A stretch of 64,000 nucleotides of DNA from Exiguobacterium marinum DSM 16307 (GTDB lineage Bacteria; Bacillota; Bacilli; Exiguobacteriales; Exiguobacteriaceae). A program made the translations under genes and the position numbers. The stretch spans positions 821,662-885,661 of the forward strand of contig NZ_KK211189.1 in the NCBI RefSeq assembly GCF_000620845.1. The letters are read 5' to 3'. Under the pieces are notes generated by a model. It was given only the letters and a program-made list of their open reading frames with translations, made no database searches and had not been told where the DNA came from. The number at the start of each line of letters is the position of its first letter. The stretch's first letter is position 1. Of this stretch, positions 1 through 64,000 are shown piece after piece.

Positions 1-1
1 A

Positions 2-79
2 GAACTCGAATTCCGTCGTGCGGAGCTTGCGCTTAAAAAAGCGATCAACCGCTTGAGCATTCGCGATATCAATGAATAA
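2..79 (+). CDS. atpC: ATP synthase epsilon subunit, C-terminal fragment (5' end outside window)
   Basis: Only the last 25 codons are present, ending in TAA. The visible peptide is a charged helix (ELEFRRAELALKKA followed by INRLSIRDINE), as expected of the C-terminal helical hairpin of the F1 epsilon subunit. That subunit couples rotation of the gamma shaft to ATP synthesis and can inhibit hydrolysis. A perfect-looking terminator follows within 10 bases, as expected for the end of an atp operon. The position upstream of a DUF1146 gene and murA matches the Bacillus order. The identity rests on this short tail and on synteny. Confidence 0.7.
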   Translation, partial: ELEFRRAELALKKAINRLSIRDINE

Positions 80-84
80 TCATG

Positions 85-115
85 ACTCTCACACGAAAGT
101 GTGGGAGTTTTTTTG
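85..115 (+). terminator. Intrinsic terminator of the atp operon
   Basis: A 10-bp stem (85-94 with 99-108, one G-U pair) closed by a GAAA tetraloop is followed directly by a run of seven T. Confidence 0.85.
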
Positions 116-226
116 TTTGTGTAAAAGATGGGTCTTTTGTCGTGCTTCTAAATGACATGACTAGTATAAAATATGTGGAAGAAGACCGATAATAAGAGTG
201 GGAATGATTGCAAAGGAGATTAAAGG

Positions 227-1417
227 ATGAAAGTTTACGTTGCGCGACAACCGATTTTTGATCAACAATTACGTGTTTGCGGCTATGAATTGTTATATCG
301 CCGCAGCGAAAATAATATCTTTGAAAATGTCGATGATTCGTTAGCGACGGCCGATGTCATCCATAACGCATATCTCGTCTTTAATTTTCGGGAGTTGACG
401 GAGGGAACACGTGCATTTATCAACTTTCCTCAGACGCTGATTGAAGGAGAAGTACCGTCACTGCTACCTCGTCAATCGCTCGTCATTGAAGTGCTCGAAC
501 ATGTCGAACCGACTGAAAAAGTTTTACATGCTCTTCGTTCATTGAGACGTCAAGGGTATACGATTGCACTTGATGATTTCGTGTTTGAGGAGAAGTATCG
601 GCCATTGATCGGATTAGCCGACATCATCAAAATCGATTATCAAGCGACACCAGTGGATCAACAACAAAAATTGATTGATGCACTTGGACATCGGGTTGAA
701 TTTTTAGCGGAAAAAATCGAGACACCGGCAGAGTACGAGATTGCGAAACGATTAGGTTATAAAATGTTTCAAGGCTACTTCTTCAGTCGTCCGATTGTTG
801 TTCACGGGGCTGAAGTTCATCCGTTGCGTCATACGCTCATTGAAATGTTAAAAGAGCTCGATCGTCCGGAACCGAGTTTCCAGCGCATTTCAGCGCAAAT
901 CGAGCGAAGTGTCGACTTATCCTATAAGATGCTCCGTACGGTCAATACGGTGTATCAAAAAGGTCGTCGCACGATTCAATCGATCGAACAAGCCGTCGCG
1001 CGAATCGGATTGGATGAGTTGAAGCGGTGGTCGTATTTGATGTTACTTCGGGAGATGCAAACGTCTGAGTCAAAAGAATTAATTAAACAGAGCGTTATTC
1101 GTGGCAAGATGATGGAATTGATTGCAGAGGATACGTTAGATGATGTATCACCGTTTGATGCGTTTATTACCGGGATTTTCTCATCACTCGATGTCATTTT
1201 GGATGAATCGATGCAAGCGTTGATTGTTGAGTTGCCGGTAGCGCCTTTTGTGAAGGCTGCGCTCCTTGGGGAACAGAATGGGTTACGAGTGTTACTCGAA
1301 GAAGTCATCGCCTATGAAAAGTTGACAATTCCTATTCATAACACAAATTCAGATTGGTCTCAATATTATGTCGAAGCAATTCGTTGGTCACGTAGCCTTG
1401 ACGAACCCGATGAATGA
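227..1417 (+). CDS. yuxH: EAL-HDOD domain protein, YuxH-like
   Basis: The 396-residue protein opens with an EAL-type fold (about residues 1-200: ARQPIFD, YELLYR, ALDDFV, IKIDYQ, AEKIET) followed by an HDOD/HD-related helical domain (about 200-390). This is the architecture of Bacillus YuxH. Active cyclic-di-GMP phosphodiesterases keep EALLR and DDFG motifs. Here these read ELLYR and DDFV, so the EAL part may be a sensor or binding module rather than an enzyme. The HDOD part lacks an obvious HD metal motif. A good ribosome binding site (AAAGGAG about 210-216) precedes the ATG. It appears to be a single-gene unit between two terminators. The molecular role is not established. Confidence 0.75.
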   Translation: MKVYVARQPIFDQQLRVCGYELLYRRSENNIFENVDDSLATADVIHNAYLVFNFRELTEGTRAFINFPQTLIEGEVPSLLPRQSLVIEVLEHVEPTEKVLHALRSLRRQGYTIALDDFVFEEKYRPLIGLADIIKIDYQATPVDQQQKLIDALGHRVEFLAEKIETPAEYEIAKRLGYKMFQGYFFSRPIVVHGAEVHPLRHTLIEMLKELDRPEPSFQRISAQIERSVDLSYKMLRTVNTVYQKGRRTIQSIEQAVARIGLDELKRWSYLMLLREMQTSESKELIKQSVIRGKMMELIAEDTLDDVSPFDAFITGIFSSLDVILDESMQALIVELPVAPFVKAALLGEQNGLRVLLEEVIAYEKLTIPIHNTNSDWSQYYVEAIRWSRSLDEPDE

Positions 1418-1434
1418 TGTTTGAAATATATGAG

Positions 1435-1482
1435 GGGCGTCAATTAATGTAGTAAGACCTTACTGCTGATGACGTCCTTTTT
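1435..1482 (+). terminator. Probable intrinsic terminator after yuxH
   Basis: An 8-bp outer stem (1435-1442 with 1470-1477, one G-U pair) is followed by five T. The loop is long and itself contains the near-palindrome GTAAGACCTTAC. Confidence 0.5.
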
Positions 1483-1617
1483 GGTGTGCTTGTAGAGAAA
1501 GTGAGTTGGTCGAATGGTTCAAACCGCTCGAAGCTTGAGACACTGAGTCTTTTTTTCTCTAACATGACATGATATGATTAAAAATGGTACGAATTTTAGA
1601 AAAGAGGGGAATTGTCG

Positions 1618-1836
1618 ATGATCAATACCGTATTTTCGCTAGCGATTTACGTTATAGCGATTTACGTCGCTTGGTGGGCCCTCTTACCCGTCAAATGGGA
1701 TAAGTTGCTCAATCAAGTGAAGAGTCCGCAAGCAGCAGTTTTGCGTGTTCTCGTAGCTGTCGTCTTCGGTTCACTGATTGCCCAGTTCTTTTTGGAGTAT
1801 ATCCGATTGGCGCAGGCGCTCGCACCTATACAGTAG
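1618..1836 (+). CDS. ywzB: DUF1146 small membrane protein (YwzB-like)
   Basis: A 72-residue protein with two hydrophobic segments (about residues 3-25 and 42-65) joined by a polar loop containing PVKWDKLL. This fits the DUF1146/YwzB family, which sits between the atp operon and murA in Bacillus. The reading frame also opens at TTG 1612, but the AGAGGGGA ribosome binding site abuts that codon, whereas ATG 1618 lies 7 bases after it, so the ATG is chosen. Function is unknown in the family. Confidence 0.75.
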   Translation: MINTVFSLAIYVIAIYVAWWALLPVKWDKLLNQVKSPQAAVLRVLVAVVFGSLIAQFFLEYIRLAQALAPIQ

Positions 1837-2074
1837 TCGCAGAATATTTAACAAACTGTAATCCTGCTGTAACGACTCCTATATGAATATCATGTAGGAT
1901 AAATTCGTCTGACATGATGCGTTTTCATTTCGTTTGCATTTATTTATTTCATTTTTGTGAAATGAAAAACCATCACGTTTTACAAACCATTCTAATAATC
2001 GACATCATCACATCCGGAAACGGATCACGACGCATTATATAAAAAAACAACGAAGTTGGAGGACAAAGAGAGAT
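1837..2074. other. Intergenic region upstream of murA
   Basis: No open reading frame with a plausible start and no terminator is seen in these 238 bases. The stretch is AT-rich in its second half and contains a weak inverted repeat (ATTTCA at 1946 with TGAAAT at 1958). The murA promoter must lie here, but no clear -35/-10 pair can be assigned by eye. ywmB, present at this point in Bacillus, is missing. Confidence 0.5.
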
Positions 2075-3376
2075 ATGAAGGATTTGATTGTAGTCCGTGG
2101 AGGACGTAAACTGTCAGGTACTGTACGCGTTGAGGGAGCAAAAAACGCCGTACTAAAAACATTGGTTGCCACTCTATTAGCTAGCGAAGGAAAGTCAATC
2201 TTACAAAATGTACCACGTCTTGCTGACGTGTACACGATTAATAAAGTACTTCGTCACCTCGGTGCAGAGGTATCGTTCAATGAAGAAAAGAATGAAGTAA
2301 CTGTCGATGCGTCGGGCAACATCAAAGATGAAGCACCGCTTGAGTACGTCCGTAAGATGCGTGCTTCAATCCTCGTCATGGGACCTCTTCTCGCTCGTCT
2401 TGGTCATGCTCGTGTAGCGATGCCAGGCGGATGCTCGATCGGCTCACGTCCAATTGACCTCCATTTAAAAGGATTCGAAGCGATGGGTGCGAAGACGGTC
2501 ATCGGGAACGGATTCGTAGAAGCCTCTGTAGAAGGTCGCCTTCAGGGTGCTAAGATTTACTTGGACTTCCCATCTGTTGGTGCGACTGAGAACATCATGA
2601 TGGCTGCTGTGCTCGCAGAAGGCACAACCATCATCGAGAACGTTGCAAAAGAACCTGAAATCGTAGACCTTGCGAACTTCTTGAACGGAATGGGCGCACA
2701 CGTACGCGGTGCAGGTACAGAAACGATTCGCATCGAAGGTGTGGAAGCACTCCGCGGCGCAGAGCACTCAATCATTCCTGATCGCATCGAAGCAGGTACA
2801 TTCCTCGTCGCCGGCGCGATTACAGGAAGTGACATCGAAGTCATCGGCGCAGAACGTGAACATCTTCGTCCACTCATTTCAAAAATGGAAGAGATGGGTG
2901 TTCGTTTCGAGGATACTGCTGAAGGCATGCGTGTCTCAGCACCGGATGAGTTGAAGCCGGTTGATGTGAAGACAATGCCACACCCTGGATTCCCGACAGA
3001 TATGCAATCGCAAATGATGGCACTCGTCTTGAAAGCAGGTGGCACATCTGTCATTACGGAAACGGTGTTCGAGAATCGTTTCATGCACGTGGAAGAGTTC
3101 CGTCGCATGAATGCGGATATTAAGATTGAAGGACGTTCAGCAATCGTCAAAGGAGGCGTAGGCCTTCAAGGAGCAGAGGTCGTTGCAACTGACCTTCGTG
3201 CTGGAGCATCACTTATTCTCGCAGGTCTCATCGCAGAAAAAGAGACACGCGTTGGTGATTTATATCATATCGACCGTGGATACGTCGACTTCCACAAGAA
3301 ACTTCAAGCACTCGGTGCAGACATCGAGCGTATTGAAGGGACTGTCGAAGTTGCTGAAGAAATGGTTCAGAACTAA
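2075..3376 (+). CDS. murA: UDP-N-acetylglucosamine 1-carboxyvinyltransferase
   Basis: MurA transfers enolpyruvate from PEP to UDP-GlcNAc, the first committed cytoplasmic step of peptidoglycan synthesis and the fosfomycin target. The 433-residue length is typical. The N-terminal [19 protein letters not shown] motif and the catalytic loop [13 protein letters not shown] are clear, with the PEP-binding cysteine at residue 120, so the enzyme should be fosfomycin-sensitive in principle. The context (after atpC and ywzB, before mbl) matches Bacillus murAA. In Bacillus spoIID and other sporulation genes follow; here mbl comes next after only 80 bases. Confidence 0.97.
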
Positions 3377-3456
3377 GAGACGAACACGAAATAGAGGGCG
3401 AGGAGAGACTCTTCTCGCTCTTTTCAATGAAGAACGAACGGAGGAACCTACACATC

Positions 3457-4443
3457 ATGTTTTCAAAAGATATCGGGATTGATTTAGGGACAGCAAATGT
3501 TGTCATTCACGTCAAAGGGAAAGGAATCGTCTTAGACGAGCCTTCAGTCGTTGCGATGAAACGCTCTACAGGGAAAGTACTAGCAGTCGGTTCAGAAGCG
3601 TATGAGATGGTTGGTCGTACACCTGGTGATATCGTAGCGATTCGTCCTCTCCGTGATGGAGTCATCGCCGATTTCGCCACTACAGAAGAAATGCTCCGTC
3701 ACTTCATCGAAAAAATTCAAGTCCGAGGCTTCTTCGGAGGCATTCGTATGTTGATTTGTACACCTGCGAACGTCACACCGGTCGAAGCAAAAGCGATTCG
3801 CGAAGCAGCTGAGAAAGCAGGAGCGAAAGAGGTCTTTCTTGCCGTAGAACCGAAAGCGGCAGCCGTTGGTTCAGGCATGGATATTTGGAAGCCAGTCGGT
3901 CACATGATCATCGATATCGGTGGTGGGACGACAGACGTCGCCATCCTCTCGATGGGAGACATCGTTTGCGGTGAAACAATCAAGATTGCCGGGGACCGTT
4001 TCGATACGGACATCCTTCGCGCCATCAAAGAAAAGCATAAGCTCATCATCGGGGAGCGTACAGCCGAGCAAATAAAGAAAGAAATTGCAACCGTATTCCC
4101 AGGTGGGCGTAACGAAACGATGGATATTCGTGGACGTGACATGGTACGTGGATTGCCACGTACGGTGACCATCACGTCGGAGGAACTTCGCGAAGCAATG
4201 GCTGAATCAGCCAATGAAATCGTCGAAGCGACGAAGCGGGTGTTAGAACAGACACCACCAGAACTCGCAGCTGATATTATTGACCGTGGCATCATCATGA
4301 CAGGTGGAGGATCACTCCTTCACGGTCTTGACCAACTTGTAGCAGAGCGCGTCATGCTTCCAGTCATGATGGCCGAGGAGCCGACACTCAGTGTCGCGCA
4401 CGGGACAGGCATCATGCTCGAGAACTTAGATCGATTGAAGTAA
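3457..4443 (+). CDS. mbl: MreB-like actin homologue Mbl
   Basis: Bacterial actin that polymerises under the membrane and guides elongation-complex cell-wall synthesis. Phosphate-1 motif GIDLGTANV, phosphate-2 region MIIDIGGGTTD and adenosine motif TGGGSLLHGLD are all present. Wording such as VHVKGKGIVLDEPSVVA, RTPGDIVAIRPL and ERTPPEL/ADIIDRG-type segments is closest to Mbl rather than MreB or MreBH. The frame also opens at ATG 3427, but no ribosome binding site precedes that codon. GGAGG at 3440 is about 12 bases ahead of ATG 3457, and the product then begins MFSKDIGID like other Mbl proteins (328 residues). A strong terminator follows. Confidence 0.93.
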   Translation: MFSKDIGIDLGTANVVIHVKGKGIVLDEPSVVAMKRSTGKVLAVGSEAYEMVGRTPGDIVAIRPLRDGVIADFATTEEMLRHFIEKIQVRGFFGGIRMLICTPANVTPVEAKAIREAAEKAGAKEVFLAVEPKAAAVGSGMDIWKPVGHMIIDIGGGTTDVAILSMGDIVCGETIKIAGDRFDTDILRAIKEKHKLIIGERTAEQIKKEIATVFPGGRNETMDIRGRDMVRGLPRTVTITSEELREAMAESANEIVEATKRVLEQTPPELAADIIDRGIIMTGGGSLLHGLDQLVAERVMLPVMMAEEPTLSVAHGTGIMLENLDRLK

Positions 4444-4447
4444 ACAA

Positions 4448-4480
4448 ACAAGCGACCGCGCGAGCGGTCGCTTGTTTTGT
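4448..4480 (+). terminator. Intrinsic terminator of mbl
   Basis: A perfect 12-bp GC-rich stem (4448-4459 with 4464-4475) around a GCGA loop, followed by a short T run. Confidence 0.88.
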
Positions 4481-4529
4481 ATAGGTAGACGAGTTTTTCA
4501 GATAAGAGTCAAAAGACGTTATCTTCGGA

Positions 4530-4680
4530 TTCTTGGAAGAAAACTGATCCATGTTTCCAAACAATCGCTTTGGAACGCCTGAAGATACGGCTCGTTTTGT
4601 TTTTTTTCTTGATGGGGATAGATGGGGCATGGGTGAACGGACAACATCTTCATGTGGATGGTGGTTTCACGGGACGCTAA
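4530..4680 (+). pseudogene. Relic of a short-chain dehydrogenase/reductase, C-terminal end only
   Basis: Three reading frames in turn spell the tail of a classical SDR oxidoreductase. The first gives KLIHVSKQS (about 4540-4570). The second gives NRFGTPEDTARFVFFL (about 4558-4610). The third gives VNGQHLHVDGGFTGR and then TAA at 4678. In intact SDRs these form one continuous segment (R-G-TPED-A then NGQ..HVDGG). At least two frameshifts are needed to join them, and the nucleotide-binding and catalytic parts are missing. It is therefore a decayed fragment, wedged between the mbl terminator and the terminator of the following minus-strand operon. Confidence 0.75.
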
Positions 4681-4686
4681 TACAAA

Positions 4687-4720
4687 AAGGCATCTTGCTT
4701 TTTGCGAGATGCCTTTTCTT
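4687..4720. terminator. Bidirectional terminator
   Basis: A 12-bp stem (4687-4698 with 4704-4715, one G-U pair) around TTTTT. There is a T run on the plus side and an A run upstream that becomes a T run on the minus strand. It would end the minus-strand regulator operon and any plus-strand readthrough from the SDR relic. Confidence 0.8.
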
Positions 4721-5498
4721 AGTGCCACGTATAGTCTTTGTCGACAAACAAGCGATTTTTCAAGTCCGTTTTTGAAATCGTAGATTCAGTCGCATCAAGC
4801 CAATCATAATAATCACAGGCACAGGTATCACCAAGTTCGATGGAATAGCCATTATTTATCGTATTGACAATAATATCGAGTTCATGTTCAGCTAACGTCT
4901 TCTTCAATCGATAGATAGTGTTGTATACGTTGTGTAAGGCGCGTTGTGGTTCATCGATGTCCGGATAAAGTGTTTCGGCAAGCACCCATTTATTAACGAC
5001 CTGTTTACGATGATAGACCAAATAAGCGAATAACTCCTCCGTTTTTTGCGTTGGCCACTTCACAAGGCTTCCATCTTGTGTTCGTACCGAAAAACGATCC
5101 AAGAATTGTATGCGACAAGATTGATGGAGGTTCTTTTGTTGAATTGTCTCATAGCGCTGGATGATACGTGGAATGACATTATGAATCATCTGCTCAGTGA
5201 TTGGCTTCAACAAGTAATGTGTCGCATGAAGATTGAATGCTTCGACTGCATATTGTTGATGGGCCGTTGTAAAGACGATCTGCGTCCGTTCAGGCAAATA
5301 GGTGGCAAGCTCAAGCCCGGTCATTTCAGGCATCTCGATATCTAAAAAGACAAGGTCTACCGGGTGCTTTTGAATAAAAGTGAGAGCTTGAACCGGACTT
5401 TGGAACGAACCAATCCACTCAAGAGACGGCTCCTCTTTTATAATCCGCTCCATCATCCCTAAAATATGATGTTCATCTTCAATTAAAATCGTACGCAT
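4719..5498 (-). CDS. Response regulator with receiver and SARP-type winged helix, short C-terminus
   Basis: The 259-residue protein has an N-terminal receiver domain (about 1-120: acidic pocket IEDE, phospho-Asp in LVFLDIEMPEMTG, Lys in HYLLKPI). An OmpR/SARP-like DNA-binding domain follows (about 130-225: DGSLVKWPTQKTEELFAYLVYH, ALHNVYNTIYRLKKTL, NGYSIEL). The last 30 residues resemble only the start of a BTAD domain, stopping at VDKDYTWH, where family members usually continue for over 100 residues. The terminator lies directly after the stop. It is read with the sensor kinase upstream, whose 3' end overlaps it by 20 bases, so it is the kinase's likely partner. Targets are unknown. Confidence 0.85.
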   Translation of the reverse strand: MRTILIEDEHHILGMMERIIKEEPSLEWIGSFQSPVQALTFIQKHPVDLVFLDIEMPEMTGLELATYLPERTQIVFTTAHQQYAVEAFNLHATHYLLKPITEQMIHNVIPRIIQRYETIQQKNLHQSCRIQFLDRFSVRTQDGSLVKWPTQKTEELFAYLVYHRKQVVNKWVLAETLYPDIDEPQRALHNVYNTIYRLKKTLAEHELDIIVNTINNGYSIELGDTCACDYYDWLDATESTISKTDLKNRLFVDKDYTWH

Positions 5499-7260
5499 CT
5501 AAGTGATTCGTCCTTTCCTGTTTTAGTAATCGCAAATGGACAGTAGTTCCTTTTCTTAAAACGGAATTTAAGTCGAATGTCGCACCCTGGAGATGTTCAA
5601 TCCGATTTTTAATATTACATATTCCGATACCAGATGTTTCTTTTGATAAATCTGGATCAAAACCACTCCCTGTATCTTGAACATAAATCTCAATCATTCC
5701 GTTTCGTTCTTGGATGGAAAGTGTGAGTCGTTTTTGTCCAGGGTGTCGATAGAGTCCATGTCGAACGGCGTTTTCAACAAGTGGTTGAATCAACAAGGGC
5801 GGGATCGAACAGTCCAAAAGAGATTCATCAATTTCTTTCTCGATCTCGAACGAATCACGAAACCGTGTCTGTTCAATGGCGAGATAAGAGTCGATCATAT
5901 CGACTTCTTGGCGAATAGAAATCTCATTTTCGGTACGACCATTTTCAAAAATAAAGCGGACGTAAGTGCTCAAATGACTGAGTAGACGAGCTGCATCGGG
6001 TGGAGACGTATAACAGAGAGCGATCACGTTTCCAAACGTATTGTAGAGGAAGTGTGGTTTGATTTGAGCGTTGAAGAATGACATTTCGTGTTGCGAGGCC
6101 AACGCTTCAACTTGTTGTTTCTTATTCTTATCCGTGGACAGATGAATCGGTAGCAATAAAAACATCAACAGGAAATAAATGATAGTAAATGTATTAGCAT
6201 ACAACTGCTGATCGGGCGAAACGATGAACGTCGATGTCGTGATTCCGATATACCCGACGAGTTGGGCGAGCGTGAAGGTTAATAATTCGAGCGGGTTACC
6301 TGACTTGTATTTTTCAAGAAGCCATCCAATATTCAATCCGACCCAGAAGAACGTGATAAATAAAACGATCATCCATACAAAGTATTCATACCCCTCGTAA
6401 ACGGAAGAGGGCAGGAAGATGGCTAGTACAGTCAATCCATACAGTGGATATCTCGAAATGGCCAAAAACCGGTCAAATGACACCCGTTCCAAACATCGCG
6501 AAAACTCAATTAGCATGATGATGCTCAGTAAGGCTAAACTTAACGTCAACTTATCACTCCCCGAGATCCACATGCCGTTTCGGGACATGATTGAAAAACT
6601 CGTCAACAAAAAGAAGGCTGTCCCGAAACCATACAACCGTTCATTTCGGTGAAAGAGATAGACGATGGCATAGAACATGGCAATCAAAAGTGAAATGAGC
6701 AACATGAAAAATTCGTAGCCGGCATAAGCATTTTGAGTAGTCATGATGGCATGTAACGGTCCGACCAATATACTTTCTTCGATGGGTGCGGAATTACCTG
6801 CCTGTCGTTCATGTTGAATCGTCAGTCGGAATTGTTTTGTCTCATCATCGATCAGGAGGAGAGACGGCTGCTCGACGAGACGATTGTTTCCAATTTGTAT
6901 CGTTTCAACCATTTTCCCATCAATCAAAAGCTTAGAGGATGATAGGGACTTTGGAATGAGCAAGGCATACGTACCGGTTGGCAACGCGATATCGAGTTCA
7001 TAGGTAGATTCACGATAAGGGGTTGTAAAAGGAATGGTTCGATAGGATCGACGATCAACTTGGCTGACAATTCCTGACTCATAACGCCATGAGCCGTCTA
7101 GTCTCAAGATTTCTTCGTCAACAGTAGAAGAGAGAAGAGAAGCTTCGCCCTTATTAACGGTGACGGTTGGATTAATCGACTGATGTCGAATCAATAAAGT
7201 GAGACTGACGCCAATCAACATCACAAGGATGAAGATAAACGTCATTCGATTACGCGTCAT
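5479..7260 (-). CDS. 7TM-DISM sensor histidine kinase, LytS-type transmitter
   Basis: The 593-residue membrane kinase opens with one N-terminal membrane anchor. An extracellular beta-sandwich of the 7TMR-DISM kind follows (about 50-170: GSWRYESG, TPYRESTYELDIALPTGTYALLIP). Next come about seven membrane spans (about 180-380), then a His_kinase domain with the phospho-acceptor in FFNAQIKPHFLYNTFGN and an HATPase domain (LLIQPLVENAVRHG, GSGFDPDL, GIGICNIKNRI). A GTG at 7266 could also start the frame, but spacing from GAAGGG favours ATG 7260. The DISM sandwich often binds carbohydrate-like ligands, which is only a hint here. It forms an operon with the response regulator that overlaps its end. 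Confidence 0.85.
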   Translation of the reverse strand: MTRNRMTFIFILVMLIGVSLTLLIRHQSINPTVTVNKGEASLLSSTVDEEILRLDGSWRYESGIVSQVDRRSYRTIPFTTPYRESTYELDIALPTGTYALLIPKSLSSSKLLIDGKMVETIQIGNNRLVEQPSLLLIDDETKQFRLTIQHERQAGNSAPIEESILVGPLHAIMTTQNAYAGYEFFMLLISLLIAMFYAIVYLFHRNERLYGFGTAFFLLTSFSIMSRNGMWISGSDKLTLSLALLSIIMLIEFSRCLERVSFDRFLAISRYPLYGLTVLAIFLPSSVYEGYEYFVWMIVLFITFFWVGLNIGWLLEKYKSGNPLELLTFTLAQLVGYIGITTSTFIVSPDQQLYANTFTIIYFLLMFLLLPIHLSTDKNKKQQVEALASQHEMSFFNAQIKPHFLYNTFGNVIALCYTSPPDAARLLSHLSTYVRFIFENGRTENEISIRQEVDMIDSYLAIEQTRFRDSFEIEKEIDESLLDCSIPPLLIQPLVENAVRHGLYRHPGQKRLTLSIQERNGMIEIYVQDTGSGFDPDLSKETSGIGICNIKNRIEHLQGATFDLNSVLRKGTTVHLRLLKQERTNHLDAYDFN

Positions 7261-7446
7261 GTGCACATTCCCTTCAATCTTTGTGAGTTTCTTGTGAGGT
7301 CCTTCCGTTATTCTTCCTATTAGGTGAATGGATTTTTGAAGTGACTCTCCGTCTCATCATCGTACCCGAACTTTTTTTGTTTGAACAGAAAAAGTCATTC
7401 ACCGTACGAGGTGAGGCATTCTAAGAGTGAAGGAAGAAGGCATTCC

Positions 7447-9402
7447 ATGAAACGTTGGATTGAACAACGCATTAGTCGACAAGTTATGACAATTTTATAT
7501 ATATTGATTGCCTTAGTGACGCTCACGTCGATTGGAACCTATTTTTATACACAGCAATCGATTCAAGAGACGACCGTAAAATTAGAAAGAATCAGTGAGC
7601 AACGTGCACGGGCGACAGACCTATTTGAAACGTGGCAATCGATGCAATACGAGTTAAGAGGTCACGTGCTTCTTGGAGAAAGTGCTCTATTAGAAGAAGT
7701 ACGAACAGCTCAGACGAATATCAATGAGCAAACAATCTGGTTCGAGACACAAGCAAAAAATGAAGAAGAAGTACAGTTTGCTGAAGATGCGCGCCTCCTC
7801 TTTTCTATCTATACGACGCGCGTCATGCCGGCACTAGAGCAATATGTGGTTGCGAAGCAGGCAGGAGAAATTGATGAATCGTTCCTGCAGATGCGCACCG
7901 TAGGACAATTCATGCCGAAAAATGAAACGTCCACGCAAACAAGATTTAAGCTGAACTCAAGTAGTGCGGCCGATATGAGTGCGAGCATCGTCGATATGGA
8001 ATCGGTCTTTACCGATTATCGACAAAATCTTGATTTTCAAGAAAGTGAATTACGAGACTCGCTGTCGAAACAGTTAGTGAAAGCACAATGGATGTGGCTC
8101 TTGATTTTACTCGGGGCACTCTTCTTGTTATTCGTCGGCTTACAACCGTATATTTTAAGACTGATAAATCAATTGCAAACGCTGATGGTCAACAGTGAAC
8201 GACTCTCGAATAATCCGAATGCGACCCTTATTCCAATCAAACCGTTGAAAAACGAAGTCGGACAGTTATCGAAGGCATTTAATGAAATGGCAACCTCACT
8301 TCAAAATCAACAAAGCCAAGTCGACTTAGAACGTGAGAAGACCGCCCGTATTTTGCACACGATGCGGGACTCGATTGTATACACAGAACTTTCAACGAAC
8401 GAACGTTTTGCGAACAGCGCGCTCTTTGACTTATATGAACACCCGATTCCATCACAGGAGCGGGGGAGCTTATATCCAATTGCGATGCATTACCCGATGT
8501 TTATGAATCAACTCGATAATCCAGAGGAACTGAATCGCTTCACTAAGCGTGCGAAAGAAGAAGGTGTGTTCGAGGAAACGTACACGTATTCGATGCTTGA
8601 TGGGCAGAAGACGATTCGGATGTACGCAGAACCGATTGATTTGAATAACGAACGGGTCGGTGTGATTTTCGTATCACGAGATATTACCCAGGAAACAGAA
8701 ATCAATCGTCTGAAGACAGAGCTCGTGGCGACGGTATCCCATGAGTTACGGACACCACTCACATCAATTCTTGGATTTTCAGAACTTCTGAAAAATCGTA
8801 AATTAAAAGAAGAGAAGCGAACTCGATATTTAGAGATGATTACGAGTGAAACAAAACGGCTCGAACGGCTCGTGAGTGATTTGTTAGACGTACAAAAAAT
8901 GGAGGCGGGAATGGGAACACCGGAATTTCAAGTCGAAAGTTTATTTGAACTGCTGTCCGATATCCTCGAGATTCATGCTGGTTCAACGGAGCACCACTTC
9001 TTCCACTTTAACTGTGACGAATCCATTTTTGTGGCGGGCGACCCGGCGCAGTTGCGTCAAGTATTTTCGAACATCTTGAACAATTCTATAAAATATTCAC
9101 CAAACGGTGGGAATGTAACGGTTGATGTAACGTGTGAGCAAGACACGATTCAAATCGCCATCACAGATGAAGGACTTGGACTTTCTGACGAAGACGCGGA
9201 TCGGATTTTCGATAAGTTTTACCGCTCTTCATCGGAAGAGAGTAAACGAATCGGCGGAACCGGTTTAGGTCTATCCATTTGTAAAGAAATCGTTCAACTG
9301 CACGGTGGTACGATTGCCGTTCGCTCTCAAATTGGAAAAGGTACAACGATGATGGTTGAGTTACCGATGGTCAATCATATCAATGAAAAAAGTTCTTCCT
9401 AA
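7447..9402 (+). CDS. Orphan sensor histidine kinase (TM-HAMP-PAS-HisKA-HATPase)
   Basis: The 651-residue protein has a first membrane span at about residues 13-35 and an extracellular helical domain (about 36-215). A second span (about 217-240) is followed by a HAMP linker, a PAS-like domain (about 290-410), HisKA with VSHELRTPLTSILGF and an HATPase with NILNNSIKYSPNGG, DEGLGLS and GGTGLGLSICKEIV. The frame extends to TTG 7381, but AAGGAAGAAGG immediately ahead of ATG 7447 and the normal MKRWIEQRIS start favour the ATG. No response regulator is adjacent on this strand. The neighbouring kinase pair is divergent, so the partner is unknown. Confidence 0.87.
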   Translation: MKRWIEQRISRQVMTILYILIALVTLTSIGTYFYTQQSIQETTVKLERISEQRARATDLFETWQSMQYELRGHVLLGESALLEEVRTAQTNINEQTIWFETQAKNEEEVQFAEDARLLFSIYTTRVMPALEQYVVAKQAGEIDESFLQMRTVGQFMPKNETSTQTRFKLNSSSAADMSASIVDMESVFTDYRQNLDFQESELRDSLSKQLVKAQWMWLLILLGALFLLFVGLQPYILRLINQLQTLMVNSERLSNNPNATLIPIKPLKNEVGQLSKAFNEMATSLQNQQSQVDLEREKTARILHTMRDSIVYTELSTNERFANSALFDLYEHPIPSQERGSLYPIAMHYPMFMNQLDNPEELNRFTKRAKEEGVFEETYTYSMLDGQKTIRMYAEPIDLNNERVGVIFVSRDITQETEINRLKTELVATVSHELRTPLTSILGFSELLKNRKLKEEKRTRYLEMITSETKRLERLVSDLLDVQKMEAGMGTPEFQVESLFELLSDILEIHAGSTEHHFFHFNCDESIFVAGDPAQLRQVFSNILNNSIKYSPNGGNVTVDVTCEQDTIQIAITDEGLGLSDEDADRIFDKFYRSSSEESKRIGGTGLGLSICKEIVQLHGGTIAVRSQIGKGTTMMVELPMVNHINEKSSS

Positions 9403-9424
9403 ATAAATAGGATGGACTTTTTTT
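9389..9424 (+). terminator. Intrinsic terminator after the orphan kinase
   Basis: A 12-bp stem with one mismatch and one wobble pair (9389-9400 with 9409-9420), followed by a seven-T run. It overlaps the kinase stop codon. Confidence 0.65.
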
Positions 9425-9501
9425 GAAAAAACGGTGAATGCGACGCTCATTTGGTACGATATAGAGAGTGAATCATGATATAGGATGAAAGGAAGACGAT
9501 T

Positions 9502-10275
9502 ATGCTACGCGGATTATATACAGCAGCGGGTGCGATGAATGCCCTTCAGCGCCAGCAAGAGATTTTAAGCAATAACCTTGGTAATGTCCGAACCCCGGGC
9601 TTCAAGGCGTCTGACGGCGTGGTCCGATCGTTTCCGGAGATGTTACTCGCGCAAGTCAGTAACCCAGATAACGGGAAGTCGCGTGTGAAAGGAGAGGTAG
9701 GGACTCTTTCGATGGGTGTCTATCTTCAAGAAACGATGCCCCGTTTCTCGGCTGGAAGTATCACAGAATCCGGTAGCCCGACAGACCTTTATTTAAAGGC
9801 ACCTACTGATTTCACGGGAGCTCCGATGTTTGCAGTCGAACAGGGCGAGGAAACATTGTACACGACAAACGGACGCTTCTCGATTGACGAGGCATTATTC
9901 CTTCGCTCTGCGGACGGTGGGTATATCCTCTCCGATGAGGGGGAACGAATTCAGTTGCCATCAAGTGAGTTCCAAGTAGGAAAAGATGGGGTCATCACCT
10001 CTCTTGGACAAAATGTGGGGACACTTGGTGCTTATCAAATCGATGATTTGACAACACTGGAGCAAGTCGGAAATGACTGGCGTGTGACGGGTGATGCGCC
10101 TGCTCCTGCACAAGTAGAGGTATTGCAAGGATTTATTGAAGAAGCGAACGTCAATCTCGATCAGACGATGGCAGATCTTATGATGACGTATCGTCAGTTT
10201 GAAGCCAATCAAAAAGTCGTCCAAGCGTATGATAAAAGTGCCGAGCGGGCAATCGAAATCGCTCGTATTCGTTAA
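9502..10275 (+). CDS. flhO: Flagellar hook-basal body protein FlhO
   Basis: FlgG/FlgF-type axial rod protein, exported through the flagellar type III apparatus into the distal rod. The 257-residue product starts MLRGLYTAAGAMNALQRQQEILSNN, the conserved N-terminal rod motif, with an SNNLGNVRTPGFKA element. It ends with the C-terminal motif VNLDQTMADLMMTYRQFEANQKVVQAYD. Both ends form the coiled-coil D0 region typical of axial proteins. The pair flhO-flhP directly downstream of mbl is conserved in Bacillus. The ribosome binding site is AAAGGAAG ahead of the ATG. Confidence 0.92.
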   Translation: MLRGLYTAAGAMNALQRQQEILSNNLGNVRTPGFKASDGVVRSFPEMLLAQVSNPDNGKSRVKGEVGTLSMGVYLQETMPRFSAGSITESGSPTDLYLKAPTDFTGAPMFAVEQGEETLYTTNGRFSIDEALFLRSADGGYILSDEGERIQLPSSEFQVGKDGVITSLGQNVGTLGAYQIDDLTTLEQVGNDWRVTGDAPAPAQVEVLQGFIEEANVNLDQTMADLMMTYRQFEANQKVVQAYDKSAERAIEIARIR

Positions 10276-10286
10276 GGAGGAGAACC

Positions 10287-11069
10287 ATGCAGTCTATTTA
10301 TAATTCGGTTAACTCCCTGTCCCAACTACAACGTCAATTGGATGTGACAGGTCATAACATCGCGAACGTCGATACGGTCGGGTTCAAGCGGCAGCAGGGA
10401 CAGTTTGCTTCCTTGTTGTCACAGGCATACAATAACCAACCGCGCCCGGAATTTGAAATTGGCCGTGATACGCCGAATGGGATTCGAATCGGCGTTGGTG
10501 GACATGTCGCCGACATCACACAACAATTCAATATCGGACAAGTACGTACGACAGATCGCGGTTTGGACGTCTTCTTGAAGGCGAGCCGTCAATTTTTCGT
10601 TGTAGACACACCGAATGGCGTCGGTGTGACACGCAGTGGGAATATGCAACTGTCAGTTGGTGACGAGACGACACTTGTCGATGTGAACGGAAACCCGCTT
10701 CTTGGAGATGACGGCAATCCGATTACGATGCCGAACGATGCGACGAATCAGCGTATTCGCCAAGATGGCGTAGTCGTCGCAAGCATGAACGGAGTGGAAC
10801 AAGAATTTGGACGTCTCGACATCGTGGAAGTCCGCAATACATCGGAATTAAGACCGCTTGGGGATAACGTGTTCGCAGCGGATTTGGAGACCGAAGTCGA
10901 TCGTCCGCTCGGAAATCTATTGATTGAAGGGACACTCGAGTCATCGAACGTTGATTTGACGAAAGAGATGACCGACATGACCATTACACAACGTGCGTAT
11001 CAAATGAACTCACGGGCCATGTCGATGAGTGATCAAATGATGGGACTTGTCACAGCATTGCGTCCATAA
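10287..11069 (+). CDS. flhP: Flagellar hook-basal body protein FlhP
   Basis: Second rod protein, 260 residues, 11 bases after flhO and preceded by AAGGAGGAG. It has the N-terminal motif VNSLSQLQRQLDVTGHNIANVDTVGFKRQQ and the C-terminal LESSNVDLTKEMTDMTITQRAYQMNSRAM, diagnostic of the FlgG/FlgF family. FlhO and FlhP are both needed for hook-rod completion in Bacillus. The gene ends the two-gene operon, followed by a terminator. Confidence 0.92.
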   Translation: MQSIYNSVNSLSQLQRQLDVTGHNIANVDTVGFKRQQGQFASLLSQAYNNQPRPEFEIGRDTPNGIRIGVGGHVADITQQFNIGQVRTTDRGLDVFLKASRQFFVVDTPNGVGVTRSGNMQLSVGDETTLVDVNGNPLLGDDGNPITMPNDATNQRIRQDGVVVASMNGVEQEFGRLDIVEVRNTSELRPLGDNVFAADLETEVDRPLGNLLIEGTLESSNVDLTKEMTDMTITQRAYQMNSRAMSMSDQMMGLVTALRP

Positions 11070-11074
11070 CGCAT

Positions 11075-11105
11075 ACCGCTTCTCATACCGAGGAGCGGTT
11101 TTTAT
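11075..11105 (+). terminator. Intrinsic terminator of flhOP
   Basis: A 10-bp stem (11075-11084 with 11090-11099, one wobble) with a 5-base loop, followed by TTTTT. Confidence 0.8.
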
Positions 11106-11133
11106 ATAACTGAAAGAACAGGAGGATCAACAG

Positions 11134-12237
11134 ATGCGAATCGTGGTTGCGATGGACTCATTCAAAGGCTCACTTTCGAGTATGGAAGCCAATCAAGCCG
11201 TCATGCATGCACTCGATGGGCATGAAGTGATCGCTATTCCGATTTCGGACGGAGGTGAGGGGTTTCTTGATGCCTGGTTCAAGACGCACGAAGATGCGAC
11301 GGTCGTGGAAGAGGTCGTCACATGTCTGGATGGAGTAGAACGTACCGCTCGATTTGGTTTCGAACCGTCGACGAAACATGCGGTCATCGAAGTGGCAGAA
11401 ACGACAGGTTTGACACTCCTCTCGCATGTCGACCCGTGGCGCTACAGTTCAATTGGAGTTGGACATCAGATTGTTCAAGCACTAGACTGTGGAGCAAGCG
11501 TGATCACCGTTGGGCTTGGCGGGAGCGGAACGATTGATGGTGGGAAAGGATTGCTTGAGGCGCTGGGTGTTCGCTTTTTTGATACGTTCGGGTCAGTGTT
11601 ATCTACTATCCCGCATCAGATTCATGAGGTAGCATCGATAGATTGGTCGGGTCTCGATCCGAGAGTACGCAACGTCGAGTGGCGAATCGCCTCCGATGTG
11701 CGTAATCCGCTGATTGGAGAGAACGGGGCAGCGCATGTGTTCGGTCCTCAGAAAGGATTGGCAGCAGATGAAGTAATCCGATATGACGAAATCCTTGAAA
11801 GCTATGCGAATTGTTTTGAACAGGATATGAGAATATGGCAGGGAGGAGGGGCAGCTGGAGGCATCGGGTTTGCGTTCTTACAGCTCGGTGCAACATACAT
11901 GAAAGGCATCGAAGAAATAGTCAAGTGGTCTAAGATGGAAGAACTGTTGAAAGAGGCAGATTGGCTCATCACAGGAGAAGGAAAGTTTGATGCGCAAAGT
12001 CTTGAAGGAAAGGCACCTTACGGATTGGCCCGTCTCGCACATACGTATGGGGTACCGACACTCGTCTTCACGGGACAATCCGATTATACCTCTCATGTGG
12101 AATCCGGCATCGTTGCGATTTTTCCGATCGTGTCACGGGTTATGACGTTAGAAGAAGCGATATGGGAAGCGGCCCCGCTGCTAACAAATGCAGTTCGACG
12201 TGTACGTCACGTCATTGAAAAAGCGCCTCGACAATAG
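11134..12237 (+). CDS. glxK: Glycerate kinase (GlxK/GarK family)
   Basis: Phosphorylates D-glycerate with ATP, feeding it into lower glycolysis. The 367-residue length is typical. The N-terminal VVAMDSFKGSLSSMEAN, the PISDGGEGFLDA segment, the glycine-rich GLGGSGTIDGGKGLLEALG, the GGGAAGGIGFAFLQLGA segment and the C-terminal TGEGKFDAQSLEGKAP motif are those of the PF02595 kinases. It is a stand-alone gene between flhP and mscL. Its stop codon lies inside the bidirectional terminator shared with mscL. Whether the product is 2- or 3-phosphoglycerate cannot be read from sequence. Confidence 0.92.
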   Translation: MRIVVAMDSFKGSLSSMEANQAVMHALDGHEVIAIPISDGGEGFLDAWFKTHEDATVVEEVVTCLDGVERTARFGFEPSTKHAVIEVAETTGLTLLSHVDPWRYSSIGVGHQIVQALDCGASVITVGLGGSGTIDGGKGLLEALGVRFFDTFGSVLSTIPHQIHEVASIDWSGLDPRVRNVEWRIASDVRNPLIGENGAAHVFGPQKGLAADEVIRYDEILESYANCFEQDMRIWQGGGAAGGIGFAFLQLGATYMKGIEEIVKWSKMEELLKEADWLITGEGKFDAQSLEGKAPYGLARLAHTYGVPTLVFTGQSDYTSHVESGIVAIFPIVSRVMTLEEAIWEAAPLLTNAVRRVRHVIEKAPRQ

Positions 12238-12249
12238 TCAAGGCGCTTT
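12220..12249. terminator. Bidirectional terminator between glxK and mscL
   Basis: A 9-bp stem (12220-12228 with 12241-12249) containing the glxK stop in its loop. An A tract before it gives a T run for minus-strand mscL transcription. Confidence 0.75.
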
Positions 12250-12254
12250 CGTGT

Positions 12255-12635
12255 TCACTGGGAACGTTCTTTCAAAAGATCACGAATTTCTGTCAACAAT
12301 TGTTCTTCTTTCGTAGGAATCGGGGCAGCGGCCTCTTCGACTTCCTTCTCACGTTGCAGACGGTTGATGACTTTTACGATCAAGAAGAGTGCGATGGCAA
12401 TCAAGACGAAAGATACAATTTGTTGAATGAAGTTCCCGTATAGAACGTCGACGCCAAGTACGCTTACTTTTAAACTAGAAAAATCAATTCCTCCAATAAT
12501 GATTCCGAGAAGCGGCATAAAAATATCGTTGACGAGCGAGTTCACGATGGCTGTGAATGCTGCACCTAATACGACAGCGATCGCCAAATCGATGACATTT
12601 CCTCGCATCGCAAATTTTTTAAATTCTTTCCACAT
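12255..12635 (-). CDS. mscL: Large-conductance mechanosensitive channel
   Basis: Homopentameric emergency valve that opens under membrane tension during osmotic downshift. The 126-residue product begins MWKEFKKFAMRGNVIDLAIAVVLGAAFTAIVNSLVND, the family's N-terminal helix and pore-lining TM1. It continues with TM2 (QIVSFVLIAIALFLIVKVINRL) and the C-terminal bundle helix (EEQLLTEIRDLLKER). The frame could open upstream at 12734, but AGGAGG 7 bases before this ATG fixes the start. In Bacillus mscL (ywpC) is also near fabZ. Confidence 0.96.
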   Translation of the reverse strand: MWKEFKKFAMRGNVIDLAIAVVLGAAFTAIVNSLVNDIFMPLLGIIIGGIDFSSLKVSVLGVDVLYGNFIQQIVSFVLIAIALFLIVKVINRLQREKEVEEAAAPIPTKEEQLLTEIRDLLKERSQ

Positions 12636-12794
12636 AGACAGTCCTCCTGATATTGAATAGCATAAGCGTAGCATATTTTTAAGAAAAGGAAATAATCGTT
12701 CACCTTCTGTCAGGGAAGGATGCTTGTTCGACATTTGTGCATAGGGTACACTAAAAAGGTAGCAATTTATGCATTTTAATACCAGGTACTAATA

Positions 12795-12803
12795 TGATAT
12801 AAT
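12795..12803 (+). promoter_or_regulatory. Extended -10 promoter of the epuA-fabZ operon
   Basis: TGATATAAT matches the extended -10 consensus TGnTATAAT, 27 bases ahead of the GTG start. No good -35 is seen, as is usual with extended -10 elements. Confidence 0.65.
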
Positions 12804-12829
12804 CATTTTAGCTGAAAGGATGGTTGGAC

Positions 12830-13090
12830 GTGGCGAACGATGAACAAACGAGTTCGGAAGAACAAAAAGGTTCACCGGAACAAGAGACAGAGCAGAAAAA
12901 GCGATCACGATTGTCGAATCATCGTCGATTCCCGATCTTACTGCGTGTACTCGTTGTTTTAGTGTTGGCAATCGCGATGCTCGCACTCGGAGCGATCATT
13001 GGATATAGCGTCATTGGCGGAGGCGATTGGAAAGATGTATTCGACATCGAAACATGGCGCCATATCACCGACTTTTGGCTAACCTCTTAA
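12830..13090 (+). CDS. EpuA-family membrane protein (annotated as RNA polymerase beta-like)
   Basis: An 86-residue protein. It has a charged, Glu/Gln/Lys-rich N-terminus (1-40), one membrane span (about 45-65) and the signature [15 protein letters not shown] then [10 protein letters not shown]. This is the small PF11772 (EpuA) family, often labelled DNA-directed RNA polymerase subunit beta on weak grounds. TTG 12824 is in frame, but the spacing from AAAGGA favours GTG 12830. It is followed 13 bases later by fabZ, probably in one transcript. Function is unknown. Confidence 0.75.
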
Positions 13091-13103
13091 AGGCGGTGGA
13101 TGG

Positions 13104-13526
13104 ATGTATACAGTTGAGCAAATCAAAGAAGTAATTCCACACAGATACCCGTTTCTGTTAATTGATCGAATTTTAGAAGTCGAGGAAAAGAAGCGTGCTG
13201 TCGGATTAAAAAATGTCACGGCGAACGAAGAGTTCTTTAACGGGCATTTCCCAGACTATAACGTCATGCCAGGCGTCTTGATTGTTGAGGCACTCGCACA
13301 GGTCGGTGCTTTCGCGATGTTGAAAGACGAATCAAATCGAGGCAAGCTCGCCTTTTTCGCAGGGATTGACAACTGTCGTTTCAAACGTCAAGTCGTTCCG
13401 GGCGATCAGCTGCGTCTTGAGGTGGAAATCATGAAAATACGTGGCCCAATCGGTAAAGGACGTGCCGTGGCTACGGTAGATGGAGAAGTTGCTTGTGAAG
13501 CAGAACTCACTTTCGCCTTGAAGTAA
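13104..13526 (+). CDS. fabZ: 3-hydroxyacyl-ACP dehydratase
   Basis: FabZ removes water from (3R)-hydroxyacyl-ACP in fatty-acid elongation. The 140-residue hot-dog-fold protein carries the catalytic histidine in [13 protein letters not shown] and the catalytic glutamate in [15 protein letters not shown], plus [12 protein letters not shown]. The C-terminal strand pattern [11 protein letters not shown] and [17 protein letters not shown] is normal. A lipoprotein gene follows at 11 bases. The location near mscL matches Bacillus ywpB/fabZ. Confidence 0.96.
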
Positions 13527-13537
13527 GGAGAAATGGG

Positions 13538-13993
13538 ATGCGTGCTTTAGTAATTGTGTTACTAGTTGGCTTAATGACGATTGTGGGCTGTCAGCAACTA
13601 CAGACGGAAGAGTCGAAAGAAGAAAATGTCGTCTATGAACAAAATGTGGATGAGACGATGATTGAGAAGCGTGCCGGACAATCCGATGCGATTGCCGTTT
13701 CACTCGAACGTACGAATAGTACAACGATGCTCTTTACGATTCGGATGCTTGAAAATCGTCGCCTCGACCCGACGACTGTCATGAGTTATGAGGTCGATGG
13801 GGAACGGATTGCGATTCCGTTTGGTGAATTGATTGCAGAACGGGAAGAAGACATTCGAACGTATGAATATCAGACAGACGTAGACCCTGAACTTTTCGTA
13901 TCGGAAACACTTCCGCTCTTCCATCTCGTAGAGGAAGGCGAATCAGAAGTCACGATTCCGCTCGAAATTGTCAATTCGACAAATATTGAATAA
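13538..13993 (+). CDS. Lipoprotein of unknown function
   Basis: A 151-residue protein with a signal peptide and lipobox ending TIVGC (Cys18), then a Glu-rich linker and a compact beta-rich domain (AIAVSLERTNSTTMLFTIRML ... IPLEIVNSTNIE). It is preceded by AAGGAG, closely linked to fabZ, and ended by a strong terminator. No known family is recognised. Export and lipid anchoring to the outer face of the membrane are predicted from the lipobox. Confidence 0.75.
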   Translation: MRALVIVLLVGLMTIVGCQQLQTEESKEENVVYEQNVDETMIEKRAGQSDAIAVSLERTNSTTMLFTIRMLENRRLDPTTVMSYEVDGERIAIPFGELIAEREEDIRTYEYQTDVDPELFVSETLPLFHLVEEGESEVTIPLEIVNSTNIE

Positions 13994-13994
13994 A

Positions 13995-14029
13995 AACAGA
14001 CGATTTTGTCGAAAATCGTCTGTTTTTTT
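13995..14029 (+). terminator. Intrinsic terminator of the epuA-fabZ-lipoprotein operon
   Basis: A perfect stem of at least 12 bp (13996-14007 with 14012-14023) around GTCG, followed by seven T. Confidence 0.9.
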
Positions 14030-14088
14030 GTGGAGATTGATGCGTTCTATCCGATACAAAGAGTAAGGACAGAATGGAGGAGATCGAG

Positions 14089-15825
14089 ATGAAACAGAAA
14101 TCACAATCCTTACAGACACGCATTTTAGCAGCGATGTTAGTCTTCGTCACGTTGCTCATCGTCACGTTCGGGGTCGTTCAGTATTTTAGTACGAAACATT
14201 CCGTACTCAGCACGCTTCATGCGACGATGATTGAGGACGGCGAACGAATTAATGAGGAGTTCGATGCAGATGCATATACATCCTTTTTGGGGAATCCGTC
14301 AAAAAATGAACAATATGAACAGTTTCGTGAATATCTAGATACATATCGCCAACAAATCGGAGCTATGTATGTGTATACGATTGCCACAGAGGATGAAGAC
14401 GTTCAAATCATCGTGGATGGCTTGAATTCGGCAGATGCAGCGGACATCGGGACGTCGACCACAGCGCTGACGTATGAAAGAGTAGAGGCAGCATTTCAAG
14501 GAAAGACCGTCACGACCGATATCATCGATGATCCGGAATACGGGGAGTATGTCACGGTACTCGTCCCAATCAAACGCGGTAGCGAGGTCGTTGGTGTACT
14601 CGGCATCGATAAAGCTGCAACCGAAGTCGCAGCGATTACGGGAGAAGTATTGAAAGAGAGTTTACTCCCAATCCTCATCGGCCTCATCATCTTACTTGTG
14701 ATGTCAGCCGTCGTTATTTGGCGTTATCTTGGATGGAAGTTGCGACCGCTCCAATCGCTAGAGCGCGTGGCGACCTCAATTGCGGAAGGCGATTTGGCGA
14801 CAGCAACGAATGAGGTCGAGAAAATTCATCTGAAATCGGACGATGAAATTAAGCGTCTCACGGCATCGATGGACAAAATGACCCATATGTTGAAAGATTT
14901 GATTTCCGGTATTCAAACGTCGGCACAGACGGTACGTGACGAGAGCGGCAACGTCTCAGGCATCTCAGAAGAAGTGAATGATGCCTCTCGACAAATTGCC
15001 TATACGATGGAAGAAATCGCGAGTGGTGTCGAAAACCAAAGTGTGTTGACGATGCGTCTATATGGACATATGAATGAATTTTCGACGCTTGTCGAGCAAA
15101 CGACATCTGATGGAGAGCAAGTGAGCGAACAGGCAGAGGTCGTCAGTCGGGTGACGATGGACGGTCTGAGTTATATGGAAAGTGCTGTCGACAAAATGAC
15201 ACATATCCATACGCAGGTGAAGACGTCACAAGGACAAGTTCGAGACTTTGAACAACAAGCCGACGAGGTGACTGAACTCGTGACGATGATTCGACAAATC
15301 TCGCAACAAACGAATTTACTCGCACTGAACGCGGCGATTGAAGCGGCTCGTGCCGGTGAGCACGGAAAAGGATTTGCGGTCGTCGCTTCAGAGATTCGTA
15401 AACTGTCCGACAGTGTTGCTGATTCCGTCAGTGAGATTTCGGAGATTGTCGGAAGCGTCAAACAAAACTCGATTGCGCTCGGGGAAACGTTTACAGAAAG
15501 CATGACAGCGGCTGAGGAAGGTAAAGCGACACTCGAATCGACGAAGCATGCTTTCACTGAAATCGAACAGAGTGTCCGTCATATGCAACAGTTGACTGGA
15601 TCGATGCGTGGTCAACTAGACCGAGTGAAGACAAATCAAGACCAGATTCAACACGGGTTGTCCGAAATCGCTTCAATTTCGGAAGAGAGCACGGCTGGGA
15701 ATGAAGAAGTGGCTGCATCAACTGAACAGATGTCAGCGACGAGTGAGACGATGAACCGTCTCGTCAAAGACTTGTCAAGTACGGCAGAGTCGATGCAACA
15801 GATGAGTCAGCAGTTCAAGTTGTAA
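14089..15825 (+). CDS. Methyl-accepting chemotaxis protein
   Basis: The 578-residue transmembrane chemoreceptor has TM1 (about 11-33) and a periplasm-facing Cache-like ligand domain (about 35-195: [42 protein letters not shown]). TM2 (about 200-222), HAMP and a long coiled-coil signalling domain follow. The hairpin tip is [37 protein letters not shown], which docks CheA/CheW. The earlier in-frame ATG at 14074 overlaps the GGAGGAGA site, so ATG 14089 is used. It is monocistronic. The ligand cannot be read from sequence. Confidence 0.9.
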
Positions 15826-15836
15826 AACAGTCTCAC

Positions 15837-15882
15837 TTCAGACAGACCTCTCGCGTGTCCGCTATAATGGGCGCAAGGGAGG
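15837..15882 (+). promoter_or_regulatory. Promoter and ribosome binding site of the C45 hydrolase gene
   Basis: A perfect -10 TATAAT (15863-15868) is followed by AAGGGAGG (15875-15882), 7 bases before the ATG. This leaves a very short 5' leader. The -35 is weak (TTCAGA or CAGACA about 15837-15844). Confidence 0.6.
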
Positions 15883-15889
15883 TTTTTTT

Positions 15890-16939
15890 ATGCAACAATT
15901 CTCTAGTGAACTGACACAATTTCGTGGAAGTCATTATGATTTCGGTCGATTTCAAGGTAAATATATAAAGCGAAGTCAATTGCTTGAGAATCGGACGGAT
16001 CAATGGAAACTACGTGTCCCCCGATTTGAGATTGATGCCACAGAGGCGAAGGCTGCTTTTGAGGAGTTCGCTCCAAAGATTTGGGAAGAGTTGATTGGCC
16101 TCCAAGATGAGCTAAAATTATCACTCAATGATACACTGCTTCATTTCGGGCATTTCCGCGTCAATAATCCAATCAGCGGATGTTCGATTCTGACGGGAGA
16201 TAACTTTCTCGTCCGCAATTACGACTACCATCCAATGACGTATGACGGACGTTACAACGTCTTTCAGCCCGATGATGGATATGCAGTCATCGGACCGGTC
16301 TCTCGCATTACGGGTCGGATGGACGGGATGAATGAAAAAGGACTCGCCATGGGCTATAACTTTATCAATCGTCGTCGACCTGGAGACGGCTTCGTCTGTC
16401 AGATGATCGGACGCATCATTCTCGAAACATGCGCGACGGTGGAAGAAGCGGTCGACTTATTAAAAGAGATTCCGCATCGCGGCTCATTTACGTACGTCGT
16501 TCATGACAAGTCGTCGAAAACACGTGTGATTGAGGCGACGCCTCGTGACATTCAAGTCCGCGAATCAAATATCTGCACGAATCATTTCGAACTATTGCAA
16601 CATGAGAATCGCTACCACCTTGATGATTCCACGCGTCGCATGATGGAAATCAAAGTGGTGCAGCACTTGATTCAAGATGCGGAAAGCGCATTTCGTCTCA
16701 TGAACGACTCCGATAAAGGAGTCTTCTCTGAACTTTATAAAAGTTGGGCCGGGACGATTCACACGGCTGCCTATTTCCCGGAAACACTCGAGACATGGTT
16801 TGCGCTCGGCGGGGACCGCGACCCGGTCATCTTCGACTTCCAAAAGTGGCTCGACGGGGAAGACTTCGATATTCATGCGCTGGACGGTGAACTCTCGACC
16901 GATATTGAGTTTGCGAACACGGTTCAACTTTGGCGCTGA
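15890..16939 (+). CDS. C45-family N-terminal nucleophile hydrolase / acyltransferase-like protein
   Basis: The 349-residue protein is related to acyl-CoA:6-aminopenicillanate acyltransferase (AAT/C45) and the wider choloylglycine-hydrolase Ntn clan. The expected nucleophile Cys98 lies in NNPISGCSILTGDNFLVRNYDYHP. In such enzymes self-cleavage before the Cys frees the catalytic N-terminus. The segments GRMDGMNEKGLAMGYNFINRR and HRGSFTYVVHDKSSKTRVIEATP match the family core. No signal peptide is seen, so it is probably cytoplasmic. Physiological substrates of bacterial members are largely unknown, with amide or peptide-like bonds likely. It is monocistronic. Confidence 0.8.
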   Translation: MQQFSSELTQFRGSHYDFGRFQGKYIKRSQLLENRTDQWKLRVPRFEIDATEAKAAFEEFAPKIWEELIGLQDELKLSLNDTLLHFGHFRVNNPISGCSILTGDNFLVRNYDYHPMTYDGRYNVFQPDDGYAVIGPVSRITGRMDGMNEKGLAMGYNFINRRRPGDGFVCQMIGRIILETCATVEEAVDLLKEIPHRGSFTYVVHDKSSKTRVIEATPRDIQVRESNICTNHFELLQHENRYHLDDSTRRMMEIKVVQHLIQDAESAFRLMNDSDKGVFSELYKSWAGTIHTAAYFPETLETWFALGGDRDPVIFDFQKWLDGEDFDIHALDGELSTDIEFANTVQLWR

Positions 16940-16959
16940 CGTTTGTCAGTGCTTTTTTT
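16933..16959 (+). terminator. Intrinsic terminator of the C45 hydrolase gene
   Basis: An 8-bp stem (16933-16940 with 16945-16952, one wobble), GTTT loop and seven T. The stop codon lies within the stem. Confidence 0.85.
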
Positions 16960-16996
16960 CGAGAAACGGGAATACACATAACAGGAGGGATAAACG

Positions 16997-17275
16997 ATGA
17001 AACGATTTGGTATCATACTCATTATGTTGATGCTCGTCACATTGCTTGGAGGCTGTGTACCGGGTGATGGAACGTACACGACAGACCCGGCAGGTTTTTT
17101 CTGGGGCATTTGGCATGGATGGATTGCACCGATCTCACTTATCTTAGGGCTATTCAATGATACGTACCGTGTTTATGAAGTGAATAACACGGGCTGGTTT
17201 TACGATTTAGGATTTTACATCGCCGTGATTAGTGGATTTGGTGGATTGACGTTGACGCGGAAGAGTCGGGGATAA
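16997..17275 (+). CDS. Small conserved lipoprotein/membrane protein
   Basis: A 92-residue protein. It has an N-terminal signal with lipobox LLGGC (Cys20), the short motif VPGDGTYTTDPAGFFWGIWHG, one or two hydrophobic segments (WIAPISLILGLF; FYIAVISGFGGLTL) and the distinctive VYEVNNTGWFYDLGFY between them. This pattern recurs in many bacteria as an uncharacterised protein. Preceded by AGGAGGG. No function can be assigned. Confidence 0.75.
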   Translation: MKRFGIILIMLMLVTLLGGCVPGDGTYTTDPAGFFWGIWHGWIAPISLILGLFNDTYRVYEVNNTGWFYDLGFYIAVISGFGGLTLTRKSRG

Positions 17276-17279
17276 TCTT

Positions 17280-17307
17280 GAGTGGCCCAAAGTGGTCACT
17301 CTTTTTT
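17280..17307 (+). terminator. Intrinsic terminator
   Basis: An 8-bp stem (17280-17287 with 17294-17301, one wobble) followed by six T. It isolates the small lipoprotein gene from the PTS operon. Confidence 0.75.
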
Positions 17308-17321
17308 AAAATCTTTTTTAC

Positions 17322-17359
17322 CGTAAACGCTTGCATTAAAATATTTTTCATATTATGAT
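17322..17359 (+). promoter_or_regulatory. PTS operon promoter with overlapping cre-like site
   Basis: The -35 TTGCAT (17331-17336) and -10 TATGAT (17354-17359) are separated by 17 bases. CGTAAACGCTTGCA (17322-17335) matches the cre consensus TGWAANCGNTNWCA at all but two fixed positions and covers the -35. CcpA binding would therefore repress the operon when preferred sugars are present. Confidence 0.65.
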
Positions 17360-17392
17360 TCAGGTGAAAATGATTTTAAGGAGGAATTATTC

Positions 17393-18931
17393 ATGTCACG
17401 TCTCTTTGAACGAGCGCAACAATTCGGGAAATCGTTCATGTTGCCGATTGCTGTCTTACCGGCAGCAGGACTATTGTTAGGGATTGGGGGCGCATTGTCT
17501 AACCCAAATACGGTACAAGCATATCCGTTTCTTGACATCGACTGGTTGCAACATCTGTTCACGATTATGGCAGCCGCAGGTTCGATTGTATTTGCGAACT
17601 TGGCTGTATTATTTGCTATCGGTGTCGCTGTTGGACTTGCGAAGTCTGATAAAGGAACGGCCGGTTTGGCGGCAATGCTTGGTTATTTGATTATGAATGC
17701 GACCATCAACGCTATGCTTCAGATTACAGGAGAGTTGATGGAAACGAACTTAGCAAGTGCCGGTCAAGGAATGGCACTTGGAATCCAAACACTCGAAACC
17801 GGTGTGTTTGGCGGGATATTGATTGGGATTGTCACGGCACTCTTGCATAACCGCTATAACAAGCAAGTACTTCCACAGTTTCTCGGCTTCTTCAGCGGAT
17901 CACGCTTTGTGCCGATTATTACATCATTCGTGGCGATTGGTGTTGGGATTGGACTCTATTTCATTTGGCCGACGGTACAGAATGGGATTTTCTCACTAGG
18001 TGGTATCGTTGAGAAAACAGGTTATATTGGAACGTTCATCTATGGGTTCGTCCTAAGGATGCTTGGGCCATTCGGGTTGCACCATATTTTCTACATTCCG
18101 TTTTGGACTACTGGACTCGGGGGCTCAATGGTCATCGACGGTACATTGATTGAAGGAACACAAAAGATTTTCTTCGCACAATTGGCTGATCCAAATACGA
18201 CACAGTTCTATGAGGGGACAGCGCGTTTCATGTCTGGACGATTCATCACGATGATGTTTGGTCTTCTCGGTGCAGCGCTTGCGATGTATCACTGTGCCAA
18301 ACCAGAGCAAAAGAAAGTCGTATTCGGTCTCTTGTTTTCTGCCGCACTCACATCGTTCTTGACGGGAATCACGGAACCGCTCGAATTCGCGTTCTTATTC
18401 GTGGCGCCAGTCCTCTATTTGGTCCATGCCATCTTTGATGGACTTGCCTTTATGATGGCTCACATCTTTGAGATTACAATTGGTCAAACGTTTTCCGGAG
18501 GATTCATCGACTTTATTTTATTCGGGGTTTTACAAGGGAATGACAAGACGAACTGGATGCTCGTACCGGTCATCGGTGCCTTCTGGTTCTTGCTCTACTA
18601 CGTTACGTTCCGCTTCCTAATCACGAAGTTCAACTTCATGACACCAGGACGCTCGGATGAGGTAGCGAAGACGGCAGACATCGCAGCATCAGGTCGTACA
18701 ACAGCCATCATTGCGGCACTAGGTGGCGATGACAATATTGAGACGGTCGATTGCTGCGCGACACGCCTCCGCGTTACCGTTAACGACAATCAACATGTCC
18801 GTGAAGACTTGTTGAAAGAGACAGGCGCGCACGGGGTGGTTCAAAAAGGGAATGGGATTCAGGTAATCTACGGTCCTTCTGTTACAATTATTAAGAATGA
18901 AGTCCAAGAGGCGTTAGGCCGGGGCGAATAA
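17393..18931 (+). CDS. PTS transporter, EIICB of the glucose/N-acetylglucosamine superfamily
   Basis: Imports and phosphorylates a sugar across the membrane using phospho-HPr-derived phosphate through an EIIA supplied elsewhere. IIC occupies about residues 1-400 (LFERAQQFGKSFMLPIAVLPAAGLLLGIGG start, GPFGLHHIFYIPFW, and TGITEPLEF, the sugar-binding GITE motif). IIB is about 430-512, with the phospho-cysteine in VDCCATRLRV (Cys455). No EIIA domain is fused. It is co-directional with an RpiR/SIS regulator and nanE, so N-acetylmannosamine or a related amino sugar is the likely substrate. That is an inference from neighbours. Confidence 0.88.
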   Translation: MSRLFERAQQFGKSFMLPIAVLPAAGLLLGIGGALSNPNTVQAYPFLDIDWLQHLFTIMAAAGSIVFANLAVLFAIGVAVGLAKSDKGTAGLAAMLGYLIMNATINAMLQITGELMETNLASAGQGMALGIQTLETGVFGGILIGIVTALLHNRYNKQVLPQFLGFFSGSRFVPIITSFVAIGVGIGLYFIWPTVQNGIFSLGGIVEKTGYIGTFIYGFVLRMLGPFGLHHIFYIPFWTTGLGGSMVIDGTLIEGTQKIFFAQLADPNTTQFYEGTARFMSGRFITMMFGLLGAALAMYHCAKPEQKKVVFGLLFSAALTSFLTGITEPLEFAFLFVAPVLYLVHAIFDGLAFMMAHIFEITIGQTFSGGFIDFILFGVLQGNDKTNWMLVPVIGAFWFLLYYVTFRFLITKFNFMTPGRSDEVAKTADIAASGRTTAIIAALGGDDNIETVDCCATRLRVTVNDNQHVREDLLKETGAHGVVQKGNGIQVIYGPSVTIIKNEVQEALGRGE

Positions 18932-18954
18932 CAAATGTGTTGGAGGGAAGAACC

Positions 18955-19758
18955 GTGTGGGAGCAAATGAAGCACGTGTATTCAGAAATGACAGACAGTG
19001 AGAAAAAGATTGCGGATTATCTGATGGCAAACATGAATGAGGCAATCGAAATGAACATTACCGATTTAGCAAATGCGATTACGACTTCTCCAGGAACCAT
19101 CACGCGGTTTTGCAAAAAAATCGGAGTGGGAAGTTATAGTTCACTGAAGCTCATGATGCAAAAGACGTTGACGGAAACGAATTTGCCCCAAACAACTTCG
19201 CTCGAACCGATGCAGCGATCATATATTGAATTGATTCAGACAACCGCTCATTTGATTGATCAAGACGAGTTGCTCGCTATTTGTAAGGAAATTACTTCGA
19301 GCCGTTCCATCCATTTGTATGGATTGGGCAACGCTGGACTGGTTGCTCAAGAGATGGAATACAGGTTGAGACGGATGGGACTGTTGGCAACTACGGCTTT
19401 TGATAGTCATAGCATGGTCATGGACGCGTCGATTGTCACTGCAGAAGATTTGGTCATTGCTTTCTCAAACAGTGGAGAAAGTCGAGAAGTCGTCCAAGCC
19501 GTTCAACTCGCAAAAGAATCGGGCTGTACGACAGTCGCGTTCGTCGGATATCAGCATTCGCCACTTGCCGAGCTTGCCGACTATCGTTTGTTGACCGCCG
19601 GTGCGTCAGGAGAGGCATTCTTGATTAATACCCAACTCCCGCTTCTCTTTACGGCAGATGCGGTGACGAAAACATTGATGGAGACGAATGAAGCATTAAA
19701 AGCGCACTATATGCGAACGCTTAAAGCGCTTGATCGTTTAAAAGAAAGAAGTGAATAA
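18955..19758 (+). CDS. RpiR/MurR-family transcriptional regulator with SIS domain
   Basis: The 267-residue regulator has an N-terminal helix-turn-helix (about 1-75: [46 protein letters not shown]). A SIS sugar-phosphate-binding domain follows (about 105-240: [50 protein letters not shown]). Such proteins sense a phosphosugar and control the adjacent catabolic operon. GTG 18955 lies about 8 bases after GGAGGG. The GTG at 18937 precedes that site and is rejected. Its ligand is probably ManNAc-6-P or GlcNAc-6-P, inferred from nanE six bases downstream. Confidence 0.88.
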
Positions 19759-19763
19759 TCAGT

Positions 19764-20456
19764 ATGACAACATTACCGACTGGATTGATTGTTTCGTGCC
19801 AGGCTTTAGAAGATGAACCGCTCCATAGTGAGTTCATTATGGGACGGATGGCCATCGCGGCCGTTCAAGGTGGCGCCAAAGGAATTCGGGCCAATTCAGC
19901 GAAAGATATTCAAGAAATTAAAAAACAGGTCGCTGTTCCGATTATCGGCATCGTCAAACGTGACTATGAAGACAGTGACGTTTTTATCACGGCAACGATG
20001 AAAGAAGTCGAAGAGTTGATTGAAGTCGGCGTGGACGTAATCGCCCTCGATGCGACACAACGCCTCCGACCGAACGGGGTGACGCTTCAAGAGTTGGTGC
20101 ATGCCATTCGTTCGATTTATCCGAAACAGGCAATCATGGCGGATTGTGCAACACTCAACGATTGTATCGAAGCGGATCGTCTTGGTTTTGACTATATTTC
20201 GACAACGCTACATGGATATACAAAAGAGACAAACGGATCTCTCCTCTACCATGATGATTTCAAGTTTCTAAAAGATGTGTTACACCACGTGTCTCGACCG
20301 GTTATCGCAGAAGGGAATATTTTGACACCTGAGATGGCGAAGCGTTGTATGAATTTAGGAACATATGCTGTCGTCGTAGGTGGAGCGATTACTCGCCCGC
20401 ATCAAATTACCGCACGGTTTGATGAGGCACTCGCTTCCAGTTTGAAGAGTTCATAA
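19764..20456 (+). CDS. nanE: N-acetylmannosamine-6-phosphate 2-epimerase
   Basis: NanE converts ManNAc-6-P into GlcNAc-6-P, which then enters the Nag pathway. The 230-residue TIM-barrel protein has the family motifs [64 protein letters not shown] and a C-terminal [18 protein letters not shown] then [14 protein letters not shown]. It lies immediately after the SIS regulator in the PTS operon. No sialic-acid lyase, NagA or NagB gene is in the window, so a core Nag pathway elsewhere is assumed. Confidence 0.93.
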
Positions 20457-20564
20457 GTTTTTTGGAAAGATATATATAGACTTTCGATTGATTTGCACCT
20501 TAAGTGAGAGTCCGAAAAGAGAACATTGCCAGTACAGAGCTTGAAAAACATATGACAAATTATG

Positions 20565-20600
20565 AAGCGGTCTAGAATTCAGATGTCTAGACCGCTTTTT
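20565..20600 (+). terminator. Intrinsic terminator of the PTS-nanE operon
   Basis: A perfect 12-bp stem (20565-20576 with 20586-20597) with a 9-base loop and five T. Confidence 0.88.
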
Positions 20601-20633
20601 CCTGCTGTATTTGAGTAAAGGATACAGCAGGAA
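20599..20633. repeat. Perfect 12-bp inverted repeat between nanE terminator and sensor kinase
   Basis: TTCCTGCTGTAT (20599-20610) and ATACAGCAGGAA (20622-20633) are exact inverse complements separated by 11 bases. No T run follows on either strand, so it is not an ordinary terminator. It begins inside the T run of the preceding terminator. Confidence 0.6.
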
Positions 20634-20740
20634 TAGCATAATCCGTCACAACACCGTCATAACAAAAACATAAAAAATATGAAGGAGCAACTTAAAAAAA
20701 TATAAAGCGTGCTAATCTTTTTTATAGGGTGGTGAAAAGA

Positions 20741-23275
20741 ATGAAACGAGTCCGTCGTATGCGAGAAACATTTCGGGGGAGATTGTTATTTGATTTTATT
20801 TTACTCATTATTGTCTCAGGTTTCTTTTCTTTAGTTATCTATTTATTCGATACCATACAAGGTGTGAAAGAAGAGTTTGTACAACAGGAAGTGGCCACGA
20901 AACAAATGCAGTCGATTGTGTATGATTACATTGAGCAAAGTAGACAAGTTATTCAAACGACTGCAGACAATGTCGAAACCCTTCGTTCAACAGGTTCATC
21001 TGTAGCTGTTGAACAGGAGATGATTGATCATATTAAAACGCACAATCCACGCTTTGAGAATTTATATATCGCTGATGAGGGCGGACGTACCATCGCTTTT
21101 TCACCGAAAGTAAATGGGGACGGACAGTCTAATATCGGGCTTGATTTTAGTAATCGTTTTTACTTCAAACAACTTCAAATGACGAGAGACACATACGTCT
21201 CTCATGTATTCCAAGGACGTGGAGGTAGCCAAAAACCTTTGATTGTCATTGCAACACCGATATTCTCCGAAGAAGATGATATGTCAGGTTACATATTAGG
21301 TGCCTTAAGTTTAGAAGGGATTGGAGAGACCTTGATTGCCAACAATTTTAATCAAGAACAATTTCCGGTAGTCGTGGATGATCGAGATCAGATTGTGTTT
21401 CATCCAAACACATACCCGTCTAAAGAAGTGAAAACGGTTACGATGAATCCGGATGAGCATGGAGAGCGAATGTGGGGAAATGTTTGGCGAGTTTTTGATG
21501 AAGAAAAACAGCAGTCTCAATTTGTCACATATGAAGTGGTACCTGAGTATGGATGGACGGTTTGGATTGCTCGTCCGGTGGAAAGTGTAGTGGCTTCTGT
21601 TATAAAAACAATTATTCCAAACACATTGTTATTTTTAATGATTGCGACCATTATGTTTATCCTAGGCTCTATACTTTCCCGTAAACTAAATCGTTCGCTT
21701 GCGGATTTTATGAATCAAACCGAACTGCTCGTTGAACACAACGAAACCTCTCACGTCGTTAGGCACTTGCAATCCATTCGTGCCCCGAAAGAGATCATTG
21801 AATTGGCTAAACGTTTTGAACATATGGCCGAACATGTTCGGGAGAGCCAAGAAAATTTACGTCAATTGAATGAGGCATTAGAAGAAAAGGTATCTCGCCG
21901 AACGAAAGAATTAGAACAAAATAACTTAGAGCTAAAGGCGCTCAATCAATTTATGACATCGTTTCGTCATGCGCCGAACATCATTTCACTTGTACAAAGT
22001 ACATTACAAGATATGGCATCTATTTTGCCTTATCCTTTGTTTGTCTCCTTGCCGAATCAAGTCATTTCAAAAGACGCAATCTTATCACAAGAGAGCTTGT
22101 GTGAATTTTTAGATGCACAGCAAAAAGGTTATCGGTTTTATACGAACCATTTATATTTTGGAGGACGTGCAGGTGGCATGTTATTGGTCGGATTAACAGC
22201 CGATCAAACCATCTCTAAGCGAGAAGAGATTTTTTTACACACACTTAGTGATGCTTTTTCCATCCTTCTCGATAATAAAGTGTTGGTCGATGAGACGACA
22301 AAACAGAACGCCTTGTGGAATGCGACATTAAGTAGTATGTCCGAAGGTGTAATCGTGTTAAATGAAAGTGGAGAAATTGAGTATGTGAACCGCTTTATGG
22401 AGCTGAATTTCGAGTTATCTCAATCTGATCAAGTGGAGGATTGGGATACGGTTATGAAGCTCTATGGTGATGAGAAAGACATCTCTAGATTATTTATTGA
22501 CGATCAAATCTTCCACGTACAACCGTTTTCAGTGATTGGCTCATCCGACACTATCGGACAAGGATACATCGTGCGCGACGTCACTCGTGAAGTAGAAATC
22601 GATCAATTAAAGGATAATTTAATTTCACTAGCATCTCATGAATTTAAAACACCGCTCACAAACATTCGTGGAAGCATCGAAACGTTGATGAGGACCGACG
22701 TCTCATGGGATAGCTCGTTCCGAACTGAATTGTTACAAGGGATCCAAGAAGATGCGCAACGAATCCGTCAACTTATTGATGACTGGTTAGACATCACTAA
22801 AATTGAATCTGGAAACTTTCCTGTTGAACTTGAAGCGGTCTTGTTCATCCCTTATGTAAAAGCCATCATAAAAGAGCTGCAAATTGAAGAATATACAACG
22901 TACGAATGGAATGGACCAACCGTAGTCGAAGTCGATTTTAATCGATTTCGGCAAGTACTCGTCAATTTATTGACGAATGCGGTTCGATACAGTGACGGTT
23001 CACCCAAGATTCAGATTCGGACAGAAGAGACAAACGAGTCTTGGCAACTCGTCATTGAAGATCAAGGGATTGGCATTCGTCACGATCATGTAAATCGGAT
23101 TTTTGATCGCTTTTATCAAGTAGAAATGAAATCAACGAGACGAAAAGGCGGGACCGGTCTCGGGTTAGCAATTTGCAAAGGAATCATTGAAGCCCACGGT
23201 GGGAATATTCGAGTCGAGAGTGAGTTAGGTCATGGAACCCGATTCTTTCTAACAATGCCAAAAGAGGAGGACTAA
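20741..23275 (+). CDS. Cache-domain sensor histidine kinase
   Basis: The 844-residue membrane kinase has TM1 (about 15-38) and a large extracellular double-Cache-like sensor (about 40-285: FENLYIADEGGRTIAFSP, SQKPLIVIATPIFSE, VVPEYGWTVWIARPVESV). TM2 (about 290-315) is followed by HAMP, a coiled coil, a GAF/PAS-like stretch, HisKA (LISLASHEFKTPLTNIRGSIE) and HATPase (LLTNAVRYSDGS, IEDQGIGI, GGTGLGLAICKGII). GTG 20729 is in frame, but AGGGTGG is better placed for ATG 20741. Its stop is 3 bases before a response regulator. Being next to the oxamate-type operon suggests that it senses a small carboxylate or ureide outside the cell; Cache domains commonly bind such ligands. Confidence 0.88.
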   Translation: MKRVRRMRETFRGRLLFDFILLIIVSGFFSLVIYLFDTIQGVKEEFVQQEVATKQMQSIVYDYIEQSRQVIQTTADNVETLRSTGSSVAVEQEMIDHIKTHNPRFENLYIADEGGRTIAFSPKVNGDGQSNIGLDFSNRFYFKQLQMTRDTYVSHVFQGRGGSQKPLIVIATPIFSEEDDMSGYILGALSLEGIGETLIANNFNQEQFPVVVDDRDQIVFHPNTYPSKEVKTVTMNPDEHGERMWGNVWRVFDEEKQQSQFVTYEVVPEYGWTVWIARPVESVVASVIKTIIPNTLLFLMIATIMFILGSILSRKLNRSLADFMNQTELLVEHNETSHVVRHLQSIRAPKEIIELAKRFEHMAEHVRESQENLRQLNEALEEKVSRRTKELEQNNLELKALNQFMTSFRHAPNIISLVQSTLQDMASILPYPLFVSLPNQVISKDAILSQESLCEFLDAQQKGYRFYTNHLYFGGRAGGMLLVGLTADQTISKREEIFLHTLSDAFSILLDNKVLVDETTKQNALWNATLSSMSEGVIVLNESGEIEYVNRFMELNFELSQSDQVEDWDTVMKLYGDEKDISRLFIDDQIFHVQPFSVIGSSDTIGQGYIVRDVTREVEIDQLKDNLISLASHEFKTPLTNIRGSIETLMRTDVSWDSSFRTELLQGIQEDAQRIRQLIDDWLDITKIESGNFPVELEAVLFIPYVKAIIKELQIEEYTTYEWNGPTVVEVDFNRFRQVLVNLLTNAVRYSDGSPKIQIRTEETNESWQLVIEDQGIGIRHDHVNRIFDRFYQVEMKSTRRKGGTGLGLAICKGIIEAHGGNIRVESELGHGTRFFLTMPKEED

Positions 23276-23278
23276 GCA

Positions 23279-23962
23279 ATGCCGACAATTGCCATAGTTG
23301 AGGATGAAAAGAAAATCGCACGTTTTGTGGCGGCAAATTTACTTTCGCTTGGTTATGAAGTGAAACAATATATCGACGGTAGTCAGTTTTTAGAGGAAAT
23401 TGAACGGAATCAGTTTGATTTGGTCTTACTCGATATTATGATGCCTCGAATGGACGGATTTGAAGTGCTGCGTCGTCTACGTACCGTGTCGGATATCCCT
23501 GTTATTTTGTTGACAGCTCGAAGTCAATCCAAAGATAAAGTAGATGGATTGAACTTAGGGGCAGATGATTATTTGACCAAACCATTTGCACTTGAAGAAT
23601 TGTTTGCACGAGTCAAAGCGGTGCTTCGGAGATCCGTTGCCGAAGAAGTACTGGAAATGACTGTTCACATTAAAGGTGTTGAGATAGATCGTTTACGAAA
23701 TAGAGTGTTTCACCGAGGGGAGGAAGTCAAGTTGACTCAAAACGAATTCTCCTTATTATCCGAATTGGGCAAGCATCTAGATCAAGTCGTTCAACATCGA
23801 GAGCTCTTGCAATCGGTATGGGGACCTGAATACGGAGAAGAGGTCGAATATTTGAGAGTTACCATTGGTCGAATCCGAAAAAAATTGAAAGCTGCCGGGG
23901 CAACAGAAGCGGCGAATCAACTAAAGACGTATCCTGGTATCGGCTACGCCTTACTCTCATAA
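23279..23962 (+). CDS. OmpR/PhoB-family response regulator
   Basis: The 227-residue protein has a receiver domain (about 1-118: VEDEKKI, phospho-Asp in LVLLDIMMPRMDG, Thr in ILLTARS, Lys in DYLTKPF). A winged-helix DNA-binding domain follows (about 130-227: VKLTQNEFSLLSELGKHLDQVVQHRELLQSVWG, VTIGRIRKKL, GIGYALL). It is translated almost directly after its kinase. The next gene downstream, 120 bases on, has a tandem 11-bp-period repeat on its promoter, the geometry bound by this family, so it likely activates the transporter/carbamoyltransferase operon. Confidence 0.92.
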   Translation: MPTIAIVEDEKKIARFVAANLLSLGYEVKQYIDGSQFLEEIERNQFDLVLLDIMMPRMDGFEVLRRLRTVSDIPVILLTARSQSKDKVDGLNLGADDYLTKPFALEELFARVKAVLRRSVAEEVLEMTVHIKGVEIDRLRNRVFHRGEEVKLTQNEFSLLSELGKHLDQVVQHRELLQSVWGPEYGEEVEYLRVTIGRIRKKLKAAGATEAANQLKTYPGIGYALLS

Positions 23963-23982
23963 GCGCCTTCGGGCGTTTTTTT
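23963..23982 (+). terminator. Short intrinsic terminator after the response regulator
   Basis: A CGCC-TTCG-GGCG hairpin (23964-23975) extended by weak pairs and followed by seven T. It is short but has the classic stable tetraloop. Confidence 0.7.
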
Positions 23983-24012
23983 ATGGAATTGTTACGAAGA
24001 CCCTCATTCTAT

Positions 24013-24049
24013 TTATGCGTTTCTTATGGAGTGAGACGTAAAGTATAAA
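24013..24049 (+). promoter_or_regulatory. Promoter of the MFS-fdrA operon with tandem TTATG operator
   Basis: TTATG at 24013-24017 and again at 24024-24028 repeat with an 11-bp period, overlapping a weak -35 (TTCTTA, 24021-24026). A good -10 TATAAA (24044-24049) lies 17 bases after it. Direct repeats of 11 bp over a poor -35 are typical for activation by OmpR/PhoB-type regulators. Confidence 0.6.
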
Positions 24050-24085
24050 TGTAAGCGATATCAAAAATAGAAAGGAAGTAACCCA

Positions 24086-25327
24086 ATGAGTACATCCCCA
24101 GTTTCCCAACCCGTCTTGGAGCCCAAGCGAGAGCGCATCCCGTATTGGTGGAAAGTCGTCGCCGTCTTTTTCCTAGGTTGGATGTTTATGTATGCGGACC
24201 GGACCATCCTGAATCCGGTCATGCCGAACTTGGCTCAAGAGTTCGGGTTGAATAACGCTCAGCTCGGTTTGATTAACAGTGTCTTTTTCCTCACGTACGC
24301 CATCGCCCAAATCCCTTCTGGTTCACTTGGCGATAAGTTTGGACGGAAACGTATTTTAGTGCCAGGCTTCATTCTTTTCGGATTATTTACCGGAATTACT
24401 GGATTCGCTACAACATTTCTCTTGTTCATGATTGCCCGAGCAATCACAGGACTTGGCGAAGGAACGTATTACGGTCCGCAATATGCCCTGTCATCTGAAG
24501 CCATTCCAAAGCAATTTTTGACTATCGGAACAGCTATTATCAACAGTGGTATGGCACTCGGTATTTCGCTCGGTTACATCTCATCAAGTTATTTGACGCT
24601 CGAACTTGGAATGAGTTGGCGTACGCCGTTTTACTTCATGACAATCCCGACAATTTTAACCGGGGTCTTAATCTGGTTTGTCATCAAAGAAAAACGTCCA
24701 GAGCGTGTAGAGGCAACAGCAGAAAAATCAGATTTCTCTATCATGAGCTTGTTTAAAAATCGAAACTTACTTGCAACGTTCATTATGGTATTTTGTTCAC
24801 TTTACGGCTTCTTCATGATTCTCACGTGGCTACCACAGTACTTGCAAGTCGAACGTGGGTTCCAAGGAAGTGATGTTGGATTTATCTCATCTCTCGTTCC
24901 ATGGGCTTCAATCCCAGGGGCACTGTTGATTGGATACTTGTCAGACAAAATGGGCAAGAAGAAGCCGCTCGTATTTGTGCTCGTTCCTCTATCGATTGCT
25001 TCGATATTCGCCGTCGTATTCGTAGAAAGTACACCGCTTTTGTTTGCGGCGCTTATCTTGTACGGGTTGACTGGAAAGTTAGCACTTGACCCAGTCCTTC
25101 TTTCATTCGTAGCGAATAACGCACCGAAAAAAGTATATGGAACCGTATTTGGTGTCTATAACTTTGTCGGAATGACCTCATCGATTCTTGCACCGTATAT
25201 CACCGGTTACTTGGTTGACCAGTCTGGGTCGATGCAAACAGGCTTTTATCTGGCAGCTGTCCTTCTCGTCATCGGGATGATTGCCATGTTGTTCACAAAA
25301 GAAACCGTCAAACCGACGGAAGCGTAA
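24086..25327 (+). CDS. MFS transporter of the anion:cation symporter type
   Basis: A 413-residue, 12-span major facilitator. It has the ACS-like N-terminus (WWKVVAVFFLGWMFMYADRTILNPVMPNLAQEFGLN), the loop-2/3 signature GSLGDKFGRKRIL, a charged central loop (about 205-225) and a second-half repeat signature SDKMGKKKPL. ACS carriers move organic anions such as sugar acids and small carboxylates. It is the first gene of an operon with fdrA, DUF1116, DUF2877 and carbamate kinase, so oxamate or a related carbamoylated acid is a reasonable substrate. This is inference from context; the family signature alone does not name it. Confidence 0.85.
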   Translation: MSTSPVSQPVLEPKRERIPYWWKVVAVFFLGWMFMYADRTILNPVMPNLAQEFGLNNAQLGLINSVFFLTYAIAQIPSGSLGDKFGRKRILVPGFILFGLFTGITGFATTFLLFMIARAITGLGEGTYYGPQYALSSEAIPKQFLTIGTAIINSGMALGISLGYISSSYLTLELGMSWRTPFYFMTIPTILTGVLIWFVIKEKRPERVEATAEKSDFSIMSLFKNRNLLATFIMVFCSLYGFFMILTWLPQYLQVERGFQGSDVGFISSLVPWASIPGALLIGYLSDKMGKKKPLVFVLVPLSIASIFAVVFVESTPLLFAALILYGLTGKLALDPVLLSFVANNAPKKVYGTVFGVYNFVGMTSSILAPYITGYLVDQSGSMQTGFYLAAVLLVIGMIAMLFTKETVKPTEA

Positions 25328-25339
25328 GGAGAGAACTAT

Positions 25340-27031
25340 ATGTTAACAACAATCATTCAAGAAAACACATATCAAGATTCGGTGACATTAATGGTGTTAT
25401 CCAATCATGTCTCGAGCCTTGAAGGGATCAACAAAGTGTCAATCATGATGGGGACACCAGCGAATCTTGATATTTTTAAAAGCACAGGCTTTTACACAAG
25501 TGAATTAGAAACAGCTACACCACAGGATATGTGCATCGTTGTAGATTCGGAAACAGATCAGACGGAAAGACTATTGGTCGCAATTCACGACTTCTTGAAC
25601 AATCAAACGAAACAAGATTCAGGAGATAAGCAAGAAGCTCGTTCTTGGAAAGGTGCTTTGGAAGAGTTACCAGATGCGAACTTGGCATTATTGTCGATTC
25701 CTGGACAATACGTTGAATACGAGGCAAGAAAGGCGCTCAATCAAGGAATGAATGTTCATATTTTTAGTGACAATGTTCCGGTCCAAGTCGAACGCGAATT
25801 AAAACAATTCGCTGATCAGAATGGATTGTTGGTCATGGGTCCAGACTGTGGAACGGCCTCGCTTGCGGGAGTTCCTTTAGCGTTCACGAACGTCGTTCAA
25901 ACAGGGAGTGTCGGTATTGTGGGCGCTTCTGGAACAGGGATACAAGAAGTGGCGACGTTAATCGATCGTCTCGGTGGTGGTGTCTCGCATGCCATCGGAA
26001 CGGGAGGACGTGATCTGTCTACGGAGATTGGCGGAATTTCGATGAAAGCGGGTATTCGAGCTCTCGAACAGGATGCATCGACAGATACGATTGTCGTGAT
26101 TTCGAAACCACCTGCTAAGGAAGTACGAGAAGAGATTGAACTGCTCCTTCAACAGGTAACAAAACCGGTTGTGGCTTTCTTTGTCGGTGAACATGGTCTC
26201 GCACCAAAACATCACGTCATTTACGCAGATACATCAGAAGAAGCGGCATTACTGGCACTTGGTAAGTCGATGACTGAACGGAAACGAATGGAGCAGGTCT
26301 CAAACGAAGCGACACGGATTGTCGGACTGTTCTCAGGCGGAACGTTAGCTGCGGAAACTGCTGATTTGCTTGCGCTCTCGTTTAGCGTAGAGGCAGACCG
26401 AGAACATCGTGACGGATTCTCATTCGATTATGAAGGAAATGTCGTCATCGATTTAGGAGATGACGTCTATACCCAAGGTAAACCGCATCCAATGATTGAT
26501 CCATCAACGCGCATCGATTTTATTAATCGCTACTGCGATACGGACGATTCGATCGTACTCCTATTAGATAATGTTCTCGGATACGGTTCTCATGAAAATA
26601 TGGCTGGCGCATTGCTTCCAACGTTACAAGCACTACAGACGTCACGACCAAACGTTCATGTCATCGTCAACGTATGTGGTACCGAGCAAGATCCACAACG
26701 TTATAGTGCTCAAAAACAACTTTTTGAATCAGCGGGTATCTTTGTCGCCGAGAGTAATGTCGCAGCTGTTGAGTACGCCCTTCATATGATTGGAAAACCT
26801 GTACCAAAATTCGAGGAGAAAACAATGCCGTCGATTGAACGGAATACACCGCAAGTGGAGTCGTCGGAAGCCATTCAACAGCTGTTACGTGCACCAAAAG
26901 TGATTAACTTAGGACTTCGCTCATTCGCAGACGCAGTAACGAATGAGGGTGGGCAAAGTGTGCAATACAACTGGCAACCGACTGCAGGCGGAAAACCACA
27001 TCTTCAGCGCTTACTCGCGCTCATGTCTTGA
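25340..27031 (+). CDS. fdrA: FdrA-family subunit of putative oxamate carbamoyltransferase
   Basis: The 563-residue protein has a succinyl-CoA-synthetase-like fold. Visible motifs are NVHIFSDNVPVQVERELKQFA, VMGPDCGTASLAGVPLAFTN, GIVGASGTGIQEVATLIDRLGGGVSHAIGTGGRDLSTEIGG, and a second Rossmann-like half (MIDPSTRIDFINRYCDTDDSIVLLLDNVLGYGSH). E. coli FdrA is similar in size, and with YlbE and YlbF (AllFGH) it forms oxamate carbamoyltransferase, which splits oxalurate into oxamate and carbamoyl phosphate. The older acyl-CoA synthetase label reflects fold only. The gene sits 12 bases after the transporter and before the two partner genes. Confidence 0.85.
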   Translation: MLTTIIQENTYQDSVTLMVLSNHVSSLEGINKVSIMMGTPANLDIFKSTGFYTSELETATPQDMCIVVDSETDQTERLLVAIHDFLNNQTKQDSGDKQEARSWKGALEELPDANLALLSIPGQYVEYEARKALNQGMNVHIFSDNVPVQVERELKQFADQNGLLVMGPDCGTASLAGVPLAFTNVVQTGSVGIVGASGTGIQEVATLIDRLGGGVSHAIGTGGRDLSTEIGGISMKAGIRALEQDASTDTIVVISKPPAKEVREEIELLLQQVTKPVVAFFVGEHGLAPKHHVIYADTSEEAALLALGKSMTERKRMEQVSNEATRIVGLFSGGTLAAETADLLALSFSVEADREHRDGFSFDYEGNVVIDLGDDVYTQGKPHPMIDPSTRIDFINRYCDTDDSIVLLLDNVLGYGSHENMAGALLPTLQALQTSRPNVHVIVNVCGTEQDPQRYSAQKQLFESAGIFVAESNVAAVEYALHMIGKPVPKFEEKTMPSIERNTPQVESSEAIQQLLRAPKVINLGLRSFADAVTNEGGQSVQYNWQPTAGGKPHLQRLLALMS

Positions 27032-27043
27032 GGAGGAAAACAA

Positions 27044-28315
27044 ATGAGTATCGGAGCTATGATTCAAGAAGCAAATGAAAAAGTCGTACAAACCATTTTA
27101 AATGGTCAGCCATTTTTGACGGATGTCGTTCCGGCCCACACGGTCATCCCGATTTTAAAAGATAAAGTATTATTACACGCTGGTCCGCCGATTGCTTATC
27201 ACGAGATGACGGGACCGATGAAAGGGGCAGCCATCGGGGCTGTCATATTCGAACAATGGACAGATGATTATGAAGAAGCGGAACAGATGCTTGAACGGGG
27301 AGAAGTGACATTTACACCTTGTCATCATGTCAATGCCGTTGGTCCAATGGGAGGGATCACATCGGGACACATGCCAGTTCTCGTCGTTGAAAACCGTAAC
27401 GGCAGCGCCAAAGCGTATTGCACGATGAATGAAGGAATCGGTAAAGTGATGCGATTTGGTGCAAACGACGATGAGGTCATTTCACGTTTACATTGGATGA
27501 AAGACGTACTCGGTCCAGTTCTTTCAAAAACATTAAAAGAAACAGGTGAAGGTGTCAATCTAAACGTCATCATCTCAAAAGCGATCACGATGGGCGATGA
27601 GTTCCATCAACGAAATATTGCAGCTTCTGTTCTCTTATTGAAAGAATTAGCGCCATATTTAATGCTGGCAGAGATTGAAGATACGGAACGTCGAGATGTT
27701 TTACAGTTCCTTGCGGACACCGACCAATTTTTCTTGAACGTGATGATGGCGACATGTAAAGCCGTACTAGACGAGGCGCGTCAGCATGAGGCAGGCACGA
27801 TTGTGACGGCGATGACGCGAAACGGAAAAGAGTTCGGTATTCGAATCAGTGGGATGGGGGACGAATGGTTTACAGCTCCGGTGAATACACCAGAAGGTTT
27901 ATTCTTTACAGGATATAGCCAAGACGATGCCAACCCAGATATCGGAGACAGTGCGATTACTGAAACATATGGTGTCGGGGGAATGGCGATGGTAGCCGCG
28001 CCCGGTGTCACTCGTTTCTTAGGTCGGGCAGGAGCCAGTGAGGCCCAAGCGATTAGTGAAGAGATGATTGAAATTTGCGATCGGCACAATTCAAACTTAA
28101 GCATTCCATCTTGGGACTTCCAAGGAGCTTGCGTAGGAATCGATATTCGAAAAGTTGTGGAAACTGGAATCACACCAATCATCAATACAGGCATTGCGCA
28201 TAAAAACCCAGGAATCGGACAAGTTGGTGCAGGTACCGTGCGAGCACCGCTCGCTTGCTTCGAAAAGGCGCTTGAAGCATATGCTGAAAAATTAGGGTTG
28301 GTTCAGCACGCATGA
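27044..28315 (+). CDS. DUF1116 protein (YlbE/AllG-like), putative oxamate carbamoyltransferase subunit
   Basis: The 423-residue protein has conserved segments VVPAHTVIPILKDKVLLHAGPPI, MTGPMKGAAIGAVIFE, CHHVNAVGPMGGITSGHMPVLVVEN, MNEGIGKVMRFG, MGDEFHQRNIAASVLLLKEL and HKNPGIGQVGAGTVRAPLACF. These are those of DUF1116, represented in E. coli by YlbE (AllG). It starts 12 bases after fdrA with AGGAGG and shares the overlap ATGA with the next gene, which implies coupled translation of complex subunits. The start used, MSIGAMIQEAN, follows AGGAGG at 7-8 bases. Confidence 0.87.
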   Translation: MSIGAMIQEANEKVVQTILNGQPFLTDVVPAHTVIPILKDKVLLHAGPPIAYHEMTGPMKGAAIGAVIFEQWTDDYEEAEQMLERGEVTFTPCHHVNAVGPMGGITSGHMPVLVVENRNGSAKAYCTMNEGIGKVMRFGANDDEVISRLHWMKDVLGPVLSKTLKETGEGVNLNVIISKAITMGDEFHQRNIAASVLLLKELAPYLMLAEIEDTERRDVLQFLADTDQFFLNVMMATCKAVLDEARQHEAGTIVTAMTRNGKEFGIRISGMGDEWFTAPVNTPEGLFFTGYSQDDANPDIGDSAITETYGVGGMAMVAAPGVTRFLGRAGASEAQAISEEMIEICDRHNSNLSIPSWDFQGACVGIDIRKVVETGITPIINTGIAHKNPGIGQVGAGTVRAPLACFEKALEAYAEKLGLVQHA

Positions 28316-29112
28316 TTCAAATTGGGGCGGTATACAGCTCGTATGCTGCCTCTCTCCTGCATGATGCATTTCATCCTCTTCAAGTCGAAGCCGTCTTTCA
28401 AACGGGCTACAATATCCGAGCAGGCGCAAACCTACTCTATATTGGAACGACAAAGAATGGATACGCGCCATTCGGTATCCATATGAAGACGGTGGATCAA
28501 TTGAAATGGAGAGTAGGCGATTGTTTACTTGTTGGGACGGGAGCGACCATCCATCATATTTCGACTGGTGTGACAGTTTATCCGAACCAAGTGATGAGAA
28601 TGAAAGTAGAGCGAATCAAGCCCGATCCTGTTCAATTCGAAAGAAATATCGAAGAGATGAATCGATTTCTAAAAAAACTTGGACACGATTGGAGTCGAGC
28701 TTATCGAGAAAAAGAACAGCCGTTATATGATTATTTGTCGAACATTGGTCAGGAAAAAGGGAAGCAACTTATCGGTTACGGAAAAGGGTTAACCCCGAGT
28801 GGTGACGATGTGATTGTTGGCTATATGGCAGTATGTGAAGTGTTAGGGCGACCGATGGGATGGCAGGTGGACTATGTATCAAGCGCCAAATATCGAACGA
28901 CCCGAAGTTCAGTCGCATATTATGAAGCAGCACTACGTGGGGAATATACGAACGAACTGAACCGACTAATCACGGCACTTTTAACACGATCACCTTCCGA
29001 CTGGCAGAGTGATTGGGAACGACTGATTGAGTTTGGTAGCTCATCAGGCCAAGATACGGCGTTAGGAATCTATTTAGCTTTGAAATATGAAATGGAGGAC
29101 ATGGTTAGATGA
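28312..29112 (+). CDS. DUF2877 protein (YlbF/AllH-like), putative third carbamoyltransferase subunit
   Basis: The 266-residue protein has the family motif GYGKGLTPSGDDVIVGYMAV (about 152-171) and a C-terminal GSSSGQDTALGIYLAL. These are characteristic of DUF2877, the family of E. coli YlbF (AllH). Start and stop codons both overlap neighbours by 4 bases (ATGA), with DUF1116 upstream and carbamate kinase downstream. This supports fixed stoichiometry with its partners. Its own catalytic contribution is not known from sequence. Confidence 0.85.
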   Translation: MIQIGAVYSSYAASLLHDAFHPLQVEAVFQTGYNIRAGANLLYIGTTKNGYAPFGIHMKTVDQLKWRVGDCLLVGTGATIHHISTGVTVYPNQVMRMKVERIKPDPVQFERNIEEMNRFLKKLGHDWSRAYREKEQPLYDYLSNIGQEKGKQLIGYGKGLTPSGDDVIVGYMAVCEVLGRPMGWQVDYVSSAKYRTTRSSVAYYEAALRGEYTNELNRLITALLTRSPSDWQSDWERLIEFGSSSGQDTALGIYLALKYEMEDMVR

Positions 29113-30071
29113 AAAAACGAATTGTGATTGCCCTTGGCGGGAATGCCATTTTAACAGATGACGGTTCTGCGGCCGCACAACGTAAAGCAATTACTGAAAC
29201 GGTACGTCACATTGCTGATTTAATCGAAGAAGGGCACGAAGTTGTTTTGAGTCATGGCAATGGACCACAAATCGGTGCGATACTGATTCAACAACAAATC
29301 GCGGATTCGGAAAAAACACCGGCGATGGATTTGGGAACATGTGGTGCAATGACTCAAGGAATGATTGGATACTGGTTCCAACAGTTACTGAGAAATGAGT
29401 TATCTCGTCGCGGAATGGAGCGTCAAGTCGTCACGATGATCACTCAATCAGAAGTGGAAGCTTCAGATCAGGCATTTACCCAACCAACCAAACCGATTGG
29501 TCCTTTCTATAATGAAATGGAAGCATCACATATGCGAGCTCGAGGTGAGGTGGTGGTCGAGGATGCAGGAAGAGGATATCGAAAAGTGGTAGCGAGTCCA
29601 AAACCGGTTCAAATCGTGGAAGCACCAGTCATTCAAGATTTACTCCGTGCCGGTCATCTCGTCATTGCCGCTGGAGGTGGTGGAGTTCCTGTCGTTCGAG
29701 AGCAATATACGCTACATGGAGTGGACGCTGTCATCGATAAAGATTTTGCGGCAGCGCAGTTGGCTCAATCAATTCAAGCGACACATCTCATGATTATCAC
29801 GGGTGTCCCTAACGTATGTCTTCACTTCAACCAACCTAACCAGGAAAAGTTAGAAGAAGTGACCACTTCAAAACTTGAACAGTTGATTGAAGAGAATCAT
29901 TTTATGGCAGGGAGTATGTTGCCAAAGGTAGAAGCGGCTCTTCAATTTATTCAAGACGACTCTGAACGTGAAGCGGTTATTACAGATATCTCTTCTTTAA
30001 AAGGAGCGATAGCGGGTACTGCTGGTACAAGAATTCGATATGACTTTACGGCAGCAGGAATCGTTGACTAA
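29109..30071 (+). CDS. arcC: Carbamate kinase
   Basis: Transfers phosphate from carbamoyl phosphate to ADP, giving ATP, CO2 and ammonia. The 320-residue amino-acid-kinase-fold protein has the N-terminal VIALGGNAIL, VLSHGNGPQIG, DLGTCGAMTQGMIGYW, VIAAGGGGVPVV, DAVIDKDFAAAQLA, MLPKVEAALQFI and a C-terminal AGTAGTRI. It closes the operon, so its carbamoyl phosphate should come from the FdrA complex rather than from arginine deiminase (no arcA or argF here). It corresponds in context to E. coli YbcF/AllK. Confidence 0.95.
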   Translation: MKKRIVIALGGNAILTDDGSAAAQRKAITETVRHIADLIEEGHEVVLSHGNGPQIGAILIQQQIADSEKTPAMDLGTCGAMTQGMIGYWFQQLLRNELSRRGMERQVVTMITQSEVEASDQAFTQPTKPIGPFYNEMEASHMRARGEVVVEDAGRGYRKVVASPKPVQIVEAPVIQDLLRAGHLVIAAGGGGVPVVREQYTLHGVDAVIDKDFAAAQLAQSIQATHLMIITGVPNVCLHFNQPNQEKLEEVTTSKLEQLIEENHFMAGSMLPKVEAALQFIQDDSEREAVITDISSLKGAIAGTAGTRIRYDFTAAGIVD

Positions 30072-30110
30072 GGTCATTACAAATCGTCGACCGATTCAAC
30101 ACACACAAAT

Positions 30111-30153
30111 GACGTCCTGTTCTTTATGATGAATAAAGAGCGGGGCGTCTTTT
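30111..30153. terminator. Terminator after carbamate kinase
   Basis: A long stem of 17 pairs including three G-U pairs (30111-30127 with 30133-30149), GATGA loop, then TTTT. It overlaps the end of the minus-strand methyltransferase relic and may have been formed by the deletion that truncated it. Confidence 0.75.
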
Positions 30154-30515
30154 GTGACTAAAAAACGGGTACTGATTAAGAATTCGGTTTGCGTCCCGTA
30201 ACTGCGATCGTACGATAATCAAGCGAGCTCGTCCCATTTGGATGGACGTAGCATTACGTTTCTCGGCAGAAGCGATGAGCGACTTCGAGCGGTTGAAGCC
30301 AATCACGTTCACATCCTCCCGCTTTTGAAGAATCGTCGCCATTGCATCACCAGCCCCACATCCGAGCTCGAGCACGGTGGTGTTTGGATACATCTGTAGC
30401 TGTTCGATTGTCCACTCGACTTCGATGCGGTGTTGGCGCACCATCTTTTCCCCGATATATTTTCGACGGGACCGCGTGGATTTTCGTATTGGCTGTCCAC
30501 CCAGTTTTTGAACAC
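30124..30515 (-). pseudogene. Class I SAM-dependent methyltransferase, frameshifted and truncated
   Basis: The conserved N-terminus is split over two frames. From GTG 30515 the peptide FKNWVDSQYENPRGPV is read, after which the family sequence (KYIGEKMVRQHRIEVEWTIEQL, then the SAM-binding VLELGCGAGDAM) continues in another frame. The switch falls near an A-rich stretch at about 30455-30465. After ASAEKRNATSIQMGRARLI the normal catalytic C-terminal half, with its aromatic segment, is absent and the frame ends in RRPALYSS. Total coding length is roughly 130 residues against the family's usual 190 or more. One indel plus a 3' deletion make a working enzyme unlikely. Confidence 0.75.
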
Positions 30516-30590
30516 TTACGAGAGCATCTGTCACCTCATTTCAAGAGTAGCTCGATTGTAGCATATCGATGAGACAAAGGAGTCAACAAC

Positions 30591-32072
30591 ATGCGTTCAT
30601 TTTGGATACTCGGCAACCAACTCTCGCACGAGCTTGCGATGCTGAAGGATATACAAGAAGATGACGTCATCGTCATGATTGAGGCGACATCACGCGCGAC
30701 ATGGCGTCCGTACCATAAACAAAAGCTCGTCCTCATCTTCTCGGCGATGCGACACTTTGCGGAAGAGTTACGTGACAAAGGGTATACCATAGATTATCAC
30801 GAGGCGGATTCATTCCAAGAGGCATGGGACAATCATGTGAAACAGTACAATCCGGACGAAATTCATGTCACTGCCGTCACGGACGAACCGATGGCGAAAA
30901 AACTGAAACAGTTCGGTAAGAAACATCACCTTGTCGAACATACGGATGTCCCGCTCTTCTATTTATCGAAAGATGAAGCGACCGAGACACTCGGGAATGA
31001 GCCGTGGCGGATGGATCGTTTTTATCGTCTGATGCGGAAACGGTTCGATATCTTGCTCGAAGACGGGAAGCCGCGTGGCGGGAAGTGGTCGTTTGACGCA
31101 GAAAATCGAAAACCACCGAAAGAAGGACTGTCGTTTCCGTCCGCTATCCATTTCCGCCCCGACGCGATCACGAAAGACGTCATCGAAAAGGTCGAGTCGA
31201 CATTCTCGGATCACCCGGGGAAGGTGCCCCCGTTTCACTGGCCGGTCACACACACCGAGGCGAGACGGGCACTGAATCGATTCGTGAAAGAGCGGCTCGA
31301 GACGTTCGGTCCGTATCAAGATGCGATGATGGCGAATGAACCGGAGATGTCACACAGCCTATTGTCGGCTGCCATCAACATCGGTCTGTTGACGCCACAT
31401 GAAGTCGTCGAGGCGGCTTGTGAGGCAGATGCTCCCTTGTCATCGATTGAAGGATTCGTCCGCCAAATCCTCGGTTGGCGGGAATATATGCGCGCCGTCT
31501 ACCTCGCCGTCATGCCGGGCTATGAAGAAGTGAACACGTTCAAGCATGAACGCGACTTACCGTCCTTCTTTTGGGACGCGAAGACGGACTTGAACTGTCT
31601 GCATCAAAGTCTAAAGCCAGTTGTGGCACATGCCCACAACCATCACATCCAGCGATTGATGGTGCTCGGAAACTACGCGACGTTGTTTGAAATCTCACCG
31701 AAACAGACGAGCGACTGGTTCAATGAGATGTATATCGATGCCTATGACTGGGTCGTCTTACCGAACGTGCTCGGGATGGCCCTCCATGCGGACGGCGGGA
31801 AACTTGCCACGAAACCATATGTTGCCTCTGGGAAGTATATCGACCGAATGAGTGATTACTGTGGAGATTGCCCATATAACCCGAAACATACGACCGAGGA
31901 CGATGCTTGTCCTTTCAACGCCCTCTACTGGCGATTCATCAATCGGCACGAGGAACGATTCTCGAAAAACCAGCGGATGAAGATGATGGTCCGCAATTGG
32001 CAAGGGCGAGATGATGACGTCAAATCAGATATATTAGCGAAAGCTGAACAGACATTGGCCGATTCCCCGTGA
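30591..32072 (+). CDS. Iron-sulfur photolyase/cryptochrome-like protein (FeS-BCP)
   Basis: A 493-residue flavoprotein of the deoxyribodipyrimidine-photolyase-related family (PF04244), whose studied members such as PhrB repair (6-4) photoproducts with light. The N-terminal Rossmann domain is about residues 1-130. The helical FAD domain (about 220-460) includes IEGFVRQILGWREYMR, HNHHIQRLMVLGNYATLF, WFNEMYIDAYDWVVLPNVLGM and TKPYVASGKYIDRMSDYC. Four cysteines at 336, 424, 427 and 440 reproduce the 88, 3 and 13 residue spacing of the PhrB 4Fe-4S ligands. The ribosome binding site AAAGGAG precedes the ATG. It is a single gene with its own terminator. Confidence 0.9.
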   Translation: MRSFWILGNQLSHELAMLKDIQEDDVIVMIEATSRATWRPYHKQKLVLIFSAMRHFAEELRDKGYTIDYHEADSFQEAWDNHVKQYNPDEIHVTAVTDEPMAKKLKQFGKKHHLVEHTDVPLFYLSKDEATETLGNEPWRMDRFYRLMRKRFDILLEDGKPRGGKWSFDAENRKPPKEGLSFPSAIHFRPDAITKDVIEKVESTFSDHPGKVPPFHWPVTHTEARRALNRFVKERLETFGPYQDAMMANEPEMSHSLLSAAINIGLLTPHEVVEAACEADAPLSSIEGFVRQILGWREYMRAVYLAVMPGYEEVNTFKHERDLPSFFWDAKTDLNCLHQSLKPVVAHAHNHHIQRLMVLGNYATLFEISPKQTSDWFNEMYIDAYDWVVLPNVLGMALHADGGKLATKPYVASGKYIDRMSDYCGDCPYNPKHTTEDDACPFNALYWRFINRHEERFSKNQRMKMMVRNWQGRDDDVKSDILAKAEQTLADSP

Positions 32073-32084
32073 ATCGGTTTTTTT
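32059..32084 (+). terminator. Intrinsic terminator of the photolyase gene
   Basis: A 7-bp stem (32059-32065 with 32071-32077), CCCGT loop and seven T. The stop codon sits in the loop. Confidence 0.8.
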
Positions 32085-32115
32085 ACGTTTCCTTCATGAA
32101 ACTTAGCGATTCCTT

Positions 32116-32264
32116 TATTATAGCTTTACAATCGTTCGTTACGATAGGAGCTGTGAGACCCCCTCACTCCAAGTGAATAGTTACCGGTAGAACCTTTGAG
32201 AGACCAACAGAAGCCCGTACGTCGATGACGTGTCGTTTCTGTTGGTCCTTTTTTTCAAGAAAGG
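32116..32264 (+). promoter_or_regulatory. Leader with GlpP-type antitermination element ahead of glpP-ugp
   Basis: A -10 TATTAT (32116-32121, weak -35 TTCATG 17 bases before) is followed by a leader of about 135 bases. An intrinsic terminator ends it: an 11-bp perfect stem (32202-32212 with 32237-32247) with an inner ACGTC/GACGT hairpin and seven T (32249-32255). It lies just upstream of the glpP start. This is the arrangement of Bacillus glp leaders, where GlpP with glycerol-3-phosphate allows readthrough. Confidence 0.75.
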
Positions 32265-32273
32265 ATGATCCAA

Positions 32274-32861
32274 GTGAATGAAGCGATTGCACGAATCGGA
32301 CAAGAACGGATGATTGCCTCCATCAAGAGTCCAAAACAAATCGAGTCGTTTTTACGGACGGATGTGACGACGACGTTTCTCATGATGGGAACGCTCAGCA
32401 CGCTCGACCGCTATGTGGCGCACTTAAAGCGAGAGAATCGAACAGTATTCCTCCACGCCGAGCGAATCAATGGAATTAGCCTCGACCGGGACGGCATCGA
32501 TTACCTCGCCAAACGTGTCGGCGCCGACGGGATTGTCACCACGAAAGCGTCGGTCCTTCAGCATGCGAAGCGGGCGGGACTGTTGACGGTACAACGACTG
32601 TTTCTCGTCGACTCGGATGCGGTCACGAGCGGGCTCAAGCTCGCCGAGGCGCAACAACCGGATGCGATCGAACTGATGCCCGGTTTGATTCCGAGCGTCG
32701 TCGAGAAGATTTCCCGAGAAGTCTCCTTTCCGATTGTGACGGGTGGCATGATTCGTCAACCGATTGACGTGCACCGCGCCCTCGATCACGGGGCATTCGC
32801 CGTATCGACTGGGGATGAACGACTTTGGCACGCACAAAGTCGAAAGGAGGAATTAGCATGA
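32274..32861 (+). CDS. glpP: Glycerol-3-phosphate-responsive antiterminator
   Basis: The 195-residue TIM-barrel RNA-binding regulator matches GlpP throughout: IARIGQERMIASIKSPKQIESFL, FLMMGTLSTLDRYVAHLKRENRTVFLHAERINGI, DGIVTTKASVLQHAKRAGLLTVQRLFLVDS, PDAIELMPGLIPSVVEKIS and PIVTGGMIRQPIDVHRALDHGAFAVSTGD. GlpP binds mRNA leaders of glp genes when loaded with G3P. ATG 32265 overlaps the AAAGGA site, so GTG 32274 (8 bases downstream) is used. The stop overlaps ugpC by 4 bases, making it the first gene of the transport operon. Confidence 0.9.
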   Translation: MNEAIARIGQERMIASIKSPKQIESFLRTDVTTTFLMMGTLSTLDRYVAHLKRENRTVFLHAERINGISLDRDGIDYLAKRVGADGIVTTKASVLQHAKRAGLLTVQRLFLVDSDAVTSGLKLAEAQQPDAIELMPGLIPSVVEKISREVSFPIVTGGMIRQPIDVHRALDHGAFAVSTGDERLWHAQSRKEELA

Positions 32862-33949
32862 AATCAATACAACTACAACAATTGGCAAAATCATTCGGAG
32901 AGACGGAAGTCATTCGAGGGATTGATGTGACGATCGAAGCGGGGGAGTTCTTCGCACTCGTAGGTCCTTCCGGCTGCGGGAAGAGTACGATGCTTCGGAT
33001 GATCGCCGGGCTCGAATCGATCACGAGCGGCACACTTCGTATCGACGGCGTGGCGGCAAACGGGATGAAGCCGAGTGAGCGTCACTTGTCGATGGTGTTT
33101 CAAAATTACGCTCTCTACCCACATATGACGGTTGAGAAAAATATTACGTTCGGTCTACATACGAAAGGACTGACGAAACTCGAGCAGCGAGAGCGTTGCC
33201 TCCAGGCGGCCGAGACACTTGGGATCAGCGATTATATGAAACGGAAGCCGCGTGAACTCTCAGGTGGTCAGAGGCAACGGGTCGCGTTGGCACGAGCAAT
33301 CGTGACGGAGGCACCGATTTGCCTGATGGATGAGCCGCTCTCGAACTTGGATGCGAAACTACGGGCGAAGATGCGTTCAGAGATTCGTCAGCTGCAGCGA
33401 AAATTAGGGCTGACGATGATTTACGTCACCCACGACCAAGTCGAAGCGATGACGATGGCGGACCGGATCATGCTTCTCAATGAAGGGGAAGTACAACAAG
33501 TCGGGAAGCCGCTCGACCTGTACAATAAACCAGCGAACACGTTCGTCGCCTCGTTTATCGGATCGCCCCCGATGAACTTAGTAGAGGTCATCCGACAAGA
33601 GAGAGGATGGATGGCAGCGGACGGACGCCTGTTCCATCCGAGCGCATTGACAGAAATGTCAGAGGCGACGCTCGGCGTACGTCCGGAACAGATCAAACCG
33701 GCAGACGAAGAAGTGACGTTTTATGCAGAGTTGAAAAACATCGAAGTACTCGGGACCGAGACGATTCTCGCCTTCGATGTCGGTGGTAATGAGTGGTTGG
33801 CGAAATGGCCAGGACAATGGCCGCTCACCGTCGGAGAAAAAGTGGCGTGTTATGTGGACCCGAAACAGATGTCGTTATTTGATGCGACCGGGCAACGAAT
33901 CGAGCCAAGGCAACCGAAACTGTTTGAGGCGTTGGAGGTGTTCCAATGA
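32858..33949 (+). CDS. ugpC: ABC transporter ATP-binding protein, UgpC/MsmX family
   Basis: The 363-residue ATPase drives import. Walker A GPSGCGKST (about 36-44), Q-loop in MVFQNYALYPHMTV, signature LSGGQRQRVALARAI (about 133-147), Walker B ICLMDEPLSNLDAKLR and the switch histidine in YVTHDQVEAMTMADR are complete. A C-terminal TOBE-type domain (about 235-363) contains LGVRPEQIKP. AAAGGAGG precedes ATG 32858, which overlaps the glpP stop. By context it powers the G3P/glycerophosphodiester importer. Members of this family can also serve sugar importers, and the oligosaccharide importer at 46 kb has no ATPase gene of its own. Confidence 0.93.
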   Translation: MKSIQLQQLAKSFGETEVIRGIDVTIEAGEFFALVGPSGCGKSTMLRMIAGLESITSGTLRIDGVAANGMKPSERHLSMVFQNYALYPHMTVEKNITFGLHTKGLTKLEQRERCLQAAETLGISDYMKRKPRELSGGQRQRVALARAIVTEAPICLMDEPLSNLDAKLRAKMRSEIRQLQRKLGLTMIYVTHDQVEAMTMADRIMLLNEGEVQQVGKPLDLYNKPANTFVASFIGSPPMNLVEVIRQERGWMAADGRLFHPSALTEMSEATLGVRPEQIKPADEEVTFYAELKNIEVLGTETILAFDVGGNEWLAKWPGQWPLTVGEKVACYVDPKQMSLFDATGQRIEPRQPKLFEALEVFQ

Positions 33950-34851
33950 CGGTCGCCTTACCGAGAGAGAAAGTCCGCACGCGACTGTCGGACGCAGCGA
34001 GCGGATTGTTGTACTTGTCTCCGTCTATCGTCTTGTTTGGTGTCTTCCTTGTCTACCCGCTTCTGCGAACGATTTATTTAAGTTTTTTCCGAACCGACAC
34101 ACAAGGGACACCACTCGAATTTGTCGGAGTGGGGCACTACAGCAATCTGTTCACGAGTGCGGCATTTTGGCAAAGCATTCAGGCGACGGTTGGATTCGTT
34201 CTCTTGACGGTCCCGCTCACGATTCTCGTTGCGCTCGGTCTCGCACTCCTCGCCAATGAGAAGTTGAAAGGAATCGGCATCTTCCGAACGGCTTTTTCGG
34301 CGACGATGGGGATGAGCGTCGCGGCGTCATCGGTCATTTGGATGTTCATGTACAATCCGTCGATTGGCATTTTCAATCGGTTCCTCGAGGCGGTGGGGGC
34401 AAGTGGCGTCCAGTGGCTCCTTGATCCACAATATGCGCTTCTTTCCGTGTCGCTCGCGACCGTCTGGATGAACATCGGCTTCACGTTCTTGATTCTGCTC
34501 GGAGGTCTGCAAAACATTGACCGAACGCTATACGAGAGTGCGGACATCGCCGGGACAAGTTACTGGACACAACTTCGCGCCATCACGATCCCAATGTTGT
34601 CGCCGACACTCTTTTTCGTCGGCATCATCTCACTCATCAACGCCTTCCAGACGTTCGGTCAGATTGATTTGTTGACGAAAGGCGGACCGACGAATGCGAC
34701 GAACGTCATCGTTTATGCCATCTATAAAGATGCGTTCATCAACTACAACGTCGGGAGTGCCAGTGCCCAGGCCGTGCTCTTGTTTATTGCCGTCCTTCTG
34801 TTGACATGGCTCCAGTTCAAACTGGTCGAAAGGAAGGTGCATTACCAATGA
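33946..34851 (+). CDS. ugpA: ABC transporter permease, UgpA-like
   Basis: A 301-residue inner-membrane permease of the MalF/UgpA class with six predicted spans (LYLSPSIVLFGVFLVYPLLRTIYLSFF near the N-terminus). The EAA coupling loop YESADIAGTSYWTQLRAITIPMLSPTLFF (about 196-224) contacts the ATPase. It starts within the last codons of ugpC (ATGA) and its own stop overlaps ugpE in the same way. No separate substrate clue is visible; the assignment to glycerol-3-phosphate comes from glpP and ugpQ in the operon. Confidence 0.9.
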   Translation: MTVALPREKVRTRLSDAASGLLYLSPSIVLFGVFLVYPLLRTIYLSFFRTDTQGTPLEFVGVGHYSNLFTSAAFWQSIQATVGFVLLTVPLTILVALGLALLANEKLKGIGIFRTAFSATMGMSVAASSVIWMFMYNPSIGIFNRFLEAVGASGVQWLLDPQYALLSVSLATVWMNIGFTFLILLGGLQNIDRTLYESADIAGTSYWTQLRAITIPMLSPTLFFVGIISLINAFQTFGQIDLLTKGGPTNATNVIVYAIYKDAFINYNVGSASAQAVLLFIAVLLLTWLQFKLVERKVHYQ

Positions 34852-35657
34852 GATTACGGAATGTAGGCGTATATATCTTACTCATCTTGAGTGCCGCCGT
34901 CATGCTGTTTCCAATCGCGTACGCATTCTCGATCAGTCTGATGGACGGAAAGGAAGTGCTCCAAGGACATCTGCTTCCACGTGAGCCTTCATTTGAAAAC
35001 TATGTGGCCGCGTTCGAGCGCATCCCGATGATGACATACCTGCTCAACAGTTTGATCGTCGCGCTCCTCGTGATGGTCGGACAGGTCGTCTTGTCGAGTC
35101 TAGCGGCGTTCGCCTTTGTTTTCATCGACTTCAAAGGAAAAGGGCTCATCTTCATGCTCTTCCTGGCGACGATGATGGTGCCGTGGGAAGCGACGATGGT
35201 GCCAAACTTTTTGACAATCCAGTCGCTCGGCTGGCTGAATAGCGTCTGGGGACTGTCTGTGCCGTTCTTCGCACTCGCATTCGGGACGTTCTTACTTCGG
35301 CAACAGTTTAAAACGATTCCGTATGAGATGTACGAGGCGTCCCAAATTGCTGGAATCAGTCGCTTCCGTTTCTTTTGGAACGTCGTCTTGCCGGTCTCGA
35401 AGACGCCGCTCGTCACATTGTCAGTGTATAGCTTTTTAACGACTTGGAATATGTACTTATGGCCGCTTCTCGTCACGAACACGGAACAGGCGAGGACGGT
35501 CCAAATCGGAATCAAGCAGATGCAGTCGAACGAGGTCGCCTCGGACTGGGGCGTCGTCATGGCGGCGGTCATCTTGATTATCATTCCGACACTTTTATTG
35601 TTATTCGCAGGACAAAAGCACTTGCAAGAAGGGTTGACGCAAGGCGCAATCAAATAA
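34848..35657 (+). CDS. ugpE: ABC transporter permease, UgpE-like
   Basis: A 269-residue second permease of the MalG/UgpE class. It begins LRNVGVYILLILSAAVMLFPIAYAFSISLMDG and has the EAA loop YEASQIAGISRFRFFWNVVLPVSKTPLVTLS (about 165-195). The six-span pattern and the C-terminal LLLFAGQKHLQEGLTQGAIK tail are normal for the class. The frame opens earlier at 34806, but ATG 34848 overlaps the ugpA stop and follows AAAGGAAGG, so it is chosen. Confidence 0.9.
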   Translation: MRLRNVGVYILLILSAAVMLFPIAYAFSISLMDGKEVLQGHLLPREPSFENYVAAFERIPMMTYLLNSLIVALLVMVGQVVLSSLAAFAFVFIDFKGKGLIFMLFLATMMVPWEATMVPNFLTIQSLGWLNSVWGLSVPFFALAFGTFLLRQQFKTIPYEMYEASQIAGISRFRFFWNVVLPVSKTPLVTLSVYSFLTTWNMYLWPLLVTNTEQARTVQIGIKQMQSNEVASDWGVVMAAVILIIIPTLLLLFAGQKHLQEGLTQGAIK

Positions 35658-35673
35658 TAGGGGGACATGACAA

Positions 35674-36981
35674 ATGAAAAAGCTTGGATTATTCGCAGGG
35701 TTGGCAAGTTCGGTGTTACTACTCGGGGCATGTGGAAGTGAAGAAGCGGCGCCGGTCGCGGCGACGACGGAAGAAGGAAAGACAGAGGTCGTCTTTTGGC
35801 ACGCGATGAGCGGTGACTTAGAGACAGCATTAAACAGTCAGGTCGATGCGTTCAATGCTTCGCAAGACGACTATGAAGTGAAGCCAATCTTTCAAGGAAC
35901 GTACGAGGAAGCGCTGACGAAGTTCAATGCGGTCGCCGGCTCGGAAGACGCGCCTGCCATCATGCAGACGTTTGAGGTCGGGACGAAATACATGATCGAC
36001 TCGAACAAGATTACACCAGTTCAGGAGTTCATCGACAAAGAGGACTTTGACACGAGTGTGTGGGAAGAGAATATCTTGAGTTACTATCAGGTCGATGGCA
36101 AACAATACTCGATGCCGTTCAACTCATCGACACCGGTCCTCATCTATAACAAGGAGGCGTTTGAAAAAGCAGGGCTTGACCCGGAGAAGGCGCCACGGAC
36201 GTATGACGAGTTGAAAGAGGCGGCGAAGAAGTTGACGACGGACGGTCAGACCGGCTTCACGATGCTCAACTATGGTTGGTTCTTTGAACAGCTCGTGGCT
36301 GCACAAGGTGGGCTTTACGTCGACAATGACAACGGACGAAGCGATGAGCCGACGAAGGCGGTGTTCGATGGGGAAGAAGGTCAGAATGCGTTCAACCTCA
36401 TCAAAGAGATGTACGATGAGGAGACGTTCCTAAACGTCGGTCAGAACTGGGACGATATGCGTGCGGCATTCCAATCTGGAAAAGTCGCCATGTATCTTGA
36501 TTCGTCAGCAGGAATCCGGACCGTTGCGGACAACGCAGACTTTGAAATCGGCGCATCGTATTTACCAGTACCGAATGAAGCAGATCGTCAAGGTGTCGTC
36601 ATCGGAGGGGCTTCACTTTGGATGGGTGACGGGATTGCTGACGAAACGAAAGAAGGTGCATGGGAGTTCATGAAGCATGTGTCATCAACGGAAGCACAAG
36701 CGCAGTGGCATGTCGATACAGGATACTTCGCCATCAATCCTGAAGCGTACAACGAACCAGTCGTGAAAGAGATGTGGGCGAAATATCCACAGCTCAAAGT
36801 GACGGTCGACCAACTCAGTGAGACGAAGGCGTCACCGGCGACACAAGGTGCGCTCATCTCGACATTCCCGCAATCACGTCAAAGCGTCGTCAACGCGATG
36901 GAAAGTTTGTATCAAGGCGTGTCGGTCGAAGAGGCATTGAAGCGTGCGGCTGACGAGACGACTTCCACCTTGGGGCAGTGA
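35674..36981 (+). CDS. ugpB: Extracellular solute-binding lipoprotein, UgpB-like
   Basis: The 435-residue family-1 solute-binding protein is anchored by a lipobox (VLLLGAC, Cys20). The mature part shows the UgpB-like EVVFWHAMSGDLETALNSQVDAFNASQDDYEVKPIFQG start, YSMPFNSSTPVLIYNKEAFEKAGLDPEKAPRTYDEL, and WMGDGIADETKEGAWEFMKHVSS. It delivers glycerol-3-phosphate or glycerophosphodiesters to UgpAE. It follows ugpE by 16 bases with a GGGGGA ribosome binding site, and ugpQ starts 1 base after its stop. Confidence 0.9.
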   Translation: MKKLGLFAGLASSVLLLGACGSEEAAPVAATTEEGKTEVVFWHAMSGDLETALNSQVDAFNASQDDYEVKPIFQGTYEEALTKFNAVAGSEDAPAIMQTFEVGTKYMIDSNKITPVQEFIDKEDFDTSVWEENILSYYQVDGKQYSMPFNSSTPVLIYNKEAFEKAGLDPEKAPRTYDELKEAAKKLTTDGQTGFTMLNYGWFFEQLVAAQGGLYVDNDNGRSDEPTKAVFDGEEGQNAFNLIKEMYDEETFLNVGQNWDDMRAAFQSGKVAMYLDSSAGIRTVADNADFEIGASYLPVPNEADRQGVVIGGASLWMGDGIADETKEGAWEFMKHVSSTEAQAQWHVDTGYFAINPEAYNEPVVKEMWAKYPQLKVTVDQLSETKASPATQGALISTFPQSRQSVVNAMESLYQGVSVEEALKRAADETTSTLGQ

Positions 36982-36982
36982 C

Positions 36983-37657
36983 ATGTTGATTTACGCACAT
37001 CGTGGCTATAGCGCCAATTACCCGGAAAATACGCTGTCGGCGTTCGAGGCGGCTCTCCCGTACGTGGACGGAATCGAGCTGGACGTACAGTTATCAAAGG
37101 ACGGTCGCCTCGTCGTCATTCATGACGAGACCGTCGACCGGACGACAGACGGGACCGGATGGGTGAAAGACATGACACTACAGGAACTACGTTATTTGAA
37201 GATTGACGGGTTTGAGCGTATTCCGACGCTCGAAGAAGTGCTCGGATTGATCGAACGGAGTGATGTTACGCTGAACATTGAACTGAAGACGGATCGACTA
37301 GACTATCCGGGCATCGAACGACTCGCTTGGCTCGCCGTCAACGAGTTTCAGCTGACTAATCGAGTTGTCTTCTCCTCATTCAATCGGGAGACGCTCGTCC
37401 GAATGCGGGATGTGGCGCCCCACGCACGTCTTGCGGTCTTGACGCTCACGGGCGAGTCGGACATCGTCTCTTTTGCTGAGACGATTCGGGCCGAGGCGAT
37501 TCACGCTCAGGTTGAATTTATCGGTTCAACTGCATGGGAAGACATGAGGCACACGTCACTTGAGGCACGTCTCTACACAATCAACAACGTGAAGGACCTA
37601 CCTCCGTTTCCGGTTTCAGCCATCATGACTGATGAAGTCGAACGGTTCGTGAAATAA
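36983..37657 (+). CDS. ugpQ: Glycerophosphodiester phosphodiesterase
   Basis: Hydrolyses glycerophosphodiesters to glycerol-3-phosphate and an alcohol. The 224-residue TIM-barrel enzyme has the GDPD metal and catalytic residues: IYAHRGYSANYPENTLSAFEAA (catalytic His and Glu), DGIELDVQLSKDGRLVVIHDETVDRTTDG (metal Glu/Asp and second catalytic His) and VTLNIELKTD. No signal peptide is present, so it works on imported diesters in the cytoplasm. The G3P it makes is the co-inducer of GlpP, encoded five genes upstream. The longer frame from 36944 is rejected because it overlaps ugpB without a ribosome binding site. Confidence 0.93.
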   Translation: MLIYAHRGYSANYPENTLSAFEAALPYVDGIELDVQLSKDGRLVVIHDETVDRTTDGTGWVKDMTLQELRYLKIDGFERIPTLEEVLGLIERSDVTLNIELKTDRLDYPGIERLAWLAVNEFQLTNRVVFSSFNRETLVRMRDVAPHARLAVLTLTGESDIVSFAETIRAEAIHAQVEFIGSTAWEDMRHTSLEARLYTINNVKDLPPFPVSAIMTDEVERFVK

Positions 37658-37666
37658 GCAAACGAA

Positions 37667-37698
37667 AACCCAGCTCCTTCAATAGAGGGAGCTGGGTT
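37667..37698. terminator. Convergent stem-loop between ugpQ and the diguanylate cyclase gene
   Basis: A 14-bp stem (37667-37680 with 37685-37698, one wobble) and AATA loop. The T tract is better on the minus strand (TTTTCGTTT) than on the plus strand, so it mainly suits the minus-strand gene. Confidence 0.65.
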
Positions 37699-37701
37699 CA
37701 T

Positions 37702-38787
37702 TCATGTCATGATTGGTTCTGGTGTTTCATAGGTCGAGACGACGACTTGATTGCGTCCTTCGTTCTTCGCTTGATAGAGCGCTGAATCCGCAAGGTCGAC
37801 CATACGCTTGATGGAAAGGGCGGTACCATGGGCGACACCTACAGATGTAGTGATTTGAATCGGAGGAAAGTTATTTAAATAAAATACTTCAGTGGCAATT
37901 CGTTCCCGAATGCGATTGGCCACTTTATCCACTTTTTTTGGGGTCAAGTCGTACATCAAGATGACGAATTCTTCTCCGCCGATGCGAGCGACCGTATCAT
38001 GGGCACGTGTCTCCACCTTAAGGATGTCAGCAAACTGTTGCAAGACGAGATCACCATTACCGTGACCATATGTATCGTTCACTTGTTTGAAATGATCGAT
38101 GTCGAGAGCGAGGACGTTGTAGGTACGATCTTCTTCTCCAAGTGTGGCGGTATAACGATCCCAGACTCGACGATTGAACAATCCGGTCAAGTGGTCTCGT
38201 TCGGAAGATTGCTTATACTCGAGCGCGCGTCGAGTCGTCTTCTCTAAATCAATCGTGAGCGTACTCGAGAGCAGCCCGACGAGCATGCCGACCATCCAAA
38301 TGGTCAAAACGAGGGAGACAAAAGCAGGGCCCCATCCCATATTGATGAATATGGCGATGGAGATGATAAAGAGCGCCCATATATTTAAGAAGATGCTTTG
38401 CAGGAAGAGGCGTTCTAACAAAAGTCGGTGAATCCAAAGCATGCCGATGCTGACGATGAACGTCGCGATAAAGGCAATCACAGCCTGCTCGGTCACCCCA
38501 AACAAGAAACGCGTACTCGCGATAACAAGTGTGGCAATCAACAATGGAGACCGGGCTCCGTAAAAAGCGAGTAAGACGAGTGGTAGGTGACGTAAATCTA
38601 CACGAACTGTGTCATTGGCTTCAACGGCGTTATACATTAAAAAAAGACCTAGCGCACCTGCCATCAAACCGATGATGAAGCTTCGTAAATGTTCAGACCC
38701 AAACAGGGTAGAGTGATAAATTTTTGAAATGATATAAAAACCGGTGAATGCGACACAGGCATTGAGCAATAGAACAGTGAGCGTCAT
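37702..38787 (-). CDS. Membrane diguanylate cyclase (GGDEF)
   Basis: Makes cyclic di-GMP from two GTP. The 361-residue protein has six or so membrane spans in the N-terminal half (about 1-178, resembling the 5TM-5TMR_LYT sensor fold). A short coiled linker is followed by a GGDEF domain (about 195-355): DHLTGLFNRRVWDRY, LALDIDHFKQVNDTYGHGNGD, active-site GGEEF at 270-274 and SALYQAKNEGRNQVV. RAHD at 261-264, five residues before GGEEF, is a complete inhibitory I-site, so product feedback is expected. It is monocistronic and convergent with the ugp operon. Confidence 0.92.
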   Translation of the reverse strand: MTLTVLLLNACVAFTGFYIISKIYHSTLFGSEHLRSFIIGLMAGALGLFLMYNAVEANDTVRVDLRHLPLVLLAFYGARSPLLIATLVIASTRFLFGVTEQAVIAFIATFIVSIGMLWIHRLLLERLFLQSIFLNIWALFIISIAIFINMGWGPAFVSLVLTIWMVGMLVGLLSSTLTIDLEKTTRRALEYKQSSERDHLTGLFNRRVWDRYTATLGEEDRTYNVLALDIDHFKQVNDTYGHGNGDLVLQQFADILKVETRAHDTVARIGGEEFVILMYDLTPKKVDKVANRIRERIATEVFYLNNFPPIQITTSVGVAHGTALSIKRMVDLADSALYQAKNEGRNQVVVSTYETPEPIMT

Positions 38788-38871
38788 TCTTTCACGACCT
38801 TTTTCATAGACTATACGTTAACCGTAGCAGTCTGCAAAATAATGTCAATCGTAAAGTGTTCACCATATATC

Positions 38872-38904
38872 AAAAAGCAGGTCCGAAATGATTGTGGACC
38901 TGCT
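38872..38904 (-). terminator. Intrinsic terminator of the GH65-GH32 operon
   Basis: A 9-bp stem (38876-38884 with 38896-38904). On the minus strand it is followed by five T (A tract at 38872-38876). Confidence 0.8.
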
Positions 38905-38913
38905 GCGTGTTTC

Positions 38914-40200
38914 TCATTCGAAGGAATGAAGAATAATATTGGATACTTCGCCATTGAGGTGATGCCGTAATGAGTGATCGACTGGATAAATACGACTTGA
39001 AAACACGTATTCACCTTCATTTACAAAAACTTCGATGGAAGATGAATCTACAAATATACGCATGCGCTCACATCTTTCGTTAATTCGTCGCCGTTCGTTG
39101 TCTCGGGTGAGTTGGATGTGGTCGTCGGTTGCAGACAGTGTAACAGTACCTTCGAAGCCACTGAACTGGAATGTCCCTTTCACATCGAATTCTAGTTCGA
39201 AAGCTTTTCCTGTAAAGGAATCAGATTCAAGCGAGATTGAAGATTGCCGAAGCGATTTCAATTCTTCGACTGGCTTCATCCATAGACGCCCATTTTTTAC
39301 GGTCAACTCACGAGGGATCGTCATTTGGTTCGTCCAACCTTCTTGTTGTTCTGGCCAGTCTCGTTCCCACATCGCATTCCAAGCGATAAGGATTCGCCTA
39401 CCGTTGTCGTCTAAAAAGGTTTGGGCGGCATAAAAATCGTGACCATAATCCAACTCTGTGAACGAACCGTGGGTGAAACATGGTGTTGTCACGTCAAGAC
39501 CACCTATAAAATAACCACATTGATGTAAGTTTTGATAGCGATCTCCTTCTATTTCCATTCCTTGCGGAGATAGTAACAAAATCTCATGCCCGTCGAGATG
39601 AAACAGGTCAGGACATTCCCACATCCACCCATGTTGACCGGTCTCACCCGCAATGATTCCTCGTTCTCTCCAATGCAATGCGTCGTCAGATTCATAAAGG
39701 ATAACTTTTCCATCCGTTTCATCACGCGTCCCGAGAACCATATAATATTGGCGATCGTCACCCCACACTTTTGGATCTCGGACATGGGCGTTTCCACGTG
39801 CAGGAATCCCTGAAATGAGAGGATTTCTAGCGCTTTTCTGAAATGTAATTCCATCGGTGGAAGTAGCGAGACATTGGACTTGACGCAACGTTTCGCGTTT
39901 TTCGTCTAACCACGTGTTTCCTGTGTAATACAGATGTAGTACCCCATCTTTTACTAAAGCGCTTCCTGAGAACACGCCATCCTTGTCATAGTCATCTCCA
40001 GGGCGCAACGCAATCGGTTTATGTTCCCAATGAACGAGATTGGTCGATGTGGCGTGACCCCAGTGCATATCGTCCCATTCGACACCGAACGGATGGTATT
40101 GATAAAACAAATGATACACACCGTTGAACTGACAGAGTCCGTTCGGGTCATTCATCCAGCCGAACGACGGAGCGAAGTGGTAGAGCGGACGATATGTCAT
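38914..40200 (-). CDS. Glycoside hydrolase family 32 (sucrose / sucrose-6-phosphate hydrolase type)
   Basis: The 428-residue beta-fructosidase has nucleophile Asp18 in WMNDPNG, transition-state stabiliser Asp142 in HVRDPKVW and acid-base Glu195 in WECPDLF, all intact. A C-terminal beta-sandwich ends with the family motif RIFVDSSSIEVFVNEGEYVFSSRIYP. There is no signal peptide, so it acts inside the cell. Its ATG overlaps the GH65 stop (ATGA), so the two are coupled. No PTS sucrose transporter is nearby and the locus importer is an ABC system. The substrate is therefore probably a non-phosphorylated fructoside, although the fold matches SacA/ScrB. Confidence 0.88.
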   Translation of the reverse strand: MTYRPLYHFAPSFGWMNDPNGLCQFNGVYHLFYQYHPFGVEWDDMHWGHATSTNLVHWEHKPIALRPGDDYDKDGVFSGSALVKDGVLHLYYTGNTWLDEKRETLRQVQCLATSTDGITFQKSARNPLISGIPARGNAHVRDPKVWGDDRQYYMVLGTRDETDGKVILYESDDALHWRERGIIAGETGQHGWMWECPDLFHLDGHEILLLSPQGMEIEGDRYQNLHQCGYFIGGLDVTTPCFTHGSFTELDYGHDFYAAQTFLDDNGRRILIAWNAMWERDWPEQQEGWTNQMTIPRELTVKNGRLWMKPVEELKSLRQSSISLESDSFTGKAFELEFDVKGTFQFSGFEGTVTLSATDDHIQLTRDNERRRINERCERMRIFVDSSSIEVFVNEGEYVFSSRIYPVDHSLRHHLNGEVSNIILHSFE

Positions 40201-42551
40201 ACGGATAACACTTCACTTGTGAACGTATCGAGAATGGTTTGTTTCTCCCCATAAACCTCGATTACGAGTGGTTTCGTTGAAGGAGAGCGACGTGTGACGG
40301 TAACTTGGTCATGTGTTGCCCAAATATCGAGTGTTTCTCCTTTCCAGGCGATTGGAAAGCGTAGTTCATCCCAAGCTTTTGGTAACATTGGGGAGATGAG
40401 TAAGTTGCCAGAGGTCATTCGGACGCCACCGAAACCGTTGATGACAGCTTGCCAAATTCCACCGAGTGAAGCCGCATGAATACCAGCATCCGATGTTTTC
40501 ATGTTCGGTCCAAGGTCAATCTCTGACGCTCGTCGGAACAAGTCATACGCAAGTTCTTGATCCCCAAGGTCTGAGGCGAGAACGCTATGAGTTGAAAGGG
40601 AAAGAGACGAGTCGTGAAGCGTTTTGGGCTCATAGTACTCCCAGTTGGACCGTTTAATTTCCGCTGAGAACAAATCCTCGAGTAAATACATTAGGATCAT
40701 CACATCCGCTTGTTTTGAAACTTGAATCTCATTTACTTGTTCGAGGTTATAGTCATAAAATAGTGAGCCGACATTCTCTTGATTTTTATATTTGGTCAAA
40801 TCGATGATTTCTTTTTGTAGATATGTGTCATCTTGTGGTAAAACACCGTCTTCCCGTACTTGTGGTAAGTAAATCAAGTCAAGGACATGGTGGAATCGTG
40901 TTTCGGTTGCTTGCAAATCGAGTTTTTCATTCAATCGCTCATACAGTTCAGGTTTTTCACGACGCAATAACTCGACGTACTCGATTGCTTTTTGAATATT
41001 CCAGTGCGCGGTATAGTTTGTGAACGCATTGTTGTTGACATGTTCTTTATATTCGTCTGGACCGACGACCTGATTAATTTCATAACGATTTTCAGACTCA
41101 TTCCATTCAAGTCGGCTCGCCCAAAACTTGGCCGTGTCGATCAAAAGTTCATATCCGTATCGATCCATGAAATCTTGGTCTCCTGTGACGTGATAATACT
41201 GCCAAGCGGCGAAAGCGATATCTGATGTGATGTGTTGCTCGATAAAGCCAGACCAAATTTTTGTGGCCTCGCCAGTCACGATGTCTGCCGCACCCCAGAT
41301 GGGTGTCACTTCTCCATCGTCTAGCCATGCTGATTCCCATGGGAACATCGCGCCATCGTATCCATTTTCATTCGCCTTGCGATGCGCTCCAGGTAGCGAA
41401 AGATAACGATACTCAAGCAAGCTACGAGCGATCGTTGGATTCGTGTACGTATAATACGGCAAAATAAAGATTTCCGAATCCCAGAATGTATGACCTTTAT
41501 ATCCTTCGCCGGACAAACCTTTCGCTCCGATATTCATCCGATTGTCGTGTTTCGGTGTCATGACCGCAAGGTGATATTGAGCAAATCGGATGGCTAATTG
41601 ATCGAACATGTCTTTCGAGCGGATGGTGATGGGCGTACGCGACCAGACCAGTTCGTCAAAGGCCTGGACATGGTCAGCGAATAAACGATCATATCCTTTT
41701 GCCTCGACTTCACGTGTCGCATTCAACGCAAAGCTTGCAAGTTCCTCTGTCGTATCTGCTGTCATGTCGTGATCACGGGAAGTAAAAATTGTCGAATACT
41801 TCTCAATCGTCAACGTTTCATTCGCAGGGATTCTCACATCCGAGTAGTCAAAGAAAATTTGGCGACGATCCATCTTGATGATGGACATCGGCTCAATCGA
41901 TTCGCGTTGATGGAATCGGTGGACACTGTGAAACACAAAATCGATGCCGGATTCTGTCGTTGTCTGGATTTGTTGCATGAAACGTCCATCGTACAGGCGT
42001 TTCGTACCTTCTAAAAAGTGTTGAACTCCACTGTTTGTCATTTGTCCATTAATGCCTGAAGTGAGTGAGAGCGTACTGTCTTGTTTCGGTGTAATCGTCA
42101 CGCGTTGAGCAATCACATGAAAATGAGCCATCGATACAAAACGGCGGAAAGTTAGGTCATAGACATTTCCGTCAGGGCTTTGCCAAGTCACTTCGCGTAC
42201 GAGTTCAGCTTTCTTTAGATTGAGTGTACGACGATATGTGAGAATCGTTCCTTGCGTCAAATCAAAACGAATCCCGTTTAACTTGAACTCCATCCATAGA
42301 ATGTCCGCTGCATTCGGAAGTTCGGTCACTTCATTCTCAGCGAACTTATTAAAAGTCCCTGCCACGAATGAATTGCGCTTTTCATTCGCATAGTGTTCTT
42401 CGGTTACTGAGCGTAACCCCATATATCCATTTCCGAGGGAGAAGACCGCCTCTCCTTTTCCGAGCCATTCCGTACGAAATCCGTCTTCCGAAACGAGCCA
42501 ATGTTGTAAATCTCCAGTACCAGTCGTGTAGTTCATCAAAGTGTTCGTCAC
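40197..42551 (-). CDS. Glycoside hydrolase family 65 disaccharide phosphorylase
   Basis: An inverting phosphorylase that cleaves an alpha-glucoside with phosphate to beta-glucose-1-phosphate. The 784 residues comprise an N-terminal beta-sandwich (about 1-270), an (alpha/alpha)6 barrel and a C-terminal domain. The catalytic acid is Glu500 in VVGPDEYKEHVNNN. Other marks are KGLSGEGYKGHTFWDSEIFILPYY and MFPWESAWLDDGE. GTG 42551 follows AGGAGG at 7 bases. A beta-phosphoglucomutase in the same regulon matches the product. Linkage specificity (maltose, kojibiose, nigerose, trehalose or trehalose-6-P) cannot be fixed by eye; the mdx-like gene context leans to maltose-type. Confidence 0.9.
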   Translation of the reverse strand: MTNTLMNYTTGTGDLQHWLVSEDGFRTEWLGKGEAVFSLGNGYMGLRSVTEEHYANEKRNSFVAGTFNKFAENEVTELPNAADILWMEFKLNGIRFDLTQGTILTYRRTLNLKKAELVREVTWQSPDGNVYDLTFRRFVSMAHFHVIAQRVTITPKQDSTLSLTSGINGQMTNSGVQHFLEGTKRLYDGRFMQQIQTTTESGIDFVFHSVHRFHQRESIEPMSIIKMDRRQIFFDYSDVRIPANETLTIEKYSTIFTSRDHDMTADTTEELASFALNATREVEAKGYDRLFADHVQAFDELVWSRTPITIRSKDMFDQLAIRFAQYHLAVMTPKHDNRMNIGAKGLSGEGYKGHTFWDSEIFILPYYTYTNPTIARSLLEYRYLSLPGAHRKANENGYDGAMFPWESAWLDDGEVTPIWGAADIVTGEATKIWSGFIEQHITSDIAFAAWQYYHVTGDQDFMDRYGYELLIDTAKFWASRLEWNESENRYEINQVVGPDEYKEHVNNNAFTNYTAHWNIQKAIEYVELLRREKPELYERLNEKLDLQATETRFHHVLDLIYLPQVREDGVLPQDDTYLQKEIIDLTKYKNQENVGSLFYDYNLEQVNEIQVSKQADVMILMYLLEDLFSAEIKRSNWEYYEPKTLHDSSLSLSTHSVLASDLGDQELAYDLFRRASEIDLGPNMKTSDAGIHAASLGGIWQAVINGFGGVRMTSGNLLISPMLPKAWDELRFPIAWKGETLDIWATHDQVTVTRRSPSTKPLVIEVYGEKQTILDTFTSEVLSV

Positions 42552-42569
42552 GATGTAACCTCCTGTATA

Positions 42570-42583
42570 ATAAAGCGCTTTCT
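42570..42583. promoter_or_regulatory. Weak cre-like site in the GH65 leader
   Basis: The core AAAGCGCTTT (42572-42581) is a perfect 10-bp palindrome, but the flanks miss three cre consensus positions. It lies between the GH65 start and the LacI-type operator. Confidence 0.35.
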
Positions 42584-42600
42584 TGATTCGACACCATTCT

Positions 42601-42618
42601 ATCCGAAACGTTTCGGAT
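42601..42618. promoter_or_regulatory. LacI-family operator (perfect 18-bp palindrome) for GH65 and DUF1189
   Basis: ATCCGAAACGTTTCGGAT is fully self-complementary. Its 14-bp core CCGAAACGTTTCGG recurs exactly ahead of the solute-binding protein gene at 44581. Related half or core sites lie at 42658-42666 (CCGAAACGT) and 42682-42690 (GAAACGTTT). All lie between the divergent GH65 and DUF1189 genes. Confidence 0.75.
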
Positions 42619-42707
42619 AATCAATAGTGTTTTTATTATATTTTCTTTTATTTGTAACCGAAACGTGATTAAATGGGGTCAGAAACGTTTTAGGAAAGAG
42701 GGTCGAC

Positions 42708-43421
42708 ATGGAGCAACTGATCGCTAGTCTTGGGTTTCAATTCGATAAAGTGAAAATGTGGAGAACACAATCTATTTGGAAATCATTTTTTTATGTAGTA
42801 ATCGCGGTTCTTTTAGCGAACATAGTCGTATACGGTGTGAAGTGGGCAAACCAATCTGCGGTAGGTCAAGAAGAGCTACCGCCTTTTCGTATTACTGAAG
42901 ACGGTCTTCGTTACAATCAAGCGTTTTCGTTCGACGTCTCGGTGCTGGATTTGACGGTAATGATAGGGGATGAAGGAGAAACGAACGCGCGGCAGGCGTT
43001 GGTGCTAAACGAAACAGGTTGGGCGTTCAAACGAAGTGGGGTTGAGACGGATTTGAATAGTTATCAATCTTTGCTGGATTTTGTGGGAAGGCCGGATGTG
43101 ACGGAGCGAGATGTATATGCTCTGTTAGAGGAGTTGAACTGGTTCTATCCGATTTATATTTATGGGGCCATCTTGTTTGACTTGGTCCTTCACCTTCTTC
43201 TTCTTTCACTATTGGCGCTTGCGGGGCTCGGGTTTCGGCGCTTCGTTCCGATTCGTTATAAAGAAGCATGGACGATTACAGCATACGGCATTACAGCACC
43301 GCTTTTCGTGCGAACAGTAATCGCACTGTTGCCGATCAACGTGCCGATGCTGTCCGTATTGTATTGGGCAACTGTCGGAATCTTCGCTTTCATGACAATA
43401 CGAAAAATCGGCGATGACTAA
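42708..43421 (+). CDS. DUF1189 membrane protein (YvdJ-like)
   Basis: A 237-residue protein with an N-terminal span (about 27-46), an extracellular middle region (about 50-140) and four hydrophobic segments near the C-terminus (IYGAILFDLVLHLLLLSLLALAG, TITAYGITAPLFVRTVIALLPINV, MLSVLYWATVGIFAFM). It fits DUF1189, whose Bacillus member YvdJ lies in the mdx maltodextrin cluster next to a GH65 gene, as here. Divergent from GH65 with LacI-type operators between, so probably co-regulated. Function unknown, perhaps an accessory factor for uptake or the envelope. Confidence 0.75.
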   Translation: MEQLIASLGFQFDKVKMWRTQSIWKSFFYVVIAVLLANIVVYGVKWANQSAVGQEELPPFRITEDGLRYNQAFSFDVSVLDLTVMIGDEGETNARQALVLNETGWAFKRSGVETDLNSYQSLLDFVGRPDVTERDVYALLEELNWFYPIYIYGAILFDLVLHLLLLSLLALAGLGFRRFVPIRYKEAWTITAYGITAPLFVRTVIALLPINVPMLSVLYWATVGIFAFMTIRKIGDD

Positions 43422-43437
43422 TCAGCGCCGATTTTTT
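43403..43437. terminator. Bidirectional terminator between DUF1189 and the LacI gene
   Basis: An 11-bp stem (43403-43413 with 43426-43436) bounded by A and T tracts. It contains both converging stop codons. Confidence 0.8.
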
Positions 43438-44438
43438 GTGACCGATTCTCGAAGAATCAGTTGATTGTTGACGAACACCTCGTGGGGGGTATCTTGCTCT
43501 TCGACAATGTTTACAATCATGGACGCAGCTTTGCGCCCCATTTCGTAAGGCTGTTGCCCGACTGTCGTAAGGGGGGGAGATACGTATTGGGACAATAGAA
43601 TGTTATCGAATCCGATGATGGACAAGTCGTCAGGCACGTTCAAGCCGAGTTCACGCGTCGCTTGAAGAACACCGAGTGCCATCACGTCAGATGCACAGAA
43701 GATTGCCGTGACTTCGGGGTGGTTCAGTAAAAATGGGAGTGCCACATTCTTTGAGGCGAGTTCCTCAAAGTCCCCGTTCAGCACATACTCGTCGCGAAAG
43801 TCGATTTCATGCTCATGCAACACTTGACGATAGGCGTCATATCGAACGGTCGAGACATAGGCGTTGGGGGAACCGTTCATAAACGCAATGTGTTGATGTC
43901 CCAGTCGGATTAGATAACGCACGGCTTGTTTGGCGCTTTCGAGCTGGTTCGATGTTACGTAGCCGGTGTTCACACCCTCGACTGGTATGTCGACCAATAC
44001 GCAAGGCACTGTGCTTTCGATCGCCTCAAGTAAATAAGGGTCGTCTCGCTTCAATCCTTGGATGACAACACCATCTAATTGACGTTCCGCACACATCTGA
44101 CTATATGTCTTGTTCTTTTGCTTCGAAGTAGAAGTGGATAAAAGGACGAACTCGTAGTTGAGGTCTGATAATTCGTCTGACACACCGCATAGCGTCTCGA
44201 ACATGAAATTGTCTTTAATGCTCTCGCGTTTTAAGTCGGTGACGAGGAACCCGATCGTGTTTGATTGCTTTTTGACTAAACTACGCGCTAGGATGTTCGG
44301 ACTGTAGCCGAGCTCTTTTGCAACATTTAAAATTTTATCTCGAGTCTCCTTGTTCACATCATTATAGCCGTTCAAGGCGCGAGATACGGTCGTAATCGAA
44401 AAACCAGATGCTTTGGAGACATCTTTTAATGTAGCCAT
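43422..44438 (-). CDS. LacI/GalR-family transcriptional repressor of the oligosaccharide locus
   Basis: The 338-residue regulator has an N-terminal helix-turn-helix with hinge (ATLKDVSKASGFSITTVSRALNGYNDVNKETRDKI ... SPNILARSLVKKQS) and a periplasmic-binding-protein-like effector domain (about 60-335: IGFLVTDLKRES, GHQHIAFMNGSPNAYVSTVRYDAYRQVL, FCASDVMALGVLQATRELGLNVPDDLSIIGFDN). The HTH is of the CcpA/MalR kind, which binds CG-centred palindromes. CCGAAACGTTTCGG sites flank this gene on both sides. A cre-like site (44458) sits in its own leader. The expected inducer is an imported oligosaccharide. Confidence 0.9.
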   Translation of the reverse strand: MATLKDVSKASGFSITTVSRALNGYNDVNKETRDKILNVAKELGYSPNILARSLVKKQSNTIGFLVTDLKRESIKDNFMFETLCGVSDELSDLNYEFVLLSTSTSKQKNKTYSQMCAERQLDGVVIQGLKRDDPYLLEAIESTVPCVLVDIPVEGVNTGYVTSNQLESAKQAVRYLIRLGHQHIAFMNGSPNAYVSTVRYDAYRQVLHEHEIDFRDEYVLNGDFEELASKNVALPFLLNHPEVTAIFCASDVMALGVLQATRELGLNVPDDLSIIGFDNILLSQYVSPPLTTVGQQPYEMGRKAASMIVNIVEEQDTPHEVFVNNQLILRESVTKNRR

Positions 44439-44457
44439 GGTGAAAGACTCCTTTATA

Positions 44458-44471
44458 TGAAAACGTTGTGA
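44458..44471. promoter_or_regulatory. cre-like site in the leader of the LacI-family gene
   Basis: TGAAAACGTTGTGA matches TGWAANCGNTNWCA at all but one fixed position, about 20 bases upstream of the repressor start codon. CcpA would control the repressor gene itself. Confidence 0.55.
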
Positions 44472-44580
44472 TTAATTTGGGATTAATTTGATTATATATC
44501 TAGTTTAGCCTGTATACGAAAGACTTGTAAACCGCTTATTTAAAGGATTTTTAACGGTCATATAAAAAAGTTCTTGATTT

Positions 44581-44594
44581 CCGAAACGTTTCGG
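44581..44594. promoter_or_regulatory. LacI-family operator ahead of the sugar-binding protein gene
   Basis: CCGAAACGTTTCGG is a perfect 14-bp palindrome, identical to the core of the 42601 site. It lies between the divergent LacI and solute-binding protein genes. Confidence 0.72.
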
Positions 44595-44615
44595 GTTTAA
44601 AATCTAGTTGTGAGT

Positions 44616-44629
44616 TGAAAGCGGTTACT
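44616..44629 (+). promoter_or_regulatory. cre-like site ahead of the sugar ABC operon
   Basis: TGAAAGCGGTTACT matches the cre consensus at all but the last base, 38 bases before the solute-binding protein start. CcpA repression or roadblock is expected. Confidence 0.6.
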
Positions 44630-44666
44630 TTGATTCGATTACAATTATTCTAGGAGGAAAATCACG

Positions 44667-45944
44667 ATGAACAAGAAAGTTTCAAAGCCATTATCAATTG
44701 TCATGCTATCAGGACTTGTTTTTACTGCAGCTTGCGGTGGTGAAGAGGAAGCGCAAGTCGCATCAAACCCATCTGATCTCGAAGGGAAAGAAATTACGGT
44801 CGGGACGTGGAAAGGGACAGATGCCGAAGTCAAGGCGTTTGATGAGTTATTAGCGGCCTTCACCGAAGAGACAGGTATTAAAGCAAAGAAGAAGGTCTAT
44901 AATGATTATCAAACACAACTTCAAACGGACCTTGTCGGTGGAACGGCGCCGGACGTGTTTTATGTCGATGCTTTTTTAGCACCTGAACTGTCTAAACAGG
45001 GTGTACTCGAGCCGCTTGATCAGTATATCGAGCAAGCAGAGAAGGATTTAGTCGACTTCTATGAACCGGCCATCAATGCTTTCAAATCAGACGATCAATT
45101 GTTCGGTCTGCCGAAAGACTATTCGACACTTGGTCTTTACTATAACAAAAAAATGATTGAAGGCGCAGGGTTCACAGCGGATGACATCCCATCTGACATG
45201 GGAGAGCTTCCAGGATTCTTGAAAGAGTTGAAAGGAAAACTCCCGTCTGGTGTGACGCCGGCAATTACAACATCCGAACTCGCGCGTCATATGTTTGTAC
45301 TTCAATCAGGCAGCACGGAAGTCGTCGATGGGGACGGGATGGCGGTGTTGGCGCAATCTGATCAAATCGCTGCCATGCAACCCCTTGTAGATGCTTACCA
45401 AGATAAGCTCGTCCAACGTCCGGCCGATCTCGGTCAAGGGTGGGCCGGTGACTCGTTCGGAGCTGAAAAAGCGGCAATCATGATTGAAGGGAACTGGGCA
45501 ATCTCCCATATTGAGCAAAACTTCCCGGACGTCGAAATGGGAACGAAAGAAGTGCCTACGATTGGTGGAAACAGTGGGTCGATGATGTTCACAGTATCGT
45601 ATTCGCTCAATAGCGATTCGGAAGAAAAAGCAGCCGGATGGGAGTTTATCAACTATGCTACGTCAAAAGACGGTATGAAGATTTGGTCTGAAGGGGCAGG
45701 TGTCCTCCCGTCACTCAAATCGATTGCAGAGGAACTCAACCTTCAAGACGATGAATTGAAAGCGCCATTCGTTGCGGCTGGGGCTTATGCGACACCTTGG
45801 CAAAAAGGAGATTCATTGTCAATCGTTGCTCGTGAGTATAACAACTTGTTACCGGCAGCTTTAAAAGGTGACATGACACTCGAAGAAGCGATGAAAAAGG
45901 CGGAAGAAACAGCGAATAAAGATATCGAGACGCAATTGAAATAA
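44667..45944 (+). CDS. Sugar ABC transporter solute-binding lipoprotein
   Basis: A 425-residue family-1 binding protein. The signal peptide and lipobox FTAAC (Cys23) lipid-anchor it outside the membrane. The mature domain begins ITVGTWKGTDAEVKAFDELLAAFTEETGIKAKKKVYNDYQTQLQTDLVGGTAPDVFYVDAFLAPELSKQG, typical of oligosaccharide receptors. Sugar-stacking aromatics are frequent. AGGAGG precedes the ATG. It is the first gene of an ABC-pgmB operon under a LacI-type operator and a cre-like site. The sequence resembles glucoside/sucrose-type receptors more than MalE, but the ligand is not certain. Confidence 0.88.
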   Translation: MNKKVSKPLSIVMLSGLVFTAACGGEEEAQVASNPSDLEGKEITVGTWKGTDAEVKAFDELLAAFTEETGIKAKKKVYNDYQTQLQTDLVGGTAPDVFYVDAFLAPELSKQGVLEPLDQYIEQAEKDLVDFYEPAINAFKSDDQLFGLPKDYSTLGLYYNKKMIEGAGFTADDIPSDMGELPGFLKELKGKLPSGVTPAITTSELARHMFVLQSGSTEVVDGDGMAVLAQSDQIAAMQPLVDAYQDKLVQRPADLGQGWAGDSFGAEKAAIMIEGNWAISHIEQNFPDVEMGTKEVPTIGGNSGSMMFTVSYSLNSDSEEKAAGWEFINYATSKDGMKIWSEGAGVLPSLKSIAEELNLQDDELKAPFVAAGAYATPWQKGDSLSIVAREYNNLLPAALKGDMTLEEAMKKAEETANKDIETQLK

Positions 45945-45955
45945 AGAAACAATTG

Positions 45956-45977
45956 GGCTCGCGTAACTGCGCGAGCC
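45956..45977 (+). promoter_or_regulatory. Intercistronic stem-loop after the binding-protein gene
   Basis: A perfect 8-bp GC-rich stem (45956-45963 with 45970-45977) without a following T run. Such structures after binding-protein genes protect the upstream mRNA from 3' decay, giving more receptor than permease. Confidence 0.6.
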
Positions 45978-46004
45978 TTACTGTGTTCGGAAAGGAAGGG
46001 TTCT

Positions 46005-46970
46005 ATGGGCACACAGCTCGAAATCAACCGACGTACTGATACGGCATCACAAGCACCACCACCAAAGAAAAAGAAAGGTAGTGAACGTGATCGTCGTGAG
46101 GCGGTACAGGGGATGACATTTATGTTGCCGACGCTAATTATCTTGGTGACATTCACATTGCTTCCAATTGCGTATTCTCTGTTCTTGTCGTTTACACGCG
46201 TGAATTTATTTGGTGGGATCGACTTTCAGTGGGTCGGCTTGGACAACTACGTCAACGCGTGGAACGATGACCGGGTATGGACAGCGTTAAAAAATACATT
46301 CCGTTACGCCCTGTTCGTTGTGCCGATTCAAACGGCAATCGCACTTCTTATGGCTGCCGTCTTAAATTCGGGAATTCGTTTTCAAAACACGTTTCGGACG
46401 ATTTACTTTTTGCCGACACTTACTTCAAGTTCGGCACTCACGATGATTTTCATGTTTTTATTCAGTTTAAATGGTCCGATTAACAACGTCCTCGTCAGTT
46501 TTGGATTATTAGATACGCCAATTAACTTTATCAATGAAACAGATTTCGCATTGACGACCATCATGGTCATGAACATTTGGTCGACTGTTCCATTTTTCAT
46601 GACCATCTACTTGGCAGGGCTTCAAGATATTCCGTCTTCACTTTATGAGGCGGCATCGCTTGATGGTGCAAACGCTTGGCAAAAGCTGATGAAAATCACG
46701 GTTCCGAATCTGACACCTGTGACAAACTACGTTTTATTGATGGGAATCATTGGATGCTTCCAGTTGTTCGACCAAGCATATATCATCTCAGGAGGGACTG
46801 GCGGACCGAACAACGCGACGCTCACCTTCTCGCTCATCATTTATCAATATGCGTTCAAGACGATTGGGACGATGGGATACGCTTCTGCCCTTGCGATCAT
46901 TTTGACAGCAATCATCTTCACCGTGTCGATGATTGCCCGTAAATTGAACAAAGAAGAGTCTAACTATTAA
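46005..46970 (+). CDS. Sugar ABC transporter permease (MalF-like)
   Basis: The 321-residue permease has a polar, proline/lysine-rich cytoplasmic N-terminus (1-35) and then six spans starting MTFMLPTLIILVTFTLLPIAYSLFLSF. The EAA coupling loop is YEAASLDGANAWQKLMKITVPNLTPVTNY (about 210-238). It is downstream of the binding protein and 12 bases upstream of the second permease. No ATPase gene is present in the operon, so a shared MsmX/UgpC-type ATPase is expected to energise it. Confidence 0.9.
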   Translation: MGTQLEINRRTDTASQAPPPKKKKGSERDRREAVQGMTFMLPTLIILVTFTLLPIAYSLFLSFTRVNLFGGIDFQWVGLDNYVNAWNDDRVWTALKNTFRYALFVVPIQTAIALLMAAVLNSGIRFQNTFRTIYFLPTLTSSSALTMIFMFLFSLNGPINNVLVSFGLLDTPINFINETDFALTTIMVMNIWSTVPFFMTIYLAGLQDIPSSLYEAASLDGANAWQKLMKITVPNLTPVTNYVLLMGIIGCFQLFDQAYIISGGTGGPNNATLTFSLIIYQYAFKTIGTMGYASALAIILTAIIFTVSMIARKLNKEESNY

Positions 46971-46982
46971 GGGGGAATGGAT

Positions 46983-47807
46983 ATGAAAAATAAAAAATGG
47001 CCGCGTATCGTGATGTACGTCATTCTTGTTTCGTACGCGCTCGTCACACTGTATCCATTCTTATGGGCAGTGCTCGCCTCGTTTAAACCGTATAGTGAGA
47101 TTGTAGCGGGAGGACTTACGCTTTGGCCAGAGAATCCAACGCTAGCAAACTTTGAACACATCTTTACGAAAGATCCACTTTTTCCACGTTGGATCATGAA
47201 CTCTTTTTTGATTGCGACGCTCGGTACGATTGTAAACGTCATCTTCAACACGATGGCAGGTTATTCACTTGCACGTCTCCGGTTTCCTGGTCGTAACTAC
47301 CTATTTTTATTAATATTGGCGGTCATGATGGTACCGGGACAAATCTTGCTCATCCCGAACTACTTGATTATGAGATCGCTCGGTATACTCGACACATATT
47401 CCGCATTGATCATTCCCGGAGCCATCAACTTCTCCTATATCTTCTTGATGAGACAGTTCTTTATCAACTTCCCACGTGAAGTAGAAGAAGCTGCACAAGT
47501 AGACGGGCTCAATCGATTTCAAACGTTTTGGCGTATCGTTTTCCCGATGGCCCGCGCCTCGGTAGCAACGCAGGCTGTCTTCGTCTTCCTAGGATTTTGG
47601 AACGAGTTCTTAAAACCGCTCCTTTATATCACATCACCCGAGAAATATACGCTCACGCTTGGTTTGCAGTCATTCCAAAGCCAGAACGCGACTCAATGGA
47701 ACTATATTATGGCGGCTTCTGTCGTCAGTATCATTCCGATCATCATTTTGTATATCATGCTGAATAAGTACTTCATGCAAGGTTTACGAATTGGTGGGGA
47801 TAAATAA
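46983..47807 (+). CDS. Sugar ABC transporter permease (MalG-like)
   Basis: The 274-residue partner permease begins KNKKWPRIVMYVILVSYALVTLYPFLWAVLASFKPYSEI. It has the EAA loop VEEAAQVDGLNRFQTFWRIVFPMARASVATQA (about 159-190) and six predicted spans. ATG 46977 is in frame but sits at the end of the GGGGG ribosome binding site. ATG 46983, 7 bases downstream of it, is preferred. It is followed by pgmB after 8 bases. Confidence 0.9.
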   Translation: MKNKKWPRIVMYVILVSYALVTLYPFLWAVLASFKPYSEIVAGGLTLWPENPTLANFEHIFTKDPLFPRWIMNSFLIATLGTIVNVIFNTMAGYSLARLRFPGRNYLFLLILAVMMVPGQILLIPNYLIMRSLGILDTYSALIIPGAINFSYIFLMRQFFINFPREVEEAAQVDGLNRFQTFWRIVFPMARASVATQAVFVFLGFWNEFLKPLLYITSPEKYTLTLGLQSFQSQNATQWNYIMAASVVSIIPIIILYIMLNKYFMQGLRIGGDK

Positions 47808-47815
47808 GGAGAGTT

Positions 47816-48469
47816 ATGATGAAAGCGTTTATCTTTGATTTAGATGGTGTCATCACCGATAGTGCCGAATATCATTACTTAGCATGGAAAGCGCTCGGCG
47901 AAGATTTGGGGATTCCATTTGACCGAGAATTCAATGAGACATTGAAAGGCGTGAGTCGAACTGAATCACTTGAACGGATTTTACGTCTTGGAGGACGTGA
48001 GAATGATTTTTCGGTCGAGGAGAAGGGACGACTTGCGACAAAAAAGAATGAACACTATGTATCTCTTATTTCAAACATCACGAGTGCGGACATCTTACCA
48101 GGTATTGAGGTGTTCTTAAGCGATTTGAAAGAAGCTGGCTATAAAGTCGGGATGGCGTCTGCATCTAAGAACGCACAGATGGTGACACATCAACTCGGAT
48201 TACTCGATGCGTTTGACCACATCGTCGACGCGGCGACGGTAACCGATTCGAAGCCGCACCCTGAAGTATTTTTGAAAGCTGCCGCAGCACTCCAAGTCGA
48301 ACCGAAAGATTGTGTAGGGATTGAGGATGCTGTCGCTGGCATCGAAGCGATTCATGCAGCTGGTATGTTCGCTGTCGGCATCGGAGACCCGGAAGTGTTG
48401 ACCGAAGCTGAACTCGTCTTTACGGACACGAGTATCCTTACGCTCGATCACGTCTTAGCGCGGATTTAA
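47816..48469 (+). CDS. pgmB: Beta-phosphoglucomutase
   Basis: Converts beta-glucose-1-phosphate to glucose-6-phosphate. The 217-residue HAD-family protein has the nucleophile motif FDLDGVITDSAEYHYLAWKALGEDLGI (aspartyl phosphate Asp, and the general acid-base Asp two residues on), the cap-domain LKGVSRTESLERIL, KVGMASASKNAQ, and the acidic GIEDAVAGIEAIHAAGM. It is the metabolic partner of the inverting GH65 phosphorylase in the same regulon. ATG codons at 47816 and 47819 are both possible after AAGGAG. Confidence 0.93.
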   Translation: MMKAFIFDLDGVITDSAEYHYLAWKALGEDLGIPFDREFNETLKGVSRTESLERILRLGGRENDFSVEEKGRLATKKNEHYVSLISNITSADILPGIEVFLSDLKEAGYKVGMASASKNAQMVTHQLGLLDAFDHIVDAATVTDSKPHPEVFLKAAAALQVEPKDCVGIEDAVAGIEAIHAAGMFAVGIGDPEVLTEAELVFTDTSILTLDHVLARI

Positions 48470-48476
48470 AACAAAG

Positions 48477-48503
48477 CCTCGAGTGGTCACGCTCGGGGTT
48501 TTT
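48477..48503 (+). terminator. Internal terminator/attenuator between pgmB and the GH13 gene
   Basis: A 7-bp stem (48477-48483 with 48492-48498, one wobble) followed by five T, only about 20 bases ahead of the GH13 start. It may lower expression of GH13 relative to upstream genes. Confidence 0.55.
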
Positions 48504-48521
48504 GAATGAGGAGGAGATGAA

Positions 48522-50132
48522 TTGGAACGGATATGGTGGAAAGAGGCGATTGTGTATCAAGTATATTGGCGAAGTTTCTTTGATACAAATGGTGACGGTT
48601 ACGGTGATTTAGAAGGTGTCCGTCAAAAATTAACGTATATTAAAGAACTCGGTGCGGATGTTGTCTGGCTTAACCCATTTTATGTCTCACCCGATAAGGA
48701 CAACGGTTATGATATTGCGGACTATTATCGTGTCATGGAAAAAGCGGGGACGATGAGAGACTTTGAGCGTTTGCTCGAAGAAGCGCACACGCTTGGATTG
48801 AAAGTCATTTTAGATTTAGTCGTCAATCATACATCTGACCAACATCCTTGGTTCCTTGAAGCAAGGACATCAATCGATTCACCGAAACGAGATTATTATA
48901 TTTGGCATGATCCTGTTGATTGTAAAGAACCGAATAACTGGCGCTCTTATTTCGCTCCATCATGTTGGGAACATGATGCAAGGACCAATCAGTATTACTA
49001 TCATTCGTTTGCTGTCGAACAACCCGATCTCAACTGGGAAAATGAAGAATTACGACATGAAATCTATAAAATGATGCGCTTTTGGCTCGATAAAGGGATC
49101 GACGGTTTTCGCATGGATGTGATCAACTTACTCGCGAAACGACAAGATTTGTCTGATGTCGAGAATCCATATGATTTAAGTTACTTAGCAAATAATCCTG
49201 GAATCCATGAGTATCTTCAAGAAATGCATGAGGAAGTACTACGACACTATGATTGTATGACGGTCGGTGAGATCCCGTTCGTTACACCGACAGAAGGCGC
49301 ACTTTATGTGGATGATGCGCGTCATGAGCTAAATACGTTGTTCCATTTTCAAATCGCGGATGAGATGCCGTCGTGGGATATGTTCCGTTTCAAAGAAATT
49401 CAGCGTGACTGGTATGAGGGATTGAAAGGAAAGGGCTGGAACTCGCAATTCTTAAATAATCACGACCATACGCGTCAAGTGACGCGATATGGTAACGACG
49501 CGGAACATCGTGTTGCTTCGGCAAAGCTATTGGTCACTTTGACGCACACATTACCTGGCATTCCTTATATCTATCAAGGTGAAGAAATCGGTATGACGGG
49601 TGTCACGTTTGATTCGATTGACGACTATCAAGACATTGCGATGAAAAATCGATATGTAGAAGAGGTTGGCAAAGGACAAGATCCAAAAGTGGTGTTGGAA
49701 AGCTTGCGCTTGCTCAGTCGCGATAATTCACGAACACCCATGCAGTGGAACAGTTTTCGGGAAGCGGGATTTACGGAAGCGGTCCCTTGGATGACGGTGA
49801 ATCCGAACTATGTCGATGTAAATGTAGAAGCTGATTTGCTTCGAGAAGATTCAGTGTTTCGATATTATCAAAAATTGATTCAATTAAGGAAATCAAATGA
49901 AGCGCTTGTTTATGGAGAGTTTAACGATTTAATTCCAAAAAATAAGTCGCTACATGCATATGAACGCTTTTTAGGACGAGATCGATTTTTAGTGATTCTC
50001 AATCATTCGGATGAAGACCATCTTATCCCGGTCTCAACAGAATCCTACTCTCTCGTACTACAAAACCTTGTCAATGAAACCGATCACTTACAGCCGCATG
50101 AAGCGCGTATATATCAGAAGACCATCGGATGA
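48522..50132 (+). CDS. GH13 alpha-glucosidase, oligo-1,6-glucosidase type
   Basis: The 536-residue (beta/alpha)8-barrel alpha-glucosidase has all catalytic residues: nucleophile Asp199 in GFRMDVINLL, acid-base Glu250 in MTVGEIPF and Asp315 in FLNNHDHTR. Regions I (DLVVNHTSDQH) and V (QPDLNW) are also present. Val200 directly after the nucleophile and the QPDLN region V are the pattern linked to alpha-1,6 (isomalto-oligosaccharide) hydrolysis. There is no signal peptide, so it is intracellular. A TTG start is used, 6 bases after GAGGAGGAG; no ATG in this frame is suitable. It is the last gene of the sugar ABC operon. Confidence 0.92.
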   Translation: MERIWWKEAIVYQVYWRSFFDTNGDGYGDLEGVRQKLTYIKELGADVVWLNPFYVSPDKDNGYDIADYYRVMEKAGTMRDFERLLEEAHTLGLKVILDLVVNHTSDQHPWFLEARTSIDSPKRDYYIWHDPVDCKEPNNWRSYFAPSCWEHDARTNQYYYHSFAVEQPDLNWENEELRHEIYKMMRFWLDKGIDGFRMDVINLLAKRQDLSDVENPYDLSYLANNPGIHEYLQEMHEEVLRHYDCMTVGEIPFVTPTEGALYVDDARHELNTLFHFQIADEMPSWDMFRFKEIQRDWYEGLKGKGWNSQFLNNHDHTRQVTRYGNDAEHRVASAKLLVTLTHTLPGIPYIYQGEEIGMTGVTFDSIDDYQDIAMKNRYVEEVGKGQDPKVVLESLRLLSRDNSRTPMQWNSFREAGFTEAVPWMTVNPNYVDVNVEADLLREDSVFRYYQKLIQLRKSNEALVYGEFNDLIPKNKSLHAYERFLGRDRFLVILNHSDEDHLIPVSTESYSLVLQNLVNETDHLQPHEARIYQKTIG

Positions 50133-50152
50133 GATGGTCTTCACGCTTTTTT
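50117..50152 (+). terminator. Intrinsic terminator of the sugar operon
   Basis: A perfect 10-bp stem (50117-50126 with 50133-50142) with a GGATGA loop and a T run a few bases further on. The GH13 stop lies in the loop. Confidence 0.78.
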
Positions 50153-50284
50153 CTTCGTACCTCGAAACGCGAAGAACATGGCGATGCCAATCCCAATCCC
50201 GAGCCACCAGTTGTCGAGTGTAAGACCGAAGACGACAGCGAACACAACAGCGACCGGAATCGATAAGTATCCACGTTGTTTCAT
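50141..50284 (-). CDS. Small membrane protein, 47 residues
   Basis: Reads MKQRGYLSIPVAVVFAVVFG then LTLDNWWLGIGIGIAMFFAF and RGTKKKA. It has two hydrophobic segments with a short DNWW turn and a positively charged tail, a plausible two-span hairpin protein. AAAGGGTGA lies about 8 bases upstream of the ATG on the minus strand. The gene is convergent with GH13. No family is recognised, but the orderly hydrophobicity and ribosome binding site argue for a real gene. Confidence 0.6.
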   Translation of the reverse strand: MKQRGYLSIPVAVVFAVVFGLTLDNWWLGIGIGIAMFFAFRGTKKKA

Positions 50285-50415
50285 GATTTGTCACCCTTTC
50301 TTTGTCCTGCCATCCTTATTCCCGCAAATGCAATCCTTCATGCAATTCCGAGAACGCTTTCATGAAAATGGCTCAACCATGAGGTTTGTCCAAATAATGA
50401 ACAGATAAATAAACA

Positions 50416-50488
50416 TGTGAAAAAATGAACAATCTATCTATTCAAAGGGAAAAACTCTTGCTATATTGTTTATGTGATATTTTTCACA
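50416..50488 (+). promoter_or_regulatory. cstA promoter region with Fnr/CRP-like palindrome
   Basis: An extended -10 TGCTATATT (50459-50467) precedes TGTGATATTTTTCACA (50473-50488), an exact match to the TGTGA-N6-TCACA site of CRP/Fnr-family regulators. A second, imperfect copy (TGTGA-N6-GAACA) lies at 50416-50431. With a start near 50474 the perfect site would overlap transcription initiation, suggesting repression. Confidence 0.6.
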
Positions 50489-50523
50489 ATAAATCAATTC
50501 ATTCGTTAATGGAGGCATCTTAC

Positions 50524-51966
50524 TTGATTACATTTTTCATCGCTTTAGGAATATTATTACTTGGCTATCTCGTATACGGTCGCTACGTCGAGAAGACGTT
50601 CGGCATCAAGGAGGAGCGGACGACGCCCGCCTACGCTTCCCGGGATGGCATCGACTACGTGCCAATGGGCAAGAAACGGAACTCGATGATTCAATTACTG
50701 AACATCGCCGGCGTCGGACCAATCTTCGGGCCGATCATGGGGGCGCTCTACGGACCGGTCGCCTTCCTTTGGATCGTGTTCGGGTCGATTTTTGCCGGGG
50801 CGGTGCACGACTATCTGACCGGGATGATCTCCCTGCGGAACAACGGGGCACACTTGCCACAGCTCGCGGAGAAGTTCCTCGGGCGCTCGCTCCGCCATGT
50901 CGTCAACGGGTTCGCACTTTTACTTCTCTTACTCGTCGGGACGGTGTTCGTCACGTCGCCGAGCAACATGATCAACAACTTGTTCGACGGGGACGCCTCG
51001 ACGCTCATGTTCGTCATCTTCGGCGTGTTCGCCTACTATATCTTGGCGACGCTTTTGCCGGTCGATAAGATCATCGGGCGCATCTACCCGTTCTTCGGGG
51101 CGCTCCTTGTCGTCAGCGCCATCGGGATCGCGGTCAGCCTGTTCGCACAGGGCTACCAGATCCCGGAGATGACATTGACGAACATGCATCCGGACGGCCT
51201 GCCGATCTGGCCGCTCCTCTTCTTCACGATCTCGTGCGGGGCGCTCTCCGGATTCCACGCGACACAGTCGCCGATCATCTCGCGAACGACGATGAAAGAG
51301 AGCAACGGTCGAGAAATCTTCTACGGCATGATGATCGCCGAGGCGGTCATCGCGATGGTCTGGGCCGGGGCGGCGATGGCCATCTTCGAGCCGGGCGAAT
51401 TGCTCGGACTCATCAACTCAGGGACGCCGGCACTCGTCGTCCAGGAGGTGGCGACGCTCATGCTCGGCAGCATCGGCGGGACGCTCGCGATCCTCGGGGT
51501 CATCGTCCTGCCGATCACGTCAGGCGACACGGCGTTCCGTAGCGCCCGGATGATCATCGCGGACTACTTGTCGGTCGCACAGAAGAAGTTCTCGTCACGC
51601 CTCTGGATCGCGCTCCCACTCTTCGCGATCTCATACGTGCTCACGAATATGGACTTCCAGATGCTCTGGCAATACTTCAACTGGGCAAACCAGACGACGG
51701 CGGTCATCGCACTCTTCGTCGGGGCGATGTACCTCTACATCAAAGGAAACAACCACCACATCGCGCTCCTTCCGGGGACGTTCATGTTGTATGCGGTCTG
51801 GTTCTACATCTTGACGGCGCCGATCGGCTTCAAGCTCGATGGGGTCCTGCCGTACGTCCTCTCGACACTCGGGACGCTGACGCTGCTCGTCCTATTCCAT
51901 AGGCGGGCACGCGCGATGCGGGCGGCACAGATGGAGTGTGACATTCCAGTGAAAGAAGTCGCATGA
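50524..51966 (+). CDS. cstA: CstA-family peptide/pyruvate transporter
   Basis: A 480-residue, many-span membrane protein of the carbon-starvation CstA/BtsT family, whose members import peptides or pyruvate. Motifs include GYLVYGRYVEKTFGI, TPAYASRDGIDYVPM, LLNIAGVGPIFGPIMGALYGPVAFLWIVFGSIFAGAVHDYLTGM, SCGALSGFHATQSPIISRT and ITSGDTAFRSARMIIADYL. The frame extends upstream to 50425, but GGAGG at 50511 is 8 bases ahead of TTG 50524, giving the family-like start MITFFIALGILLLGY. From about 50575 onward the gene is clearly richer in G and C (roughly 60 per cent) than its neighbours. Confidence 0.88.
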   Translation: MITFFIALGILLLGYLVYGRYVEKTFGIKEERTTPAYASRDGIDYVPMGKKRNSMIQLLNIAGVGPIFGPIMGALYGPVAFLWIVFGSIFAGAVHDYLTGMISLRNNGAHLPQLAEKFLGRSLRHVVNGFALLLLLLVGTVFVTSPSNMINNLFDGDASTLMFVIFGVFAYYILATLLPVDKIIGRIYPFFGALLVVSAIGIAVSLFAQGYQIPEMTLTNMHPDGLPIWPLLFFTISCGALSGFHATQSPIISRTTMKESNGREIFYGMMIAEAVIAMVWAGAAMAIFEPGELLGLINSGTPALVVQEVATLMLGSIGGTLAILGVIVLPITSGDTAFRSARMIIADYLSVAQKKFSSRLWIALPLFAISYVLTNMDFQMLWQYFNWANQTTAVIALFVGAMYLYIKGNNHHIALLPGTFMLYAVWFYILTAPIGFKLDGVLPYVLSTLGTLTLLVLFHRRARAMRAAQMECDIPVKEVA

Positions 51967-52005
51967 AAAAGGTTCGGCTGATCAAAAGTATCAGTCGAAC
52001 CTTTT
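51967..52005. terminator. Bidirectional terminator between cstA and the orphan kinase
   Basis: A 16-bp stem (51967-51982 with 51990-52005, one wobble) with A and T tracts, placed across the convergent 3' ends. Confidence 0.85.
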
Positions 52006-53136
52006 CGCGTATGGTGGCGTACGAACATAAGAAGATGCGTGACGTGCATGCAATTCAATCGTGAATGTCGTACCTTCTTCATAAACGGAGTCCGCATGGA
52101 TTCCCCAACCATGGGCCTCGGCAATTCGCTTACAAATACGTAGACCGAGCCCTGTTCCTTTAATGGTGTGATGGGCTTTCGAATCGACACGATAGTATTC
52201 ATCAAAGACATATGGAAGTGCATCCGCTGGAATTCCGATTCCTGTGTCAGAGACGGATAAGGTGACGATACCTGCCTGATCCTCGACCTGTGTGTGCACA
52301 GTTCCTCCTTCAGGGGAGTATTTAATCGCATTTCCAATCAGATTATGGAGCATTTGTTTCAGTTTTTCTTCGTCTGCTTGAATATGGATGGGAGGAGCAG
52401 CGTAAGTCACTTCATGATTTGGTGACATGGCCTGATAACTCTCCGTGATGTCTTTAAGCAAAGGAAGAAGGGGAAAGGTTGTGACGGTCAGTTGTTCTGC
52501 CGAATAATCAATTTTTTGATAATCGAGGAAGTTATCGACGAGTCGATCTAACCGCTCTGCCTCTTCTTTGACATGTCGCAACATTTTGGACGTTTTTTCA
52601 TTACCATCATGATTGTTCATCAACAATTCAGTATAGCCATGAATGGCAGTCAGAGGAGTACGGAAGTCATGGGACAGTTCAGCGATAAACGCGTTTCTTC
52701 GTTCTTCAAAGCGAACGGTTTCGGTTTGATCACGCCACATGATGAAGACGCCTCTTGGTGTTCGGGTGAAGTTGAAGATCAGGTGTAGCGTCCGGTCATC
52801 AAACCGAACGCGTCGTGACGTCATGCTTGGCCATGTCTCGGTCTCGCACTCGAGCAATTCTTGAATCATGTGCGCAACTTGCGCCATATCTGCTCCATGC
52901 TCTTCAAAAATTGTATAGAGGAAACGAGTTAACGTTTCCATGGAAGTGAACGATTGTGTCATCATCGAAGGGCACCAGTGACGAAGCAGGTGATTCGTAT
53001 AAAGACGGTGTTTCGAAAAATCGATATAACACATCGCATCCTGCACTTCTTCCACAACGGAAGCGATGGAGAACGTGTGACGTTCCTGTTTTTGACGAGC
53101 GGATCGTTTTTGTACTACCCTACGAAATCGGCGCAT
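51991..53136 (-). CDS. Cytoplasmic PAS histidine kinase (orphan)
   Basis: The 381-residue soluble kinase begins with a basic N-terminus (RRFRRVVQKRSARQKQER) and no membrane span. A PAS-like sensor follows (about 25-155: DAMCYIDFSKHRLYTNHLL, VFIMWRDQTETVRFEERR). Next come HisKA (IAELSHDFRTPLTAIHGY) and HATPase (LIGNAIKYSPEGG, DTGIGIP, GTGLGLRICKRIAEAHGW). TTG 53154 is in frame but overlaps GAGGAGG; ATG 53136 is 7 bases beyond it. No response regulator is adjacent. Two cysteines in the PAS part might hold a ligand, but nothing firm can be said. Confidence 0.82.
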   Translation of the reverse strand: MRRFRRVVQKRSARQKQERHTFSIASVVEEVQDAMCYIDFSKHRLYTNHLLRHWCPSMMTQSFTSMETLTRFLYTIFEEHGADMAQVAHMIQELLECETETWPSMTSRRVRFDDRTLHLIFNFTRTPRGVFIMWRDQTETVRFEERRNAFIAELSHDFRTPLTAIHGYTELLMNNHDGNEKTSKMLRHVKEEAERLDRLVDNFLDYQKIDYSAEQLTVTTFPLLPLLKDITESYQAMSPNHEVTYAAPPIHIQADEEKLKQMLHNLIGNAIKYSPEGGTVHTQVEDQAGIVTLSVSDTGIGIPADALPYVFDEYYRVDSKAHHTIKGTGLGLRICKRIAEAHGWGIHADSVYEEGTTFTIELHARHASSYVRTPPYAKRFD

Positions 53137-53254
53137 CAACCTACCTCCTCGCAATCATTTGTACAGTCGTTCACAACTAGTATACGACATTCGAGCAGGA
53201 ATCCCTATACAGGCGATAGTCCTAACAGAAACGTACCGAAATTGGGACGGACAT

Positions 53255-53291
53255 GCAAAATACCTCTCCGTTGAGTGAACGGAGAGGTATT
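53255..53291 (-). terminator. Terminator of the multicopper oxidase gene
   Basis: A perfect 14-bp stem (53259-53272 with 53278-53291) with a GAGTG loop, ending in TTTT on the minus strand. Confidence 0.8.
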
Positions 53292-53294
53292 GGG

Positions 53295-54815
53295 TCATTC
53301 GGTCACATTTAATTGTCCCATCATCCCGTTCTCTTCATGCTCGAGGATGTGGCAATGATACATGAACGTGCCGGTTTCGGTGAAGGTAAGTTCAATTTTT
53401 ACCCGTTCATCAGGAGCGACGGCTACCGTGTCTTTCCAACCTTTCTCATAATCGGCTGGTGGGTTGCCATCTCGACTGATGATTCGGAACTGGACACCGT
53501 GAATGTGGAAGGGATGCGTCATCCCGCCCATCATGTCTGGTTTGTTCTCGATTTCCCATATCTCTGTGTCCCCTTGTTTCACTTTTATATCGATTCGGTC
53601 TGGATCATACGTATCGCCGTTGATGGACACCATGTTCCCCATCCCGAACAAGGTGAGCTGACGGTCTGTTTTCGTATTCACTGGAGTCGGTGTTTTCTTG
53701 CTCGTTGGTATATCGATGGACGCTTTGTCGAGTTCACCAACACGAAACGTAGTGAAAGATACTCCATCAGCCTCTAAGGCGACATCATCTTCTATTTCTG
53801 AAAAATCAATCAACACTTCGGCCCGTTCACCTGGTGTCAACGAGATGGTCTTCAAAGAAACCGGTTGTTCCAACAGCCCGCCGTCTGCCGCGATTTGCGT
53901 CATGTTTTCCCCATTCGATAGTGTAAAGTCAAAATCGCGCGCGTTCGAACCATTGACAAGGCGGACTCGGAGCGTTTCGGTTTGGACATCAAACGTTGTA
54001 TTAATGGCTCCGTTCGCAAGAATCGTATCGCCCGTCGTCCCGTCGACGTTCATATGAGCATCGTAGTCAAGTTCACCATCTTTTGTGAAGAGCCGATCCT
54101 GTACGATAAGCGGGATGTCGTCGACACCATAGTCATTCGGGAGACCACTCTGTGCATCGTCGGTCACATAAAGAAGACCGGCGAGCCCTTTGTAAACTTG
54201 TTCAGCTGTTGCGCCCATCGGATGGGGGTGAAACCAAAGCGTACTCGGCTCTTGGTCGATATCGAGTCGAACTTGTGCACGGTCGCCCGCTGCTATAGCT
54301 TGATGCGGCCCTCCGTCCATTTCGGCAGGGATGACAAGACCGTGCCAGTGGAACGTTGTCGGTTCATCCAATCGGTTGATTGTATCAATCACGACCGTCT
54401 TTCCTTTTGGGAGCTCGAGCATCGGTCCGAGTAAGTTCCCGTTATATCCAAGCGTTTCTGTCGATTTTCCATTTTGAAAGAACCGTGACGTTCCTTCATC
54501 TGCTACTACCGTATAATAGACGGTACTGTCCGTGACGCGGTCTGGTTTCAAGGGGGAGGGAATCGGAAGCGATTGTTCCGGTTCGTCAGATGCCTCGATT
54601 GCTTGCGTCGTTCCGTGTCCCATCGGTCCGCCATTTCCTGTCATTCCATCGTTGCCCATCATATTATCATCCATCTGTTCAAACGTTGAATTGTCGCCCC
54701 ACATATGATTCATATTGTTCATGTTCCATCTTCCATTGAATAAGACGAACAGTAGAACTAGAATGATCCCGATCAATATCCCCGTTAATAGGAACCATAT
54801 TCCTTTTGATTTCAT
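53295..54815 (-). CDS. Multicopper oxidase (CueO/CotA-like), membrane-anchored
   Basis: The 506-residue protein probably oxidises Cu(I) to less toxic Cu(II) outside the membrane. An N-terminal anchor (about 6-27) is followed by a Met/Asn/Gly/His-rich linker (about 30-70) suited to Cu(I) capture. Three cupredoxin domains carry the copper ligands HWHG (156-159), HPHP (196-199), HPFHIHG (434-440) and HCHILEHEENGMM (487-499), with the type 1 axial Met498. AAAGGAG precedes the ATG on the minus strand. It is divergent from the CopB ATPase across a shared 133-base promoter region. Confidence 0.93.
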   Translation of the reverse strand: MKSKGIWFLLTGILIGIILVLLFVLFNGRWNMNNMNHMWGDNSTFEQMDDNMMGNDGMTGNGGPMGHGTTQAIEASDEPEQSLPIPSPLKPDRVTDSTVYYTVVADEGTSRFFQNGKSTETLGYNGNLLGPMLELPKGKTVVIDTINRLDEPTTFHWHGLVIPAEMDGGPHQAIAAGDRAQVRLDIDQEPSTLWFHPHPMGATAEQVYKGLAGLLYVTDDAQSGLPNDYGVDDIPLIVQDRLFTKDGELDYDAHMNVDGTTGDTILANGAINTTFDVQTETLRVRLVNGSNARDFDFTLSNGENMTQIAADGGLLEQPVSLKTISLTPGERAEVLIDFSEIEDDVALEADGVSFTTFRVGELDKASIDIPTSKKTPTPVNTKTDRQLTLFGMGNMVSINGDTYDPDRIDIKVKQGDTEIWEIENKPDMMGGMTHPFHIHGVQFRIISRDGNPPADYEKGWKDTVAVAPDERVKIELTFTETGTFMYHCHILEHEENGMMGQLNVTE

Positions 54816-54867
54816 CCTATAACACTCCTTTATTATTCAGTCCTTACTTTGTTTTACCACTTAATTG

Positions 54868-54884
54868 TGAAAGAAACATGAAAG
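54868..54884 (+). promoter_or_regulatory. Direct repeat TGAAA-N6-TGAAAG in the oxidase/CopB intergenic region
   Basis: TGAAA (54868-54872) and TGAAAG (54879-54884) repeat with 11-bp period, preceded by TTG. The same arrangement occurs at 60483 in the other copper promoter region. It is a candidate site for the OmpR-type regulator encoded at 59386-60060. Confidence 0.55.
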
Positions 54885-54899
54885 CCTAAATTCGTTTAT

Positions 54900-54924
54900 T
54901 GATATACCGCATAGGGGTATATCA
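54900..54924. promoter_or_regulatory. CsoR-like operator ahead of copB
   Basis: TGATATACC and GGTATATCA form perfect 9-bp arms around GCATAGG. A TATACC...GGTATA palindrome with a short G-rich centre resembles operators of CsoR copper repressors. It lies 24 bases before the copB ATG, where it could cover the promoter. No csoR gene is in the window. Confidence 0.55.
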
Positions 54925-54948
54925 TCCGTATAAAGGAGAGGATGAATA

Positions 54949-56958
54949 ATGGAGCATGAACATCACGAACATCATGAACACCATGAAGATAGTCATGATT
55001 CTCATCACGGAGGACATGGACATGAACATATGATTGAAGACTTTAAACGGCGCTTTTTTGTTTCGCTCGGTCTGATGATTCCGATCCTCCTGTTGTCGGA
55101 TATGATTCAAGAATGGCTTCGATTTGAACTTGATTTTCCATTTGAAAAAACAATCTTGTTTGTCTTAGCGACGATTGTGTATGTATACGGTGGATGGCCA
55201 TTCTTAAAAGGGAGTGTGGAGGAGCTGTGGGATCGTAGCCCGGGTATGATGATGCTGATTGGCTTGGCAATCAGTGTCGCTTACTTCTATAGTGCCGCTG
55301 TCGTCTTTGGATACGGAAGTGGCCATGACTTCTTTTGGGAACTCGCTTCACTGATTGTGATCATGCTACTCGGTCACTGGATTGAAATGCGTTCGGTCAT
55401 GGGGGCGTCAAATGCGTTGGAGCAACTCGTCCAACTGTTACCGAACGAGGCGCATCGCATCAACGGGGAAGAGACGGAGGACGTCCCGATCTCTGAGCTT
55501 AAAGAAGGAGATCGGATTCTCGTCAAACCAGGGGAACAGGTTCCGGTAGACGGGAAGATTATCAAAGGGCAGACGACAATCGATGAGTCGATGTTGACAG
55601 GTGAATCGGTCCCGGTCGAAAAGTCCGAAGGTGAGGACGTCATCGCAGGTTCCATCAACCAAGAAGGGAGTTTGACGATTGAAACGATCGGTACGGGAGA
55701 AACTACGTATTTGTCAAAAGTCATCGAGTTGGTGAGCGAAGCCCAAAAATCTAAGTCACGTGCTCAAAACCTAGCGAATCGTGCAGCAAAATACTTGTTT
55801 TACATCGCGATTGCTGCTGGAGTCATCACGTTCACCATCTGGTTCATGCTCGGCTATTCGGTCGGAACGGCGGTCGAACGGATGGTGACGGTCATGGTCA
55901 TCTCGTGTCCGCATGCACTCGGACTGGCGACACCGCTCGTCGTCGCAGTTTCGACAACGCTATCGGCGAAACAAGGTCTTCTCATCCGTAATCGGACCCA
56001 ATTTGAAGAAGCACGTCGACTCGATGCCATCATCTTTGATAAGACCGGTACGTTGACGGAAGGGAATTTCGGCGTCACGGACGTACAGGCGAGCTCATCT
56101 TATACGGAAGAAGATGTGTTACAACTTGCAGGATCGGTTGAGCGTGAGTCGCAACATCCACTCGCACAAGGAGTATTGAGAGAAATAGAAAAACGGGAGT
56201 TGAAGCTCTCCGCTGTCGATCATTTTGGCTCCATGACAGGTGTCGGTTTAGAAGGAACGGTCGACGGTGCGCACATACAAGTCGTCAGTCCACGTCATAT
56301 CCGTGATCAACACATTCAAATCGACGAAGAGACGTTCACGCGATTATCGGAAGAAGGCAAGACCGTCGTCTTTGTCTTGAAGGACGGGGAATGGGTCGGT
56401 ATGATTGCGATGGCCGATCTAGTACGGGAAGAGGCGAAGGAGACCGTCGAGGCTCTTCGTGAAAAAGGCATCCGCTCCATCATGTTGACGGGGGACAACG
56501 AGAAGGTCGCGCATTGGGTCGCGGGTCAGCTCGGTATCGATGACGTGTATGCCGAAGTATTGCCAGACGACAAGGCGAACCAGGTAAAAGACGTCCAGAA
56601 AGATGGCAGCAAAGTAGCGATGGTCGGAGATGGGATCAATGATGCCCCGGCCCTAGCGCAAGCGGATGTCGGCATCGCAATCGGGAGCGGGACAGACGTT
56701 GCCGTCGAGACGGCAGACATCGTCCTCGTCCGCAGTAATCCGAAAGATGTCCTATCGATTTTGGAACTTTCACAAAACACGTATCGTAAGATGATTCAAA
56801 ATCTATGGTGGGCCGCTGGTTACAACATCGTCGCCATCCCACTCGCTGCGGGCGTGTTGGCACCAATTGGCATTATCCTATCACCAGCCATCGGTGCCGT
56901 TTTGATGAGTCTAAGTACAATCATTGTCGCCATCAACGCCCGACTTTTGAAGATTTAA
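54949..56958 (+). CDS. copB: CopB-type copper/silver P-type ATPase
   Basis: Exports copper (P1B-3 type) at the cost of ATP. The 669-residue protein has a His-rich N-terminus (13 His in the first 27 residues) instead of CXXC domains. It also shows LTGESVPVEKSEGE (actuator), the membrane metal site CPH at 320-322, phosphorylation Asp364 in DKTGTLTEG, the HP motif SQHPLAQG, and the hinge MVGDGINDAPALAQADVGIAIGSGTDVA. CPH rather than CPC marks the CopB class. AAGGAGAG precedes the ATG at 8 bases. It heads an operon or closely spaced pair with the lipoprotein gene downstream. Confidence 0.95.
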   Translation: MEHEHHEHHEHHEDSHDSHHGGHGHEHMIEDFKRRFFVSLGLMIPILLLSDMIQEWLRFELDFPFEKTILFVLATIVYVYGGWPFLKGSVEELWDRSPGMMMLIGLAISVAYFYSAAVVFGYGSGHDFFWELASLIVIMLLGHWIEMRSVMGASNALEQLVQLLPNEAHRINGEETEDVPISELKEGDRILVKPGEQVPVDGKIIKGQTTIDESMLTGESVPVEKSEGEDVIAGSINQEGSLTIETIGTGETTYLSKVIELVSEAQKSKSRAQNLANRAAKYLFYIAIAAGVITFTIWFMLGYSVGTAVERMVTVMVISCPHALGLATPLVVAVSTTLSAKQGLLIRNRTQFEEARRLDAIIFDKTGTLTEGNFGVTDVQASSSYTEEDVLQLAGSVERESQHPLAQGVLREIEKRELKLSAVDHFGSMTGVGLEGTVDGAHIQVVSPRHIRDQHIQIDEETFTRLSEEGKTVVFVLKDGEWVGMIAMADLVREEAKETVEALREKGIRSIMLTGDNEKVAHWVAGQLGIDDVYAEVLPDDKANQVKDVQKDGSKVAMVGDGINDAPALAQADVGIAIGSGTDVAVETADIVLVRSNPKDVLSILELSQNTYRKMIQNLWWAAGYNIVAIPLAAGVLAPIGIILSPAIGAVLMSLSTIIVAINARLLKI

Positions 56959-57016
56959 CAAGTTTTTCATCTTTAGCACGTATGCTAGATAGGATGCTAA
57001 TGATGGAGGGATCGAG

Positions 57017-57961
57017 ATGAAACGAACGTTAATGCTCTCACTATTACTGACTCCACTGCTCTTGTCGGCGTGTGGAGCAGAAGAGGCGCCATCGGATACA
57101 AACCAATCAGAAAACGAAACGACAGCGACACAGGACATGTGGCAACGCGTGGGAGAGGATGAAATGGTCTCCCACATCCACGGGGCAGGATTTTGGCAAG
57201 ACGACGAACGTCCTGTCATCGCAACTCATGCCGGGTTAATGGAATATCGAGAAGACGGTTGGTATACGCTTCCGACAAATCGCCATGACTATATGGGGTT
57301 TGAAGTCGTCGAGGATGGATTTTATGCGAGCGGTCACCCCGATCGTCGGACAGATTTCAAAAATCCACTTGGGGTCATGCATGGAAAAAATCATGGGGTG
57401 GTACTCGAGAGTCGGTCGCTTGAAGGCGAGGCAGATTTTCACTATATGAGCGCCGGTTATGCCACAGGTACACTCTACGTTTACCTGGAAGAAGCGACCT
57501 CGGAGCTAGAACCGGGATTTTATCGTTCCATCGATGGTGGGAGCTCATTTGAACCGATGCAGGTGCAAGGAATAGAGGAAGCGCAAGTGGCAGGTATCGT
57601 CGCCGATGCGACGGATGCGGAGCGCGTCTTTTTGTACGGGCCGTCCGGCATCCTCGTTTCAAGTAACTCTGGAGATTCGTTCGAGCCACTTGTTGAAACA
57701 GAACAAGTTGTCACGGTCGGAGCGGATGAGGGGCAGTTGGCCTACGTACGACAGACAGATGGTTCTTTCGAAGGGGTTCGTTTCAACTTAGACGATGAGT
57801 CGACAGAGACGTTCAACCTTCCAGAGCTTCAAGCGGACGCTGTGCCAATCGAATTGGCAGTCAAAGAGAAGCGTATGTTGCTCGTCACATCGGATAACAG
57901 CGTATATGAGTTTACAGACGGGGAATGGGAGATGCGCCTCGACAAAGGTGAGCTCAACTGA
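57017..57961 (+). CDS. Copper-island lipoprotein with beta-propeller-like repeats (F510_1955-type)
   Basis: A 314-residue exported lipoprotein: signal peptide and lipobox LLLSAC (Cys18), then an acidic linker. A domain with BNR/sialidase-like blades follows (ADDFHYM-type SAGYATGTLYVYLEE, GFYRSIDGGSSFEPMQ, GILVSSNSGDSFEPL). The segment SHIHGAGFWQDDERPVIATHAGLMEYREDGWY is typical of proteins annotated as F510_1955-family glycosylhydrolase, found beside metal-resistance genes. No active-site assignment is possible. It follows copB by 58 bases with GGAGGG. A role at the cell surface in copper handling is inferred only from location. Confidence 0.7.
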   Translation: MKRTLMLSLLLTPLLLSACGAEEAPSDTNQSENETTATQDMWQRVGEDEMVSHIHGAGFWQDDERPVIATHAGLMEYREDGWYTLPTNRHDYMGFEVVEDGFYASGHPDRRTDFKNPLGVMHGKNHGVVLESRSLEGEADFHYMSAGYATGTLYVYLEEATSELEPGFYRSIDGGSSFEPMQVQGIEEAQVAGIVADATDAERVFLYGPSGILVSSNSGDSFEPLVETEQVVTVGADEGQLAYVRQTDGSFEGVRFNLDDESTETFNLPELQADAVPIELAVKEKRMLLVTSDNSVYEFTDGEWEMRLDKGELN

Positions 57962-57963
57962 TC

Positions 57964-57999
57964 AAAAGACGCCTTTCCATTAAAGGATAGGCGTCTTTT
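57964..57999. terminator. Bidirectional terminator between the lipoprotein and kinase genes
   Basis: A 15-pair stem with one mismatch (57964-57978 with 57984-57998 approximately) flanked by A and T tracts, at convergent gene ends. Confidence 0.75.
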
Positions 58000-59389
58000 T
58001 GTCGAGTGGAAGCATGATGGTGAAAGAAGTGCCCGATGCGTCAGACGTGACTGTCAATTCTCCGCCATGACGGTTGACGATTTGGTCAGCGATGGCGAGT
58101 CCGAGTCCACTGCCACCGGTCTGTCGGGACCGTGATTTTTCCACACGATACAGGCGGTCAAAAATGTGAGGTAAATCTTTTTCAGGAATGCCTTTCCCAT
58201 TGTCTGTAATGGTCAGGATCAGGTGAGTGTCCGTGACGTTTGAGCGTAGGGAGACATGAGAGGCCTCACTATGTTCAATCGCATTATGGGCGATGGAGCG
58301 GAAGACTTGGAGCATCCGGTGCCGATCCAATGTAAGAGCGATGTCTTGTTGTCCCGCGTTCGGTGCAGCATCGAAGTGAACCGTCGTCATCCGGAACATC
58401 GTATCGAGCATTCGACGTAAGTCCGCACAAAACGTCGTGACGGTCACTTCTTCTCGGTGCAACAAGAATGTGTTTTCATCGAGCTGTGCCAATTGAAACG
58501 CATTTTCGACGAGCTCTGTGAGCGACCGGCTCTCATCTAAAATCGTTTGAATCGACTGTTTGCGTAATGATTCGGGCGTGCTTTCTTTCGAAGCGATTTC
58601 GGCGTAACCCCTCAAGTAAGTGAGAGGGGTCTTGATTTCATGCGATAGGTCGGATAAAAACTGACGACGTTCCCGCCGTAGTCTTGATAGTTCCACTGAC
58701 ATCGATTCGATGGCACGCGCTAATTCACCGATTTCGTCGACACGATTCGTCGGTAACCGTAAATCGTCTGGGTTTGTCAATACGTTCTCCGTTGCTTGTT
58801 TCAATGATTGAATTGGTTTTGAAATCAATCGACTCAAGAGGATGAACGTCAAGACGGTCGTTACGAGCGCGATCGCCGTGATATATAGGAATCGCCACTG
58901 GAGCCGATGGCTAATTCCATGAATGATTTCGGTCGGTAAAAACATATAGACGTATCCATACCGTCTGTCGGTATCATCTGTGATTGGCGTACGAACGCTC
59001 AAATACGGTTCGTTTTCCCAGTCGTCCTCTAGGACAGTCGTGTCGTCGAAGGGGCCAGTTTGTTTTTTAGAATCGACTGTATCGGCAAGGACTTGGGGAA
59101 AGAAGCGTGAAGTCTGAAGAAGATGATGCGTGGGATCAGTGATGGCGACTTTCGTATCGGTCTCACTTTCCATGGTCGCTACATGATCAATCGTCTCTTC
59201 GGAAAAATTCATTGCTAATACGCTCGCATGGCTCTCGGCCCGAGATTCGAGGCGATTGATTTCTTCTACAACGCGTTCGCCGAGAAGCGTGTGATAGAGG
59301 AGAAGAAACAACACACCTTCAATCAATAGGGTTGATAGGAGAAAGACGAGGCTGATGCGAAACGGTAGACTGTTACGACTTCGCTTCAT
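57980..59389 (-). CDS. Envelope sensor histidine kinase of the copper island
   Basis: The 469-residue kinase has TM1 (about 10-32) and an extracellular sensor (about 33-165: HVATMESETDTKVAITDPTHHLLQTS). TM2 (about 170-192) is followed by HAMP, HisKA (FLSDLSHEIKTPLTYLRGYAEIA), and HATPase (IAHNAIEHSEASH, ITDNGKGIPEKDLPHIFDR, GGSGLGLAIADQIV). ATG 59389 overlaps the regulator stop (ATGA), so a longer start at 59428 is rejected. Its extracellular histidines could bind metal. The copper role is inferred from the neighbours and the shared TGAAA-N6-TGAAAG repeats. Confidence 0.88.
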   Translation of the reverse strand: MKRSRNSLPFRISLVFLLSTLLIEGVLFLLLYHTLLGERVVEEINRLESRAESHASVLAMNFSEETIDHVATMESETDTKVAITDPTHHLLQTSRFFPQVLADTVDSKKQTGPFDDTTVLEDDWENEPYLSVRTPITDDTDRRYGYVYMFLPTEIIHGISHRLQWRFLYITAIALVTTVLTFILLSRLISKPIQSLKQATENVLTNPDDLRLPTNRVDEIGELARAIESMSVELSRLRRERRQFLSDLSHEIKTPLTYLRGYAEIASKESTPESLRKQSIQTILDESRSLTELVENAFQLAQLDENTFLLHREEVTVTTFCADLRRMLDTMFRMTTVHFDAAPNAGQQDIALTLDRHRMLQVFRSIAHNAIEHSEASHVSLRSNVTDTHLILTITDNGKGIPEKDLPHIFDRLYRVEKSRSRQTGGSGLGLAIADQIVNRHGGELTVTSDASGTSFTIMLPLDKKTPIL

Positions 59390-60060
59390 CCGGAACGCTC
59401 CTCGGTCCATCGATATCCACGTCCCCATACCGTCTTTAAATAATCATCAATCGGAAATCCTGCATCTCCTAACTTTTCTCGAATCATACGAATATGCGCA
59501 TCAACTGTGCGAGGGTCGGATTCTGCAGAGTAGGGCCAGACGAGATCAAATAAATCTAGGCGATTGAAGAGTCGATTCGGGTGCTGAAGGAACAGTTTCA
59601 AGATGGCCGTCGCTTTCGGTGTGAGGACAATCTCTTGTTCTTCATACAAAACGCGTCCGCTCTCCTCATCGTAACGAAGTGGTCCGTATTGGATGTTGAC
59701 GACACGGGTCCGGCGTAAGACGGCGCGAATACGGGCGAGGAGCACGTTCCCATCGAACGGTTTGGTGACGTAATCATCCGCTCCGGCATCTAATCCCTGG
59801 ATGGTCGTTTCATTGTCTGAACGTGCCGTCAATAAGACGACAGGTAATGCCGGGTCCATCGTCTTTAACTGACGACAAAGTGAGATCCCATCTACTTCTG
59901 GCATCATAATATCTAAAAGGACGAGATCCGGACGCTCTTCGATTTTGTCGAGTGCGGAACGAGCATCGCTCGCCTCGATGCAAGAGTACCCGTCACCCTC
60001 AAGAAACAGACGAATCAAATGTCTCATCTTTTCTTCATCGTCTACAATGAGAATCTTCAT
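59386..60060 (-). CDS. OmpR-family response regulator of the copper island
   Basis: The 224-residue protein has a receiver domain (IVDDEEKMRHLIRLFLEG; phospho-Asp in LVLLDIMMPEVDG; LLTARSDN; DDYVTKPFDGN) and a winged-helix output domain (about 125-224: IVLTPKATAILKLFLQHPNRLFNRLDLFDLVWP, TVDAHIRMIREKLGD, VWGRGYRW). It is translationally coupled to the kinase downstream and lies 30 bases after a MurE-N-like gene. Members of this family bind tandem 11-bp-period repeats such as those at 60483 and 54868. Confidence 0.92.
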   Translation of the reverse strand: MKILIVDDEEKMRHLIRLFLEGDGYSCIEASDARSALDKIEERPDLVLLDIMMPEVDGISLCRQLKTMDPALPVVLLTARSDNETTIQGLDAGADDYVTKPFDGNVLLARIRAVLRRTRVVNIQYGPLRYDEESGRVLYEEQEIVLTPKATAILKLFLQHPNRLFNRLDLFDLVWPYSAESDPRTVDAHIRMIREKLGDAGFPIDDYLKTVWGRGYRWTEERSG

Positions 60061-60090
60061 CTTGTACTCCTCCTTTCTTTACTCCTATTA

Positions 60091-60429
60091 TTATCGTTCC
60101 GCGTGCTTCGCGTGATTTCCTTCCGTGGCAAAAAGAGTCTGTAGTTGTTCACATGCGCGTGCGACGTCTCGACAGTAAATGACGGGCACTCTCGCGTCAA
60201 TCGGGCGATCCGTGACAATGGCGACTGCCCCGTTCCGAATGGCTGCCTTCACTAAATCGACACCCCGTTCATTAATTGGACGTTTGCATACATATAAAAA
60301 AGTTTTTTTTGTTTTTTCTGGTGTCGTTCCGATGCCGCGAATCGCCATCTCTTCAGGACGGTCGAGATACGACCAAGATAAGACAGAATCCAGTGTTGCC
60401 AATACGTCACGTAACGTCAGCTCTTGCAT
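60091..60429 (-). CDS. Stand-alone Mur-ligase N-terminal (MurE-N-like) domain protein
   Basis: The 112-residue protein resembles only the first domain of UDP-MurNAc-dipeptide ligases. A short helical opening (QELTLRDVLATL) is followed by IRGIGTTPEKTKKTFLYVCKRPINERGVDLVKAAIRNGAVAIVTDRPI and VPVIYCRDVARACEQLQTLFA, which parallel the MurE pattern of DSR..PGdlFvc...G.dfi..Ai.nGAvAiv...vPvi.V.D.r.al..la..fy. ATPase and C-terminal domains are absent. The start at 60429, after AAGGAAGGGG, is preferred over 60450. It is the first gene of the regulator-kinase operon. A nucleotide- or muropeptide-sensing adaptor is conceivable. Confidence 0.65.
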   Translation of the reverse strand: MQELTLRDVLATLDSVLSWSYLDRPEEMAIRGIGTTPEKTKKTFLYVCKRPINERGVDLVKAAIRNGAVAIVTDRPIDARVPVIYCRDVARACEQLQTLFATEGNHAKHAER

Positions 60430-60482
60430 TGTCGTTCCCCTTCCTTGCATAATCTCAATTTCACTAGTGTACCCGACGTTTG

Positions 60483-60499
60483 TGAAAAAGAAGTGAAAG
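60483..60499. promoter_or_regulatory. Direct repeat TGAAA-N6-TGAAAG between the regulator operon and the DUF305 gene
   Basis: TGAAA (60483-60487) and TGAAAG (60494-60499) repeat with 11-bp period after TTTG, the same arrangement as at 54868. It lies between the divergent MurE-N-like and DUF305 genes, where autoregulation and control of the DUF305 gene are both possible. Confidence 0.55.
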
Positions 60500-60598
60500 T
60501 TTAGAAGAACACATCAAGCATAAGAATATTTAGGTTTGAGTTTAATACAGGTAGGTAAAACTATTTCTACACACATAACTTAAGAAAGGGTGAACGAA

Positions 60599-61075
60599 AT
60601 GAAATCGTACGGTAAATTTGGAATTATGATTGCAGTCTCGACATTCCTGATGTATTGGCTCATGTATTTGAACGTCTTTCAAATTAATCATATCTTCTTT
60701 AGTCAGACGAGGTTATATATGGCACTCATCATGGGATCAGTCATGGCATTCGTCATGCTTCTTTTCATGTGGGGAATGTATAAGAATAAAACCCTTAACT
60801 TTATCATTCTAGGTGTCAGCGCCCTCGTCTTCAGTGCCTCACTCTGGCTCGTTAGGAGCCAGACGACCGTCGATGATGTCAGTTGGATGAAAGCGATGAT
60901 CCCGCACCACTCGATTGCCATCTTGACAAGTGAACGCGCTGAAATTGAAGACCCGCGCGTCAAAGAACTGTCGGAAGAAATCATCAAGGCACAGCGCCGT
61001 GAAATCGAAGAGATGAAGCAGTTGATTAAAGATTTAGAGGATGAGGAAGAGAACGCAGAAGAGAATCAAGATTAA
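60599..61075 (+). CDS. DUF305-domain membrane protein
   Basis: The 158-residue protein has three to four hydrophobic segments (about 6-28, 42-62, 68-85) followed by a helical, exposed DUF305 segment WMKAMIPHHSIAILTSERAEIEDPRVKELSEEIIKAQRREIEEMKQLIKDL and an acidic tail. The MIPHH motif is the conserved heart of DUF305, a domain repeatedly found in copper-resistance loci and thought to bind metal. GTG 60590 is in frame, but the AAGAAAGGG site points to ATG 60599. It is divergent from the regulator operon and monocistronic. Confidence 0.85.
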   Translation: MKSYGKFGIMIAVSTFLMYWLMYLNVFQINHIFFSQTRLYMALIMGSVMAFVMLLFMWGMYKNKTLNFIILGVSALVFSASLWLVRSQTTVDDVSWMKAMIPHHSIAILTSERAEIEDPRVKELSEEIIKAQRREIEEMKQLIKDLEDEEENAEENQD

Positions 61076-61078
61076 CAG

Positions 61079-61111
61079 ACATACACAGCCGATCGGCTGT
61101 GTATGTTTTTT
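61079..61111 (+). terminator. Intrinsic terminator of the DUF305 gene
   Basis: A perfect 12-bp stem (61079-61090 with 61095-61106), GATC loop, then a run of T. Confidence 0.9.
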
Positions 61112-61271
61112 GTCTTCAGGAAAAATAAGGGAATTAAGTTAGAATTTGTTTTCCTTTATTTGAAATATAAATGACATATTTGTCGGTTCGTTTTGGTGGT
61201 AAAATTTTTTCATCAAGATAATATAAAAAATAAAAAAATTTAAATACATAATTGAAAGGATTTACCATAAC

Positions 61272-61988
61272 ATGAAACGAAAGATGCTCTCCCTCTTCTG
61301 TGCAGTCTTACTCACCATGATAATCTTCACCCCAGCCAGTACCCCTGCTGAAGCGGCGACCACGTATTATGTCAAAGTCACGACCAACAGTTTAAACGTC
61401 CGTTCGGGTCCGGGCACGACGTATAAGATTGTCGGTAGCGCGAAGTTGGGACAGTCGTTCAAATATCTCGGCGTGAGCGGGGGATGGACGAAAATCAATT
61501 TCAACGGGACATCCCGCTACGTATCGAGTACATATGTGAAGAAGTATAGTGTCTCCACGCTTTCAACGACATCGACTGCGAAAATGATCATCCCGACAAA
61601 AGGGACGTTGACACAAAAGTATGGTCCTGCGAGCGGGCAGTACGGTTATACGTTCCATAACGGCATCGACTTGGCTGCTCCAAGAGGAACACCGGTCGTG
61701 GCAGCCGCGTCTGGACAAGTCATTGTCTCCCGAAACTACGGGGCGTACGGGAATCACATCATGATGACCCATCAGTTAAATGGCCAAACCTACATCACGG
61801 TATACGCACACCTCGACCGCCTCCATGTCGTCAATGGACAGACGGTCACAAAAGGGGCGACGATCGGAGCCGTCGGGAATACCGGCAACTCGTTCGGGAA
61901 CCATCTCCATTTCGAAGTACACCGGAACAGCTATGTATATAGCAGTTCAGCTCCTGCCAACAGTATCAATCCATATACGATGTTTTGA
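61272..61988 (+). CDS. Secreted M23 metallopeptidase with SH3b domain
   Basis: A 238-residue secreted peptidoglycan endopeptidase. The signal peptide is cleaved near AEAA (about 29). A bacterial SH3 domain (about 32-92: VTTNSLNVRSGPGTTYKIVGSAKLGQSFKYLG) is followed by an M23 LytM domain (about 108-238) with zinc ligands in HNGIDLA and HLHFEV and the catalytic region YITVYAHLDRLHVVNGQTV. Normally it cuts peptide cross-links during growth or remodelling. The preceding 160 bases are very AT-rich. Transcription probably starts there, but no convincing -35/-10 is seen. It is monocistronic. Confidence 0.92.
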   Translation: MKRKMLSLFCAVLLTMIIFTPASTPAEAATTYYVKVTTNSLNVRSGPGTTYKIVGSAKLGQSFKYLGVSGGWTKINFNGTSRYVSSTYVKKYSVSTLSTTSTAKMIIPTKGTLTQKYGPASGQYGYTFHNGIDLAAPRGTPVVAAASGQVIVSRNYGAYGNHIMMTHQLNGQTYITVYAHLDRLHVVNGQTVTKGATIGAVGNTGNSFGNHLHFEVHRNSYVYSSSAPANSINPYTMF

Positions 61989-61991
61989 CGC

Positions 61992-62032
61992 AAAAGCACG
62001 CGCTCCCCAATCGATGGGGGCGCGTGCTTTTT
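61992..62032 (+). terminator. Intrinsic terminator of the M23 peptidase gene
   Basis: A GC-rich stem of about 16 pairs (61992-62007 with 62016-62031) with T residues after it. It probably also serves the convergent small gene. Confidence 0.85.
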
Positions 62033-62034
62033 AG

Positions 62035-62196
62035 TTAGTGGATCGTTGTTCGTTTGTTTCGTCCGAGTTGGTTGGCAACGATGAGGCTCGCGCCAAGAAC
62101 GACACCGAACACTAATCCGAATAAGTTGTTGAAGAGTAACATGAGGATGATCCCGAAGACGAGACCGATACTCATGAGGCCAATCCGATCAAACAT
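62035..62196 (-). CDS. Small hydrophobic protein, 53 residues
   Basis: Reads MFDRIGLMSIGLVFGIILML then LFNNLFGLVFGVVLGASLIV and ANQLGRNKRTTIH. It has two membrane segments, glycine-rich, with a basic C-terminus. AAAAGGGG lies 7 bases ahead of the ATG on the minus strand. It sits between the M23 gene (convergent) and terC (same strand, 90 bases upstream). No family is recognised. The coding pattern and ribosome binding site support it. Confidence 0.6.
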   Translation of the reverse strand: MFDRIGLMSIGLVFGIILMLLFNNLFGLVFGVVLGASLIVANQLGRNKRTTIH

Positions 62197-62285
62197 AGTG
62201 AATCCCCTTTTCTGTAGTTGTGCACCTCAATGATTACCCGAGAATTTCAAAGAAAGAACACCGACGAAATGGATCGATTGATTCA

Positions 62286-63209
62286 TTATACGTGTTTGGC
62301 CGAACTAGGTTTCGTTTTGTAGAAACTATAGAGAACGCTAATCAAGATGACGAGAACGATTGTCCCGAGCGACATCCAGATCGGCATCTTGTACACATCA
62401 CCTAAAATCATCTTCGCCCCGATAAAGACGAGCATGAAACTGAGGCCGTGCTTCAAGTAATAGAAGCGGTCGATCAAGTTGGCGAGAACGAAGTAGAGAC
62501 TACGAAGTCCAAGAATCGCCATGATATTCGCATAGAAGATGATATACGGGTCACGCGAATACGCGAAGCTCGCGGCGACCGAATCGACGGCGAAGACGAT
62601 ATCCGACAACTCGATGAAGATGAGCGCGATGAAGAGCGGTGTGAAGAACAACTTCCCGTTGATCCGTTTCGTGAACTTCCCAGATGAAATGTCTTGTGTG
62701 ATCGGAAGGCGTCGTTCGAGCCAACGAATCGTCTTATTTTCTTCAAGTGACTCGTCTTTCCCGATATTTTTATACATCACCCAACCCGTATAGACGAGGA
62801 ACGCTCCGAACACGTAGTACACCCAACCGAAGTTTTCTAACAACGATACCCCAGCGACGATGAAGACGGCGCGGAAAAGAATCGCTCCGAGAATCCCCCA
62901 GAACAACACTTTGTGCTGATACTTGAGCGGGATGGCGAAGTAGGCAAAGACGAGCGAGAAGACGAACACGTTATCAATCGCGAGTGCCTTCTCGATGAAG
63001 TATACGCTCGCATATTCCGTCGCGGCCGTACTGCCTTGCGTGTAGAACAACCATCCCCCGAATACGAGGGCAATCCCAATCCAGACAAACGTCCATGTCC
63101 ATGCCTCGCGGAGCGAGACTTCGTGTGCCTTGCGGTGGAACACCCCGAGGTCAAGCGCGAGCATGAAGATGACGATGAGTAAAAACCCGATGAGTAGGGT
63201 CAACAACAA
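62286..63209 (-). CDS. TerC/Alx-family integral membrane protein (probable metal exporter)
   Basis: The 307-residue protein has about nine membrane spans. It carries the TerC acidic motifs: EKALAIDNVFVFSLVF (about 75-90) and IFIELSDIVFAVDSVAA (about 196-212), plus GLRSLYFVLANLIDRFYYLKHGLSFML. Members of this family export manganese or help load metals into exported enzymes. Three successive TTG codons (63209, 63206, 63203) can start the frame. AAGGAGG is best spaced for the second or third. No ATG is suitable. The promoter contains two palindromic operators. No Mn-sensing riboswitch fold is evident in the short leader. Confidence 0.9.
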   Translation of the reverse strand: MLLTLLIGFLLIVIFMLALDLGVFHRKAHEVSLREAWTWTFVWIGIALVFGGWLFYTQGSTAATEYASVYFIEKALAIDNVFVFSLVFAYFAIPLKYQHKVLFWGILGAILFRAVFIVAGVSLLENFGWVYYVFGAFLVYTGWVMYKNIGKDESLEENKTIRWLERRLPITQDISSGKFTKRINGKLFFTPLFIALIFIELSDIVFAVDSVAASFAYSRDPYIIFYANIMAILGLRSLYFVLANLIDRFYYLKHGLSFMLVFIGAKMILGDVYKMPIWMSLGTIVLVILISVLYSFYKTKPSSAKHV

Positions 63210-63220
63210 TTCCTCCTTTT

Positions 63221-63236
63221 AAGTTCATGCGAACCT
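63221..63236. promoter_or_regulatory. Downstream operator palindrome of terC
   Basis: AAGTTCATGCGAACCT is an imperfect copy of the palindrome at 63252, with centres 31 bp apart (about three helical turns). It falls in the predicted 5' leader, just before the ribosome binding site. Confidence 0.6.
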
Positions 63237-63246
63237 TTATATCATT

Positions 63247-63275
63247 AATTTAAGTTCATATGAACTTGAAGTCAA
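63247..63275 (-). promoter_or_regulatory. terC promoter with operator in its spacer
   Basis: On the minus strand TTGACT (63275-63270) and TAAATT (63252-63247) are 17 bases apart. The spacer is filled by the perfect palindrome AAGTTCATATGAACTT (63252-63267). A dimeric repressor bound there would exclude RNA polymerase. Confidence 0.65.
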
Positions 63276-63351
63276 GTGTTATTTTGTTATCGAGTTAATT
63301 GCATGTAGAGAACGGGAATATATTCTGAAGCATGAGAAAGGGGATGGCCGC

Positions 63352-64000
63352 ATGAAATATTTAGTCACAGGAGCAACGGGTAAACTCGGCTCGAAGATCG
63401 TGGAGGAGCTACTCAAATCAATTGATACGAGTGATCTAGCTGTCAGTGTACGGAATCCAGAGAAAGCCGCTTCACTCAAAGAGCGCGGGGTCGATGTGCG
63501 ACATGGTGACTTCGATCAGTCGGACACACTCGATGAAGCGTTCAAAGGTGTCGAACGTCTTTTGATCATCTCGGCAGATGGCGACAACGACACGCGGATT
63601 CGTCAACATACGAACGCAGTCGAGGCGGCAAAACGGGCTGATGTTTCATTCATCGCCTATACGAGTCTCGCCGATGCGACAGACAGTGAGAACTTGATGG
63701 CACCTCCACACGTCGTCACAGAGGAAGCGATTGTCGAGTCAGGTATTCCGTATGCATTCTTACGGAACAACTGGTACTTAGAGAACGAGTTGTCGAGCAT
63801 TCAGGCAGTCGTTGACGGGGCACCATGGATCACGGCGGCTCGGGATGGGAAAGTCGGATGGGCACTTCAACAAGATTATGCAGAAGCTGCGGCGAATGTC
63901 CTGTTGAAAGAACAGCAGGAGAGTGCTGTCTATGAATTGTCTGGACCACTTCATACCCAACAAGATCTTGTAGACGCACTCAGTGAAGTGTTAGGCCGTG
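63352..64000 (+). CDS. NmrA/QorB-like NAD(P)-binding oxidoreductase (3' end outside window)
   Basis: The first 216 residues of an atypical SDR are present. The N-terminal dinucleotide-binding motif is YLVTGATGKLGSKIVEELL. The usual RNPEKAASLKERGVDVRHGDFDQSDTLDEAFKGVERLLIISAD strand-helix pattern and AYTSLADA, PYAFLRNNWYLEN motifs follow, as in NmrA-like and QorB quinone/azo reductase relatives. AGAAAGGGGA is 8 bases ahead of ATG 63352. It is divergent from terC, and the terC operators lie about 100 bases upstream, so a shared regulator is possible. Redox-stress genes of this kind are often beside MarR/HxlR repressors. Confidence 0.85.
   Translation, partial: MKYLVTGATGKLGSKIVEELLKSIDTSDLAVSVRNPEKAASLKERGVDVRHGDFDQSDTLDEAFKGVERLLIISADGDNDTRIRQHTNAVEAAKRADVSFIAYTSLADATDSENLMAPPHVVTEEAIVESGIPYAFLRNNWYLENELSSIQAVVDGAPWITAARDGKVGWALQQDYAEAAANVLLKEQQESAVYELSGPLHTQQDLVDALSEVLGR

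Follow-up and report, generated by a model that had tools for sequence, protein, structure and literature searches.

The closest described system is the allFGHK operon of Escherichia coli (PMC11326118, PMC9843812). E. coli AllF, AllG and AllH were shown in 2024 to be the three subunits of oxamate carbamoyltransferase, and the set of enzymes and kinase is already published (PMC11326118). The E. coli operon adjoins allECD and allB in the allantoin pathway and is controlled by AllS and ArcA (PMC12535856). In comammox Nitrospira and ammonia-oxidizing archaea, allFGHK was described without known upstream purine genes, and use of external oxalurate was proposed (PMC12625717); occurrence of the set without these genes is already known from nitrifiers. 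The nitrifier genes are collocated with biuret genes, and a dedicated two-component system goes unmentioned in the passages covered. In a literature search, no paper was found that ties an allFGHK-type operon to a dedicated two-component system. Literature naming oxalurate, allantoin and a two-component system, or Exiguobacterium and allantoin, contained nothing on this subject, judged by title and abstract. The new parts presented here are a recurring kinase-regulator-carrier-allFGHK unit and its operator.

A 64-kb window of Exiguobacterium marinum DSM 16307 (contig NZ_KK211189.1) was analysed, and all positions are given in window coordinates. The genome has a size of 2.81 Mb, and Exiguobacterium sp. 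SL-9 is its closest named relative. Seven genes, all intact and on the plus strand (20729-30071), make up the module. A dCache sensor histidine kinase (start at 20729 with GTG, 848 aa, or at 20741 with ATG; end at 23275; Pfam dCache_1, HisKA and HATPase_c) is followed by an OmpR-family response regulator (23279-23962; Pfam Response_reg and Trans_reg_C). These domains (HisKA and HATPase in the kinase, receiver and winged helix in the regulator) fit an OmpR-family two-component system. Further downstream are an MFS carrier of the anion/sugar-acid type (24086-25327; MFS_1, E 5e-92), the contiguous genes for the oxamate carbamoyltransferase subunits AllF (FdrA; 25340-27031; NCBIfam FdrA subfamily, 667 bits), AllG (DUF1116; 27044-28315; PF06545, E 1e-97) and AllH (DUF2877; 28312-29112; PF11392, E 4.6e-23), and carbamate kinase (29109-30071). 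The MFS and AllF genes, and likewise the AllF and AllG genes, are separated by 12 bases, and AllG/AllH and AllH/carbamate kinase overlap by 4 bases. An operon terminator (30111-30149, plus strand) consists of a 17-pair stem and a T-rich tail. Because an intrinsic terminator 3' of the regulator gene (23961-23985, plus strand; stem 23961-23978, T run) splits the regulator from the MFS operon, kinase-regulator and MFS-allFGH-carbamate kinase are, as predicted from sequence, two separate transcription units; the stem-loop was also found in Exiguobacterium sp. SL-9. The gene content and the 4-base overlaps among the last three genes, as listed in the initial annotation, were confirmed from coordinates and family matches. 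Its extent stood as to the genes present, but the module stops at 30071 and the terminator would make two transcripts. Compared with E. coli, the same three subunits and the kinase occur in the same order; the window differs in that the operon starts with a carrier gene and lies behind a dedicated two-component system, and allantoin genes were not found there.

Window AllG shares 61% identity with E. coli AllG and 44% with the paralog YahG; for AllF, the values are 41% with E. coli AllF and 37% with YahF. The window protein groups with E. coli AllG and with AllD-associated Gram-positive proteins (identity of the latter to window AllG ~70%) in a tree built from 104 AllG sequences; YahG and the sets of two other Exiguobacterium species form a group of their own with full support. 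Because E. coli AllG has a long branch in this tree, part of the clade argument rests on the identity values. Exiguobacterium AllG itself has a rather long branch of its own (0.66). By clade and identity, window AllG is assigned to the oxamate carbamoyltransferase clade, apart from YahG, which upholds the enzyme family first proposed for this locus (AllFGH oxamate carbamoyltransferase plus carbamate kinase). Sequence relatives of AllH were not found in the PDB. The carbamate kinase gene is the last of this operon, which would produce carbamoyl phosphate, and its product passes the arcC equivalog cut-off (399 vs 358 bits). Since the only other carbamate kinase of the genome belongs to a complete arginine deiminase cluster arcABDC (arcA-arcB-transporter-arcC), the window copy is dedicated to the allFGH operon. 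To our knowledge, no enzyme of the AllFGH family from outside E. coli has been assayed in cloned form.

Genome-wide absence of allantoin genes was judged by family searches against cut-offs, with positive controls in E. coli. For AllD, no Ldh_2-family match was obtained in the window genome and three congeners (four Exiguobacterium genomes; E. coli control positive). An allantoinase above cut-off was found in none of the four, the best match (264 of 358 bits) being PyrC (dihydroorotase) in the pyr operon. Members of the AllC family above cut-off were likewise absent from the four Exiguobacterium genomes (best 31 of 204 bits in the AllC-family search). The lack of allantoin genes originally claimed for the window thus holds genome-wide for AllD, AllC and allantoinase in these family searches. 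Of 31 module genomes tested, 21 have an AllD that passes the cut-off; its gene is divergent and adjoins allF in Sporosarcina, and a full allantoin cluster lies beside the module or the carrier gene in Lentibacillus and Virgibacillus. A generalization to all such modules as being without allantoin genes was rejected, as AllD is present in most relatives and the full cluster in some. Free-standing is an apt description of the module in Exiguobacterium and in a minority of other genomes, but most pair-bearing relatives carry AllD and some the full allantoin pathway. AllD above cut-off was missing from seven genomes with the kinase/regulator pair (two Exiguobacterium, Ornithinibacillus bavariensis, Bacillus sp. 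FJAT-49711, Cytobacillus massiliigabonensis, Paenibacillus faecalis and Paraliobacillus sp. PM-2); if oxalurate is the substrate, these must import it. None of the five outside Exiguobacterium had an allantoinase above cut-off, and two came close. In Virgibacillus sp. LDC-1 and Bacillus chungangensis, an allantoin-type set coexists with a sensor-controlled one; the former may serve internal and the latter external oxalurate.

A scan of ~85,000 species genomes for AllG relatives yielded 80 loci, and 24 other loci were added. The architectures comprised PucR-type clusters with allantoin genes, fused FdrA-AllG modules, YahG-type sets and pair-bearing loci. PucR-type allantoin clusters of Paenibacillus and Brevibacillus (e.g. 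L038, L066) share FdrA-AllG-AllH-kinase and an MFS gene with the window (AllG ~70%), but have AllC, AllE, AllD and a PucR-type regulator and are without two-component system and operator. Fused modules of Clostridium, Enterococcus and Trichococcus (e.g. L071, L120) resemble the window in MFS (~56%), AllH and carbamate kinase; in contrast, their FdrA and AllG are one protein, the regulator is usually of PucR type and such a two-component system is absent. Homologous genes and a carbamate kinase also occur in yahEFGI of E. coli and in YahG-type sets from two congeners (L005, L007). These fall into a separate AllG clade, however, and a search beside the congeners' sets found no MFS of the same family, pair or operator.

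The same kinase and regulator were found beside allFGHK in 26 distinct Bacillales loci of ~10 genera (27 if SL-9 is counted twice), and restriction of the association to Exiguobacterium was rejected accordingly. The check suggested earlier, whether the kinase pair and fdrA operons occur together, was thereby positive. Pair and MFS precede allFGHK in Exiguobacterium, Paraliobacillus and Peribacillus, and the pair follows allFGHK in Sporosarcina, Ornithinibacillus, Bacillus, Neobacillus, Cytobacillus, Lentibacillus, Virgibacillus and Paenibacillus. Regulators beside allFGHK in other genera are 52-58% identical to the window regulator, and at five further loci a similar regulator accompanies a shorter kinase. 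Because the same architecture recurs in other genera, chance as the source of the gene grouping is excluded. Within Exiguobacterium, the two-component-type module is present in only 2 of 19 genomes. In a search of 399 Bacilli genomes with a sensor profile, two module-bearing Exiguobacterium genomes scored ~400 bits. The third-best match (164 bits) has two stop codons, adjoins MFS and AllG fragments, AllH and carbamate kinase, and belongs to a module of this type that has decayed. The next match (128 bits) lies away from any such module, and no strong match outside such modules was obtained among the 399 genomes.

For the pair-bearing loci, an operator of 46 bases (AATGTTTTTGTAATGT-N11-ATTTTATTCG-N2-TGYAATG) was predicted upstream of allF and/or the MFS gene. 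Outside Exiguobacterium, it scored at least 38 bits in all 24 pair loci, 21 of which have at least two sites, before allF and MFS; the best score in 72 control loci without the pair was 17.1 bits. The motif was trained on the pair loci and their high scores are partly by construction, which does not apply to the contrast with the control loci and to the presence of the same element at two promoters of one genome. The allF and MFS promoters of PucR-type and fused-type loci gave no operator match. In Virgibacillus, the element likewise stands ahead of an MFS gene remote from the operon. It is also present before the gene for an Nramp-like transporter in Lentibacillus, before one for a triple RidA protein in a Bacillus and before one for an RraA-like protein in Neobacillus. 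Control by the adjacent two-component system, as proposed at the outset, is supported by this predicted operator, which is common to two promoters across Bacillales.

In the window, the candidate site TATGGAATTGTTACGAAGACCCTCATTCTATTTATGCGTTTCTTATG (23982-24028, plus strand) lies ~50-57 bases before the MFS start, where the strong Paraliobacillus site lies, and would represent a diverged operator of the MFS-allFGH-carbamate kinase operon. Its PWM score is only 8.1 bits, which is under the best control-locus match and third in the 64-kb scan, and by score alone the site was rejected as not significant. Position and conservation are what argue for it: the MFS promoter is ~92% identical between window and SL-9, whereas fourfold sites of this operon are 25-51% identical. 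The pattern TTTATKCGNNTNYWATG was composed in knowledge of the window site; it has a single occurrence in each of the two Exiguobacterium genomes, and the reversed control gave none. An inverted operator-like element 5' of the kinase gene (20658-20704, minus strand) scored 17.6 bits, about equal to the best of the 72 control loci, and its CATAACAAAAACATAAAAAA part is kept in Exiguobacterium sp. SL-9. This weak match possibly indicates autoregulation of the kinase gene.

For the sensor region, a predicted model with a mean pLDDT of 85 was used. The top Foldseek match was the sensor domain of Bacillus subtilis KinD with pyruvate (PDB 4JGP; E 1e-13), and 202 residues were superimposed at 2.2 Å (VIA-align, Z 20.8); other dCache domains, amino-acid receptors among them, have Z values on a par with it. 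R143 of the sensor, which is invariant in 19 sensors, aligns with the arginine of the KinD motif ADRSFF (R131, numbered from the structure chain and not from the KinD paper), the residue mutated in 4JGQ/4JGR. The window sensor is ~14% identical to KinD, which is listed as a carboxylic-acid sensor (PMC8694187). Judged from the model, which is most like KinD with bound pyruvate, oxamate or oxalurate would be a sensible ligand, because oxamate is a classical pyruvate analogue. Ligands of dCache domains are many, and KinD passes its signal to the sporulation phosphorelay and not to an OmpR-type partner. We know of no earlier sensor for a late purine-breakdown product of the oxalurate/oxamate kind.

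The MFS carrier was under cut-off for every named transporter family searched; in NCBIfam it comes nearest to the D-galactonate transporter subfamily, with 181 of the 395 bits required. An oxalurate importer or an oxalurate/oxamate exchanger is proposed. AllD makes oxalurate, and because most module relatives carry AllD, oxalurate is by analogy taken as the natural substrate in the window as well. Since none of the enzymes AllD, allantoinase and allantoate hydrolase reaches its family cut-off in the window genome, such oxalurate would have to be external.

From the computed gene content, AllG clade, genome-wide lack of upstream enzymes, recurrence of the pair and operator in relatives, the locus is probably an inducible oxalurate-scavenging module. 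The membrane kinase would sense an extracellular small carboxylate, most likely oxalurate or oxamate, and phosphorylate its partner regulator. The regulator would bind the operator ahead of the MFS gene and, presumably as an activator rather than a repressor, turn on MFS-allF-allG-allH-carbamate kinase. Oxalurate would be taken up by the carrier, presumably in the inward direction and possibly in exchange for oxamate. AllFGH, if active as in E. coli, would convert oxalurate and phosphate to oxamate and carbamoyl phosphate, from which the dedicated carbamate kinase would form ATP, ammonia and CO2 with ADP.

An unlikely alternative to oxalurate as substrate is another carbamoylated acid, as may be used by the YahEFG-type sets of E. 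coli and two Exiguobacterium species. The substrate range of the AllFGH family is barely known, and the missing AllD of the window genome, the long AllG branch of Exiguobacterium and the YahG-type sets of the two congeners would be compatible with such an acid. However, window AllG groups with the AllD-associated proteins at the identity given above, and AllD adjoins in relatives that share both the two-component system and the operator. An operator-bearing MFS gene adjoins a full allantoin cluster in some relatives, as would be expected if an earlier ureide (allantoin, allantoate or ureidoglycolate) were imported and converted to oxalurate by unknown enzymes. We regard this as most improbable, since the relatives with such a cluster own separate allantoin and purine permeases, and in the window genome AllD-family proteins are missing altogether and neither AllB nor AllC reaches cut-off.

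The two-component system could also be a general or unrelated regulator that neighbours the operon by accident. The weak operator in the window and the E. coli operon, which is run by AllS and ArcA with no neighbouring pair (PMC12535856), would agree with this. Against it, the pair stays beside the operon in 26 loci and in both gene orders, and the operator occurs at both promoters and at the remote MFS gene. The 399 Bacilli genomes are moreover without a strong sensor match outside modules, and the best weaker match lies in the decayed copy, which makes an accidental neighbourhood highly improbable.

An inducible module for oxalurate scavenging is the preferred reading. The genes for oxamate carbamoyltransferase have been known only since 2024, and the cloned enzyme was characterised from the allantoin pathway of one organism. 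This enzyme is now linked, across ~10 Bacillales genera, to a sensor kinase and a carrier that were both orphans and to a defined operator, and sensor ligand, carrier cargo and oxalurate trade between microbes have become directly testable. More tentatively, and with some doubt on our side, a dedicated membrane kinase may sense external oxalurate or oxamate and drive the scavenging operon, which would permit life on the leftovers of allantoin use by others. If the scavenging reading is right, ATP and ammonia would be gained in three steps from a purine leftover of external origin, outside any allantoin pathway.

Upstream of the kinase gene, an inverted element resembling the operator is located at window 20658-20704 and is partially conserved in Exiguobacterium sp. 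SL-9. The element hints at autoregulation of the kinase gene. Operator-like sites were also detected upstream of genes for an Nramp-like transporter in Lentibacillus (L187:7351-8583), a protein with three RidA domains in a Bacillus (L188:9977-11245) and an RraA-like protein in Neobacillus (L098:15964-16617), which, judged by these sites, are possible additional members of the regulon.

The module is adjoined in the window by a sugar cluster comprising a PTS transporter, an RpiR regulator and NanE (17393-20456); no such cluster was seen next to the module in strain SL-9. On the minus strand, window 30124-30534 encodes a methyltransferase piece of 136 aa, which matches domain models but aligns to their beginning only and is probably a gene remnant. 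An alpha/beta hydrolase (Abhydrolase_3) is encoded close to the allFGH genes in 52 of the 104 compared loci, with every main architecture represented (for example L118:5591-6460); none was found in the window locus.

In Peribacillus simplex, a degraded MFS copy (L056:6195-6850) separates the operator from the intact MFS gene. The Paraliobacillus module (L134) is flanked by two copies of one gene pair (1975-3320 and 13179-14476). These look like transposase pairs, and such candidates may explain movement of the module.

Two other Exiguobacterium genomes (L005 and L007) carry an allFGH-like set of the YahG type, unlike that of the window. Their AllG proteins share about 47% with the window AllG, and the sets have their own carbamate kinase. 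Both set types are present in the genus Exiguobacterium, split between species.

Follow-up and report, generated by a model that had tools for sequence, protein, structure and literature searches.

The locus described here raises the question of why an operon for a two-component system should open with a gene that encodes the first domain of a MurE cell-wall ligase and no more of that enzyme. The gene, for which we use the name murN, was noticed in a preliminary description of a 64,000-nucleotide stretch of Exiguobacterium marinum DSM 16307 DNA (the window), and its position and those of its neighbours are collected in Table 1. A Shine-Dalgarno-like sequence, AAGGAAGGGG, is situated directly 5′ of the murN ATG within an optional upstream extension of seven codons, and for this reason the 112-residue start is preferred over the extended one. 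The frame is open in five of the six Exiguobacterium genomes that have the 112-residue form, with the closest named relatives being E. aestuarii AmN35-10, Exiguobacterium sp. s48, Exiguobacterium sp. s124, E. profundum and E. qingdaonense. The sixth copy, that of sp. s48, has a TGA at codon 87, which may be a sequencing error or else a loss that occurred recently. An antisense or overlapping ORF was ruled out as the source of the conservation of murN, because the other reading frames are interrupted in the six genomes.

Table 1. Genes and promoter elements of the murN locus, in window coordinates.
Feature	Position	Strand	Remarks
Near-copy (one mismatch) of direct repeat, upstream of copB	54867..54883	minus	
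CsoR-like operator (putative) ATACCGCATAGGGGTAT, upstream of copB	54904..54920	plus	
Copper-type P1B ATPase, copB-like	54949..56958	plus	Faces the operon; TIGR01511 E = 5.1e-197
F510_1955-family lipoprotein	57017..57961	plus	Between copB and kinase; NCBIfam NF045728 above cut-off
HAMP-HisKA-HATPase sensor kinase (HK)	57980..59428	minus	Operon gene 3; overlaps RR gene
OmpR/PhoB-family response regulator (RR)	59386..60060	minus	Operon gene 2; Pfam Response_reg 3.5e-33, Trans_reg_C 3.1e-21
murN, stand-alone MurE domain-1 protein, 112 aa	60091..60429	minus	ATG at 60429, stop at 60091; truncated from full-length MurE3 paralog
Perfect direct repeat TTTCAC-N5-TTTCAC	60482..60498	minus	In divergent promoter; candidate response-regulator box
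DUF305/CopM-like small membrane protein	60590..61075	plus	Divergent from murN; Pfam DUF305 8.3e-11

The description of murN as a real ORF consisting of the MurE N-terminal domain only was borne out by several searches. Among NCBIfam profiles, murN matched MurE models alone and within their first ~100 positions, with an E-value of 4.8e-7 to PRK00139.1-4 and an alignment to positions 3–78 of the 472 in TIGR01085, at scores below the curated MurE family cut-offs (28.7 bits versus 373, and 22.5 versus 257.3 for TIGR01085). A search of the PDB aligned it to residues 19–84 of the Thermotoga maritima MurE (4bub), and a Pfam search of murN returned no match. The P-loop (TGTNGKT) and central ATPase domain are absent from the 112 residues, as is the C-terminal domain with its amino-acid-selecting motif, so that the ATPase and amino-acid-adding parts are missing as had been proposed. 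In most species the syntenic full-length paralog described below, in which the P-loop is present, has 43–47% identity to murN over its domain 1, with E-values down to 6.6e-25. An AlphaFold2 model of murN built from a 20-sequence alignment that included intact MurE relatives had a pLDDT of 86.5 and a pTM of 0.78, with the last nine residues uncertain, and Foldseek matched the model to the N-terminal domains of MurE, MurF and the plastid protein PAP11, the last being the top match (TM-score to T. maritima MurE, 0.72). The five fragments alone gave a pLDDT of 42.5 and no usable model, and the claim for the fold therefore leans on the homology, which is independently strong. Profiles and structure prediction thus confirm that murN has MurE domain-1 homology and the corresponding predicted fold, the latter being dependent on the presence of intact relatives in the alignment.

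As the preliminary description had stated, murN is the first gene of a regulator-kinase operon (murN-RR-HK), and its stop codon is 30 bp from the start of the RR gene. The genes around the operon point to copper. The copB-like ATPase scores far over the TIGR01511 cut-off (656 bits versus 397) and has the same linkage in relatives, where the F510_1955-family lipoprotein is also a conserved neighbour. The divergent DUF305 protein, found in 17 of 19 Exiguobacterium genomes, matches NCBIfam CopM at 1.7e-11, which is under the curated cut-off, making a function in copper handling possible. The divergent promoter contains the perfect direct repeat TTTCAC-N5-TTTCAC, with a −10-like TAxACT ~10 bp downstream of it. 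This spacing is fixed across genomes, and all 17 genomes of the genus in which the divergent promoter is intact have the repeat without a mismatch. It is the one mismatch-free match within the window, in which there are three matches with at most one mismatch versus 0.59 expected. That count is suggestive only, and the weight of the repeat as evidence lies in its conservation. The one-mismatch copy upstream of copB is kept in the six genomes with the truncated gene and in a seventh, G003, whereas in others the copy is weaker, with two mismatches. The element ATACCGCATAGGGGTAT we take to be a CsoR-like operator from its resemblance to known CsoR sites. Based on these sequence features (copB, the CopM-like DUF305 protein, the shared repeat and the CsoR-like operator), a link of the locus to copper is well supported. 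We infer that copper is also the signal of the sensor kinase, the neighbouring genes speaking for the locus alone. The region upstream of copB has both the CsoR-like operator and the near-copy of the two-component repeat, an arrangement that suggests dual copper control of copB.

The origin of murN was evident from a survey of 19 Exiguobacterium genomes, one per species. The order of a divergent DUF305 gene, a mur gene, RR and HK is kept in 17 of the 19 and the RR gene adjoins the mur gene in 17, which substantiates the conserved linkage of mur gene and two-component pair that was to be checked. In nine genomes the gene in the mur position is full-length (480–494 aa), with matches to all three Mur ligase Pfam domains and the motifs TGTNGKTTT, NL[ST][HQ]DHLDYHG, YxxTKAxLF, ERDRxKR, HDPR and GKGHD. 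The six with the 112-residue form make up the clade of the window. Among the remaining genomes, G015 has a MurE3 gene whose reading frame is broken by a frameshift near its codon 50 (locus L048, about 9979), which may be real or a sequencing error; a contig end in G018 leaves the C-terminus of the ligase alone before RR, without the DUF305 gene; and G006 is without the whole locus. The mur gene is also missing from G003, where its neighbours are 416 bp apart (locus L054, 7195–7611) and the promoter repeat is intact. Short, weak MurE-like stretches occur in the right order in that gap (the best on the correct strand being 21 aa, E = 0.002), matches which are not significant over the many tests made.

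The full-length gene is a third MurE of these genomes (MurE3), ~40% identical to MurE2, whereas MurE1 and MurE2 occur across the family. No relative of MurE3 with >43% identity was found outside the genus in 398 genomes of the class, and the DUF305 gene next to it has no counterpart in the sister genus. Stand-alone homologs of the fragment were not found elsewhere in 250 genomes of the class, all other matches at E ≤ 1e-7 being in open frames of at least 489 aa, and a search for plasmid copies of the fragment identified ordinary full-length murE only. On the RR+HK tree the genomes with the truncated gene are monophyletic, with the gene-less G003 beside them, and a single truncation is therefore the simplest history. 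As a check for a fusion of domain 1 to the C-terminus by in-frame deletion, the murN tail was aligned locally to MurE3 tails, giving scores marginally above random. MurE2 is full-length in Exiguobacterium and in the sister genus (for example, at 662674-664077 of contig C2 in G000; loci L003 and L084). MurE2 and MurE3 (loci L010–L018) have HDVR/HDPR and GKGHD in common in place of the DDPR and GKGHE of MurE1, which hints that the third amino acid or the substrate is a different one.

Two residues of the retained domain bear on its possible function. Cysteines 48 and 86 are invariant in all aligned fragments and MurE3 copies, and at position 86 all 36 MurE1 and MurE2 copies have V, L or I, so that a cysteine there is specific to the copper-linked paralog. 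Possibly, these cysteines let murN respond to Cu(I) or to thiol stress, and the copper gene neighbourhood is in keeping with a small copper-response protein of that kind. Cysteine 48 is shared with MurE2, however (29 of 36 copies), and the conservation of both residues may be structural. We consider it rather unlikely that such a response is the function of murN, an idea that can also be treated as a sub-hypothesis of the partner or adaptor role which we favor.

The 112-residue genes are under purifying selection. A maximum-likelihood codon model gave an omega of 0.139 across the six copies (lnL −985.4 versus −1035.3 at omega = 1, with the best kappa on a grid), and pairwise dN/dS values were 0.06–0.17. 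Substitutions at codon positions 1, 2 and 3 numbered 20, 13 and 65, respectively. The lone domain is as constrained as the same domain within the enzyme, since omega was 0.133 for domain 1 inside intact MurE3 (MurE3 domains 2+3, 0.166), and the neighbouring genes have lower values than murN (RR, 0.042; HK, 0.078; DUF305, 0.038). The single-gene trees of HK, RR, murN and DUF305 disagree among the six species, and recombination among species at the locus is therefore likely, although it should not affect the omega comparison by much.

These results bear directly on the possibility that murN is a functionless, decaying pseudogene remnant of MurE3. The preliminary description had itself named a degenerating murE fragment absent from relatives as the outcome that would speak against a function, and murN is indeed a fragment of a paralog that is full-length in relatives. 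Truncation relative to the sister species is what decay would produce, and the nonsense codon in s48 and the loss of the gene from G003 indicate that murN is dispensable. The stem branch that leads to the fragments is also long for domain 1, with 1.34 substitutions/site versus 0.32 for RR+HK with the topology fixed. That ratio of 4.2, compared with 1.57 within the fragment clade and 1.52 elsewhere on the tree, we count as evidence of a change of role, but it would fit relaxed selection as well. However, all divergence among the six copies postdates the truncation, and for that divergence a neutral model (omega = 1) is worse by about 50 lnL units and is rejected. There are zero indels in the 336 bp of murN across the six genomes, and its start codon, ribosome site and promoter repeat are retained. 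Five of the six copies are thus not degenerating, and we regard decay as unlikely and strongly disfavoured; the purifying selection fits a retained function.

A retained function need not reside in the protein, as murN could be a translational leader of which translation alone matters, coupling expression of the RR gene to its own. Its place as first gene, with its stop so close to the RR start, would suit that role. The constraint, though, is on amino acids, extends over the whole length and is strongest in the core beta and alpha elements, and the RR gene has a strong ribosome site of its own (AAAGGAGG), making a leader function very unlikely.

What the protein is unlikely to do is indicated by the motifs it has lost. 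The motifs TDSR and GYTVDGH, which we take to be the uridine/UDP contacts of MurE structures, are present in 36 of 36 MurE1 and MurE2 copies checked. Their counterparts in MurE3 are [FILS]SSK and G[YH]RxDGH. All fragments have TTPE and PINERGV in those positions (DSR to TPE, Ser to Pro; GYxxDGH to PINERGV), replacements that were part of the burst of change which preceded the renewed constraint. The label UDP-MurNAc-binding-type given earlier to this domain is consequently apt for its ancestry, but the uridine-site motifs themselves are gone. In the Staphylococcus aureus MurE structure, domain 1 provides the uridine site only, and it is domain 2 that forms the greater part of the ligand pocket (PMC3829189). 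With those motifs lost and domain 2 absent, binding of UDP-MurNAc peptides by murN is unlikely. The earlier proposal that murN is a cytoplasmic sensor of such cell-wall precursors (or of UDP) feeding the two-component system, which had in its favor the uridine site of MurE domain 1 (PMC3829189) and the conserved place of murN in the operon of a sensor kinase, is therefore the most improbable of the readings considered.

The explanation that we favor, with about an even chance of being correct, is that murN is a truncated and exapted Mur-ligase domain which would act as a non-catalytic partner or adaptor in a copper/envelope-stress operon; the decay, leader and precursor-sensor readings are all less likely. 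Its homology, its synteny with full-length copies, its truncation in a single clade, the loss of its motifs and its purifying selection after truncation are observations, and they suggest that the retained domain has acquired another function, probably in regulation or in the binding of a partner, because the catalytic two-thirds of the enzyme were lost and yet the first domain is conserved by selection. In the history that we propose, the lineage-specific, copper-locus-linked paralog MurE3 would have been at the locus in the ancestor, and its domains 2 and 3 would have been lost in the ancestor of six Exiguobacterium species. Domain 1 would then have changed quickly, losing its uridine-site motifs, before coming again under constraint as a separate 112-residue protein encoded at the head of the murN-RR-HK operon. 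Potentially, it is a small soluble protein whose partner would most likely be the adjacent kinase or regulator or a Mur enzyme, and it would tune the copper/envelope-stress response. The locus amounts to a natural experiment, with the same operon carrying a whole ligase in some species and its first domain alone in others, both constrained to an equal degree. As the role of the retained domain cannot be catalysis, murN opens a direct way to study what Mur ligases do beyond catalysis, as well as the tie between copper stress and cell-wall synthesis.

Several known systems can be compared with murN. Its sequence and predicted fold are like those of domain 1 of MurE (UDP-MurNAc-L-Ala-D-Glu:L-Lys/meso-DAP ligase), but it is without domains 2 (ATPase) and 3 (amino acid), its uridine-site motifs are replaced and, lacking the ATPase and amino-acid parts, it cannot be a ligase. 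With MurE3 it shares the locus, the promoter repeat, the downstream RR-HK pair and C48/C86, whereas the P-loop TGTNGKTTT, the carbamylated-Lys region and GKGHD that MurE3 keeps are all lost. The operon has the OmpR-family regulator, HAMP kinase, copper ATPase and CopM-like protein of CusRS/CopRS-like systems with a P1B ATPase, although, unlike that type, its RR and HK score below the curated heavy-metal family cut-offs (125.3 versus 279.2 bits for cztR_silR_copR and 157.2 versus 292.55 bits for cztS_silS_copS). To our knowledge, no operon of that type has a Mur-ligase gene or fragment. In the open-licence literature we found no paper on a stand-alone Mur ligase N-terminal domain and, among the titles and abstracts listed, none that places MurE within a two-component operon for copper. 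It is possible, and we propose it tentatively, that a Mur-ligase N-terminal domain, once separated from the rest of the enzyme, was exapted to be a small accessory protein dedicated to a copper/envelope-stress two-component operon, and that accessory proteins of this kind are new to two-component systems. The N-terminal uridine-binding domain of LpxD has a fold similar to that of murN by Foldseek; it belongs to an acyltransferase with no detected sequence relation to murN, and the domain type evidently recurs as a module. PAP11 retains the whole MurE architecture and differs from murN in its complex and lineage, making the likeness one of analogy and not of relationship. As a MurE-family protein that serves the plastid-encoded RNA polymerase (PMC9456514), a part of the gene-expression machinery and not a ligase, it is nonetheless a precedent for the role suggested here for murN.
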